Assembly: GCA_944388665.1 (NCBI GenBank)
Contig: CALXJQ010000007.1
Location: 1 to 36,318 of the forward strand
Direction of reading: 5' to 3'
DNA length: 36,318 nucleotides
Source: an uncultured Clostridia bacterium
GTDB lineage: Bacteria > Bacillota > Clostridia > TANB77 > CAG-508
The notes below the pieces were generated by a model. It worked only from the letters and a program-made list of their open reading frames with translations, ran no database searches and had not been told where the DNA came from. Both the position numbers and the translations under genes were made by a program. This document shows, piece after piece, positions 1-36,318 of this stretch; within the stretch, counting starts at the first letter, position 1, and each line of letters opens with the position of its first letter.

Positions 1-38
1 GGCTCTGCTTGTAACATAGCCTTTTAGGCGTTATGAGT

Positions 39-63
39 AAAAAGCCCCCGGCTTAGCCGGGGG
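39..63 (-). terminator. Rho-independent terminator downstream of the Rpn-family gene
   Basis: A perfect 8-bp GC-only stem (CCCCCGGC / GCCGGGGG) closes a TTA loop at 45-63. Read on the minus strand it is followed by a short T run (positions 43-39). The plus-strand exit has no T run, so it acts in the minus direction and closes the transcript that carries the gene at 200-1069. It stands out sharply in an AT-rich window. Confidence 0.85.
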
Positions 64-78
64 ATAATTACTAATATT

Positions 79-112
79 AGGATGTTTTTTTCCTCCGTCC
101 CCAAAAACATTC
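79..112 (-). repeat. REP-like hairpin repeat, copy 1
   Basis: 32 bases (79-110) are identical to 12221-12252. The unit is an inverted repeat, GGATGTTTTT against AAAAACATCC, around a loop that reads GGGGACGGAGGA on the minus strand. In this copy the outer arm has one extra T (CATTCC), so only the inner 8 bp pair perfectly. The GGGGACGG core resembles clostridial REP-type repeats associated with IS200-like (RAYT) transposases; that link is from general knowledge, and no transposase is in the window. It lies between the Rpn-family gene and its terminator. Confidence 0.7.
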
Positions 113-199
113 CTTTCATATTATCTTTTGATGATACAACTGCAATGATTATAGCTAATATAAAAGCTGCCCAGCTTATAAAATAGGCAGTTTTAGTTA

Positions 200-1069
200 T
201 TAGTCTTTCCTTATTTTTTCTATTTCTTCTTCTGTTAGTTTAGTAATTTTTTTTATTTGTTCTATTGTAAAATTATTTTTTAACATTTCTTTTGCTATTT
301 CTATTTTTTCCTCCTTTCTTCCTTCTTCTCTAAATTTATTCTCACTAATCCTTTGAAGAAATTCTTCAGTTTGGATAGACTCATACATCTCCCTTTCCTT
401 TGGATCTAAACTTATTCTTTCCAACGTATCTATAGCTTTTTTTACTTTCTCATTTTTTCTTTTAACCATTTCCATTTTCTCCTCATCTCCTGAAAACAAC
501 CATAGCCATTCATCTATTTTGGTCTTAATACTAGGATTTTTCTTGAAATATTTTGGGAGCTCAATGTAATGCATTTCTATATATCTTGATGCTACTTCAT
601 CTTGCTTCTTATATCCCATATCTACATAGTTATCTTCTTTTATTTCATCAAATCTCGGTCTTGCTATATGATGATAGCTATTTCTCTTATAATATTCAAA
701 ATCTAATATACCTATAAATATAGCTTTATTTAATTTAACATATTTTTCTCCTGCTTGTAGTTGTTCTGATATCATTCTTGATATATATGCTGTACTTCTC
801 TCTTCTATATTTTTTTCATCTACTGTTTGCATTTCAATATCCACAATTGTTTCATCATCTAGTTCTGCCTTTATGTCTAATATAAATTTTTTTCCATTTT
901 CTTTTTCTGACACCATTTCTGGATTTTTTACTATTACTTTCTTTATTTTTCTCTCCAGTATTGCTTCCAATAAATCCATTAATACATCTTCATTTCCTTT
1001 GTATGCAAAAGTTCTTTTGAAGACATAATCATTTTTTATCGGAAGTAAATCTATTTCTTTTTTTATCAT
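200..1069 (-). CDS. Rpn-family / PD-(D/E)XK nuclease family protein
   Basis: 289 residues. The family (Rpn, transposase_31/PDDEXK_2 type) consists of restriction-endonuclease-fold DNases linked to recombination-promoting activity or annotated as PD-(D/E)XK 'transposases'. The N-terminal half carries the expected core: D65 in the strand LDIKAEL and E79-x-Q81 in VDIEMQ, preceded by the conserved start NDYVFKRTFA. The C-terminal third is charged and helical, ending in the ML(K)xxFTIEQIxKITxLTxEEIxKI tail common in this family. The start is ATG at 1069 with AGAAAGGAAG upstream. It stands alone, closed by the hairpin at 39-63 with a REP-like repeat in between. Proteins of this family are often multi-copy and strain-variable. 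Host DNA target is unknown. Confidence 0.85.
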   Translation of the reverse strand: MIKKEIDLLPIKNDYVFKRTFAYKGNEDVLMDLLEAILERKIKKVIVKNPEMVSEKENGKKFILDIKAELDDETIVDIEMQTVDEKNIEERSTAYISRMISEQLQAGEKYVKLNKAIFIGILDFEYYKRNSYHHIARPRFDEIKEDNYVDMGYKKQDEVASRYIEMHYIELPKYFKKNPSIKTKIDEWLWLFSGDEEKMEMVKRKNEKVKKAIDTLERISLDPKEREMYESIQTEEFLQRISENKFREEGRKEEKIEIAKEMLKNNFTIEQIKKITKLTEEEIEKIRKD

Positions 1070-1283
1070 CTATTACTTCCTTTCTATTTTATCAAAAAGC
1101 TACTAAAAAAGCAACGTTTAAAGTAAAAATCTATCAAATCGTTTTTGCCTTGATTTAAAATCACGAATAAATCCTTTTGAAAAAATTTTTGATTTAAAAA
1201 TTATAACTGCAATTACAATGATATTATTTTAACACCTGAATTTTAAAAAGTCTGTCAAATCTTGTCGACAATTTAATTTTTTT

Positions 1284-1330
1284 TAAAAAAAGATAGCAAT
1301 AAAATTATTTCTAATTTTATCACTATCTTT
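1284..1330 (-). terminator. Terminator of the flavin reductase - aldo/keto reductase operon
   Basis: Arms 1291-1307 and 1312-1328 form a 17-bp stem (two G.T wobbles) around a GAAA-type tetraloop on the minus strand, and it can extend by two A-T pairs. A run of seven T follows on the minus strand (rc of 1284-1290). The stop codon of the upstream reductase is only a few bases away. Confidence 0.85.
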
Positions 1331-1334
1331 ATTT

Positions 1335-2429
1335 CTATTTTCCAAAATATTCTTTTATTTCTTTCATTCTACTTACTTGGTCAACTTTAAATGGGCACCT
1401 TAAATTACAATGTCCGCAAGAAACGCAGTCTTTTGCTGTTTTTTCTAAATTCATATAATGATCCGTTGCTAAATTATCTCCAGCCAAAGATAAATCATAA
1501 TATTTATTAATTAATCCTATATCTAGTCCCTTAGGACAAGGCTCACAGTGATTGCAATATACACATTTGCCTGTTGCTTCTGCCGGTGTAAATTCACTTA
1601 TAATACTGTAATCCTTTTCTTCATCAGATGCTTTAGTATATTCTAAAACACCTTTTAAATCTTCTTTTCCCCTTACTCCTAAAAGCACGGTTAAAACTCC
1701 AGGTTTATCTAGTGCATATTTAATACATTGATTTCTAGTAAGAGCTCTACCAAATGGAGATGTTTTTGCATCTAACAGTTGTCCTCCTGAAAATGTCTTC
1801 ATAACAGATATTCCTGTTCCTTCTTTTTCACATCTTCTATATAGCTCCATTCTTTCATCACTACTACCATTGGCATATTCGCCTCTGTTATAGTCATAAG
1901 CTGCATTAATACTAAACATGACCATATCTATTAGTCCTGTGTCTAATGCTTTATGAACTAGTTTTGGGGTATGTGATGAAATACCGATATGCTTTACTAT
2001 GCCTTTGCCTTTAAGCTCTTTAATATAATCTAATACCCCATTTTTTTGATAACTTTCAAAATCACTTTCTTCATCAATACAATGAATAAAGCCATAATTA
2101 ATATAATCTGTTTGTAATTCGTTTAGTTGCCATGCAATAGATCTTTTTATTTTTTCTAAGTTTGTAGTCCAGCCATAACTGCCAGTCTCATAATTTGCCC
2201 CAAAGTGTATTTGATACATTATATTATCTCGTACATCTTTAAAAGCTTTTCCATAATATTTAAAGCATTTAGCGTCCCCTGCTGCTAAGTCAAAATAGTT
2301 GATTCCATTTTCGTAGGCCATCCTAAGCGTTTCTGTTCCTTCTTTTTCTCCTGCTTGTGAAATTGAGCTTGAACCCAATCCTATTACACTTATTTTATCT
2401 CCAGTTCTACGGTTAATACGATATTCCAT
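1335..2429 (-). CDS. Aldo/keto reductase with C-terminal 2x[4Fe-4S] ferredoxin domain
   Basis: 364 residues. Residues 1-270 match the AKR TIM barrel (start RTGDKISVIGLGSSSI, NYFDLA with D47, Y58/Y59, and H116 in GFIHCID). The C-terminus has two ferredoxin clusters, C289-C292-C295-C298 and C335-C338-C341-C345. This architecture is typical of anaerobe oxidoreductases that pass electrons between Fe-S clusters and a bound nicotinamide; the substrate cannot be told. An oddity is that the catalytic lysine position at the end of the third strand reads MYQIHFG, without an obvious lysine. The start is ATG 2429 with AAAGAAAGGTAA upstream. It is 17 bases downstream of the flavin reductase gene and shares its terminator, so the two are probably one operon. 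Confidence 0.85.
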   Translation of the reverse strand: MEYRINRRTGDKISVIGLGSSSISQAGEKEGTETLRMAYENGINYFDLAAGDAKCFKYYGKAFKDVRDNIMYQIHFGANYETGSYGWTTNLEKIKRSIAWQLNELQTDYINYGFIHCIDEESDFESYQKNGVLDYIKELKGKGIVKHIGISSHTPKLVHKALDTGLIDMVMFSINAAYDYNRGEYANGSSDERMELYRRCEKEGTGISVMKTFSGGQLLDAKTSPFGRALTRNQCIKYALDKPGVLTVLLGVRGKEDLKGVLEYTKASDEEKDYSIISEFTPAEATGKCVYCNHCEPCPKGLDIGLINKYYDLSLAGDNLATDHYMNLEKTAKDCVSCGHCNLRCPFKVDQVSRMKEIKEYFGK

Positions 2430-2446
2430 TGTTATTTTACCTTTCT

Positions 2447-3019
2447 TTATTTATTCATGAATTTCTTTCCACTATCCCAAGCCTGACCTATTTTTTTACC
2501 GATTTCGTAATATCCATTTTGGAATTGGTCAAATACAAATGCATTTAGTTTAGAAGGATCTACTTTTCCGTTTTCATCTAATACCTTTTCATCTGCTATG
2601 ACATTTACTATTTCACCTAAAACTCTAAATCCATAAGGTTGATGTTGTAGTTCAACGACTTTGCATTCTAATGTCAAAGGATATTCTTCTATTATTGGTG
2701 CATCTACCCTTGTACTTTTTATAGCATGCATGCCTGTTCTTTCAAATTTATCATCCATATTGTTTCCTGAAGCTGTTCCAAAGAAATCTGACTCTTCTAA
2801 GTGATCCTTATCTGCAATGCTTAATGTAAAAGCTCCTCTTTCTTTTATATTTTTGCTTGTTTTGTGGCTTTCAGTTATATTTAATGCAACCATATTATTA
2901 TCGCAAATTCCTCCCCAAGCCATATTCATAACATCTACCTTATCGTTTTCTCCATAAGTTGCAATCATCAATACTGGCATTGGAAATAAATAAGGTTTTA
3001 CACCCAAATCTTTTTTCAT
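2447..3019 (-). CDS. Flavin reductase family protein (FMN-binding split barrel)
   Basis: 190 residues from the chosen start. The sequence MPVLMIATYGEN..DVMNMAWGG is the characteristic start of flavin-reductase-like proteins that bind FMN and reduce flavin or act in anaerobic redox reactions. It continues with LNITESHKTSKNIKE and AFTLSIAD, which line the FMN site. An upstream in-frame codon at 3061 exists, but ATG 3019 (MKKDLGVKPY) has a good site AAAGGAGTG at the right distance, while the longer form adds a low-complexity 14-residue tail. It is first in a two-gene unit with the ferredoxin-type aldo/keto reductase, suggesting flavin/ferredoxin redox partners (inference). Confidence 0.85.
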   Translation of the reverse strand: MKKDLGVKPYLFPMPVLMIATYGENDKVDVMNMAWGGICDNNMVALNITESHKTSKNIKERGAFTLSIADKDHLEESDFFGTASGNNMDDKFERTGMHAIKSTRVDAPIIEEYPLTLECKVVELQHQPYGFRVLGEIVNVIADEKVLDENGKVDPSKLNAFVFDQFQNGYYEIGKKIGQAWDSGKKFMNK

Positions 3020-3051
3020 GAAAATCACTCCTTTACAAAATTTACGTTTAT

Positions 3052-3080
3052 ATATTATCACTTATTATTTCAATTTACAA
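3052..3080 (-). promoter_or_regulatory. Candidate sigma-A promoter of the flavin reductase gene
   Basis: On the minus strand TTGTAA (3080-3075), a 17-bp spacer and TAATAT (3057-3052) lie about 33 bases before the start at 3019. This is a reasonable but not perfect match to TTGACA-17-TATAAT in an AT-rich gap, so confidence is moderate. Confidence 0.45.
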
Positions 3081-3100
3081 CATTTACTTTACAATTTTGC

Positions 3101-3622
3101 TCAACCTATTTTTTCTATATCTATTCGTGCATTATCATATCTAATATCTTCAATCGAAACCCCCTCTAGCTTTAATACATCTCCTGCTTGTAACCTTAAT
3201 ATTACTGTACTTGTTAATGTCATTCTATTTCCTGTACTATTTCTTATAACTGGTGATTGGTTAAAAGTATCATTTAAAGCCACATCATTTACTAACAAAA
3301 CCGCATTAAAATTAAATGTACCAGTCACATCTTGAACTCCAAATAACTGATATGATACTTGGTAAATCCCCGACTCATTTATATTTATCGCATCACTACC
3401 TTCTACATGGCTCAAAGCAGTACCCTCTATTATATTATTTTCACTAAAATTAATAGATGTTGTTCCGAGAGTAGTATTATCACCAGGTCTTGCTATTGAA
3501 ACTAATATATTAGGCATTTCTTCATTATTATTTATAGCAAGAACTAGCACTAACGCTATTATCAAAATTAGTACCAAAGCTACGCAAACACTTATAATTA
3601 CATTATTATATTCACAACACAT
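3101..3622 (-). CDS. Membrane-anchored BclA-C / C1q-TNF-like jelly-roll protein
   Basis: 173 residues. A short cytoplasmic start (MCCEYNNV) is followed by one long hydrophobic helix (about residues 9-30). The rest is a beta-rich domain: ININESGIYQVSYQLFG, then FNFNAVLLVNDVA, then TLTSTVILRLQAGDVLKLEG. That order (GxYxVSY strand, VNG-like turn, 'LxAGDxLxL' strand) is the hallmark of the trimeric C-terminal domain of BclA-like exosporium glycoproteins and related TNF-like folds. Those normally follow a collagen-like stalk, which is absent here. The start at 3622 has GGGGGGA eight bases upstream. Role in the spore surface is inference only. Confidence 0.6.
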   Translation of the reverse strand: MCCEYNNVIISVCVALVLILIIALVLVLAINNNEEMPNILVSIARPGDNTTLGTTSINFSENNIIEGTALSHVEGSDAININESGIYQVSYQLFGVQDVTGTFNFNAVLLVNDVALNDTFNQSPVIRNSTGNRMTLTSTVILRLQAGDVLKLEGVSIEDIRYDNARIDIEKIG

Positions 3623-3675
3623 AATAATCCCCCCTATTATATGTTATGAAAGCTACGTCCCTGGTGGCACAAAAT

Positions 3676-4584
3676 TTAGTTCATCTTAACTTGTCCGACT
3701 ATATCACTAATATTTTCTATTTCATGTTTTTTCATATATTCTTCTATTTCTTTTATTGTATTTATGCTTGTGTATGGATTTGCAAAGTTTCCTGCGCCTA
3801 TTGATATTGCTGATGCGCCCGCTAGCATAAATTCTATTGCATCTTCTCCGTTTATTATGCCTCCCATTCCTAAAATTGGTATGCTAACAGCTTGTGATAC
3901 TTCATATACCATTCTTACAGCAAGCGGCCTAATTGCTGGGCCTGATATGCCTCCTGTGTTGTTTGCCAAGACTGGCCTTCTTTTTTCTATATCTATTTTC
4001 ATTCCTAATAATGTATTAATTAAAGAGACTGCGTCAGCGCCGCCATCTTCTGCACCTTTTGCAATTTCTGCAATATTGGATACATTTGGTGTTAATTTTA
4101 CTATTAAAGGTTTATTTAATACTTTTCTTACTCTGCTTGTTACTTCTTTTACTCCTTGATATGAACTTCCAAATGCCATGCAACCTTCTTTAACATTAGG
4201 GCATGACAAGTTTAATTCTACGCCATCTATGTCTAGTGTGTCTAATATTTTACAGACATCTATATAATCGTCTATTGTACTTCCACAGGCGTTTACTATT
4301 ATTGCCGTATCGAATTTTTTTAAGAATGGTAAATCATTTTCAGCAAAATATTCTACTCCTGGATTTTGAAGTCCAATACTATTTAGCATTCCACTTGGAG
4401 TTTCGCATACACGTGGCGGTTTATTTCCGCTTTTGGGTTTTAAAGATGTTCCTTTTGTTATTATTCCACCTAATTTGCTTAAATCGAAAAATTTGCTATA
4501 TTCTCTACCATAGCCAAATGTTCCAGAGGCCACTGTTACTGGATTTTTCATTTTTATTCCTGCAAAATTTATACTTGTATTCAT
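3676..4584 (-). CDS. pyrD: Dihydroorotate dehydrogenase, class 1B catalytic subunit
   Basis: 302 residues, normal length. It oxidises dihydroorotate to orotate in de novo pyrimidine synthesis, using FMN and passing electrons to PyrK and then NAD+. It shows the class 1 active-site loop with the catalytic cysteine C128 (LNLSCPNV), the FMN/substrate lysine K44 (IITKGTS), NSIGLQNPG, and the FMN phosphate-binding GMGGI and IGAGN motifs near the C-terminus. Its start (4584) lies 29 bases downstream of the pyrK stop, with AAAGGAATGAA upstream, so the pair is one operon, as usual for class 1B enzymes. No other pyr genes are in view. Confidence 0.95.
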   Translation of the reverse strand: MNTSINFAGIKMKNPVTVASGTFGYGREYSKFFDLSKLGGIITKGTSLKPKSGNKPPRVCETPSGMLNSIGLQNPGVEYFAENDLPFLKKFDTAIIVNACGSTIDDYIDVCKILDTLDIDGVELNLSCPNVKEGCMAFGSSYQGVKEVTSRVRKVLNKPLIVKLTPNVSNIAEIAKGAEDGGADAVSLINTLLGMKIDIEKRRPVLANNTGGISGPAIRPLAVRMVYEVSQAVSIPILGMGGIINGEDAIEFMLAGASAISIGAGNFANPYTSINTIKEIEEYMKKHEIENISDIVGQVKMN

Positions 4585-4613
4585 CTAATTTCATTCCTTT
4601 CCAATGTACAAAA

Positions 4614-5405
4614 TTATATATCCACATCTTTTGCTTGAAATACAGGTCCACCCTTACATACATGCCAATATTCTGGGTTCTCTTTGCTGCTTTTAGCTGT
4701 TTTTACTGCACATCCTAAGCATACTCCTATTCCACAGCCCATTCTTTCTTCCAAAGAGATCTGACATGGTATCTCTTTTTCTATTGCTAGCTTCTTTACT
4801 TCTTTAAGCATTGGAAGCGGACCACACGCATAAATACAATCTATCTTTCTATTTTTTAAGTCTTCTTCTAATTTATTAATTGCAAAACCTTTGATTCCAT
4901 AACTTCCTTCATCTGTTGTGATAACTAGCTTATTTGATACATTTTCAAATTCTTTTTCTAGTAAAACATAATCTTTACTTCTAAATCCTAAATATATGCT
5001 TACATCTTTTCCTGCTTCTTTTGCTTCTTTAGATAACTCATATAACGGAAATACTCCTATTCCTCCTCCTACAACTGCAATTTTTTCATATTTATCAAAT
5101 TTAAACGTTCCCATTCCTAATGGCCCTATAATATCTACCAAGTCTCCTTCTTCTTTTTTGCCAAGCAATTTTGTGCCTTCTCCTTTTATTTGAAAAATGA
5201 ATTCTAATGTTCCTTCATTTCTGTTCAAATTATAAATACTAATTGGCCTTCTTAAAAAAGGAACTGTAGTTTCAGTTACACGTATCTCTAAGAAGTTACC
5301 AGGTTTGGCATCTTTTACTATTTCATCTGCTTGTACTTTAAATTTTACAATATCTGGCTTCAAATATTCCTTTTTAATAAGTGTTACTTTAACAACTTCT
5401 GGCAT
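4614..5405 (-). CDS. pyrK: Dihydroorotate dehydrogenase electron transfer subunit
   Basis: 263 residues. It is an FAD and [2Fe-2S] protein of the ferredoxin-reductase family that carries electrons from PyrD-bound FMN to NAD+. RRPISIYN (FAD binding), VVGGGIGVFPLYEL (NAD-binding glycine-rich turn), YACGPLPML, and the PyrK cysteine set C224, C229, C232 and C250 are all present. The start at 5405 has AGGAGG seven bases upstream. It lies directly before pyrD on the transcript and after a small gene remnant. Confidence 0.95.
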   Translation of the reverse strand: MPEVVKVTLIKKEYLKPDIVKFKVQADEIVKDAKPGNFLEIRVTETTVPFLRRPISIYNLNRNEGTLEFIFQIKGEGTKLLGKKEEGDLVDIIGPLGMGTFKFDKYEKIAVVGGGIGVFPLYELSKEAKEAGKDVSIYLGFRSKDYVLLEKEFENVSNKLVITTDEGSYGIKGFAINKLEEDLKNRKIDCIYACGPLPMLKEVKKLAIEKEIPCQISLEERMGCGIGVCLGCAVKTAKSSKENPEYWHVCKGGPVFQAKDVDI

Positions 5406-5426
5406 TATAAAATCCTCCTATCATTT

Positions 5427-5685
5427 TTAATTTGTAATTGATGTTTCTCTTTTTGCCACTTTGTCTGGGCGATGCGTCATTGCATCTGCATATTGCAATT
5501 CATCATATTTCAATCTTTTAAGTATTTGTTTTGCCATCTTAAAAGTGCATATAATTTTTATTTGGCGAATATTGATGTGTGTTTTTGCTAGAATCTTTTT
5601 GGCATTCATGTCCAACTTTATCAAAATTTCTGTTATTTAAAATATTTTCTACTTCGTCTTTATTGCATAATCTAAAAACTTTCAT
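5427..5685 (-). pseudogene. Remnant of a small gene, split into two frames
   Basis: ATG 5685 (RBS AGGTGGTGAG) opens a 48-codon frame starting MKVFRLCNKDEVENIL and stopping at 5539. An overlapping frame continues coding-like sequence (KIICTFKMAKQILKRL) to 5427. Read together they look like one small protein whose middle was lost with a frame change, since the first part ends in a 'NKNYMHF' strand and the second begins with an 'IICTF' strand. I recall similar 'MKVYRLCNKxEI' proteins in Clostridia but cannot name a function. Alternatively these are two separate short ORFs. Confidence 0.4.
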
Positions 5686-5718
5686 TATCTCACCACCTAA
5701 TAGTATTTAATTGAAGCG

Positions 5719-6960
5719 TCATTTTTTATCTCTATAAATTTTTACCATATCTTTAATTGTCATTTTTGTACCATAATTTAAAATTGCGTTTGAATATATT
5801 TTGATAGCAACTTTTGCAATTATAAGGATTGTAATGATTAAGACCACTATTGAAGCCACAAGTTGCGCTGGCGTTGCAATTCCCATCATCATTCTAAATG
5901 GCATACAAAATGGCGAAGATAGTGGGAATATTGCCGCAAATGCATTTAAGTCACTGTTAGGATTCATCATTGTAAAGTATGACAAATAAAATCCTATTAA
6001 CGCAAGTATTGCTACTGGCGCATTTGCTGACTGAATATCTTCTGGCTTGCTTACAGTTGAACCTGTTAGGGCGTACAACAGAGAGTACGCAAAATATCCT
6101 AATATAAAATAGATAATTGTCATTATTCCTAGATATGGCGTTATTTTTGACATATCTAACACAGAAGATAACAACTCTGGGTCTAAGCAAAATTTTGCAG
6201 TTATAAGTGCAACACCCACAAATACACACACTTGTATTAATCCAACTATACCAATTCCTATTGTTTTGCCTAACACTATTGTTGTTGGAGATGTTGATGT
6301 TACTAATGTTTCCATTATTTTCGATGTTTTTTCTGTGGTTATTGAGCTTGATACTTGGTATGCACAGAAATATATTGCATAAAATAGTACTATTGAAAGT
6401 AGCATTATGACTAATATATTGCCACTTACTTGCTGCTCTTCTGTCTGTTCTATGCTATACTCAAAATTTGGATTTAATGATTGTAATTCTTCTTGTGTTA
6501 ATCCTAATTTTGAAATTTGCAAATTGGTATAGATTGAATTTATTCCAGCCATCAATTCTTCTGGCATACCACTTATCATTGCCATATCTTTTACAATATA
6601 TCTGATTTTATGCGAATTATTTTCGCCATTTTCTATGATAATTGCCTCATCTATTTCCCCATTATCTATTTTTGTTTTAATATCATCAAAACTCAAATTT
6701 TCATTAGTTATGCTTACCTCGTATCCTAAATTCATAGAATTTAAGCTATCTAAACTTCCTTCAAATAAATTACTACTATCTACAACTAATAATTTATTAT
6801 TTGTATCGCCATCACTATCTCCAGTAAATGCTTTGATTATGTTAGGTATATTTATTCCAATAATGATTATCGCCAAAAGTATAATAGTCGAAACTATAAA
6901 AGATTTTCTTTTTGCCATATCTTTTATGGTAAATCCAATAACTGTTTTCAAATCACGCAT
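5719..6960 (-). CDS. ABC transporter permease, NatB-like (ABC-2 type)
   Basis: 413 residues from ATG 6960. One N-terminal membrane helix (about residues 19-40) is followed by an extracytoplasmic region of roughly 140 residues and then five further helices, the layout of NatB/YhaP ABC-2 exporters. The cytoplasmic loop TEKTSKIMETLVTSTSPTTIVLGKTIGIG is typical (E-K-T-S-x-K-I-x-E-T-L motif). A GTG start at 6969 is possible, but ATG 6960 is better placed after AGGTAGGTGAG, which overlaps the end of the ATPase gene. Together with the ATPase at 6962-7852 it would form an exporter; in Bacillus, NatAB extrudes Na+, but substrates of this wider family vary. No clear terminator follows. Confidence 0.85.
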   Translation of the reverse strand: MRDLKTVIGFTIKDMAKRKSFIVSTIILLAIIIIGINIPNIIKAFTGDSDGDTNNKLLVVDSSNLFEGSLDSLNSMNLGYEVSITNENLSFDDIKTKIDNGEIDEAIIIENGENNSHKIRYIVKDMAMISGMPEELMAGINSIYTNLQISKLGLTQEELQSLNPNFEYSIEQTEEQQVSGNILVIMLLSIVLFYAIYFCAYQVSSSITTEKTSKIMETLVTSTSPTTIVLGKTIGIGIVGLIQVCVFVGVALITAKFCLDPELLSSVLDMSKITPYLGIMTIIYFILGYFAYSLLYALTGSTVSKPEDIQSANAPVAILALIGFYLSYFTMMNPNSDLNAFAAIFPLSSPFCMPFRMMMGIATPAQLVASIVVLIITILIIAKVAIKIYSNAILNYGTKMTIKDMVKIYRDKK

Positions 6961-6961
6961 T

Positions 6962-7852
6962 TTACTCACCTACCTTTTCTATGAAAATATCGTTCAATGT
7001 TGGCTTTTTAATTTCAAATTTATTTACCTCAATATTTTCATTAACTAAATTTTTCAATAATTGGTGAGCTTTTTCCTCTGATTCAATCTTGATAGTATAT
7101 TCATTATCTTTAGAAAATTCTATGTCCATGCCTAATTCTTTAACATATTTTTCAATATTACTATTTGTTGAAACCTCTAACCTATTTGCCTTATATCCTT
7201 CTTTTATTTCCTTTAAATTACCCTGTAAAACAGTTTTGCCTTTATTTAAAATTAAAATGTCAGTGCAAAACTCCTCTATTGACGCCATTTGATGGCTAGA
7301 CATTATTATGTATTTGCCTTTTGCCACTAAGTCAATAATTACATTTTTTAATATCTCTGTATTTACTGGGTCCAATCCGCTAAAAGGCTCGTCTAGTACT
7401 ATCAGTTCAGGGTCATGTATAATGGCTGTCATAAATTGAATTTTCTGCTGATTCCCTTTTGACAACTTCTCAGCTACCATTGGTATGTATTCTTCTACTT
7501 TCAACACTTTTGCCCACTTTTTAATCGCTTCATCTGCTTGTTTTGCATTCATCCCTTTTAGCTTTGCAAAATACATTAATTGGTCATATATTTTTGTTTT
7601 TGGATATAAGCCCCTTTCCTCTGGTAAATATCCAAAATTAACATGCTTTCTCTCTACTTTTTGTCCATTCCACGTGATTTCTCCAGAATCTTTTTTAATA
7701 ATTCCTAACAACATCCTTATAGTGGTTGTTTTTCCAGCTCCATTTGTGCCTAATAAGCCGAAAACAGACGGCTTATTTACTTCAAAAGAAATATTATCGA
7801 CTGCCTGTTTTCCTACAAATTTTTTAGAAACATTTTGCAATTTTAAGCCCAT
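6962..7852 (-). CDS. ABC transporter ATP-binding protein, NatA-like
   Basis: 296 residues. Walker A is GTNGAGKT (35-42), the signature LSKGNQQK (130-137), Walker B LIVLDEP (150-156), the D-loop SGLDP, and the switch histidine in IIMSSHQM. The degenerate signature SKGN(Q) and the extra ~70-residue C-terminal domain (IKEGYKANRLEVST...) are typical of the NatA/YhaQ (COG4152) group. The start at 7852 is 23 bases after the MacB-like gene's stop, with GGGGGATACGA upstream. Its stop overlaps the permease start region, so translation is coupled. Confidence 0.9.
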   Translation of the reverse strand: MGLKLQNVSKKFVGKQAVDNISFEVNKPSVFGLLGTNGAGKTTTIRMLLGIIKKDSGEITWNGQKVERKHVNFGYLPEERGLYPKTKIYDQLMYFAKLKGMNAKQADEAIKKWAKVLKVEEYIPMVAEKLSKGNQQKIQFMTAIIHDPELIVLDEPFSGLDPVNTEILKNVIIDLVAKGKYIIMSSHQMASIEEFCTDILILNKGKTVLQGNLKEIKEGYKANRLEVSTNSNIEKYVKELGMDIEFSKDNEYTIKIESEEKAHQLLKNLVNENIEVNKFEIKKPTLNDIFIEKVGE

Positions 7853-7875
7853 TTCGTATCCCCCTTTATTTTACT

Positions 7876-10800
7876 TTATTCGCTTCTTAATGCTAACACT
7901 GGGTCTTCTTTTGCCGCCCTCCTAGAAGGAATAATTCCTCCAATTAATGTTAGCACTATGCTTAATGCAATTAAGATAATAGCTGCTACCGGTGGCAATG
8001 ATGCTTTAACATTTACACCATTTGAAAGTGTATAAATAATTTTGTTTGTAGGTATTATCAATAGTAATGTAATGCCAACCCCAAGCAATCCTGCAAGTGT
8101 TCCAATAATGATTGTTTCTGCATTAAATACTTGTGCCACATTATGCTTAGAAGCTCCCATTGCTCTTAATATTCCAATTTCTTTTTTACGCTCTAGCACG
8201 CTTATATATGTTATAACGCCAATCATAATTGAAGAAACAACTAGAGATATTGCTACAAATGCGATTAATACATAACTAATTGTATCTACAATAGTTGTTA
8301 CTGAACTCATCAATGTTCCTACCATATCCGTAAATGATATTACTTTGTCATCTTCTCCAGCTTCTTTCATTTTGGCATTATATTCGTTTAGCAAATTAGT
8401 AATTGCCTCATTTCCTTCGAAATCTTTTGGATAAATGTTAATGCCACTTGGCTGATTAATGTCTGCATAATCTAATTTTTTCAAATTGCCATCATAAGTA
8501 ACAGTTTCTTTAGACATAAGTGAATTAAACAATTCAGATAACTCTTCTTCATCCATTTTAAAGTGGAATGCGCCTAAGAAAGCATTTTCATCTATGCTAA
8601 TTGCACTTGTTATTGATTGGCTTAATGCTGCTATGCTTGTTTGTATTTCCTTTTGTAAACTTTTACTTATTGAGCTTATGGCAGTTTGCATATATTTTTC
8701 CATTATAATTGATATCTGTTCGTCTATATTTTGCGATTTTATTATTTGTGATAGGTCATTAGCAATAATTGTTTTTGCACTATCTGATTCAAGATATTCT
8801 GCAAGATATCCTTTTAAATCATCAGCAGTTACTAAGTCATTATCATTAACATATTTCTCATACCCTTTTAAAATCTCTGTCATAATGCTTTGCATTTGCT
8901 CCTGTGTAAAGCTTAGGCTGCCATTTTCCTTTATAATTTCTTGAATTTTTTCATTGAGTAATTCGTTTGCTTCTTTTGATTGTAGGTAATCTGATAACTG
9001 CTTACTTATTTGGCTTAAGTTAGCTTCTGGATTTTGCTGAATGTATGATTCATAGCCATTTAGAAGGTCATTTATTATTTTTTGTATATCGTCACTTGAC
9101 ATCGAAAATTTGATATTGCTTAAAACATCATTTATGTCAAGCGAAGGAATTGAATTTTTTTTCAACACATTATTCAAATTGCCAAAGTCTACCTTTATCT
9201 TTGATTGATCTATTTTAAATGCTGATTGCATTGCATTTGTATCTATATCAATTAAAGAATTCATATCAAAATTAGTTCTTTCTTCAGTATCGTCAAATCT
9301 CTTTCCTGTAAAAACATTTACTTCTGGATTGGCTAATTGGTCTTGTACTATTTTACTATTTTTAGCGTTTTCAATAATATGTTCTGTTAATGAAGGCGGA
9401 TAACAAATACCAGTTGATAGCATAGCGCTTGTTGAGCCTTCCTTTGGTTGCACTATTCCAACTATTTTCAAATCTTCTCCCTCTGATACGACATTTTTCA
9501 TATATTCTGTATTATCAGTTTTATCGCGCCAAATTTTATACTCTTCATCATACTCATAGCAATCACTGCTATTGATTAACTTAAATGTAGTACCAAGGAT
9601 GTCTTGATATGAATATGACCCCAAATTATTTGGAGTGTCTACATCTTCTCCCTCTGAGAATTGGGTAACTAAATTATCTAACTCGCTGTAATCCCTTAAT
9701 CCTAATGTATATAGTAAAAAGTCACTTATATCTCCATTATGAGTCAATACTAAAACACATTCATTGTAATTGGTTGGCCATTTCCCCGCCTTTACATCAT
9801 ATTGATTTTCATATAAATTCGAATCTTCTGGCATCTGGAAAAATACATTTGTGCTCATCATGCTAGACATCAGGCTATTGCTAGATTCTCCTGCGCCAAT
9901 TCCTAGGCTTGAAAACGTAGTATCAGGATTTAACTGCCTCAAATTTTCCGTATCTGCACTATAAATTTTAGGTGTAACATCATAATTATATTCAATATCT
10001 TTTGCATATTCTTGGATAGGACAATCATCACTTTCCAAATATTGTTTTAGTGATACCAAGTCATTGGAGCCTATTGTGGAAAACATGCTTGTTAGCCTTT
10101 TACTAACATTTATATCACCATTGTTCTCGCTTCCGTCATTTTCATCACTAGCACCCATAAGTAGCGAGCTTATATCAATTCCTGAGCTTCGTATCTGCAA
10201 AGGATATTCTGATAAAGTATCTTCTTCCACTGATTGAATATATGTATTAACACCATTTGATAATGATAGTATAAGGGCTATACCAATAATACCAATTGAT
10301 CCCGCAAAAGACGTTAAAATCGTTCTGCCTCTTTTAGTCTTTAAATTGTTAAAGCTAAGTAATAAAGAAGTTAAAAAAGACATTGATGTTTTACCCATAT
10401 TTTTATGTTCTGGCTTTTTCTGCTTATCATTTTCTATTATATACGGATCTGTATCAGAAAGTATCTTTCCATCCTTAATATTCACAATACGCGTCGCATA
10501 ACTTTTTGCTAAATCTGGGTTGTGCGTTACCATTACTACTAAACGGTCCTTTGCGACTTCTTTTAACAAATCCATTACTTGAATGCTAGTATCACTATCT
10601 AAAGCTCCAGTGGGTTCATCAGCAAGGACTATATCTGGGTCATTTACCAATGCTCTGGCAATAGCAACCCTCTGCATCTGTCCTCCAGATAATTGGTTTG
10701 GTTTTTTGTGAATTTGATCTGCAAGCCCCACCTGCTCCAACGCCTTTATTGCCTTTTGCTTGCGTTTGCTTCTTGGGACTCCAGAAATAGTTAGTGCTAA

Positions 10801-11115
10801 TTCAACATTTGCTAAAATCGTTTGATGTGGTATTAAATTATAACTTTGGAACACAAAACCAATCGTATGATTACGGTAAGAATCCCAGTCCCTATCTTTA
10901 TACTTTTTTGTAGAGACTCCATTTATTATTAAGTCTCCTTTATCATAACGGTCCAATCCGCCAATAATATTTAAAAGTGTCGTCTTTCCTGAGCCACTTG
11001 GCCCAAGAATTGCAACGAACTCATTATCTCTCAAATTTAAACTTACATCATCTAAAGCCTTTTGTATTAAATTACCAGTTTTATACTGTTTATAAACATT
11101 TTTAATTTGTAACAT
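7876..11115 (-). CDS. MacB-like ABC transporter, fused ATPase and FtsX-type permease
   Basis: 1079 residues. The N-terminal ATPase (1-230) has Walker A GPSGSGKT (38-45), Q-loop [10 protein letters not shown], signature LSGGQMQR (142-149), Walker B IVLADEP (162-168) and H-loop MVTHNP. One helix (about 268-288) leads into a large extracytoplasmic region (about 290-940), followed by three helices (about 945-970, 1000-1022, 1042-1064) of the FtsX/MacB permease with [17 protein letters not shown]. This MacB/mechanotransmission family in Gram-positives is linked to antimicrobial peptide or lipid handling. The extracytoplasmic region includes a coiled, Q/S/K-rich segment with an internal duplication (residues 675-730 and 739-794). 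It lies 10 bases after the antiporter gene and 23 before NatA, so it is mid-operon. Confidence 0.9.
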
Positions 11116-11125
11116 ACATAATCTC

Positions 11126-12091
11126 CTATTTCAATAAGCTTATAATATAAACTATAAATATTGCAACTAAAGAAAAACCTTTAATCCTAGTAATCGCATT
11201 TTTCTTTGGTATATAACAAAATAACCAAATCAAAACATTTGTAAATGCTAATAATAACAAATTTGCTATAAACTCTTCTGATATTTCAATCGGAGTAATA
11301 ACTGAGCCAATTCCTAAAATTAAAAGTGAATTTAAAACACTTGACCCTATCAAATTTCCTACAGCTATATCAGCATCACCATTTATAGTTGCCACAATAG
11401 AAGTAACTAACTCAGGAAGTGACGTTCCCATTGCCACTATTGTAAGCCCTATCAACCTTTCGCTTACGCCATAACTTTCTGCTACAATACTAGCGTAGTC
11501 TACTACAAAGTCCCCTCCTATTTTCAGCAAAACAATTCCAATCACCATTTTAGCAATCTGAAGCACCAAACTCTTTCCATGCTTCTCTTTGCCCTCTTTT
11601 TCTCTATAGTATTCTTCAACAATCTTTTTTCTGTCTAATATAATCGGATATACAATATATAATATAAATAATACTATTAAAAAAATTCCAGCTTTAAAAC
11701 CTATAATATTACTTTGGCCAGTCAATATTCCAGTAGAAACACCTAAAATTACTAATGTTGATACAAACGCTATTGGAATATGAAACTTCTTTGTTTCGCC
11801 TTGAACATCAATTGGTCTAATAATTGCCATAATACCTAAAATAAGCAACAAATTGCACAAATCACTCCCAATAGAATTGCCCACAATCAAATCCGTTGCT
11901 CCATGCATAGCTGACTTAACAGTAATAAATAGCTCTGGCATCGAAGTACCTAACGCCACAATTGTTAATCCAATAAGAATCTCTGGAATATGAAATTTCT
12001 TTGCTATATTACTAGCACCTCTAACCAACAATTCTGCACCAGATATTAGCAAAAATAATCCTAAAAAAATCGCCAATACATTAAAAAACAT
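11126..12091 (-). CDS. Calcium/sodium antiporter (YrbG / CaCA family)
   Basis: 321 residues, about ten hydrophobic helices in two halves. The two inverted alpha-repeats are clear: GLTIVALGTSMPELF (41-55) and GLTIVAMGTSLPELV (215-229), each followed by a GNxIGSxxxN element, the ion-coordinating motifs of Na+/Ca2+ exchangers. A charged cytoplasmic loop (about 154-174) separates the halves. It exchanges Na+ or K+ for Ca2+ across the membrane. The start at 12091 has GAGGAGAAG upstream. It is the first gene of an operon with the MacB-like and NatAB-like transporters, behind the promoter at 12169-12197. Confidence 0.92.
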   Translation of the reverse strand: MFFNVLAIFLGLFLLISGAELLVRGASNIAKKFHIPEILIGLTIVALGTSMPELFITVKSAMHGATDLIVGNSIGSDLCNLLLILGIMAIIRPIDVQGETKKFHIPIAFVSTLVILGVSTGILTGQSNIIGFKAGIFLIVLFILYIVYPIILDRKKIVEEYYREKEGKEKHGKSLVLQIAKMVIGIVLLKIGGDFVVDYASIVAESYGVSERLIGLTIVAMGTSLPELVTSIVATINGDADIAVGNLIGSSVLNSLLILGIGSVITPIEISEEFIANLLLLAFTNVLIWLFCYIPKKNAITRIKGFSLVAIFIVYIISLLK

Positions 12092-12168
12092 ATCTTCTCC
12101 TCTTTATTATATTTTAGGTAATTTTTGCTAGTATTATTCATATTTATTTTTCAAATTATTTCGATACT

Positions 12169-12197
12169 ATCTTAGCATAAATACGCATAATTATCAA
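12169..12197 (-). promoter_or_regulatory. Sigma-A promoter of the antiporter-ABC operon
   Basis: Minus strand TTGATA (12197-12192), a 17-bp spacer, TAAGAT (12174-12169), with a TG two bases before the -10 (ATGC). This leaves a ~70-base leader to the antiporter start. One mismatch in each hexamer. Confidence 0.6.
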
Positions 12198-12204
12198 GCT
12201 GAAT

Positions 12205-12254
12205 TTTTGGCAAAAAAGCGAGGATGTTTTTTTCCTCCGTCCCCAAAAACATCC
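12205..12254 (-). terminator. REP-like hairpin repeat, copy 2, probable terminator of the exporter operon
   Basis: GGATGTTTTT (12222-12231) pairs perfectly with AAAAACATCC (12245-12254) around a 13-base loop that reads GGGGACGGAGGAA on the minus strand. The first 32 bases (12221-12252) are identical to 79-110. On the minus strand the stem is followed by TCGC and six T (rc of 12212-12217), so this copy can serve as the transcription terminator for the ABC exporter gene, which stops only 9 bases upstream. A mobile repeat co-opted as terminator is inference. Confidence 0.65.
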
Positions 12255-12262
12255 TTCCTTTT

Positions 12263-14086
12263 TTATTCTTCTTCGACTTCAAATTGACTATTATATAGGT
12301 CAGCATAGAAGCCATTTTTTGCTAATAGTTCTTCGTGTGTGCCTTGTTCTACTATGTCACCATGGTTCATAACTAAAATTAGGTCTGCATTTTTTATTGT
12401 TGATAGTCTATGTGCTATTATAAAGCTTGTTCTGCCTTTCATTAAGTTATCCATTGCATCCTGTATCTGTATTTCTGTTCTTGTATCAATTGAAGATGTT
12501 GCTTCATCTAATATTAATATTTTAGGGTTTGTTAAAATTACTCTGGCGATTGTAAGTAATTGTTTTTGTCCTGCTGATACGTTGCTTGATTCCTCATTTA
12601 GAAGAGAATTATATCCCTTTGGTAACGTTTTGATAAAGTGGTGGACGTGTGCTGCTTTAGCTGCTCTAATTACTTCGTCATCTGTTGCATCTTCTTTACC
12701 ATATTTGATATTATCTTTTACAGTTCCTCCAAATAGCCATGTATCTTGAAGCACCATACCAAACATTTTACGAAGTTCTCCTCTTTTAAAGTCTTTTATG
12801 TTATGACCATCAACTAAAATTGCCCCACTATTTACATCATAAAATCTCATAAGTAATTTAACCATTGTAGTTTTTCCGGCTCCTGTAGGCCCTACAATTG
12901 CAATTTTTTGTCCATTTTTTACATTACAATTAAAGTCATTTATAATTGTTTTGTTCTCGTCATAACCGAATTTGACGTGGTCAAATACTACGTTTCCTTC
13001 TAATTTTGATGTATCAATATTTCCTTTTGCTGTTTCTACTTCTTCATCTTGCTCTAAGAACTCAAAAATTCTTTCTGCAGCTGCTGCCATAGATTGTAGC
13101 ATACTAGAAATTTGTGCAATTTGGTTTATTGGCTGAACGAATTGTCTGTTATATTGTATGAAGCTTTGAATATTACCTACTGTAATAGTTCCTCTTATTG
13201 CTAAATATCCACCAGCTACTGCAACACCAACATAAGCAATGTTTCCTACGAAATTCATAACTGGGTGTATTAGTCCAGAAAGGAATTGTGATTTCCAAGC
13301 TGAATGGTATAATGTATTATTTGCTTTTTCAAATTCTTTATTTACTTTTTCTTCTGCATTAAATACTTTTACAATATTTAATCCACCATATATTTCTTCT
13401 ACTTGACCATTGACATGCCCTAAGTAATCTTGTTGATCTTTAAAGTATCTTTGTGATTTACTTACTATAAATCTTACTAATATTCCTGCTATAGGGAAAA
13501 TAACTAATGACAATAAAGTCATCTGCCAACTTATTGAAAGCATCATAATTAAAATACCAATAATTGTGCAAATAGAGGTAATTATTTGTGTAATGCTTTG
13601 GTTTAAGTTCATACTTAATGTATCAATATCATTTGTTATTATTGATAATACTTCTCCATGTGTTTTTGTATCAAAATATTTCATTGGCAATTTATTTATT
13701 TTTGCAATAATATCATTTCTTAAATTATATGTTAATTTTTGTGTTACACCTGTCATTGTAAATCCTTGTACAAGTGAAAATACTGCACTTAAAATATATA
13801 GTCCAAGTAATCCAAGTAATATTGATCCTACTTTTCCAAAATCTATTCCTGAACCACCAGATAATTTACTTATTAATCCATTAAATATTTCTGTTGTAGC
13901 ATTACCAAGGATTTTTGGTCCCACAATCGTAAATATTGTACTTCCAACTGCGAAAATCACCACTATTATTAATGCTACTTTATATTTTGACAAATAATTT
14001 TTTATTAATTTCTTAGTAGTTTCTTTAAAATTTTTTGCCTTTGCTGTTGGCATATTTCTTCTTGGTCCTCCCATTGGTCCTGGCAT
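12263..14086 (-). CDS. ABC exporter half-transporter, catalytic-site subunit
   Basis: 607 residues: six-helix type I exporter domain (about 30-320), then a nucleotide-binding domain with Walker A GPTGAGKT, signature VSAGQKQ, Walker B ILILDEATS with catalytic glutamate, and H-loop IIAHRLST. The N-terminus MPGPMGGPRR is typical of the YfiC/TM288-like partner of heterodimeric multidrug exporters. Its signature has A in place of the first signature G (SAGQ), which should face the partner's degenerate Walker site. The start (14086) is two bases after the partner's stop, and the RBS AAAGGAGGT lies inside the partner's last codons, so translation is coupled. Confidence 0.92.
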   Translation of the reverse strand: MPGPMGGPRRNMPTAKAKNFKETTKKLIKNYLSKYKVALIIVVIFAVGSTIFTIVGPKILGNATTEIFNGLISKLSGGSGIDFGKVGSILLGLLGLYILSAVFSLVQGFTMTGVTQKLTYNLRNDIIAKINKLPMKYFDTKTHGEVLSIITNDIDTLSMNLNQSITQIITSICTIIGILIMMLSISWQMTLLSLVIFPIAGILVRFIVSKSQRYFKDQQDYLGHVNGQVEEIYGGLNIVKVFNAEEKVNKEFEKANNTLYHSAWKSQFLSGLIHPVMNFVGNIAYVGVAVAGGYLAIRGTITVGNIQSFIQYNRQFVQPINQIAQISSMLQSMAAAAERIFEFLEQDEEVETAKGNIDTSKLEGNVVFDHVKFGYDENKTIINDFNCNVKNGQKIAIVGPTGAGKTTMVKLLMRFYDVNSGAILVDGHNIKDFKRGELRKMFGMVLQDTWLFGGTVKDNIKYGKEDATDDEVIRAAKAAHVHHFIKTLPKGYNSLLNEESSNVSAGQKQLLTIARVILTNPKILILDEATSSIDTRTEIQIQDAMDNLMKGRTSFIIAHRLSTIKNADLILVMNHGDIVEQGTHEELLAKNGFYADLYNSQFEVEEE

Positions 14087-14088
14087 AT

Positions 14089-16356
14089 TTAATTACCTCC
14101 TTTCCCATTTAATTCTTCTTCTGACAATTGTGATAAGGCAATTTGTCTATATGTTTCGTTGTTTTTCATAAGTTCATCATGTGTTCCTATTCCTACTACT
14201 TTTCCTTCTTCTAATACTATTATTTGGTCGGCATTTAGAATTGTACTAATTCTTTGTGCCACTATTATAACTGTTTTATCTTTCGTTATTTTTGATAAAG
14301 CTTCTCTTAAAGCCGCATCTGTTTTCAAGTCTAATGCTGAGAAACTATCATCAAATACAAATATTTCTGGATCTTTTGCAAGTGCTCTTGCTATAGAAAT
14401 ACGCTGTCTTTGTCCTCCTGACACATTGCTTCCGCCTTGTGCTATTGGGTCTTGATATTTCTTTTCCTTAGTTTCTATAAATTCTGTGGCTTGTGCTATC
14501 TCTGCTGCTTTATACATTCTTTCATCGCTCATATTATCATCAGCATATTTTATATTTGATTCTATTGTTCCAGAAAATAGTAATCCTTTTTGTGGAACAA
14601 ATCCTATAATATCTCTTAGTTCTTTTTGAGATACATCTTTTACGTTTACGCCATCAATTCTAAGTTCTCCGCCGGTTACGTCATAAAATCTTGGAATAAG
14701 ATTTACAACTGTTGATTTTCCACTTCCTGTACTTCCAATAATGGCCGTTGTTTTACCTGGCTCTGCTGTAAAGTTTATATCTTCTAAGATTTCTGTATCT
14801 GCATCTGGATATCTAAATGATACATTTTTAAATTCCACTAATCCTTTTTTGTTTGGATCAAATTTCTTTGTTTCCTTTTTATCTTTTATAGCTGGCTCTG
14901 TTTCTAAAACTTCATTTATACGGTTTGCTGAAACTGATGCTCTTGGTAGCATGATTGATATCATTGAAATCATTAAGAATGCCATAACTATTTGCATTGT
15001 ATATTGAATGAATGCCATCATATCACCAACTTGCATTACACCTTGGTCTACATTATGGCCTCCAACCCATATAATTAATACCATAATTGCATTCATAATC
15101 AACATTAATGCAGGCATCATTATAGACATTGCACGGTTTACAAATACATTTGTTTTCATTAAATCTTTATTTGCTCCATCAAATCTTTTTTCCTCTTTTT
15201 TCTCTGTGTTAAATGCTCTAATTACTTGTAAGCCACTTAATATTTCTCTTGATACTAGATTTAGTTTATCTGTTAATTCTTGTAGTTTTCTAAACTTAGG
15301 CATAGCTACAATAAATAATGTTGCTACCACAAATAATACTCCTACTATTGCTATTCCTATAATCCAAGCCATTGAGCTATCACTATTTGTTAATACTTTT
15401 ATAAATCCACCTATACCGATAATTGGTGCATATACAACAACTCTAAATAGTATTGAAATTAACATTTGTATTTGCTGAACATCATTAGTACTACGTGTGA
15501 TTAATGATGCCGTTGAGAATTGATTTAATTCTCCTGTTGAAAAGCTAAGTACTTTTTTAAATACTTTCTCCCTTAGAGTTCTACCAAGCTTAGCTGCAAC
15601 TCTTGCAGAAAGTAGCATGATTGTAATTGCTGATACCATACTAATTAATGCAATTCCAAGCATTTGCAAGCCCTGTGATAATATATAATTATTTTGAATT
15701 TTATCTGTATCTACTCCTATATTCTTATATATATTGCTTACTTCAGTTACTGCTGCTTGTTCTTTTATTGAGTCTTGCATTTCATCTATTTTGCCCGTAA
15801 ACTCGCCTAAGACTTCATTTCTTTGCTCTTCTGGCATAGATTTAAGTATGTCAAGAAGACTCATATTTTCTAAAGCTTCTTTTTGTCTTTCTGGGACATT
15901 TGCAATGAAAGATTCTTTTATTTGATTAGCCGTATCTTCATTTGTTACTGTTGAAAGTTCCATTAATGGTCCTGCCATTATGCTAGATAATTCATCTTCT
16001 TGCTCAGAATCAATATCATTTATGACATATAATGTCTCTGGCTCTATATTGTAATCCTTTCCTAAATAATCTTCTAATATTTTTTCTTGTTCTTTAGATG
16101 GACTTTCACTTACCAAAGTATAGTTTTCTAGTATTTTGTCGTCATCCTCTGAAAACATTAAAACATTTTCCATATCTTCTTTACTGATTATATATGGTGC
16201 TGCTGTTTCTATACCACCAGTTTGTATTCCTACATTGACTATCCTAGAAGTAAAATCTGGCAATCTTAAATCTGCTTGTGCTTGCACTATTAATAATATA
16301 ATAATTAATACAACTGCCCAAAAAGAGTTTTTTAAATTTTTTAATATTTTTAACAT
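14089..16356 (-). CDS. ABC exporter half-transporter, degenerate-site subunit with large extracellular insert
   Basis: 755 residues. Helix 1 (about 13-30) is followed by a ~190-residue acidic extracytoplasmic insert (about 35-225) before helix 2, then the remaining exporter helices and an ATPase domain. Walker A GSTGSGKS and signature VSGGQRQR are consensus, but Walker B ends FDDSFS (Asp for the catalytic Glu) and the switch histidine is Gln (VAQRIST). Such a pair, with one consensus and one degenerate ATP site, is the TM287/288 or BmrCD type of heterodimeric exporter. The start at 16356 has AAAGGAGAT upstream. It is transcribed first, from the operator-containing promoter at 16469-16497. Confidence 0.92.
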   Translation of the reverse strand: MLKILKNLKNSFWAVVLIIILLIVQAQADLRLPDFTSRIVNVGIQTGGIETAAPYIISKEDMENVLMFSEDDDKILENYTLVSESPSKEQEKILEDYLGKDYNIEPETLYVINDIDSEQEDELSSIMAGPLMELSTVTNEDTANQIKESFIANVPERQKEALENMSLLDILKSMPEEQRNEVLGEFTGKIDEMQDSIKEQAAVTEVSNIYKNIGVDTDKIQNNYILSQGLQMLGIALISMVSAITIMLLSARVAAKLGRTLREKVFKKVLSFSTGELNQFSTASLITRSTNDVQQIQMLISILFRVVVYAPIIGIGGFIKVLTNSDSSMAWIIGIAIVGVLFVVATLFIVAMPKFRKLQELTDKLNLVSREILSGLQVIRAFNTEKKEEKRFDGANKDLMKTNVFVNRAMSIMMPALMLIMNAIMVLIIWVGGHNVDQGVMQVGDMMAFIQYTMQIVMAFLMISMISIMLPRASVSANRINEVLETEPAIKDKKETKKFDPNKKGLVEFKNVSFRYPDADTEILEDINFTAEPGKTTAIIGSTGSGKSTVVNLIPRFYDVTGGELRIDGVNVKDVSQKELRDIIGFVPQKGLLFSGTIESNIKYADDNMSDERMYKAAEIAQATEFIETKEKKYQDPIAQGGSNVSGGQRQRISIARALAKDPEIFVFDDSFSALDLKTDAALREALSKITKDKTVIIVAQRISTILNADQIIVLEEGKVVGIGTHDELMKNNETYRQIALSQLSEEELNGKGGN

Positions 16357-16444
16357 CGTAATCTCCTTTCATTAACAAATTATTACATTTCTTGAGAATC
16401 TATTCATTATCATTAAAGCCTCTTGGATTAAAATTTGTATCAGA

Positions 16445-16491
16445 AAAATAAATGGCACTGTGCTTCTTATTATATATGACACAGTGTCATT
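16445..16491 (-). terminator. Hairpin after lexA, overlapping the exporter promoter
   Basis: AATGGCACTGTG (16451-16462) pairs with CACAGTGTCATT (16480-16491) in a 12-bp stem with one wobble. On the minus strand it is followed by TTATTTTTC. It sits 34 bases past the lexA stop, so it could end the lexA transcript. The same arms form the operators of the exporter promoter, so the terminator role is uncertain. Confidence 0.45.
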
Positions 16492-16497
16492 TGTCAA
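16452..16497 (-). promoter_or_regulatory. Consensus promoter with two palindromic operators, driving the ABC exporter
   Basis: Minus strand TTGACA (16497-16492), exactly 17 bp, TATAAT (16474-16469): a perfect sigma-A promoter. The spacer contains the 15-bp palindrome ATGACACTGTGTCAT (16490-16476). A second, weaker copy of the same site (GCAC-N-GTGC core, 16452-16464) covers the expected start point near 16462. A repressor bound here would block RNA polymerase directly. TetR-type regulators use palindromes of this size, but no regulator gene is adjacent, so the ligand and protein are unknown. Confidence 0.75.
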
Positions 16498-16524
16498 TAT
16501 GTAGAATGTGAATTTTTTGTGAAT

Positions 16525-17178
16525 TTACATCTTTCTAAAAACTCCCGCTACTTTACCTAATATTTCGCAGTTTGGTACTATAATAGGATCCATCGTTGAA
16601 TTTTGTGGTTGCAATCTTATATGGTCTTTTTCTTTATAAAATGTTTTTACAGTTGCTTCATCTCCTATTAAGGCTACTACTATTTCGCCATTTTCAGCAG
16701 TGTTTTGTTTTTTAACCAATATGTAATCTCCATCAAGTATTCCTGCTTCTATCATGCTTTCTCCCCTAACAGTAAGCATAAAGCATTCTGAATTTCCTAC
16801 AAAGTCTATCGGAATTGGAAATGTATCTGTTACATTCTCTACTGCCAAAATTGGTTCTCCCGCTGTTATTTTTCCTATAAGTGGGACTTCTACTAACTCT
16901 TTTTGTGTATAGAAGTCTTTGCTTGAAGTCTTTTTTGCTTCTCCTGAGCCACCTTTTAGTAAACGCAATGTTCTTCCTTTTTTGTCTTGCTTTTTTATAT
17001 ATCCTTTTTCCTCTAATTTAGATAAATATCCATGTACTGTTGCAGTTGAACTTAAACCAACTGCCTGACCTATTTCACGTACAGATGGTGGATATCCTTG
17101 AGTCATAATTTGTTTTTCAATAAATTTTAATATTGATTTTTCTCTTTTATTTAACTCTGGTTTCTCTTTTTTTCTCAT
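16525..17178 (-). CDS. lexA: LexA repressor
   Basis: 217 residues, standard length. The N-terminal winged helix (1-75) is [24 protein letters not shown] with recognition helix [10 protein letters not shown]. The C-terminal S24 autoprotease has the A106-G107 cleavage site (ITAGEPI), nucleophile S141 (GESMIEAGI) and K178 (EATVKTF). It represses SOS genes and self-cleaves with RecA-ssDNA. The start at 17178 follows GGGAGGAATGG with a rather long spacing. It is monocistronic, between the spoIIQ terminator and the exporter promoter. I see no clear GAAC-N4-GTTC-type SOS box in its own promoter region. Confidence 0.95.
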
Positions 17179-17230
17179 ATTACTACCATTCCTCCCAATA
17201 CTTTTATTACTTGCTATTTAACTTTTCCAT

Positions 17231-17259
17231 ATAATATCATACAAACAAAAAAATGTCAA
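17231..17259 (-). promoter_or_regulatory. lexA promoter
   Basis: Minus strand TTGACA (17259-17254), 17-bp spacer, TATTAT (17236-17231), giving a ~46-base leader. The -35 hexamer is part of the downstream arm of the spoIIQ terminator hairpin, so terminator and promoter overlap. Confidence 0.7.
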
Positions 17260-17287
17260 ACATATTTTTGATATTTTTGACATTTTT
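17244..17287 (-). terminator. spoIIQ terminator
   Basis: An 11-bp stem, arms 17250-17260 and 17276-17286 (AAATGTCAAA type), around a 15-base A/T loop, followed on the minus strand by seven T. It starts 8 bases after the spoIIQ stop codon. The stem is AT-rich but long, and the T tract is good. Confidence 0.7.
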
Positions 17288-17294
17288 TCGTGAT

Positions 17295-18152
17295 TTACTT
17301 TATATAATTATTTGGATCTTCTTGTAATGAATTTTTTAATATTTCAAAATGAAGATGTGGCTCATCAGCAATCTCAAATGGTGCAGTATTTCCAACTGTT
17401 CCTATAGATTGTCCTTTTTCAACTTTTTCACCTTCTACTACAAATTCAGAACTTAATAAATTAGAATACACTGTTTGATAAGTATCATTATGTTCTATTA
17501 CGATTGTTAATCCATATCTTGGGTCATTTTTTATTGATTTTATTGTGCCAGCTTCAGCAGCTTTAACTACAGTGCCTTTATCAGCTTTTATATCAATACC
17601 TGTATGGGTTGTCCATTCATCAAGTGTGTTAGAATAAAGTAGATTATCTTTTGCATAATCTTTTACTATTTCCCCATCTACTGGCTTTGCAAATTCTAAG
17701 TTCTTTTTTGGTTCTTCTGCCTTTTCCTGTGTTTTACTTTCTTTTGCCGCCGTATTATTTGAAGTCTTATTATCTGAACTTGAATTGCTTGAGCTTACAC
17801 TTGTATTAGTTTTAGATGTATTGGTAGTATTTGTTGTATTTGTCGTATTTGTCGTATTGGCATCACTAATACTATTTGTTGCAGTATTTGTTATAACATT
17901 TGTCACAGCTGTATTAGTCTCTTTTGATTCTTCTACTGTTTTTCCCATTTCAGTACTTGCACTTTCTGTATTTTGCGCTATTTGTTCTAAATTTAAAGTA
18001 CTTTCTTTGTTTGTGGTATTCAAACTTTTTGCATACATAAATAAAGCCACAACAATTAATGCAACCCCTGCTAGTAAAAGCCATAAATATAAGATGTTTT
18101 TATTATTTAATGTTTTAACATTTTTATTTTTTCTTCTATCTCCTCTTTCCAT
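17295..18152 (-). CDS. spoIIQ: SpoIIQ-like M23 (LytM) endopeptidase
   Basis: 285 residues. A cytoplasmic start is followed by one helix (about 20-40), a T/N/S-rich linker (about 75-135, with a TNT tandem stretch near 100-112), and an M23 peptidase domain (about 155-285). All four zinc/catalytic positions are present: H183 and D187 (HTGID), H266 and H268 (HLH). As in clostridial SpoIIQ, and unlike the Bacillus protein, it is therefore probably an active peptidoglycan endopeptidase. SpoIIQ sits in the forespore membrane and pairs with mother-cell SpoIIIAH during engulfment. The assignment rests on the domain plus the neighbouring spoIID and sigF. RBS AAGGAGG lies before ATG 18152. Confidence 0.82.
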   Translation of the reverse strand: MERGDRRKNKNVKTLNNKNILYLWLLLAGVALIVVALFMYAKSLNTTNKESTLNLEQIAQNTESASTEMGKTVEESKETNTAVTNVITNTATNSISDANTTNTTNTTNTTNTSKTNTSVSSSNSSSDNKTSNNTAAKESKTQEKAEEPKKNLEFAKPVDGEIVKDYAKDNLLYSNTLDEWTTHTGIDIKADKGTVVKAAEAGTIKSIKNDPRYGLTIVIEHNDTYQTVYSNLLSSEFVVEGEKVEKGQSIGTVGNTAPFEIADEPHLHFEILKNSLQEDPNNYIK

Positions 18153-18182
18153 AATTTCCTCCTTAAAAAATTTTATTTACTA

Positions 18183-18212
18183 AAAGTATTTCCTTTTTTT
18201 AGAGGATTATAC
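18183..18212 (-). promoter_or_regulatory. Sigma-F/G-type promoter of spoIIQ
   Basis: Minus strand GTATA (18212-18208), 14-bp spacer, GGAAATACTTT (18193-18183), which fits the forespore consensus GTATA ... GGNNANANTNT. It leaves a ~25-base leader before the spoIIQ start. spoIIQ is a known sigma-F target in Bacillus. The spacer is one base shorter than usual. Confidence 0.55.
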
Positions 18213-18216
18213 ATAT

Positions 18217-19248
18217 TTATATAGAATTTACATCTTTTATTTCTACGTTTGCGTAAAAATGATTTATTATATCTTTATAATTTTTTCCTTCTTTAGCTAA
18301 AGTATTAGCCCCTGTTTGACTCATGCCAACTCCATGGCCATATCCTTTTACAGAAAATTTTATCTTTCCATCTTCTTTTATAATTTCAAAATTTGTTGAT
18401 TTTAATCCGAAAATTGTTCTGGCTTCTACACCTGATATTTCATGATTTCCAAATTTTACTGTTTTTACTCTATTGCTATCTGTATATTCCAATATTTTTA
18501 TATCTTCTTGATTACTAAAATCTATTTGAATGTCTGGATATTTTTCCTTTAATTTATTAAGCACTTCATCATTTGTAAGTTCAACCTCTGAGGCATATTG
18601 TGCATAGCCTTCTTCACCAGCAGTTTCTACTACTTGTAGATATGGGTAACCCGTTCCACCCCAGACATTTACTGGTATTTCTGTTGTTCCACCACTATTG
18701 CTATGAAAGAATGCATTTATAGGTTTGTTGTCATAAGTAATTATTTCCCCTTTAGTTGAATTTACTGCATTTTGTATTTTATTCCAATTGCTCTCTCTTT
18801 TGCTTTCTTCCCACCTTGCGAATCTATCTTCTTTTGATATCCAGGCTTGGCAGCAACTCGAATCATCACAAATGTCGGCATTGTCATGTTTTTTGTTTTC
18901 TATTTTATAAATTGTATAAGTTCTTGCTACTACTGCTTGTGCTTTTAGTGCTTCTTCCTCATAGTCAGCTGGCATTTCAGCAGATACTACATTACATAAA
19001 TAATCATCTATATTAACTTCTTCAACTTCATCTGTTTTTTTATGTAACAACTTAATTGTCCCATATTTATTATAAGTATAATTTGCGTTTTCATTCTGAT
19101 TTTTAGCCTGTTCCTCATTATTTTGCTCTTTATTTTCGGCTTCAGCAGTATTTACAGAACTTGCTTCTGCATTCTTCTTTGTTAATAGCGCAGGAAGCAA
19201 AAAAATAATAAAAATGAATATGAAAAAATATATTATAATCTTTTTCAT
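18217..19248 (-). CDS. spoIID: Stage II sporulation protein D (lytic transglycosylase)
   Basis: 343 residues. An N-terminal membrane anchor (about 4-22), an acidic/Asn-rich linker, then the SpoIID domain. The catalytic glutamate E91 is in VVSAEMP, followed by ALKAQAVVARTYT. The cysteine/histidine segment H121...C127...C132-C133 corresponds to the zinc loop of SpoIID. The C-terminal GYGHGVGMSQ-GA motif is intact. It cleaves glycan strands and with SpoIIM and SpoIIP drives engulfment from the mother cell. The start at 19248 has AGGGGTGA upstream and is 27 bases after the sigF stop, so it may be cotranscribed with spoIIA as well as having its own promoter. Confidence 0.93.
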   Translation of the reverse strand: MKKIIIYFFIFIFIIFLLPALLTKKNAEASSVNTAEAENKEQNNEEQAKNQNENANYTYNKYGTIKLLHKKTDEVEEVNIDDYLCNVVSAEMPADYEEEALKAQAVVARTYTIYKIENKKHDNADICDDSSCCQAWISKEDRFARWEESKRESNWNKIQNAVNSTKGEIITYDNKPINAFFHSNSGGTTEIPVNVWGGTGYPYLQVVETAGEEGYAQYASEVELTNDEVLNKLKEKYPDIQIDFSNQEDIKILEYTDSNRVKTVKFGNHEISGVEARTIFGLKSTNFEIIKEDGKIKFSVKGYGHGVGMSQTGANTLAKEGKNYKDIINHFYANVEIKDVNSI

Positions 19249-19275
19249 ATTCTTTCACCCCTATCTATAAAATTT

Positions 19276-19944
19276 TTAAGAAATATTAGCTTCTAGTTTG
19301 TTTCTCATTTTTTCTAAAACTTTTCTTTCGATTCGTGAAACCTGCACTTGTGTTATTCCAAGTATGTTTGCCACTTGCATTTGCGTTTTTTCTCTATAAA
19401 ACCTTAATAATATCACTTCTTTTTCTCTATTTTTTAAAGACCCTAAAAGTTGCTTAACTGCTAATTTATTTGTAATCATCTCTTCTTGATTTTTCTCATT
19501 TTTAAGTGTCTCTATTATATTTATGCAGTTACCATCTTTATTATTTGTATAAGTTGCATTTTCAATAGAAGTCACCTGACTTCCGGACTCCATCGCTAAT
19601 GCTACATCTTCCTTAGAAATCTTTAACTCTTTTGCAATTTGATCTATGCCAATTTCTTTCCCTTTTTTATAGAAATATTCTTTCTGCAACTCTTTAATTT
19701 TTACACTCAACTCTTTTATACTCCTGCTTACTTTTACTAATCCATCATCTCTTATAAATTTTTTTATTTCTCCAATCATGTATGGCACTGTGTATGTTGA
19801 AAGCTTTACTTCATAATTCATGTCAAACTTTTTTATTGATTTAATAAACCCAATGCATGCTATTTGATATAAGTCTTCTAAATCATATCCTCTATTATTA
19901 AATCTTTTTACTATGCTCCAAATTAGTCCGATTATTTTCTTCAA
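19276..19944 (-). CDS. sigF: RNA polymerase forespore sigma factor SigF (N-terminus out of frame)
   Basis: The open frame encodes 222 residues from a weak TTG start: region 2 (LIWSIVKRFNNRGYDLEDLYQIACIGFIKSIKKFD, given here in description: starts at residue 7), region 3, and region 4 ending QVSRIERKVLEKM. This covers SigF from the 'LIWSIVKRF' helix onward and matches sporulation sigma-F in order and context (spoIIAA-spoIIAB upstream). The first ~35 residues expected of SigF are encoded just upstream (to ATG 20015) but in two other frames; see the separate entry. As written, the protein would lack region 1.2, so it is either non-functional, strain-specific, or affected by sequence errors. Confidence 0.85.
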   Translation of the reverse strand: MKKIIGLIWSIVKRFNNRGYDLEDLYQIACIGFIKSIKKFDMNYEVKLSTYTVPYMIGEIKKFIRDDGLVKVSRSIKELSVKIKELQKEYFYKKGKEIGIDQIAKELKISKEDVALAMESGSQVTSIENATYTNNKDGNCINIIETLKNEKNQEEMITNKLAVKQLLGSLKNREKEVILLRFYREKTQMQVANILGITQVQVSRIERKVLEKMRNKLEANIS

Positions 19945-20015
19945 TCAATTTTTCCATTTCTGCTTTGTCTCCGCTCTTGGGCTTTTTTTATTGATTCTTT
20001 CTGCTTTTCATCCAT
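19930..20015 (-). pseudogene. sigF: Displaced N-terminal codons of sigF (two frame breaks)
   Basis: From ATG 20015 one frame reads MDEKQKESIKKAQ. A second frame then reads SGDKAEMEKLIEENNR. The third (main) frame then begins LIWSIVKRF. Joined, these match the start of SigF proteins, where a 'xELIxxAQxGDxxAxxxLIExNxxLVWSIVxRF' pattern is expected. Two indels are needed: one near an A7 run/GCCCAAGAGC (about 19975-19989), the other at AATCGGACTAAT (about 19928-19935). AGGAATGAGGG lies before ATG 20015. Confidence 0.75.
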
Positions 20016-20035
20016 CTAGCCCTCATTCCTTTCGA

Positions 20036-20512
20036 CTATTCTTTAGCTACTAGTAAAAAATCCTTTTCATCTTCTTCCGGCTTTGGCTGTATTTTTTTAG
20101 ACATTGTTACTTTCGTTCCTAGTCCTACAATAGATTCCACATCCATAGAATCCATAAAACTTTCCATTATTGTGAACCCCATTCCAGACCTTTCCAGATT
20201 TGGTTTAGTTGTAAAAAGTGGCTCTTTGGCTAAATTTATATTTTCTATGCCTTTTCCATTATCAGAAATTTCTATTATTATTTCGTCCTCCTTTAACCTT
20301 GCTATAACTTTTATAATCCCTTGCTTAGACTCATAAGCATGAATAATGCAATTTGTAACCGCTTCTGAAACCGCTGTTTTAATATCTGCAAGCTCTTCAA
20401 CAGTTGGATCTAACTGTGCAGCAAATGCAGCCACTGCTGCCCTCGCAAAAGCTTCATTATTAGCTTTACTTACAAACTCCAATTTCATTTCATTTTCAAA
20501 AAATTCTTTCAT
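20036..20512 (-). CDS. spoIIAB: Anti-sigma F factor SpoIIAB
   Basis: 158 residues. A GHKL-fold ATPase/serine kinase that holds SigF inactive and phosphorylates SpoIIAA. It shows the N-box region [12 protein letters not shown], the G1 box ISDNGKGI, and the G2-like [12 protein letters not shown], followed by the conserved VTMSKKI strand. The C-terminus (about 15 residues after KKIQPK) is slightly longer than usual. Its start overlaps the spoIIAA stop by 4 bases (ATGA type), so translation is coupled. sigF follows after about 20 bases. Confidence 0.95.
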
Positions 20513-20832
20513 AGATTCACTACCTCCTTGGATACAGTAATTAATCTTAGGACACCACTCATTTCAAAAATTTTCTCCACACTTTTACTTAAATTTGTTA
20601 CCTCTATCTTGGCTCCTATTACACGGGCTAATTTATATCTTCCTATAATAAACCCTATTCCTGCACTATCCATGAAAGTAACACTATCAAAATCAAATAC
20701 AATTCTTTTAGGCATACATCTTTCAATTTCATAATCAACCTTCCCCCTTATCTTTTGAACACTACAATCATCAATTTCTTCATTAATTTTAAACACCAGA
20801 AGCTTGTCCTTCTCATAAAATTTCGATTCCAT
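20509..20832 (-). CDS. spoIIAA: Anti-sigma F factor antagonist SpoIIAA
   Basis: 107 residues, a STAS-domain protein. When dephosphorylated it binds SpoIIAB and frees SigF in the forespore. The phosphorylated serine is S56 in [14 protein letters not shown], within the conserved [14 protein letters not shown] segment. RBS AAAGGAGAAG lies before ATG 20832. It is the first gene of the spoIIA operon. Confidence 0.95.
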
Positions 20833-20853
20833 ATTCTTCTCCTTTCAGTGAAT

Positions 20854-20882
20854 ATTATAGCCTCTTTCCCAGCATTTTCCAA
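20854..20882 (-). promoter_or_regulatory. Putative spoIIA promoter
   Basis: Minus strand TTGGAA (20882-20877), 17-bp spacer, TATAAT (20859-20854), ending ~22 bases before the spoIIAA start. This looks like a sigma-A promoter with a weak -35, as expected for an activator-dependent (Spo0A) site. In Bacillus spoIIA is read by sigma-H, and I do not see a good sigma-H -10 (GAAT) here. Confidence 0.5.
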
Positions 20883-20900
20883 GAGTAAAAAATAAGAAGT

Positions 20901-20930
20901 TTTGTCGATTTATTAGAACTTTTCGACAAG
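20901..20930 (-). promoter_or_regulatory. Two inverted Spo0A-box-like sites upstream of spoIIA
   Basis: TTGTCGAA on the minus strand (20929-20922) and TTTGTCGAT on the plus strand (20901-20909) match the 0A-box core TGTCGAA exactly or with one change. They lie facing each other ~20-50 bases upstream of the promoter hexamers, where Spo0A~P binds in spoIIA-type promoters. This is pattern recognition, not proof. Confidence 0.55.
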
Positions 20931-20935
20931 ATAAC

Positions 20936-20964
20936 AAAAGGACTTAGGTCATCCCTAAATCCTT
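20936..20964 (-). terminator. Ancestral valS terminator, now after the valS relic
   Basis: AAGGACTTAGG (20938-20948) pairs with CCTAAATCCTT (20954-20964) in an 11-bp stem with one wobble around a 5-base loop, followed on the minus strand by TTTTG. The corresponding hairpin after the intact valS (30891-30911) lacks the outer pairs and the T run. Confidence 0.7.
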
Positions 20965-21475
20965 TAAATTTTATCAAGCATATCTTGATATTTTTTCAAT
21001 TTTTCTCTTTCTTCTTCCACCTTTGCCTTAGGCCAATCACTTACCATTAGTTCTTTGCTATCGTAATTCACTAATTTATCGTAAATCTCAGATGTAACAA
21101 ATGGCATGAAATGCAACACCTAAATCGTAATTTTCAATATTTACTGTAATTTCCCTGATTAATGTATTTAATTTGTTCATTATCCACTTGTCTTCTATTG
21201 TTAAAGCATCATCTTTATATGTATTCTTTTCTTCGACATAGTTTTCTTTTCTGAATTGTATTATTTTCTCTTCTTCTGGCCTATTCATTATTATAAATTT
21301 GGCTGCATTCCAAATTTTGTTTGCAAAATTAGATGCTTGCTCTAGTTTTTCTGGCATATATCTTATGTCATTTCCCATTGTTGTACCTGATAATAATGAA
21401 AATCTTAATGCATCTGCTCCATATTTATCAATTATTTCGATCGGGTCAATTCCATTTTCCAATGTTTTTGACATT
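20941..21475 (-). pseudogene. valS 3' relic with two internal deletions
   Basis: 535 bases that match the end of intact valS (30891-31994), with roughly a dozen substitutions by eye. Relative to the intact gene it lacks 414 bases between two copies of CTTAGG (relic position about 21027-21032) and 155 bases at about 21110. The 414-base loss is in frame and the 155-base loss is not. It begins at the KMSK signature codons (MSKTLENGIDP) and ends past the stop into the terminator. It cannot make a synthetase. Several differences are synonymous (for example in DPIEI), suggesting divergence while still a working gene. Confidence 0.92.
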
Positions 21476-21494
21476 ATTAATATTCATTATAACA

Positions 21495-22332
21495 TTATAA
21501 ATCTTTATAATATATATCTCTTGTATAAACTTTGTTTTTTATATCTGTTAATTCATTTTCCCACCTATTAGCTAAAATAATATCAGCTTTCTCACAAAAA
21601 TCTTTAAAGTTATTTATTACATCGCATTCATCAAATTTATTTACTTTTAACATTGGTTCATATATTATTATATCGACATTTTCTTTCTTTAAAATTTTAA
21701 TAATATCTTGAATTGCGCTCTCTCTAAAATTATCAGAATGTTTTTTCATTATTAATCTATATATGCCAATAACTCTTGGATTTCTTTTCATTACCATTTT
21801 TGCAATATGATTTTTTCTAGTTACATTTGAATTAATAATTGATGTTATCAAATTATTAGGTATTCCTACATAACTTGAAACTAATTGCTTTGTATCTTTA
21901 GGTAAGCAATATCCCCCATATCCAAATGACGGATTATTATAATGGTTGCCTATCCTGTCATCTAGTCCAATACCTTCAATTATATCTTTAGAATTTAGTC
22001 CTTTCTCGCAAAAATTCTGGTGAAAAGATAATCTTTTCTATCTTATATTTTGATTTATTAAAAATATGTTTTTTTTCATCATAATTCGTAGGTGTACATA
22101 TTATAATATATTTAGCATCTTTTACTTCTTCATAATTTGTCGTTGCCTTTAATTTTAAGTCTTTATCTTTAAAAAATTTTTTTATATATTCATCATCTAT
22201 TGGGCTTATTCTTTTATTTATCATTTCAACTTTTTCTGGTATAATATCTAAAGCTATAACATCATATTTTTGACTTAATAAAGTAGCTAAAGATAATCCT
22301 ACATATCCGCATCCAACTATTGCAATTTTCAT
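21495..22332 (-). pseudogene. Decayed UDP-glucose 6-dehydrogenase
   Basis: The N-terminal part (22332 to about 21988) has the Rossmann motif IAIVGCGYVGLSLATLL, then TPTNYDEKK and FSPEFLRE. The region 21860-21995, in another frame, encodes GLDDRIGNHYNNPSFGYGGYCLPKDTKQL with the catalytic cysteine (shown here as key residues GGYCLPKD). The last part (21851-21495) is the C-terminal domain (KNPRVIGIYRLIMKKHSDNFRESAI pattern). A working enzyme is about 390 residues; here two segments are missing, between 'KKHIF' and 'IIFSPEF' and between 'FLRE' and 'KDIIEGIG', and the frame is broken. It would have made UDP-glucuronate for surface polysaccharide. It lies next to the valS relic. Confidence 0.85.
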
Positions 22333-22380
22333 TTTCTACCTCTTTTAATAACTATATTTAAATTTTTTATTTTTATAGAT

Positions 22381-23167
22381 TTATCTTTCTTCTAATATCT
22401 CTTTTTTAATTTCTTTTTCTTTTATACTCTTTATAACATACCCCATTATTTTTTTTAAATTTTCAATTTTCATTCTATGATTTTCTCTTGGAACTTTTAT
22501 TAATTTTGCAACCTTATTATTTAGATTTGTGAATTTTTCTGTATCACCTATTAAAGCAGTATCATCATCCGTTCCATGAAAAATTAACATTTTTTGTTTT
22601 AGTTCTTTGTTTCTTTTTAATATATCATTTTTTGTTAAATCTTCATAGAACTTATATAATACTTTCATTTTTTCATTTCTCCCCATTCTTGCTATTCCGT
22701 TTCCTGCGATATTCACTAAAATTTTCTTTTAGTAAGGTGTGTTTTAATACATCTTTCATATTTACTGCTGGTGATTTTAATATTACATATTTATAAAATA
22801 CATTTCCATCTAAAAAACTATTTATAGCTATATAACCTCCAAAACTCGTAGCCATAAGCGATATATCTTTTTGAGGAAAATTATCATTAATATAAGTTCT
22901 AACAACATTAATATCTGATACGCAATTTTTAACAGTAAATTCTTCTATTTCTGCTTTACTTTCTCCATGAATTGGAAAATCAAAAGCTACAACTCCTATA
23001 CCTCCATCTAAAAACATTTGTGCAATCAATTTTGAAATTGGACTATCTTTATCTCCACCAAAACCATGACACATTATAATTATATCTTTTGAATTTATTG
23101 GAATATTAATAACAGTTGGTATATTATATCCCGTAATCTTATTTTTAATATTAATTTTTGTATTCAT
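22381..23167 (-). pseudogene. Alpha/beta hydrolase, copy 1, frameshifted
   Basis: The first frame (23167-22673) encodes the N-terminal two thirds: IIIMCHGFGGDKDS (oxyanion region), DFPIHGES, and the nucleophile elbow MATSFGGY. The second frame (to 22381) encodes the remainder with the acid residue region FHGTDDDTALI and the histidine region PRENHRM. The switch is near 22705-22715, around the SEYR / GIARMGRNEK junction, and needs one indel. The family is a peptidase S9/BAAT-like or serine aminopeptidase hydrolase; substrate unknown. A paralog is at 29206-29962, with the same break class. It starts 7 bases after the transglutaminase-like gene. Confidence 0.8.
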
Positions 23168-23174
23168 ATAAGTT

Positions 23175-24494
23175 TTATCTTTCCCCCATATCTTTTTTCT
23201 CTGCTTTTATTAAAATTCGTTCTTTTTTATGAATGATTTTTCTTCCTTCGTCTTGGAACAATATTGTGGCTTTTATATTGTGACTATAATCTTCTACTAC
23301 TAAATTACAACCTTCAATTTTATATAAAAATCTTTCTCCATTTACTTTAGTTAGTATTTTCCCATCTCTTATAACTATGTTGTTTTTTATTATTTCTTCA
23401 AACTTTTTTCCACTTCTTATCAATCTTTTTTCAAAAATACTAAATAATCTTAAAAATTCATTATTATGAACAATGTTTCTATCCGCTCCATTTTTCTTTA
23501 GATAATCTAATAAAATAACATTAAACTTCGGTCTAACAAATATTTTATTTTCATTAACTATTTCATTCCATTCATTATTACTAAATTCTTTAAATAAAAC
23601 ATTTAGTCCTATTATAAAACATTTATCTCCTATTTTAATTACTACACCTCTATCTCTTTTGTTTTTCTTATCAAGTATCAAATCCAATTCTTTATTAATT
23701 ATATCTTTTTCATCTACAAAAAAATTCAATACTTGGATTCTACTTTGTTCTTCTTTAGAAAATATCTTACTTATTACAGTATTAATGTACATAACTAAAT
23801 CTACTATACCATTTATTCTGTTCCTATTATTCAAATGTTCACATATATATTTCAATTTATTTTCTATTATTTTATCTCTTTCACTTTCTAAGCTAATTGT
23901 TTGCCTCATATTGCTGTCAAAATAACTTTTTATTTCTTCTAAAATGTTATTAAGATACTTATTTCCATTTTTATATCCAATTCTATCGTCTATTTCTTCT
24001 AATTCTTCATCAGCAAAAAAACTAATTTCTTTATACATTCCTTTATAAATTTTATTATAATAGTCCTTACTCGCAAAATTGTTTGTTTTTAAGCCTACCT
24101 GCATTTCAACTAAATCTGATAAAGGATCTACAATATATCTTTTTCCTGTTTTAGTTACTATCATTAAATCAATATGTCTGAATTCATCAGAAAATGGCGA
24201 TATTAATTCTGAATCAATATTATAATTTTCTTTAAGAACATTTTTAATAATCTCACAATAAGTTTTACAAACAATTGAAAAATCTTTAATGTCAGTAATA
24301 TCTACTTTTTTATTATATATATCTTTTCTATCTATTAAATTTTCTTTATTTAAGAAAAAAGTATAATCTCTATAAAATAAATTAGATAAATTCTTTAATG
24401 TACTTCTAACAATTGCTATTTCGTATCTATCTTTAGATAATTTTTCTATTTCTTTTAATTGGATTATTTGTTTGATATATTTATATAGATTCAT
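23175..24494 (-). CDS. Uncharacterised protein with transglutaminase-like Cys-His-Asp pattern
   Basis: 439 residues, no signal peptide, mostly helical and charged. Residues 70-125 show the order expected of a transglutaminase/papain-like core: C76 at the start of a helix (DFSIVCKTYCEIIKNVL), then H107 in FRHIDLMIV, then D123 in GKRYIVDP. This corresponds to the 'C ... HAWNEV ... WYxVDP' triad. The remaining ~300 residues resemble nothing I recognise. The start at 24494 has GAGAGGAAT upstream. Because the triad looks intact, it may be an active cysteine protease, amidase or protein-modifying enzyme. The neighbour 7 bases downstream is an alpha/beta hydrolase. Fold assignment is by eye and uncertain. 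Confidence 0.5.
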   Translation of the reverse strand: MNLYKYIKQIIQLKEIEKLSKDRYEIAIVRSTLKNLSNLFYRDYTFFLNKENLIDRKDIYNKKVDITDIKDFSIVCKTYCEIIKNVLKENYNIDSELISPFSDEFRHIDLMIVTKTGKRYIVDPLSDLVEMQVGLKTNNFASKDYYNKIYKGMYKEISFFADEELEEIDDRIGYKNGNKYLNNILEEIKSYFDSNMRQTISLESERDKIIENKLKYICEHLNNRNRINGIVDLVMYINTVISKIFSKEEQSRIQVLNFFVDEKDIINKELDLILDKKNKRDRGVVIKIGDKCFIIGLNVLFKEFSNNEWNEIVNENKIFVRPKFNVILLDYLKKNGADRNIVHNNEFLRLFSIFEKRLIRSGKKFEEIIKNNIVIRDGKILTKVNGERFLYKIEGCNLVVEDYSHNIKATILFQDEGRKIIHKKERILIKAEKKDMGER

Positions 24495-24528
24495 TCGATA
24501 TTCCTCTCATTATTACTTTATATAAAGG

Positions 24529-24571
24529 CAAATGATACCTGAAATATATTAATATTAACAGGTATCATTTG
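24529..24571 (-). terminator. 13-bp perfect inverted repeat after the glycosyltransferase gene
   Basis: CAAATGATACCTG (24529-24541) and CAGGTATCATTTG (24559-24571) pair perfectly around a 17-base A/T loop, starting 5 bases past the stop codon. On the minus strand only CCTTTATA follows, so the T tract is weak. Terminator is the likely role. Confidence 0.55.
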
Positions 24572-24575
24572 TACA

Positions 24576-25454
24576 TTATTGATTAAATGCTTTTTCAAAT
24601 TCAGCATTTAATTCAATTTTTAAGGGATCACTTAATATGTTATATTTTTTCAGTAATCTTTGCCTCCATTCTTCATGGAAAAAGTTAAAATCAATATTTT
24701 TCTCTTTTTCTATCATTTTCATCTTTGAAGTTAAATACATATACGCACCTATAAAGTTTAAAGCCCTATCTTTTTCTCTTTGATATCCAACTGAATGGGT
24801 TATACTATGTCCATTATCACAGGTATAATTATATCCAATATACTCTATCATAACTACTCTTTGACAATTAGCTATAATCACTGGTACAATAGCATAATCA
24901 CTACTAGATTTAAAGTTAGGCTCATCTTGAATGATTAGTGCTTTTTCCCTTTTCATGGCATATAACCAAAAAATTTCGTATCTCTTATCTGGATTATTCC
25001 ATCTTCTGATTGCTTCTATTCCAGAATACAAAACATTACAATCAGAATTATAATCATTATATAACTCATGATCAAATCCTGGTTTATCGTTAATCATTTT
25101 ACACCTAAATCGTATCATATCAATATTAGGAAATTTTTTCAATGTCCCCTCAATATTAGAAAGTAACTCGCAATTTATAGTGTCATCCGAATCAATAAAA
25201 ATAACATAATCTCCTTTAGTTAGGGATACTCCTATTTTTCTTGCTTTCGTAACACCTCCATTTTTCACATGATACACTTGTATTCTTGAATCTTTTTTAG
25301 CATATTTATCTAGTATTATTGGGCTTGAATCCGTTGAACCATCGTCAATAATAATAACCTCAAATTCTGAATATGTTTGTTTCAATACACTTTCTAAGCA
25401 TTTCCGCAAATATTTTTCCGAATTGAAAACAGGAATTATGATACTGAACAACAT
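24576..25454 (-). CDS. Glycosyltransferase family 2
   Basis: 292 residues from ATG 25454. The GT-A nucleotide-sugar domain is clear: FSIIIPVFNSEKYL at the start, VIIIDDGSTDSS (metal/nucleotide Asp), GVTKARKIGV and the DSDD motif in YVIFIDSDDT. The C-terminal half is less conserved (acceptor side), with no transmembrane helix. Such enzymes add sugars to surface polysaccharide or teichoic-type polymers. An upstream in-frame codon at 25493 exists but the strong TAAGGAGGATATT just before 25454 decides the start. It has its own promoter (25499-25527). The neighbouring decayed UDP-glucose dehydrogenase fits a surface-glycan theme. Confidence 0.9.
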   Translation of the reverse strand: MLFSIIIPVFNSEKYLRKCLESVLKQTYSEFEVIIIDDGSTDSSPIILDKYAKKDSRIQVYHVKNGGVTKARKIGVSLTKGDYVIFIDSDDTINCELLSNIEGTLKKFPNIDMIRFRCKMINDKPGFDHELYNDYNSDCNVLYSGIEAIRRWNNPDKRYEIFWLYAMKREKALIIQDEPNFKSSSDYAIVPVIIANCQRVVMIEYIGYNYTCDNGHSITHSVGYQREKDRALNFIGAYMYLTSKMKMIEKEKNIDFNFFHEEWRQRLLKKYNILSDPLKIELNAEFEKAFNQ

Positions 25455-25498
25455 AATAATATCCTCCTTATTAAAATAGTATTTACCTAACAATATTA

Positions 25499-25527
25499 AT
25501 TATAGCATCTTGTTACAGCTTAGTCAA
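25499..25527 (-). promoter_or_regulatory. Promoter of the glycosyltransferase gene
   Basis: Minus strand TTGACT (25527-25522), 17-bp spacer, TATAAT (25504-25499), with ~38 bases of leader. Just upstream lies ATTGACATAATT (25541-25530), and the -10 is embedded in ATGCTATAATTA. Both 12-mers recur at the promoter near 29.2 kb. Confidence 0.65.
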
Positions 25528-25535
25528 CAATTATG

Positions 25536-26265
25536 TCAATCTATTCCATAAAATATTTTTAGTACGTGTTTATATCCAGGAAACGATAATTCATTAATAT
25601 CTTCAATTACTTTCTTTACATTATATTTAACTTTTAATTGCTTATACGTAATTGTTGTTCTATCAATATTTAATATTCCATATGGTGCTTCATCTGTTTT
25701 GCCCGGACAGCCTAAGGCTCCAGGATTTATATAATATTTATTAGAACTCTTATTATAAATTCCAACATGAGTATGACCATATAAATAAATATCTGCATCA
25801 ATATCCTTAAACATTTCTTCGTTATCTTGTAAATTAGCAATTTTTATATGTTTTTTAAAATTCATTTCATTATCCATTGGATAATGAGCCATATAAATTT
25901 TCTTGCCTAATATTTCTATCATGTTTTCTCTAGGTAAAGATTTTATAAATTCTATTGAGGTATTACTTAAATGCTTTTTTATCCATTCATTTCTATCTAT
26001 CTGTTCCTTACTTACTTTTACTTTTTCATCATGTACTATTGTTGGCATCCCTTCTATTATGTATTTTTCTCTATTTCCTCTTACACATATACATTTTTCT
26101 TTTATTAGTAATATTTTTTGTATTACTTCCTCTGATTTTCCTGCTCCGTCCTATAAAATCACCTAAACAAATTATCTTATCTATATTTTCTTTCTCTATT
26201 TCTTTTAACACAGCATTCAAAGCATCTATATTGCCATGTATATCTGATATTATTCCTATCTTCAT
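25536..26265 (-). pseudogene. YfcE-type metallophosphoesterase, frameshifted
   Basis: ATG 26265 (RBS GGGAGGAAAAT) opens MKIGIISDIHGNIDALNAVL and IICLGDFIG, the first two metal-binding motifs of calcineurin-like phosphoesterases. The frame then breaks near 26140-26155. The other frame reads GAGKSEEVIQKI, ...CVRGNRE (third motif), MAHYP, and YGHTHVG (last motif GHTH), then INPGALG, the pattern of the YfcE/MJ0936 phosphodiesterase family. All metal ligands are present, split over two frames. The break lies in a G-rich stretch where GGACGG would need two more G to read FIGRGAGKS. Confidence 0.85.
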
Positions 26266-26339
26266 AAGATTTTCCTCCCCCGTAACTCTCTTTTTCAACG
26301 ATTATATAATAAGTATATACCTTTGTAAAGGTGTTATAT

Positions 26340-26368
26340 TTGATTTATCTAAAAATATATGATATATT
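26340..26368 (+). promoter_or_regulatory. Candidate promoter of the plus-strand HIT-like gene
   Basis: TTGATT (26340-26345), 17-bp spacer, TATATT (26363-26368), about 30 bases before the RBS AAGGGAGG at 26386-26393. Reasonable but AT-rich surroundings make it uncertain. Confidence 0.45.
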
Positions 26369-26404
26369 AATGTAACATTTATTTTAAGGGAGGTTTATGT
26401 TTAT

Positions 26405-26908
26405 ATGAACAAAATAAAAAATTGGCTTGATGAATCTATGGAATTTGAAGGTACTCTCGGCATGGCTATTGCAAATCATAATATAAAAAACTTACCTGGT
26501 GAATATATTTTTGATAATGGATTTATAAATGTAACTGCCGATCCTGAAATTCCAATTATGGGACTTGTAATTTTAGGAACTAATAAGCCCTATTCCAGTA
26601 TTTGTGAATTTACTAATGAACAAAAAATGCAAATATATAATATATCTGACAAATTAATAGATACTTTACATCACGTAGGCTTTAATAATATTATTCAATT
26701 TCAAGATGAAGGTAGTGATGGTCAATTTCATATTTGGTTTTTGCCTAGACATAATTGGACATATCAATTTGGAAACAATTTAGACGATATGGCAAAATAT
26801 TCAAAAACGGTATTAAATATTTCAAGCAAATATAGGAAATCCTTATTAGATTGTATTTCTACAATAAAAACTATGTTTATTAATCAAATAGAAAAAGAAA
26901 CAGATTAA
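26405..26908 (+). CDS. HIT-like protein with degenerate histidine triad
   Basis: 167 residues, the only convincing plus-strand gene. It has the layout of a histidine-triad fold: NLPGEYIFDNGFINVTADPEIP, the strand GLVILGTNKPYSS, the helix FTNEQKMQIYNISDKL, and a terminal segment GQFHIWFLPRH where HxHxHxx-PR is expected. By alignment on the PR, the triad reads Q107-H109-W111, so only the middle (nucleophile) histidine is kept. The same domain, with a different partial triad, forms the second half of the WG-repeat protein at 28371. ATG 26405 is preferred over the ATG nine bases upstream, which runs into a stop immediately. It converges on the radical SAM gene, with which it shares a palindromic terminator. 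Function unknown. Confidence 0.6.
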   Translation: MNKIKNWLDESMEFEGTLGMAIANHNIKNLPGEYIFDNGFINVTADPEIPIMGLVILGTNKPYSSICEFTNEQKMQIYNISDKLIDTLHHVGFNNIIQFQDEGSDGQFHIWFLPRHNWTYQFGNNLDDMAKYSKTVLNISSKYRKSLLDCISTIKTMFINQIEKETD

Positions 26909-26930
26909 TCTGTTTCTTTTTCTATTTGAT
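26883..26930. terminator. 48-bp perfect palindrome, bidirectional terminator
   Basis: The whole 48 bases are self-complementary, with arms rich in A on the left and T on the right (GAAAAAGAAACAG / CTGTTTCTTTTTC) around ATTAAT. It lies between the convergent genes at 26405-26908 and 26938-28212, and includes the TAA stop of the first. Both strands have a T-rich exit, so it can stop transcription from either side. Confidence 0.8.
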
Positions 26931-26937
26931 GTGCCAA

Positions 26938-28212
26938 TTAATATTCAAAGAAAAATTCTATATTGTCCAAATTATCTTGAACTTTTAAAACTTTCCATAG
27001 ACTATCCATGAATTTATTATCATTATAGGCACAACAGTCTTTGCAATTTTTGGGACAATTTTCTTTGATAAATTTTGCATTTGCTCCATTCATCATTGTT
27101 TCTAATTCACCAATATTTCCTTCCATTACTCCATAGTGATATGATAAATCTGTTATCCTATCCCACAATACACAGCACATTAAATTCGTTCCGTATAATG
27201 GAGGTGATACAAGTGAACTCCAACATCTAGACGGCTTGACCTCTTCTCTTAAAGACCGATCATTGTAAATCTTACTCAAGTCATTTGGAATTTGAAAACT
27301 AGAAATACCAAATTTTCTGTAGTTTTCTTTTAATTCTAACAACTCACTAATTGCCTGACAAGTCATACTTTGACTTTGATGTTTACCATATTCAGGTGTT
27401 AATACCTTTACAGCTTGAAAAGCGTCTACTCCAAATCTTCCGACTGTTTCTAAGAAGTCTGTATAATGACCATCATTTAAAGGTCTAATACAAGTTCTCG
27501 TTCCAATCAAAAGTTCATCTTCTCTACCATACTGCTTTCTTTTTTCACATAATTTTTCAACTAATCTTATTGCATCATCATATTCAAAAGAATTTCGAAC
27601 AACTTGGCCTGAATAAACCTCATAAGCTGTTGTAGATATACCAGGAAAACTAATTCTTATACACGAAGCATAATGTGCCAAACAATCAATAAGTTCTTCT
27701 GACATTTTACTTCCTGTACTGACATATACTATCTTCATTCCACATTCTTGGGTAGCAAATTTAATCATTTCAATTCTGTCTTTATACAAATCTGGATTTC
27801 CTTCGCCACACAATTCAAATCTTACATTTTCACATCCTCTTTCTTTTGAATACCTTGAAATTTCTTTCAATACTTTTTTATAAAGTTCAATAGGAATTAT
27901 AGGATATTTGATATGATTATCTGAAATAGCCCATTCCCTGCTTGGGCAAGCCAAGCAATCTACACAATTAAAATCACAGTAAGGAATGTCTTTACTACTA
28001 ACCGACAAAATCGGAATTTTCTCAATACCTTCCTTTACTCCTTTTTTAATTGCTTCACAATATTCTTTAATACTTAGTGGATAAAAATGCTGTGGAAAAA
28101 TTTTATCAGTCAACCAAATTGTTTTCCCCGTTGTTACATCCGCGGCAATTATTCTCTTTGGACTAATTAACCGCTCTTTACTAAAACTTTTTTCAAACTG
28201 TCTGTTTTTCAT
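26938..28212 (-). CDS. Radical SAM enzyme with C-terminal cysteine cluster
   Basis: 424 residues from ATG 28212. The radical SAM [4Fe-4S] motif CxxxCxxC is at C79-C83-C86 (YCDFNCVDCLACPSREW, key residues C79, C83, C86, with C89 also nearby), followed by the SAM-contact strand VRFELCGEGNP. A C-terminal cluster C386-C390-C393-C394 (CPKNCKDCC) could hold an auxiliary Fe-S centre, as in SPASM/twitch enzymes. The product is not known; no precursor peptide is evident within 300 bases. The strong site AAGGAGG decides the start over an in-frame ATG 18 bases upstream that overlaps the RBS. It lies between two HIT-like genes. Confidence 0.85.
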   Translation of the reverse strand: MKNRQFEKSFSKERLISPKRIIAADVTTGKTIWLTDKIFPQHFYPLSIKEYCEAIKKGVKEGIEKIPILSVSSKDIPYCDFNCVDCLACPSREWAISDNHIKYPIIPIELYKKVLKEISRYSKERGCENVRFELCGEGNPDLYKDRIEMIKFATQECGMKIVYVSTGSKMSEELIDCLAHYASCIRISFPGISTTAYEVYSGQVVRNSFEYDDAIRLVEKLCEKRKQYGREDELLIGTRTCIRPLNDGHYTDFLETVGRFGVDAFQAVKVLTPEYGKHQSQSMTCQAISELLELKENYRKFGISSFQIPNDLSKIYNDRSLREEVKPSRCWSSLVSPPLYGTNLMCCVLWDRITDLSYHYGVMEGNIGELETMMNGANAKFIKENCPKNCKDCCAYNDNKFMDSLWKVLKVQDNLDNIEFFFEY

Positions 28213-28275
28213 GTCCTTTTCCTCCTTCAAATGAACAACATTTTCAGATTAATACACAAAAGCCTCTCTTTGATT

Positions 28276-28304
28276 ATGTTAACATTTTTTTTTACTTTTG
28301 TCAA
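28276..28304 (-). promoter_or_regulatory. Promoter of the radical SAM gene
   Basis: Minus strand TTGACA (28304-28299), 17-bp spacer, TAACAT (28281-28276), giving a ~57-base leader. The spacer holds a long A run. One or two mismatches in the -10. Confidence 0.6.
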
Positions 28305-28330
28305 TTTTTTATTCACTATTTTTTTAACCA

Positions 28331-28363
28331 TATTAAAGAGGAGAAGAAAATATCTTCTCCTCC
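28331..28363 (-). terminator. Hairpin after the WG-repeat/HIT-like gene
   Basis: GAGGAGAAGA (28338-28347) and TCTTCTCCTC (28353-28362) form a perfect 10-bp stem with a 5-base AAATA loop. On the minus strand TTTAATA follows, so the T tract is short. It starts 8 bases after the stop codon. Confidence 0.6.
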
Positions 28364-28370
28364 AAGCTAA

Positions 28371-29114
28371 TTACGGATTTAACAGTTCTTTCACCTGCTC
28401 TGCAAACAGCAAAAACGATTTTTTTTGTTCTATTGACATATTCTTACGAGCATAAGTGGTTATTTGCTTTAAATTCTTCCCCCTACCAAATTGGAACATC
28501 CAATCATCCGAAGGAATAATCCATCTTCTATAATGTTCTGAAAAACCATCTTCAAACAAAAGAATATTTTTTGCTCCAAGTTTTTCTAAAGCTACTTTTA
28601 CCTTATTTGTAATTTCTTCTATTTGGATTCTTTCTTCTCGTGTCAGCATAGTTGTTGAAGAAATATGTTTTTTAATTCCAATTACAATAAATCCACGAAT
28701 TGGAATTTCAGGATCAATTGTTACATTAATGAAATCATCTTCATATAGGTAACCACCTGGTAAATTAGTAATAGTATGATTTCCAATTGCACAACTCTTA
28801 CAGCCTTCAAAAATCATTTCTTCATTCATAAAATTAGTAACGGCTACTTCATCTCCTTGTAAATTCAAATAGCACTTTTTACCTTCTTTTTCTACAACTC
28901 CAAGTTTGTTTTGGAAATCTCCTACTGCTTCATACCTAATTTCACAAACTTCCTTTCCTTGCTCATTAATATAACCCCATTTGTCATTTACTCTTACTGC
29001 TGCCATTCCTTCTGAATAATTCCGAATCTCATCATAGATAAAGTCACAGATAAGTTCTCCATATTCATTTTTAACTCCATACTTACCGTTTTTTCCTCTT
29101 TCAATGCTTAACAT
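28371..29114 (-). CDS. WG-repeat protein with C-terminal degenerate HIT-like domain
   Basis: 247 residues. Residues 1-95 are WG-type repeats (KYGVKNEYGELICDFIYDEI, then KWGYINEQGKEVC, then the weak repeat GVVEKEGKKCYLN), a beta-repeat found in binding proteins. Residues 100-247 resemble the neighbouring plus-strand HIT-like protein: NHTITNLPGGYLYEDDFINVTIDPEIPI, GFIVIGIKKHISSTTMLT, then HYRRWIIP at the triad position. Here the first histidine is kept, the second is R and the third W. The start 29114 has AAGGAGG upstream. It precedes the radical SAM gene on the same strand, with its own hairpin in between. Function unknown; the shared domain suggests a functional link with its paralog at 26405. 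Confidence 0.6.
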   Translation of the reverse strand: MLSIERGKNGKYGVKNEYGELICDFIYDEIRNYSEGMAAVRVNDKWGYINEQGKEVCEIRYEAVGDFQNKLGVVEKEGKKCYLNLQGDEVAVTNFMNEEMIFEGCKSCAIGNHTITNLPGGYLYEDDFINVTIDPEIPIRGFIVIGIKKHISSTTMLTREERIQIEEITNKVKVALEKLGAKNILLFEDGFSEHYRRWIIPSDDWMFQFGRGKNLKQITTYARKNMSIEQKKSFLLFAEQVKELLNP

Positions 29115-29185
29115 AAAAATGCCTCCTTACAATCTGTTTACGTTTTTAAATCCTGTTAGCTTTTGCATTGTAAAACTGCAGTATA

Positions 29186-29214
29186 ATTATAGCATTTTTT
29201 CATAATTATGTCAA
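29186..29214 (-). promoter_or_regulatory. Perfect consensus promoter of the WG-repeat gene
   Basis: Minus strand TTGACA (29214-29209), exactly 17 bp, TATAAT (29191-29186). It overlaps the stop codon of the upstream hydrolase gene. Leader to the start is ~65 bases. It shares the 12-mers ATTGACATAATT and ATGCTATAATTA with the promoter at 25.5 kb. Confidence 0.75.
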
Positions 29215-29962
29215 TTTAATCATTTTTAACATTTCGCAAGTAATATCTTTAATTTCTTCTGGTTCCATATGATGATTTAATCCTTCTATTTCTATAAGTT
29301 GGATTTCTGGTTTATTCATTATAAATTTATATGTATCTTTAATTAAAGCCGTATCATCTAATACTCCTTGTATTATGATTATTTTTCTCTTTTCTTTATA
29401 ATTTTTGTATAAATTATTTTTCTCTATATCTTCTAAAAATGAATAATCTATTTCTTTTTCTCCGTTATGACCTGCTCTAGCTTTTCCTGTCTGCCTATAT
29501 GAAGATAAACTATCTTTTAACAAACTTCTTAATAGTATTTCTTTCATATTAATCGCTGGTGAGCGCAATATTATATTAGAATAATTATCTTTATCATTTA
29601 TTAGTTTGTTCAATAATATGTATGCTCCAAAGCTAATTGCATAGAAAGAAATCTTAACATCCGAACCAAATTCTTGTTTAATATATGAAATAACTGAATT
29701 TATATACGAAATACAAATATCAACAGTTAACTTTGACATATTTTGTTCACTTTCACCATGTCCTGGAAAATCAAATGAAATAGATGTGACGCCCTTTTTT
29801 AAAAGTTCCTTAGCTACTATTTCAATAGAATTACTTTCTTTTTTACTGCAAAAGCCATGACAAAAAATAAAAAAGTTCTTACCGAATTTTTGCTCCGTAA
29901 AACACTTTTGCTTTTATATTACATTTTTCTTTTTGATTTGGAATATTAATATTCTTTTCCAT
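29206..29962 (-). pseudogene. Alpha/beta hydrolase, copy 2, frameshifted
   Basis: ATG 29962 (RBS GGAGGAT) opens MEKNINIPNQKEK...KAKVFYG and stops. The frame continues one base away as FTEQKFGKNFFIFCHGFCSKK, DFPGHGES, the nucleophile elbow YAISFGAY, GVLDDTALI and the histidine LNHHMEP. The break coincides with a T4/A4 run at 29899-29902: one base fewer restores the frame. The paralog at 22381-23167 has the same order of motifs, including NMKEI and DDTALI. It is the last gene of the unit with the three small genes upstream. Substrate unknown. Confidence 0.8.
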
Positions 29963-29980
29963 ATAAATCCTCCATATATT

Positions 29981-30148
29981 TTATTTTGTGACAATTACTT
30001 TATCAATGTCATTTTCATTAATTTCTGTTATTTCTTTTCTTTTTCCATTTTTGCCAACAATTTCTACTTTATAATCTTTGTCTGTTCCTATAATCGTTGC
30101 CATATCTCCATTTTTTAGTTTAAATACTTCAAATACTTTCCTTTTCAT
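29981..30148 (-). CDS. Small protein, possible SH3-like fold
   Basis: 55 residues from ATG 30148, which follows the site CGAGGTG; a longer frame from 30205 adds an unlikely 19-residue stretch. The sequence (KVFEVFKLKNGDMATIIGTD, KVEIVGKNGK, EINENDIDKVI) looks like a small beta-barrel of the DUF4926/SH3 type, a family that often lies beside contact-dependent or accessory systems. This is a visual guess. It ends 18 bases before the hydrolase start, so it is in the same transcript. Confidence 0.5.
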   Translation of the reverse strand: MKRKVFEVFKLKNGDMATIIGTDKDYKVEIVGKNGKRKEITEINENDIDKVIVTK

Positions 30149-30176
30149 ATAGCACCTCGAATAAAATACAATATAT

Positions 30177-30398
30177 TTAACTACATACTTTATCAAATTT
30201 TTCAATTATATCATAAAATTCTTCATTAGCTTTTTGTATATCTTCATTTTTAGAACTTCTACTAAATATACCGTTAATTATATTATTTCTAATTAGTCTA
30301 AGCTCATCAATAGTATAAACTCTATCTTCAATCCTGTTACTTTTAGAGATTAATTCTATTTCATTTTTATTAAATATATCTTCAAGCTTAAATTTCAT
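30177..30398 (-). CDS. Small helical protein of unknown function
   Basis: 73 residues, charged and probably all-helical (MKFKLEDIFNKNEIELISK...). I do not recognise a family. ATG 30398 is preceded by GGAAGGAAT. Its stop is 28 bases before the next small gene's start, and its start is 14 bases after the stop of the gene at 30413. Confidence 0.55.
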   Translation of the reverse strand: MKFKLEDIFNKNEIELISKSNRIEDRVYTIDELRLIRNNIINGIFSRSSKNEDIQKANEEFYDIIEKFDKVCS

Positions 30399-30412
30399 TT
30401 TCTTATTCCTTC

Positions 30413-30778
30413 CTATTCGTCTTTTATTGCTATTATTAATTCATTCGGTTGTACCATCCTATCTGCATTTTGATATGTAAATCTTACATTTGTAAAAATA
30501 TACATTATAACCTTTGTTTTCTTTATTCTTAAAAATTCATCTGCTTCTTCTTCAGATAAATTATTTTTAACTTGCAATTCATAAAATGTGTATCTTATAT
30601 AATTTGGATTTTCATCTAATTTTTTATCAATATAATCTGTTACAAATTTAGTTGTCATTTTTTCACTTTCTCGCTTTGCATTATACCATAAAATTTCAAA
30701 AAAATCATTTATTGTAATCTTATTTATTTTTTTATTTTGACTAATATAATAAATATCTTCATTATATAATATCCTCAT
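30413..30778 (-). CDS. Unknown protein, first gene of the island's small operon
   Basis: 121 residues. No membrane segment or signal peptide. The sequence is rich in I, N and K (MRILYNEDIYYISQNKK..., VIMYIFTNVRFTYQ). ATG 30778 follows AAAGGAG. Not recognised. Together with the genes at 30177 and 29981 it forms a tight operon leading to the alpha/beta hydrolase. Confidence 0.55.
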   Translation of the reverse strand: MRILYNEDIYYISQNKKINKITINDFFEILWYNAKRESEKMTTKFVTDYIDKKLDENPNYIRYTFYELQVKNNLSEEEADEFLRIKKTKVIMYIFTNVRFTYQNADRMVQPNELIIAIKDE

Positions 30779-30913
30779 CCTTTTTCTCCTTTTTTATAAT
30801 AAAATACTGGTTTTATAGAAACTTGTGTCAACTATTTATTCATAAATTAATTTATATTGTCTGCAATCTATTATTTTTATATATTTTAATGACTTAGGTC
30901 ATCCCTAAATCCT

Positions 30914-33574
30914 CTAAATTTTATCAAGCATATCTTGATATTTTTTCAATTTTTCTCTTTCTTCTTCCACCTTTGCCTTAGGAGCCTTATTAACAAAGCC
31001 TGGATTTGAAAGCATCTTTTGGCATCTTTCTACTTCTGCTTTTAGTCTTGCTCTTTCTGCTTCGATTCTCTTTTTTTCTTCTTCTAAGTCAATTAGCCCC
31101 TCTAGTGGCATATATAGCTCTAAGTTATCTCTTACGATGCTAATTGAATTTTCTGGAATATTAGTTTTGTCTTTCTGGATTATTAATTCATCACCAAATC
31201 CAAATTTCAATAAAATCTTTTCTAAAGATTTTAGATTATTTTTTATATCATCATTTTTCGTTACAAATATTAGTTTTGATTTTTTGCTTGGATGAATGTT
31301 TTTAGTATTTCTAATATTCCTTATTTCTATAATGATTTCTTTTACTAGTTCTATCATATTTTCTTCAGCTTTATAGTCAAAGTTAGCTGTCTTAGGCCAA
31401 TCACTTACCATTAGTTCTTTGCTATCATAATTTACTAATTTATCGTAAATCTCAGATGTAACGAATGGCATGAATGGATGCAATAGTTTTAAGCAATTTC
31501 TGAAGACTTCGTTTAGCACGAATGAAACTTGTATTTTGGCATTTTCATCTTCTCCATATAAGCGTAGTTTTGCCATTTCTATATACCAGTCGCAAAATTC
31601 GTTCCACATAAAGTTATAAAGTTTATCTAATGCAACACCTAAATCGTAGTTTTCAATATTTACTGTAATTTCCCTGATTAATGTATTTAATTTGTTCATC
31701 ATCCACTTGTCTTCTATTGTTAAAGCATCATCTTTATATGTATTCTTTTCTTCGACATAGTTTTCTTTTCTGAATTGTATTATTTTCTCTTCTTCTGGCC
31801 TATTCATTATTATAAATTTGGCTGCATTCCAAATTTTGTTTGCAAAATTAGATGCTTGCTCTAGTTTTTCTGGCATATATCTTATGTCATTACCCATTGT
31901 TGTGCCTGATAATAATGAAAATCTTAATGCATCTGCTCCATATTTATCAATTATTTCAATTGGGTCAATTCCATTCCCTAATGTTTTTGACATTTTTCTT
32001 CCTTGACTATCACGTACTATTCCATGAATTAAAACATCGCTAAATGGCTTGTCTTTCATGGCGTATAAGCTTGAAAATACCATTCTTGCTACCCAGAAGA
32101 AAATAATATCATATCCAGTAACTAATACGTCTGTTGGGAAAAATGTTTTTAAGTCTTCTGCATTTTTATTTGGCCAGCCAAGAGTTGAAAATGGCCATAA
32201 TGCTGAACTAAACCACGTATCCAATGTATCTGGATCTTGATGTAATTCTGTTGAACCACATTTTTCACATTTTTCTGGCTTTGTTTTAGCAACATTTATG
32301 TGTCCACATTTGTCGCAATAATATGCTGGTATCTGGTGTCCCCACCATAACTGCCTAGATATGCACCAATCTTGAATATTTTCTAGCCAGCTAAAATATA
32401 TTTTTTCATATCTTTTTGGTACAAATTTGACATCACCATTTTTTACTGCTTCAATTGCAGGTTTAGCAAGGCCTTTCATTTTTACAAACCATTGCTCAGA
32501 TATTCGTGGTTCTATAGTTGTTTTACATCTCTCACATTTGCCAACATTATGAGTATAATCTTCGATAGATACTAGTGCGCCTAACTCTTTTAATCTTTTT
32601 ACTATTATTGGCCTTGCATCTATTGATTTCATACCTTTTACCTCTGGCATTAAATCTCCCATAATTGACTTTTCATCAAATACTTCGATAATCTCTAAAT
32701 TATATTTTAATCCAGCATTATAATCATTTGGGTCATGTGCTGGAGTTATCTTTACACAGCCAGTTCCAAATTCTTTTTCTACAAAATCATCTGCAATTAT
32801 TGGTATTTCTCTGTTGACTATTGGAACAATACAAGTTTTTCCAACTATATCTTTATATCTCTCATCATCAGGATGTACTGCTACTGCAGTATCTCCAAGC
32901 ATTGTTTCTGGCCTAGTTGTAGCAACTTCAACATATCTATCTTCACCTTTTATTTTGTACCTTAAATGCCACAAATGTGAAGCCTCTTCTTTATACTCTA
33001 CTTCTGCATCTGAAATTGCTGTATTGCAATTAGGGCACCAGTTTACCATTCTAGTTCCTTTATAAATTAGGCCATCATTATATAAATTAACAAATTCTTC
33101 TAATACTGCATCTGATAACCCTTCGTCCAATGTAAACCTACGCCTATCCCAATCACAAGAACAGCCAATCTTTTTTTGCTGATTTTCAATGGTTCCACCA
33201 TATAGTTTTGTCCAATCCCAACATTCTTCCAAGAATTTTTCTCTTCCAATATCTTGTTTAGTTTTTCCTTCTTCTCTTAGTTTTTGTACAACTTTCATTT
33301 CTGTTGAAATTGATGAGTGGTCGGCCCCAGGAACCCACAAAGTATTATACCCCTGCATTCTTTTAAATCTTATTAATATATCTTGTATTGTACCATCTAA
33401 AGCGTGACCCATGTGTAATTTTCCAGTTACATTTGGTGGAGGCATTACTATACAATAGCTCTCCTTTGCTGTATCCATACTTGGCTTAAAATAGCCTGAT
33501 TCTTCCCAATGCTCATATAACTTATCTTCAAAGTTTTTTGGGTTAAACTTATCATCTAATTTTTTATTAGGCAT
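30914..33574 (-). CDS. valS: Valyl-tRNA synthetase
   Basis: 886 residues from ATG 33574. Class I synthetase that attaches valine to tRNA-Val and edits threonine. It has the HIGH motif as HMGH (residues 54-57, in NVTGKLHMGHA), the CP1 editing domain (TTRPETMLGDTAVAVHPDD), a CxxC...CxxC zinc module (CDKCGH, CEKCGS), KMSKT near residues 526-530, the anticodon-binding domain and the C-terminal coiled coil (YQDML...). Two further ATGs lie at 33583 and 33580, but AAAGAAAGGA is properly spaced only from 33574. Regulated by the upstream T-box. Its 3' end is duplicated as a relic at 20941-21475, and its own terminator is damaged. Confidence 0.97.
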   Translation of the reverse strand: MPNKKLDDKFNPKNFEDKLYEHWEESGYFKPSMDTAKESYCIVMPPPNVTGKLHMGHALDGTIQDILIRFKRMQGYNTLWVPGADHSSISTEMKVVQKLREEGKTKQDIGREKFLEECWDWTKLYGGTIENQQKKIGCSCDWDRRRFTLDEGLSDAVLEEFVNLYNDGLIYKGTRMVNWCPNCNTAISDAEVEYKEEASHLWHLRYKIKGEDRYVEVATTRPETMLGDTAVAVHPDDERYKDIVGKTCIVPIVNREIPIIADDFVEKEFGTGCVKITPAHDPNDYNAGLKYNLEIIEVFDEKSIMGDLMPEVKGMKSIDARPIIVKRLKELGALVSIEDYTHNVGKCERCKTTIEPRISEQWFVKMKGLAKPAIEAVKNGDVKFVPKRYEKIYFSWLENIQDWCISRQLWWGHQIPAYYCDKCGHINVAKTKPEKCEKCGSTELHQDPDTLDTWFSSALWPFSTLGWPNKNAEDLKTFFPTDVLVTGYDIIFFWVARMVFSSLYAMKDKPFSDVLIHGIVRDSQGRKMSKTLGNGIDPIEIIDKYGADALRFSLLSGTTMGNDIRYMPEKLEQASNFANKIWNAAKFIIMNRPEEEKIIQFRKENYVEEKNTYKDDALTIEDKWMMNKLNTLIREITVNIENYDLGVALDKLYNFMWNEFCDWYIEMAKLRLYGEDENAKIQVSFVLNEVFRNCLKLLHPFMPFVTSEIYDKLVNYDSKELMVSDWPKTANFDYKAEENMIELVKEIIIEIRNIRNTKNIHPSKKSKLIFVTKNDDIKNNLKSLEKILLKFGFGDELIIQKDKTNIPENSISIVRDNLELYMPLEGLIDLEEEKKRIEAERARLKAEVERCQKMLSNPGFVNKAPKAKVEEEREKLKKYQDMLDKI

Positions 33575-33688
33575 TTTCATCATTCCTTTCTTTTAGTGTA
33601 GTGGTTTTTAAAATCAAGCAAATCTAACTTGCTATACCTTTTTGCTTTCAATATTTGATTTAAGGTCTAGCAAGAAGCATATAAAATC

Positions 33689-33935
33689 AAAAAAAGCTCA
33701 ACCCCACATAAGGGCGAGCTTTACTTTCGCGGTACCACCTTAATTATTATTTCCAAAATAATATCTCAAATGCTTTAACGCAGCAATACGGATATCCCTA
33801 TTTTAGATTTCTCAGAATATCAACTAAAAAAGCTACCTTCCATTATCTTCACTTTAAGAAGCTCTCAGCCAACGACTTCTTTTCTCTTTAAAGTTAGTTT
33901 TAATGTACTCCTCTTTTTTATCGTCTTTTTCCAAA
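33689..33935 (-). promoter_or_regulatory. T-box leader of valS (GUA valine specifier)
   Basis: The stretch of ~370 bases between valS and the gene at 33954 is a T-box. The signature AAGGTGGTACCGCG is on the minus strand (rc of 33728-33741), preceded by Stem I (GATAAAAAAG pairs with CTTTTTT, bounding the specifier loop). The specifier codon is GTA (Val) at 33836-33834, followed by G as usual, and the AGTA element lies on the 5' side of the loop. The terminator stem AAGCTCGCCC ... GGGGTTGAGCTT with seven T spans 33689-33722. Uncharged tRNA-Val would favour the antiterminator and valS expression. Confidence 0.92.
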
Positions 33936-33953
33936 CAATTTATGTCTATATTA

Positions 33954-34478
33954 TTACACATTTTTTCTAAAATTGCAAGCTTTTTTTGCAAATCTTATTA
34001 TTATGGCAAGTACGATAAGAGCTAATACTATTGAGCAACTAACGATTATCGTATTTGATATTTTCTTTTCTTCTTGGCTAGCTAATGTTTTATCAGATTC
34101 TTTTCCCTGAACTTGATAAGTTTCAGTACTTTCGTATTCATTAAATTTTTCTAAAAATTTATCATAATTTTTAGGTGTTTCGCCTATATAATCTGTTTTA
34201 TATTCTCCACTTTCATTTTTCAATTCTACAAAACATATTTTTTGATTATCATCAGAAGATTCTTTATAAGTCAAATACCCTTTCACTTCATTTTCTTCCT
34301 CATCGGTTATAATAAGAGAATTTAATTGATAATCGTCTGAATCTATCCAATTTTCAAAAGCTTCTTTAATAAGTTCACTAGAATCTTTTATATTATTTTC
34401 AGCTGCAAATACATTATTAAAAAATAGTAAACTACTAATGGCTATAAGCATGATTACTGTAATTATTTTTGTTTTCAT
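33954..34478 (-). CDS. Small membrane protein, third gene of the ECF sigma operon
   Basis: 174 residues. A signal peptide (about 1-25, ending NNVFAAE), a ~115-residue acidic extracytoplasmic domain (VKGYLTYKESSDDNQK...), and a C-terminal helix (about 143-165) followed by a short basic tail (RFAKKACNFRKNV). The start 34478 is one base after the stop of the DUF4179 gene, with AAAGGAG upstream. Family not recognised. Topology suggests a surface sensor or partner for the anti-sigma gene. Confidence 0.6.
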   Translation of the reverse strand: MKTKIITVIMLIAISSLLFFNNVFAAENNIKDSSELIKEAFENWIDSDDYQLNSLIITDEEENEVKGYLTYKESSDDNQKICFVELKNESGEYKTDYIGETPKNYDKFLEKFNEYESTETYQVQGKESDKTLASQEEKKISNTIIVSCSIVLALIVLAIIIRFAKKACNFRKNV

Positions 34479-34479
34479 A

Positions 34480-35763
34480 TTACTTTTGCTCCTTTCCTAA
34501 CACAATTTCTATATCTTCTCCGTGGTAACTTATATGAACTGTTATTTCATCTGTTTGATTATAATTCGTAAGGTCATAAGTCGCTTTATAAGTCATAATT
34601 CCATCTTTATCGATATATACACTTCCATTAGCATTTGGACCTTGTGTCATTTCAAATTTCTCTCCATTAGAATTTGTCACATAAGAATCTATGTCATATA
34701 AATATCTTACTCGTTCTTCAATAGCTTTATTTTCTGGCATTTGCTCTTCTTTCCAAGCTATATAATTCAAAATTTCTGAATTTTTTAATTCATCTCCATC
34801 TGGTAATGTTTTATAAAATTTCCACTCTTCTGAAACTTTTCTTTCAGGAATCTTTTCTGATTGAGCTTGTATTGTAACATTCATTCCTGTAGGATATACA
34901 GTTGCTGCTGTTACTTTAAACTTGTCATCTGAAGATTTCTTTTGAACATAGCTTGTTGTCTGCCTATTATACATTTTTTCTGGCACATCAACACTAAAGT
35001 TCCAATTTCCATTTAAAGTAATTTCTTCGTCTCCTGCCTTTGTTTGCTCATTTTTAGCAATTTTTATTTGGCTCATTTCCATATTTAACTTTTTGCTCTT
35101 TGGATAACTGCAGTCTCCTCCCGTATAGATATTATAAACTACCTTTACATGATTTCCATCTTTTTGTGATACAAACGTGTTTACACCACTTCCAATATAT
35201 TGCTCATCAGTTGCCGTATCATAGTTGTATCCTAGATTTTTCTCTTTGCAAAATTCATCAAATTGTATGCCTGAATTGCAAAATAGTACCGTATTATTTT
35301 CATCATAGATAATTAAATCTGGGAAGTTCATATCGTAAACATCTTCTGCCTTTATAATCTCTGATGCTTTATCTGACAAAGTTACATCAAAAGTCATACT
35401 TAATGTAAAATCATCCATTACAAATTCATCCACTTTTATTGATGTATCTGCAGCATCTATCTGTTTGCCTGTTGTTGTATCTGCCACTGTTGCAACTGAA
35501 TTTTCTGCCTCCATGTTTGTATTTTCTATATAGCCTTCATTTATAGCTGTTTTTACGCCATCTCCCGTAAGAAAAAAATTATCATATATTTGGGCTGATA
35601 TATCATTTGCAAATACAATACCAGTAATTGATAAGCAGCCCATTATGCTTAAAGATATATTTTTTAGTGCTCTGCTTATTTTATAAGTCTTCTTATATCT
35701 TTTTTTACAATTTTCTACTGCAATTTCTTCATACAAGTTATTTAAAACCTTTTCTTTACTCAT
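34480..35763 (-). CDS. DUF4179-type membrane protein, candidate anti-sigma factor
   Basis: 427 residues. A short basic cytoplasmic part (KRYKKTYKISRALKN) precedes one helix (about 33-54), then ~370 residues of extracytoplasmic beta-rich domain with FTLSMTFDVTLSDKA and GWNFSVDVPEKM-like repeats. This is the DUF4179 architecture, found downstream of ECF sigma genes and thought to bind the cognate sigma through its short cytoplasmic end. The start overlaps the sigma gene's stop by 8 bases, supporting translational coupling. The ligand for the exterior domain is unknown. Confidence 0.75.
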   Translation of the reverse strand: MSKEKVLNNLYEEIAVENCKKRYKKTYKISRALKNISLSIMGCLSITGIVFANDISAQIYDNFFLTGDGVKTAINEGYIENTNMEAENSVATVADTTTGKQIDAADTSIKVDEFVMDDFTLSMTFDVTLSDKASEIIKAEDVYDMNFPDLIIYDENNTVLFCNSGIQFDEFCKEKNLGYNYDTATDEQYIGSGVNTFVSQKDGNHVKVVYNIYTGGDCSYPKSKKLNMEMSQIKIAKNEQTKAGDEEITLNGNWNFSVDVPEKMYNRQTTSYVQKKSSDDKFKVTAATVYPTGMNVTIQAQSEKIPERKVSEEWKFYKTLPDGDELKNSEILNYIAWKEEQMPENKAIEERVRYLYDIDSYVTNSNGEKFEMTQGPNANGSVYIDKDGIMTYKATYDLTNYNQTDEITVHISYHGEDIEIVLGKEQK

Positions 35764-36301
35764 ACTTAAATCCCCCTACCTTTAAAAATTCTTTAATCCT
35801 TTCCCTAGTACGATGTAATTTAACCTTTACATTACTTGCACTTAGGCCCATTTCTTTAGCTATCTCCTTTACTTTTTTTCCTTCGTAATAAAATTTAGTA
35901 AAAATTTCATATTCTGTTTTGCCCATCTTTTTTAAATTTTGAATTATACATTCATTTAATTCACGTTCTTCAATTACATTATTTATGTCAAATTTTGCAA
36001 CAATGTCATTTTCATAATTCGTAATCTGAATTTTCTTATTTTGTTCACTAAACTTTCTGAACATTACTTTTTTAGTAACTCCCGCTATATATGGACTAAA
36101 CTTTGCCTTTTTATCCAATTTGTTTCGATTTTTCCATATTATGAAGAAAACATCTGAAATAATTTCTTCTTCATCTTCTATAGATAGAATAGCGCTGTTT
36201 CTGATAATTGTACTTACATAGTTATAATATTTATTTACTACTCGTGTCATATCTAATGTATTTTGACTTATATAATTTCCTATTTTGTCTTCTTCAATCA
36301 T
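35756..36301 (-). CDS. ECF-family sigma factor
   Basis: 181 residues. Region 2 (about 20-85, EEEIISDVFFIIWKNRNKL) and region 4 (about 125-175, MGKTEYEIFTKFYYEGKKVKEIAKEMGLSASNVKVKLHRTRERIKEFL) are clear, with a short linker, as in extracytoplasmic function sigma factors. The start 36301 follows CGAAAGGAAAT. It is transcribed first, ahead of the DUF4179 protein. The promoter is outside the window. Target genes are unknown. Confidence 0.9.
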   Translation of the reverse strand: MIEEDKIGNYISQNTLDMTRVVNKYYNYVSTIIRNSAILSIEDEEEIISDVFFIIWKNRNKLDKKAKFSPYIAGVTKKVMFRKFSEQNKKIQITNYENDIVAKFDINNVIEERELNECIIQNLKKMGKTEYEIFTKFYYEGKKVKEIAKEMGLSASNVKVKLHRTRERIKEFLKVGGFKYE

Positions 36302-36318
36302 TTTTCTATTTCCTTTCG

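Follow-up and report, generated by a model that had tools for sequence, protein, structure and literature searches.

Why should a radical SAM enzyme be encoded between two proteins that resemble histidine triad (HIT) proteins, each of which has lost a different part of its triad? The question was raised by a sequence-only reading of a 36,318-nt stretch of DNA (the window) from an uncultured Clostridia bacterium, whose assembly is a 1.4-Mb draft in 97 contigs. All three genes were confirmed as open reading frames: a stand-alone HIT-like protein of 167 aa (26405-26908, plus strand), a radical SAM protein of 430 aa (rSAM; 26938-28230, minus strand), and a 247-aa protein (WG-HIT; 28371-29114, minus strand) in which two WG repeats (Pfam E = 7e-19) are fused to a HIT domain. 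The best named relative is contig CAJFJM010000038.1 (genome G021), from an "uncultured Clostridia bacterium" of the chicken gut, whose rSAM is 98% identical to that of the window.

Two HIT-like proteins and their triads

Pfam reported a HIT domain for neither window protein, both being below its cut-off; the ortholog in G017 gave a Pfam HIT match with E = 0.037, and a relative in G043 scored above the cut-off. When the PDB was searched by hmmsearch with a profile of 25 relatives, the best 13 matches were all HIT proteins (top E 4.6e-5), and hhalign against 14 canonical HITs of the same taxonomic order gave a probability of 96.1%. AlphaFold models of the 167-aa HIT and of WG-HIT reached pLDDT values of 45 and 48, low because the alignments held only the window sequences and one near-identical locus. 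With the low-confidence model of the 167-aa protein, the top 31 Foldseek matches were all HIT (TM 0.3-0.5, best E 0.02), while the WG-HIT model was uninformative for its HIT half, giving propeller-like and a few low-ranked HIT matches. The profile search, hhalign and Foldseek all point to the fold that had been proposed, supporting the view that both window proteins are genuine, divergent members of the HIT superfamily, though probably not catalytically standard ones. No HIT homologs were found in viral contigs.

Profile alignment to canonical HITs (HLHFH) placed Q and H, in the stand-alone HIT and WG-HIT respectively, at the first triad His, H and R at the second, and W in both at the third; the triads Q-H-W and H-R-W, read from the strands Q-F-H-I-W and H-Y-R-R-W, were therefore correctly recognised. 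The two domains are 38-41% identical and share the motif NLPGxYxxxDxFINVTxDPEIP, as already noticed. The canonical H-H-H, on the other hand, turned out to be the wrong baseline for this family, since H-H-W is found in all 30 other related HIT proteins (from the genus and one Priestia plasmid). In the tree, the HITs of the clusters, together with a protein of G014, join the WG-HITs (support 91/79), apart from the H-H-W family, which argues that the two kinds of HIT are sister paralogs from that family. The window HIT groups with the G014 protein (97/93) and not with the other cluster HITs, which shows that copies have exchanged components. This closest relative (L072 8107-8583) is a solitary HIT with the triad T-H-W, with neither a WG-HIT nor an rSAM nearby.

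The triad of WG-HIT is H-R-W in all seven distinct sequences, and in all seven other genomes that carry the gene in such a cluster. The seven distinct stand-alone HITs read Q-H-W (window), N-H-N (three), Y-H-N (two) and N-H-S (one). The middle His is always kept in the stand-alone HIT and is always Arg in WG-HIT, and for the first His the reverse is true. The complementarity first described for the window is thus conserved in 7/7 proteins of either kind, and on this comparison it goes beyond chance. The nucleophile in HinT is the middle triad His, and MccH is an active HIT with a replaced third His (PMC7157772), so that Trp or Asn at the third position is no proof of inactivity. The description of both domains as inactive-looking stood for WG-HIT, where the missing nucleophile argues against standard catalysis, and fell for the plus-strand HIT, because its middle His, which usually serves as the nucleophile, is retained. 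Such reciprocal, conserved loss of catalytic residues in two linked HIT paralogs provides a natural test of how a pair of enzyme and pseudo-enzyme evolves.

Composition and spread of the cassette

Matches to the rSAM were found in 10 of 211 genomes of the genus, seven of them at full length, and all seven genomes with a full-length rSAM carry both HITs, so that the co-occurrence expected of the three genes was borne out. Both HITs are present in 8/211 genomes overall, the eighth being G604, whose rSAM is degraded. A naive hypergeometric estimate for the co-occurrence is 2e-12, a value inflated because the genes are linked. Beyond the genus, in samples of the class and phylum, there was no full-length rSAM match and one weak match to the core.

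The unit is larger than three genes. Its core consists of an alpha/beta hydrolase, WG-HIT, a transglutaminase-like (TG-like, Cys-His-Asp) protein, HIT and rSAM, and the span 26405-29114, at first taken as the unit, misses the hydrolase, the TG-like gene and the swappable PRTase/NADAR or phosphoesterase/family 2 glycosyltransferase (GT2) genes. Full copies (G017, G210, G016, G046 and G604) carry on one strand the alpha/beta hydrolase, WG-HIT, a Cys-His-Asp/PRTase protein of 834-854 aa, gp30.3 and HIT, with the rSAM convergent in G017, G016, G046 and G210. The genes of G017 overlap or abut, suggesting an operon; in G016 the 854-aa gene is split, and the cassette of G046 is divided between two contigs that break off within it, one with each HIT. 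In G597 the hydrolase, WG-HIT, a TG-like protein without PRTase, HIT, rSAM and GT2 are all co-directional, and the window and G021 hold this gene set plus a phosphoesterase in another order. The core hydrolase is intact in G017, G016, G046, G210, G597 and G604. Gene content is retained across rSAM identities of 58-61% despite the differing order.

Remnants of the cassette were seen in G002 and G058, and GT2, which adjoins the rSAM in G597, lies beside the rSAM remnant in G002. In the latter genome (L029 204-761) an in-frame chimera joins the N terminus of WG-HIT to the C terminus of rSAM, by an apparent deletion at a shared DFQ/FQ stretch; this implies an ancestral arrangement like that of the window, with both genes on one strand and WG-HIT lying upstream. 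Upstream of WG-HIT itself, a conserved TAGTTTTACTATA..TTAGCTAATTAG follows a TATAAT-like box and is weaker in the window; this upstream stretch (window 29115-29205; L026 14291-14397; L027 14499-14613; L071 5744-5847; L079 5173-5263; L080 13889-13986) is possibly an operator or leader.

What the window carries is a variant of the cassette, rearranged and in part decayed. Its HIT, rSAM, WG-HIT and TG-like genes are open, the last encoding 439 aa (23175-24494, minus strand) and being assigned by motif, and GT2 (24576-25493, minus strand; Pfam E = 8e-35) is the accessory gene of this variant. A YfcE-like metallophosphoesterase (25536-26298, minus strand) is frameshifted and the core-set hydrolase (29206-29962, minus strand) is broken near its N terminus; both breaks are unlikely to be assembly errors, because G021 has them too. 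A second, more distant alpha/beta hydrolase (22381-23167, minus strand) is split across two frames, and the PRTase and NADAR genes are absent. The gap of the convergent HIT and rSAM genes contains a perfect palindrome, detected by self-match (26883-26930; RNA fold -28.1 kcal/mol, z = -11.7), probably a bidirectional terminator for both genes; in the other copies this gap holds a different strong hairpin.

The 3' region of valS (30914-33583, minus strand) recurs in pieces about 10 kb away, 20938-21474 repeating 30888-31928 at 95-99% identity with internal deletions, so that the cassette forms an island with the intact valS on one side and a mosaic remnant of valS on the other; this arrangement may record an insertion or duplication event. 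Short fragments adjoining the island (21988-22332 and 21495-21851) resemble UDP-glucose/UDP-mannuronate dehydrogenase and are probably a decayed sugar-nucleotide gene. Elsewhere in the genus, the cassette adjoins serine recombinases (G017) or integrase and relaxase genes (G210). We read the translations of the G210 flanks (L071 1688-3118, 12482-13320) as a tyrosine-integrase-like protein and as relaxases resembling MobA and MobC, so an integrative mobilizable element probably carries this cassette as cargo.

One could then ask whether these are unrelated cargo genes on one mobile block, with the window holding decaying remnants between two valS copies. The broken hydrolase and phosphoesterase, the valS fragment duplicated on the flank, the remnants in G002 and G058 and the degraded rSAM of G604 would all fit this explanation, which we nevertheless regard as very unlikely: the same genes stay together in varying orders and across two rSAM lineages that have diverged, WG-HIT was never found without HIT among the 211 genomes, and purifying selection is strong. 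Indeed, dN/dS is below 0.25 for rSAM, WG-HIT and hydrolase, with WG-HIT strongly constrained at 0.05-0.15, and for the stand-alone HIT it is below 0.2 among non-window copies and 0.33-0.37 for the divergent window protein, values to be read with dS near saturation in many of the comparisons.

The radical SAM enzyme and the exchangeable modules

The core cysteines of the rSAM (C85, C89 and C92, in CX3CX2C) are invariant, and so is the extra C-terminal cluster to which attention had been drawn (C336, C353, C392, C396 and C399). Pfam radical SAM matched with E = 0.0011 in the window and 2.3e-4 in the L026 copy, both below the gathering score, and hhalign against a typical rSAM core gave 96%. The SPASM pattern CX9-15GX4C is nearly matched, and of CX2CX5CX3C plus a final Cys the enzyme has only CX3CX2C(C); no SPASM profile of Pfam or NCBIfam matched the window rSAM. 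A PDB sequence search with the rSAM gave no matches, and no viral, phage or plasmid homologs of it were found.

Such a SPASM/twitch-like Cys set, and the core similarity to SPASM-type enzymes, would also suit a RiPP-like cassette, in which a peptide would be modified by the rSAM and trimmed by the Cys-His-Asp protein or the hydrolase, with the HIT conferring self-immunity or acting on a peptide-nucleotide, like MccH for microcin C. The protease-like triad of the TG-like protein is in keeping with this, as is the precedent of MccH, active with its changed third His (PMC7157772). We consider this reading unlikely, given that the intergenic spaces of the copies hold no conserved small ORF, a lone 21-residue similarity linking two flanks only, that no leader-binding domain, ThiF/MccB or exporter was seen, and that PRTase and NADAR would be left unexplained.

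The swappable modules are either a PRTase with a T4 gp30.3-type NADAR, or a phosphoesterase with GT2. Of the two halves of the 854-aa protein in full copies, the window TG-like protein has the N-terminal one and lacks the PRTase half. Its Cys, His and Asp occur in order and are conserved in seven sequences, including a 28%-identical relative; the label comes from this motif, with no profile match, and a PDB sequence search with the TG-PRTase protein gave no matches. In the relatives, the PRTase has a putative PRPP-binding loop (LLLIDDNVGSCNTM / LLLDDNIGTGATM) and matches Pribosyltran with E = 2.9e-5 (23.9 bits versus a cut-off of 26.3). The gp30.3 of L026 matches Phage_30_3 (PF08010) with E = 3.5e-28 (98.6 bits versus a cut-off of 36), and the cassette protein retains motif residues of a phage gp30.3, including His177. 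Phage gp30.3 is a NADAR that hydrolyses guanine-linked ADP-ribose (PMC11125620).

PRTase and gp30.3 genes were also found in G052 and G029 (L075 4294-8864, L076 11736-16109), with genes for a PHP protein, a thymidylate-kinase-like protein and a DUF84 NTPase and without HIT or rSAM, as a separate candidate nucleotide-handling cluster; the company of kinase, NTPase and PHP protein supports a nucleotide role of the PRTase/gp30.3 module.

Compared with the prokaryotic viperins of PADLOC, the rSAM showed a weak match across its core (E 3.6e-10). Viperins have no C-terminal Cys set, and the identity was rejected on this extra set and on a score of 33.9 bits versus the 180-bit equivalog cut-off. An anti-phage or conflict system, for example one directed at ADP-ribosyl or altered nucleotides or employing them, would nonetheless draw on this match, on the NADAR component and on the patchy spread beside the integrase, relaxase and recombinase genes. 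PADLOC, however, matches no system for any other component and no ART toxin gene was seen, and together with the low viperin score and the C-terminal Cys set these results make us doubt such a system.

A proposed pathway and its relation to known systems

Function and pairing we infer from what the comparison establishes directly: composition, co-occurrence, paralogy, the conserved split triad and purifying selection. Our preferred explanation, held with somewhat less than even confidence, is that a mobile element carries a cassette for nucleotide metabolites (or for nucleotide conflict), in which a small molecule linked to a nucleotide is processed by the products of the five core genes, a catalytic/pseudo-enzyme HIT pair among them. 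An H-H-W HIT ancestor would have been duplicated; the stand-alone HIT, with its central His nucleophile, may still form or resolve a His-nucleotidyl intermediate, and WG-HIT, having lost the nucleophile and kept the first His and the domain, could act as a nucleotide-binding or allosteric partner, the simplest form of such a partnership being a HIT heterodimer. Substrate or product would be modified by the rSAM in a radical reaction, and PRTase with NADAR, or phosphoesterase with GT2, would be exchangeable steps making, trimming or decorating a ribosyl or sugar part. The product might be a metabolite, an antibiotic or an immune molecule.

Several observations count against this explanation. 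PRTase and NADAR, the most direct pointers to nucleotides, are missing from the window copy; SPASM-type rSAMs usually act on peptides; and the genes might co-occur because a single mobile block was inherited. In known HIT dimers, moreover, each triad is carried by a single strand within one subunit, which means that two half-triads would not simply make a whole. A bolder reading seems to us improbable: that duplication and reciprocal loss produced a split-catalyst HIT heterodimer, with the nucleophilic His on one protein and the first triad His on its WG-fused partner, and that this pair, the SPASM-like rSAM and the swappable modules together constitute a new mobile pathway whose product is a modified nucleotide-like metabolite or an immune signal. 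Should a nucleotide-like molecule indeed be made or destroyed by the cassette, gut Clostridia would have a new mobile pathway.

Among known systems, the HIT superfamily (Hint/Fhit/MccH; PF01230) shares with the cassette proteins the fold order, the PG.(Y)E...DP.P motif and the triad strand, HIT chains are the top solved-structure matches, and WG-HIT has an N-terminal CxxC-like region. The cassette proteins differ in the WG-repeat fusion, in scores under the Pfam cut-off for both, and in the triad, where the canonical H-x-H-x-H-x-x gives way to H-H-W in the family and to Q/N/Y-H-W/N/S and H-R-W in the cassette. The likeness to the MccH clade of microcin C resistance HITs (PMC7157772) lies in the replaced third triad residue and N-terminal catalytic His, whereas MccH has Lys at the third position and keeps the first two triad His, and the cassette HITs have Trp, Asn or Ser there, have lost the first or middle His and have no mcc genes. 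A microcin C-type cluster was rejected, MccB/MccE-type genes and a precursor peptide being seen in no cassette copy.

With SPASM/twitch enzymes the rSAM has in common the CX3CX2C core, a C-x10-G-x4/5-C and a distal Cys group; it has fewer Cys than a full SPASM, scores below the Pfam and NCBIfam cut-offs and comes with no precursor peptide that we could find. Its similarity to prokaryotic viperin (pVip) is confined to a weak one across the radical SAM core, far under the family cut-off, and it has an extra C-terminal Cys domain and no kinase neighbour. The gp30.3 gene of the full copies has the conserved motif residues of T4 gp30.3 and phage NADARs (PF08010), but stands in an operon with TG-PRTase and HIT genes, and is absent from the window. 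No HIT-rSAM cassette is described in the openly accessible literature that we searched, in line with the initial view that no system of this composition had been characterised; the combination matches no described system found, and its parts all come from known families.
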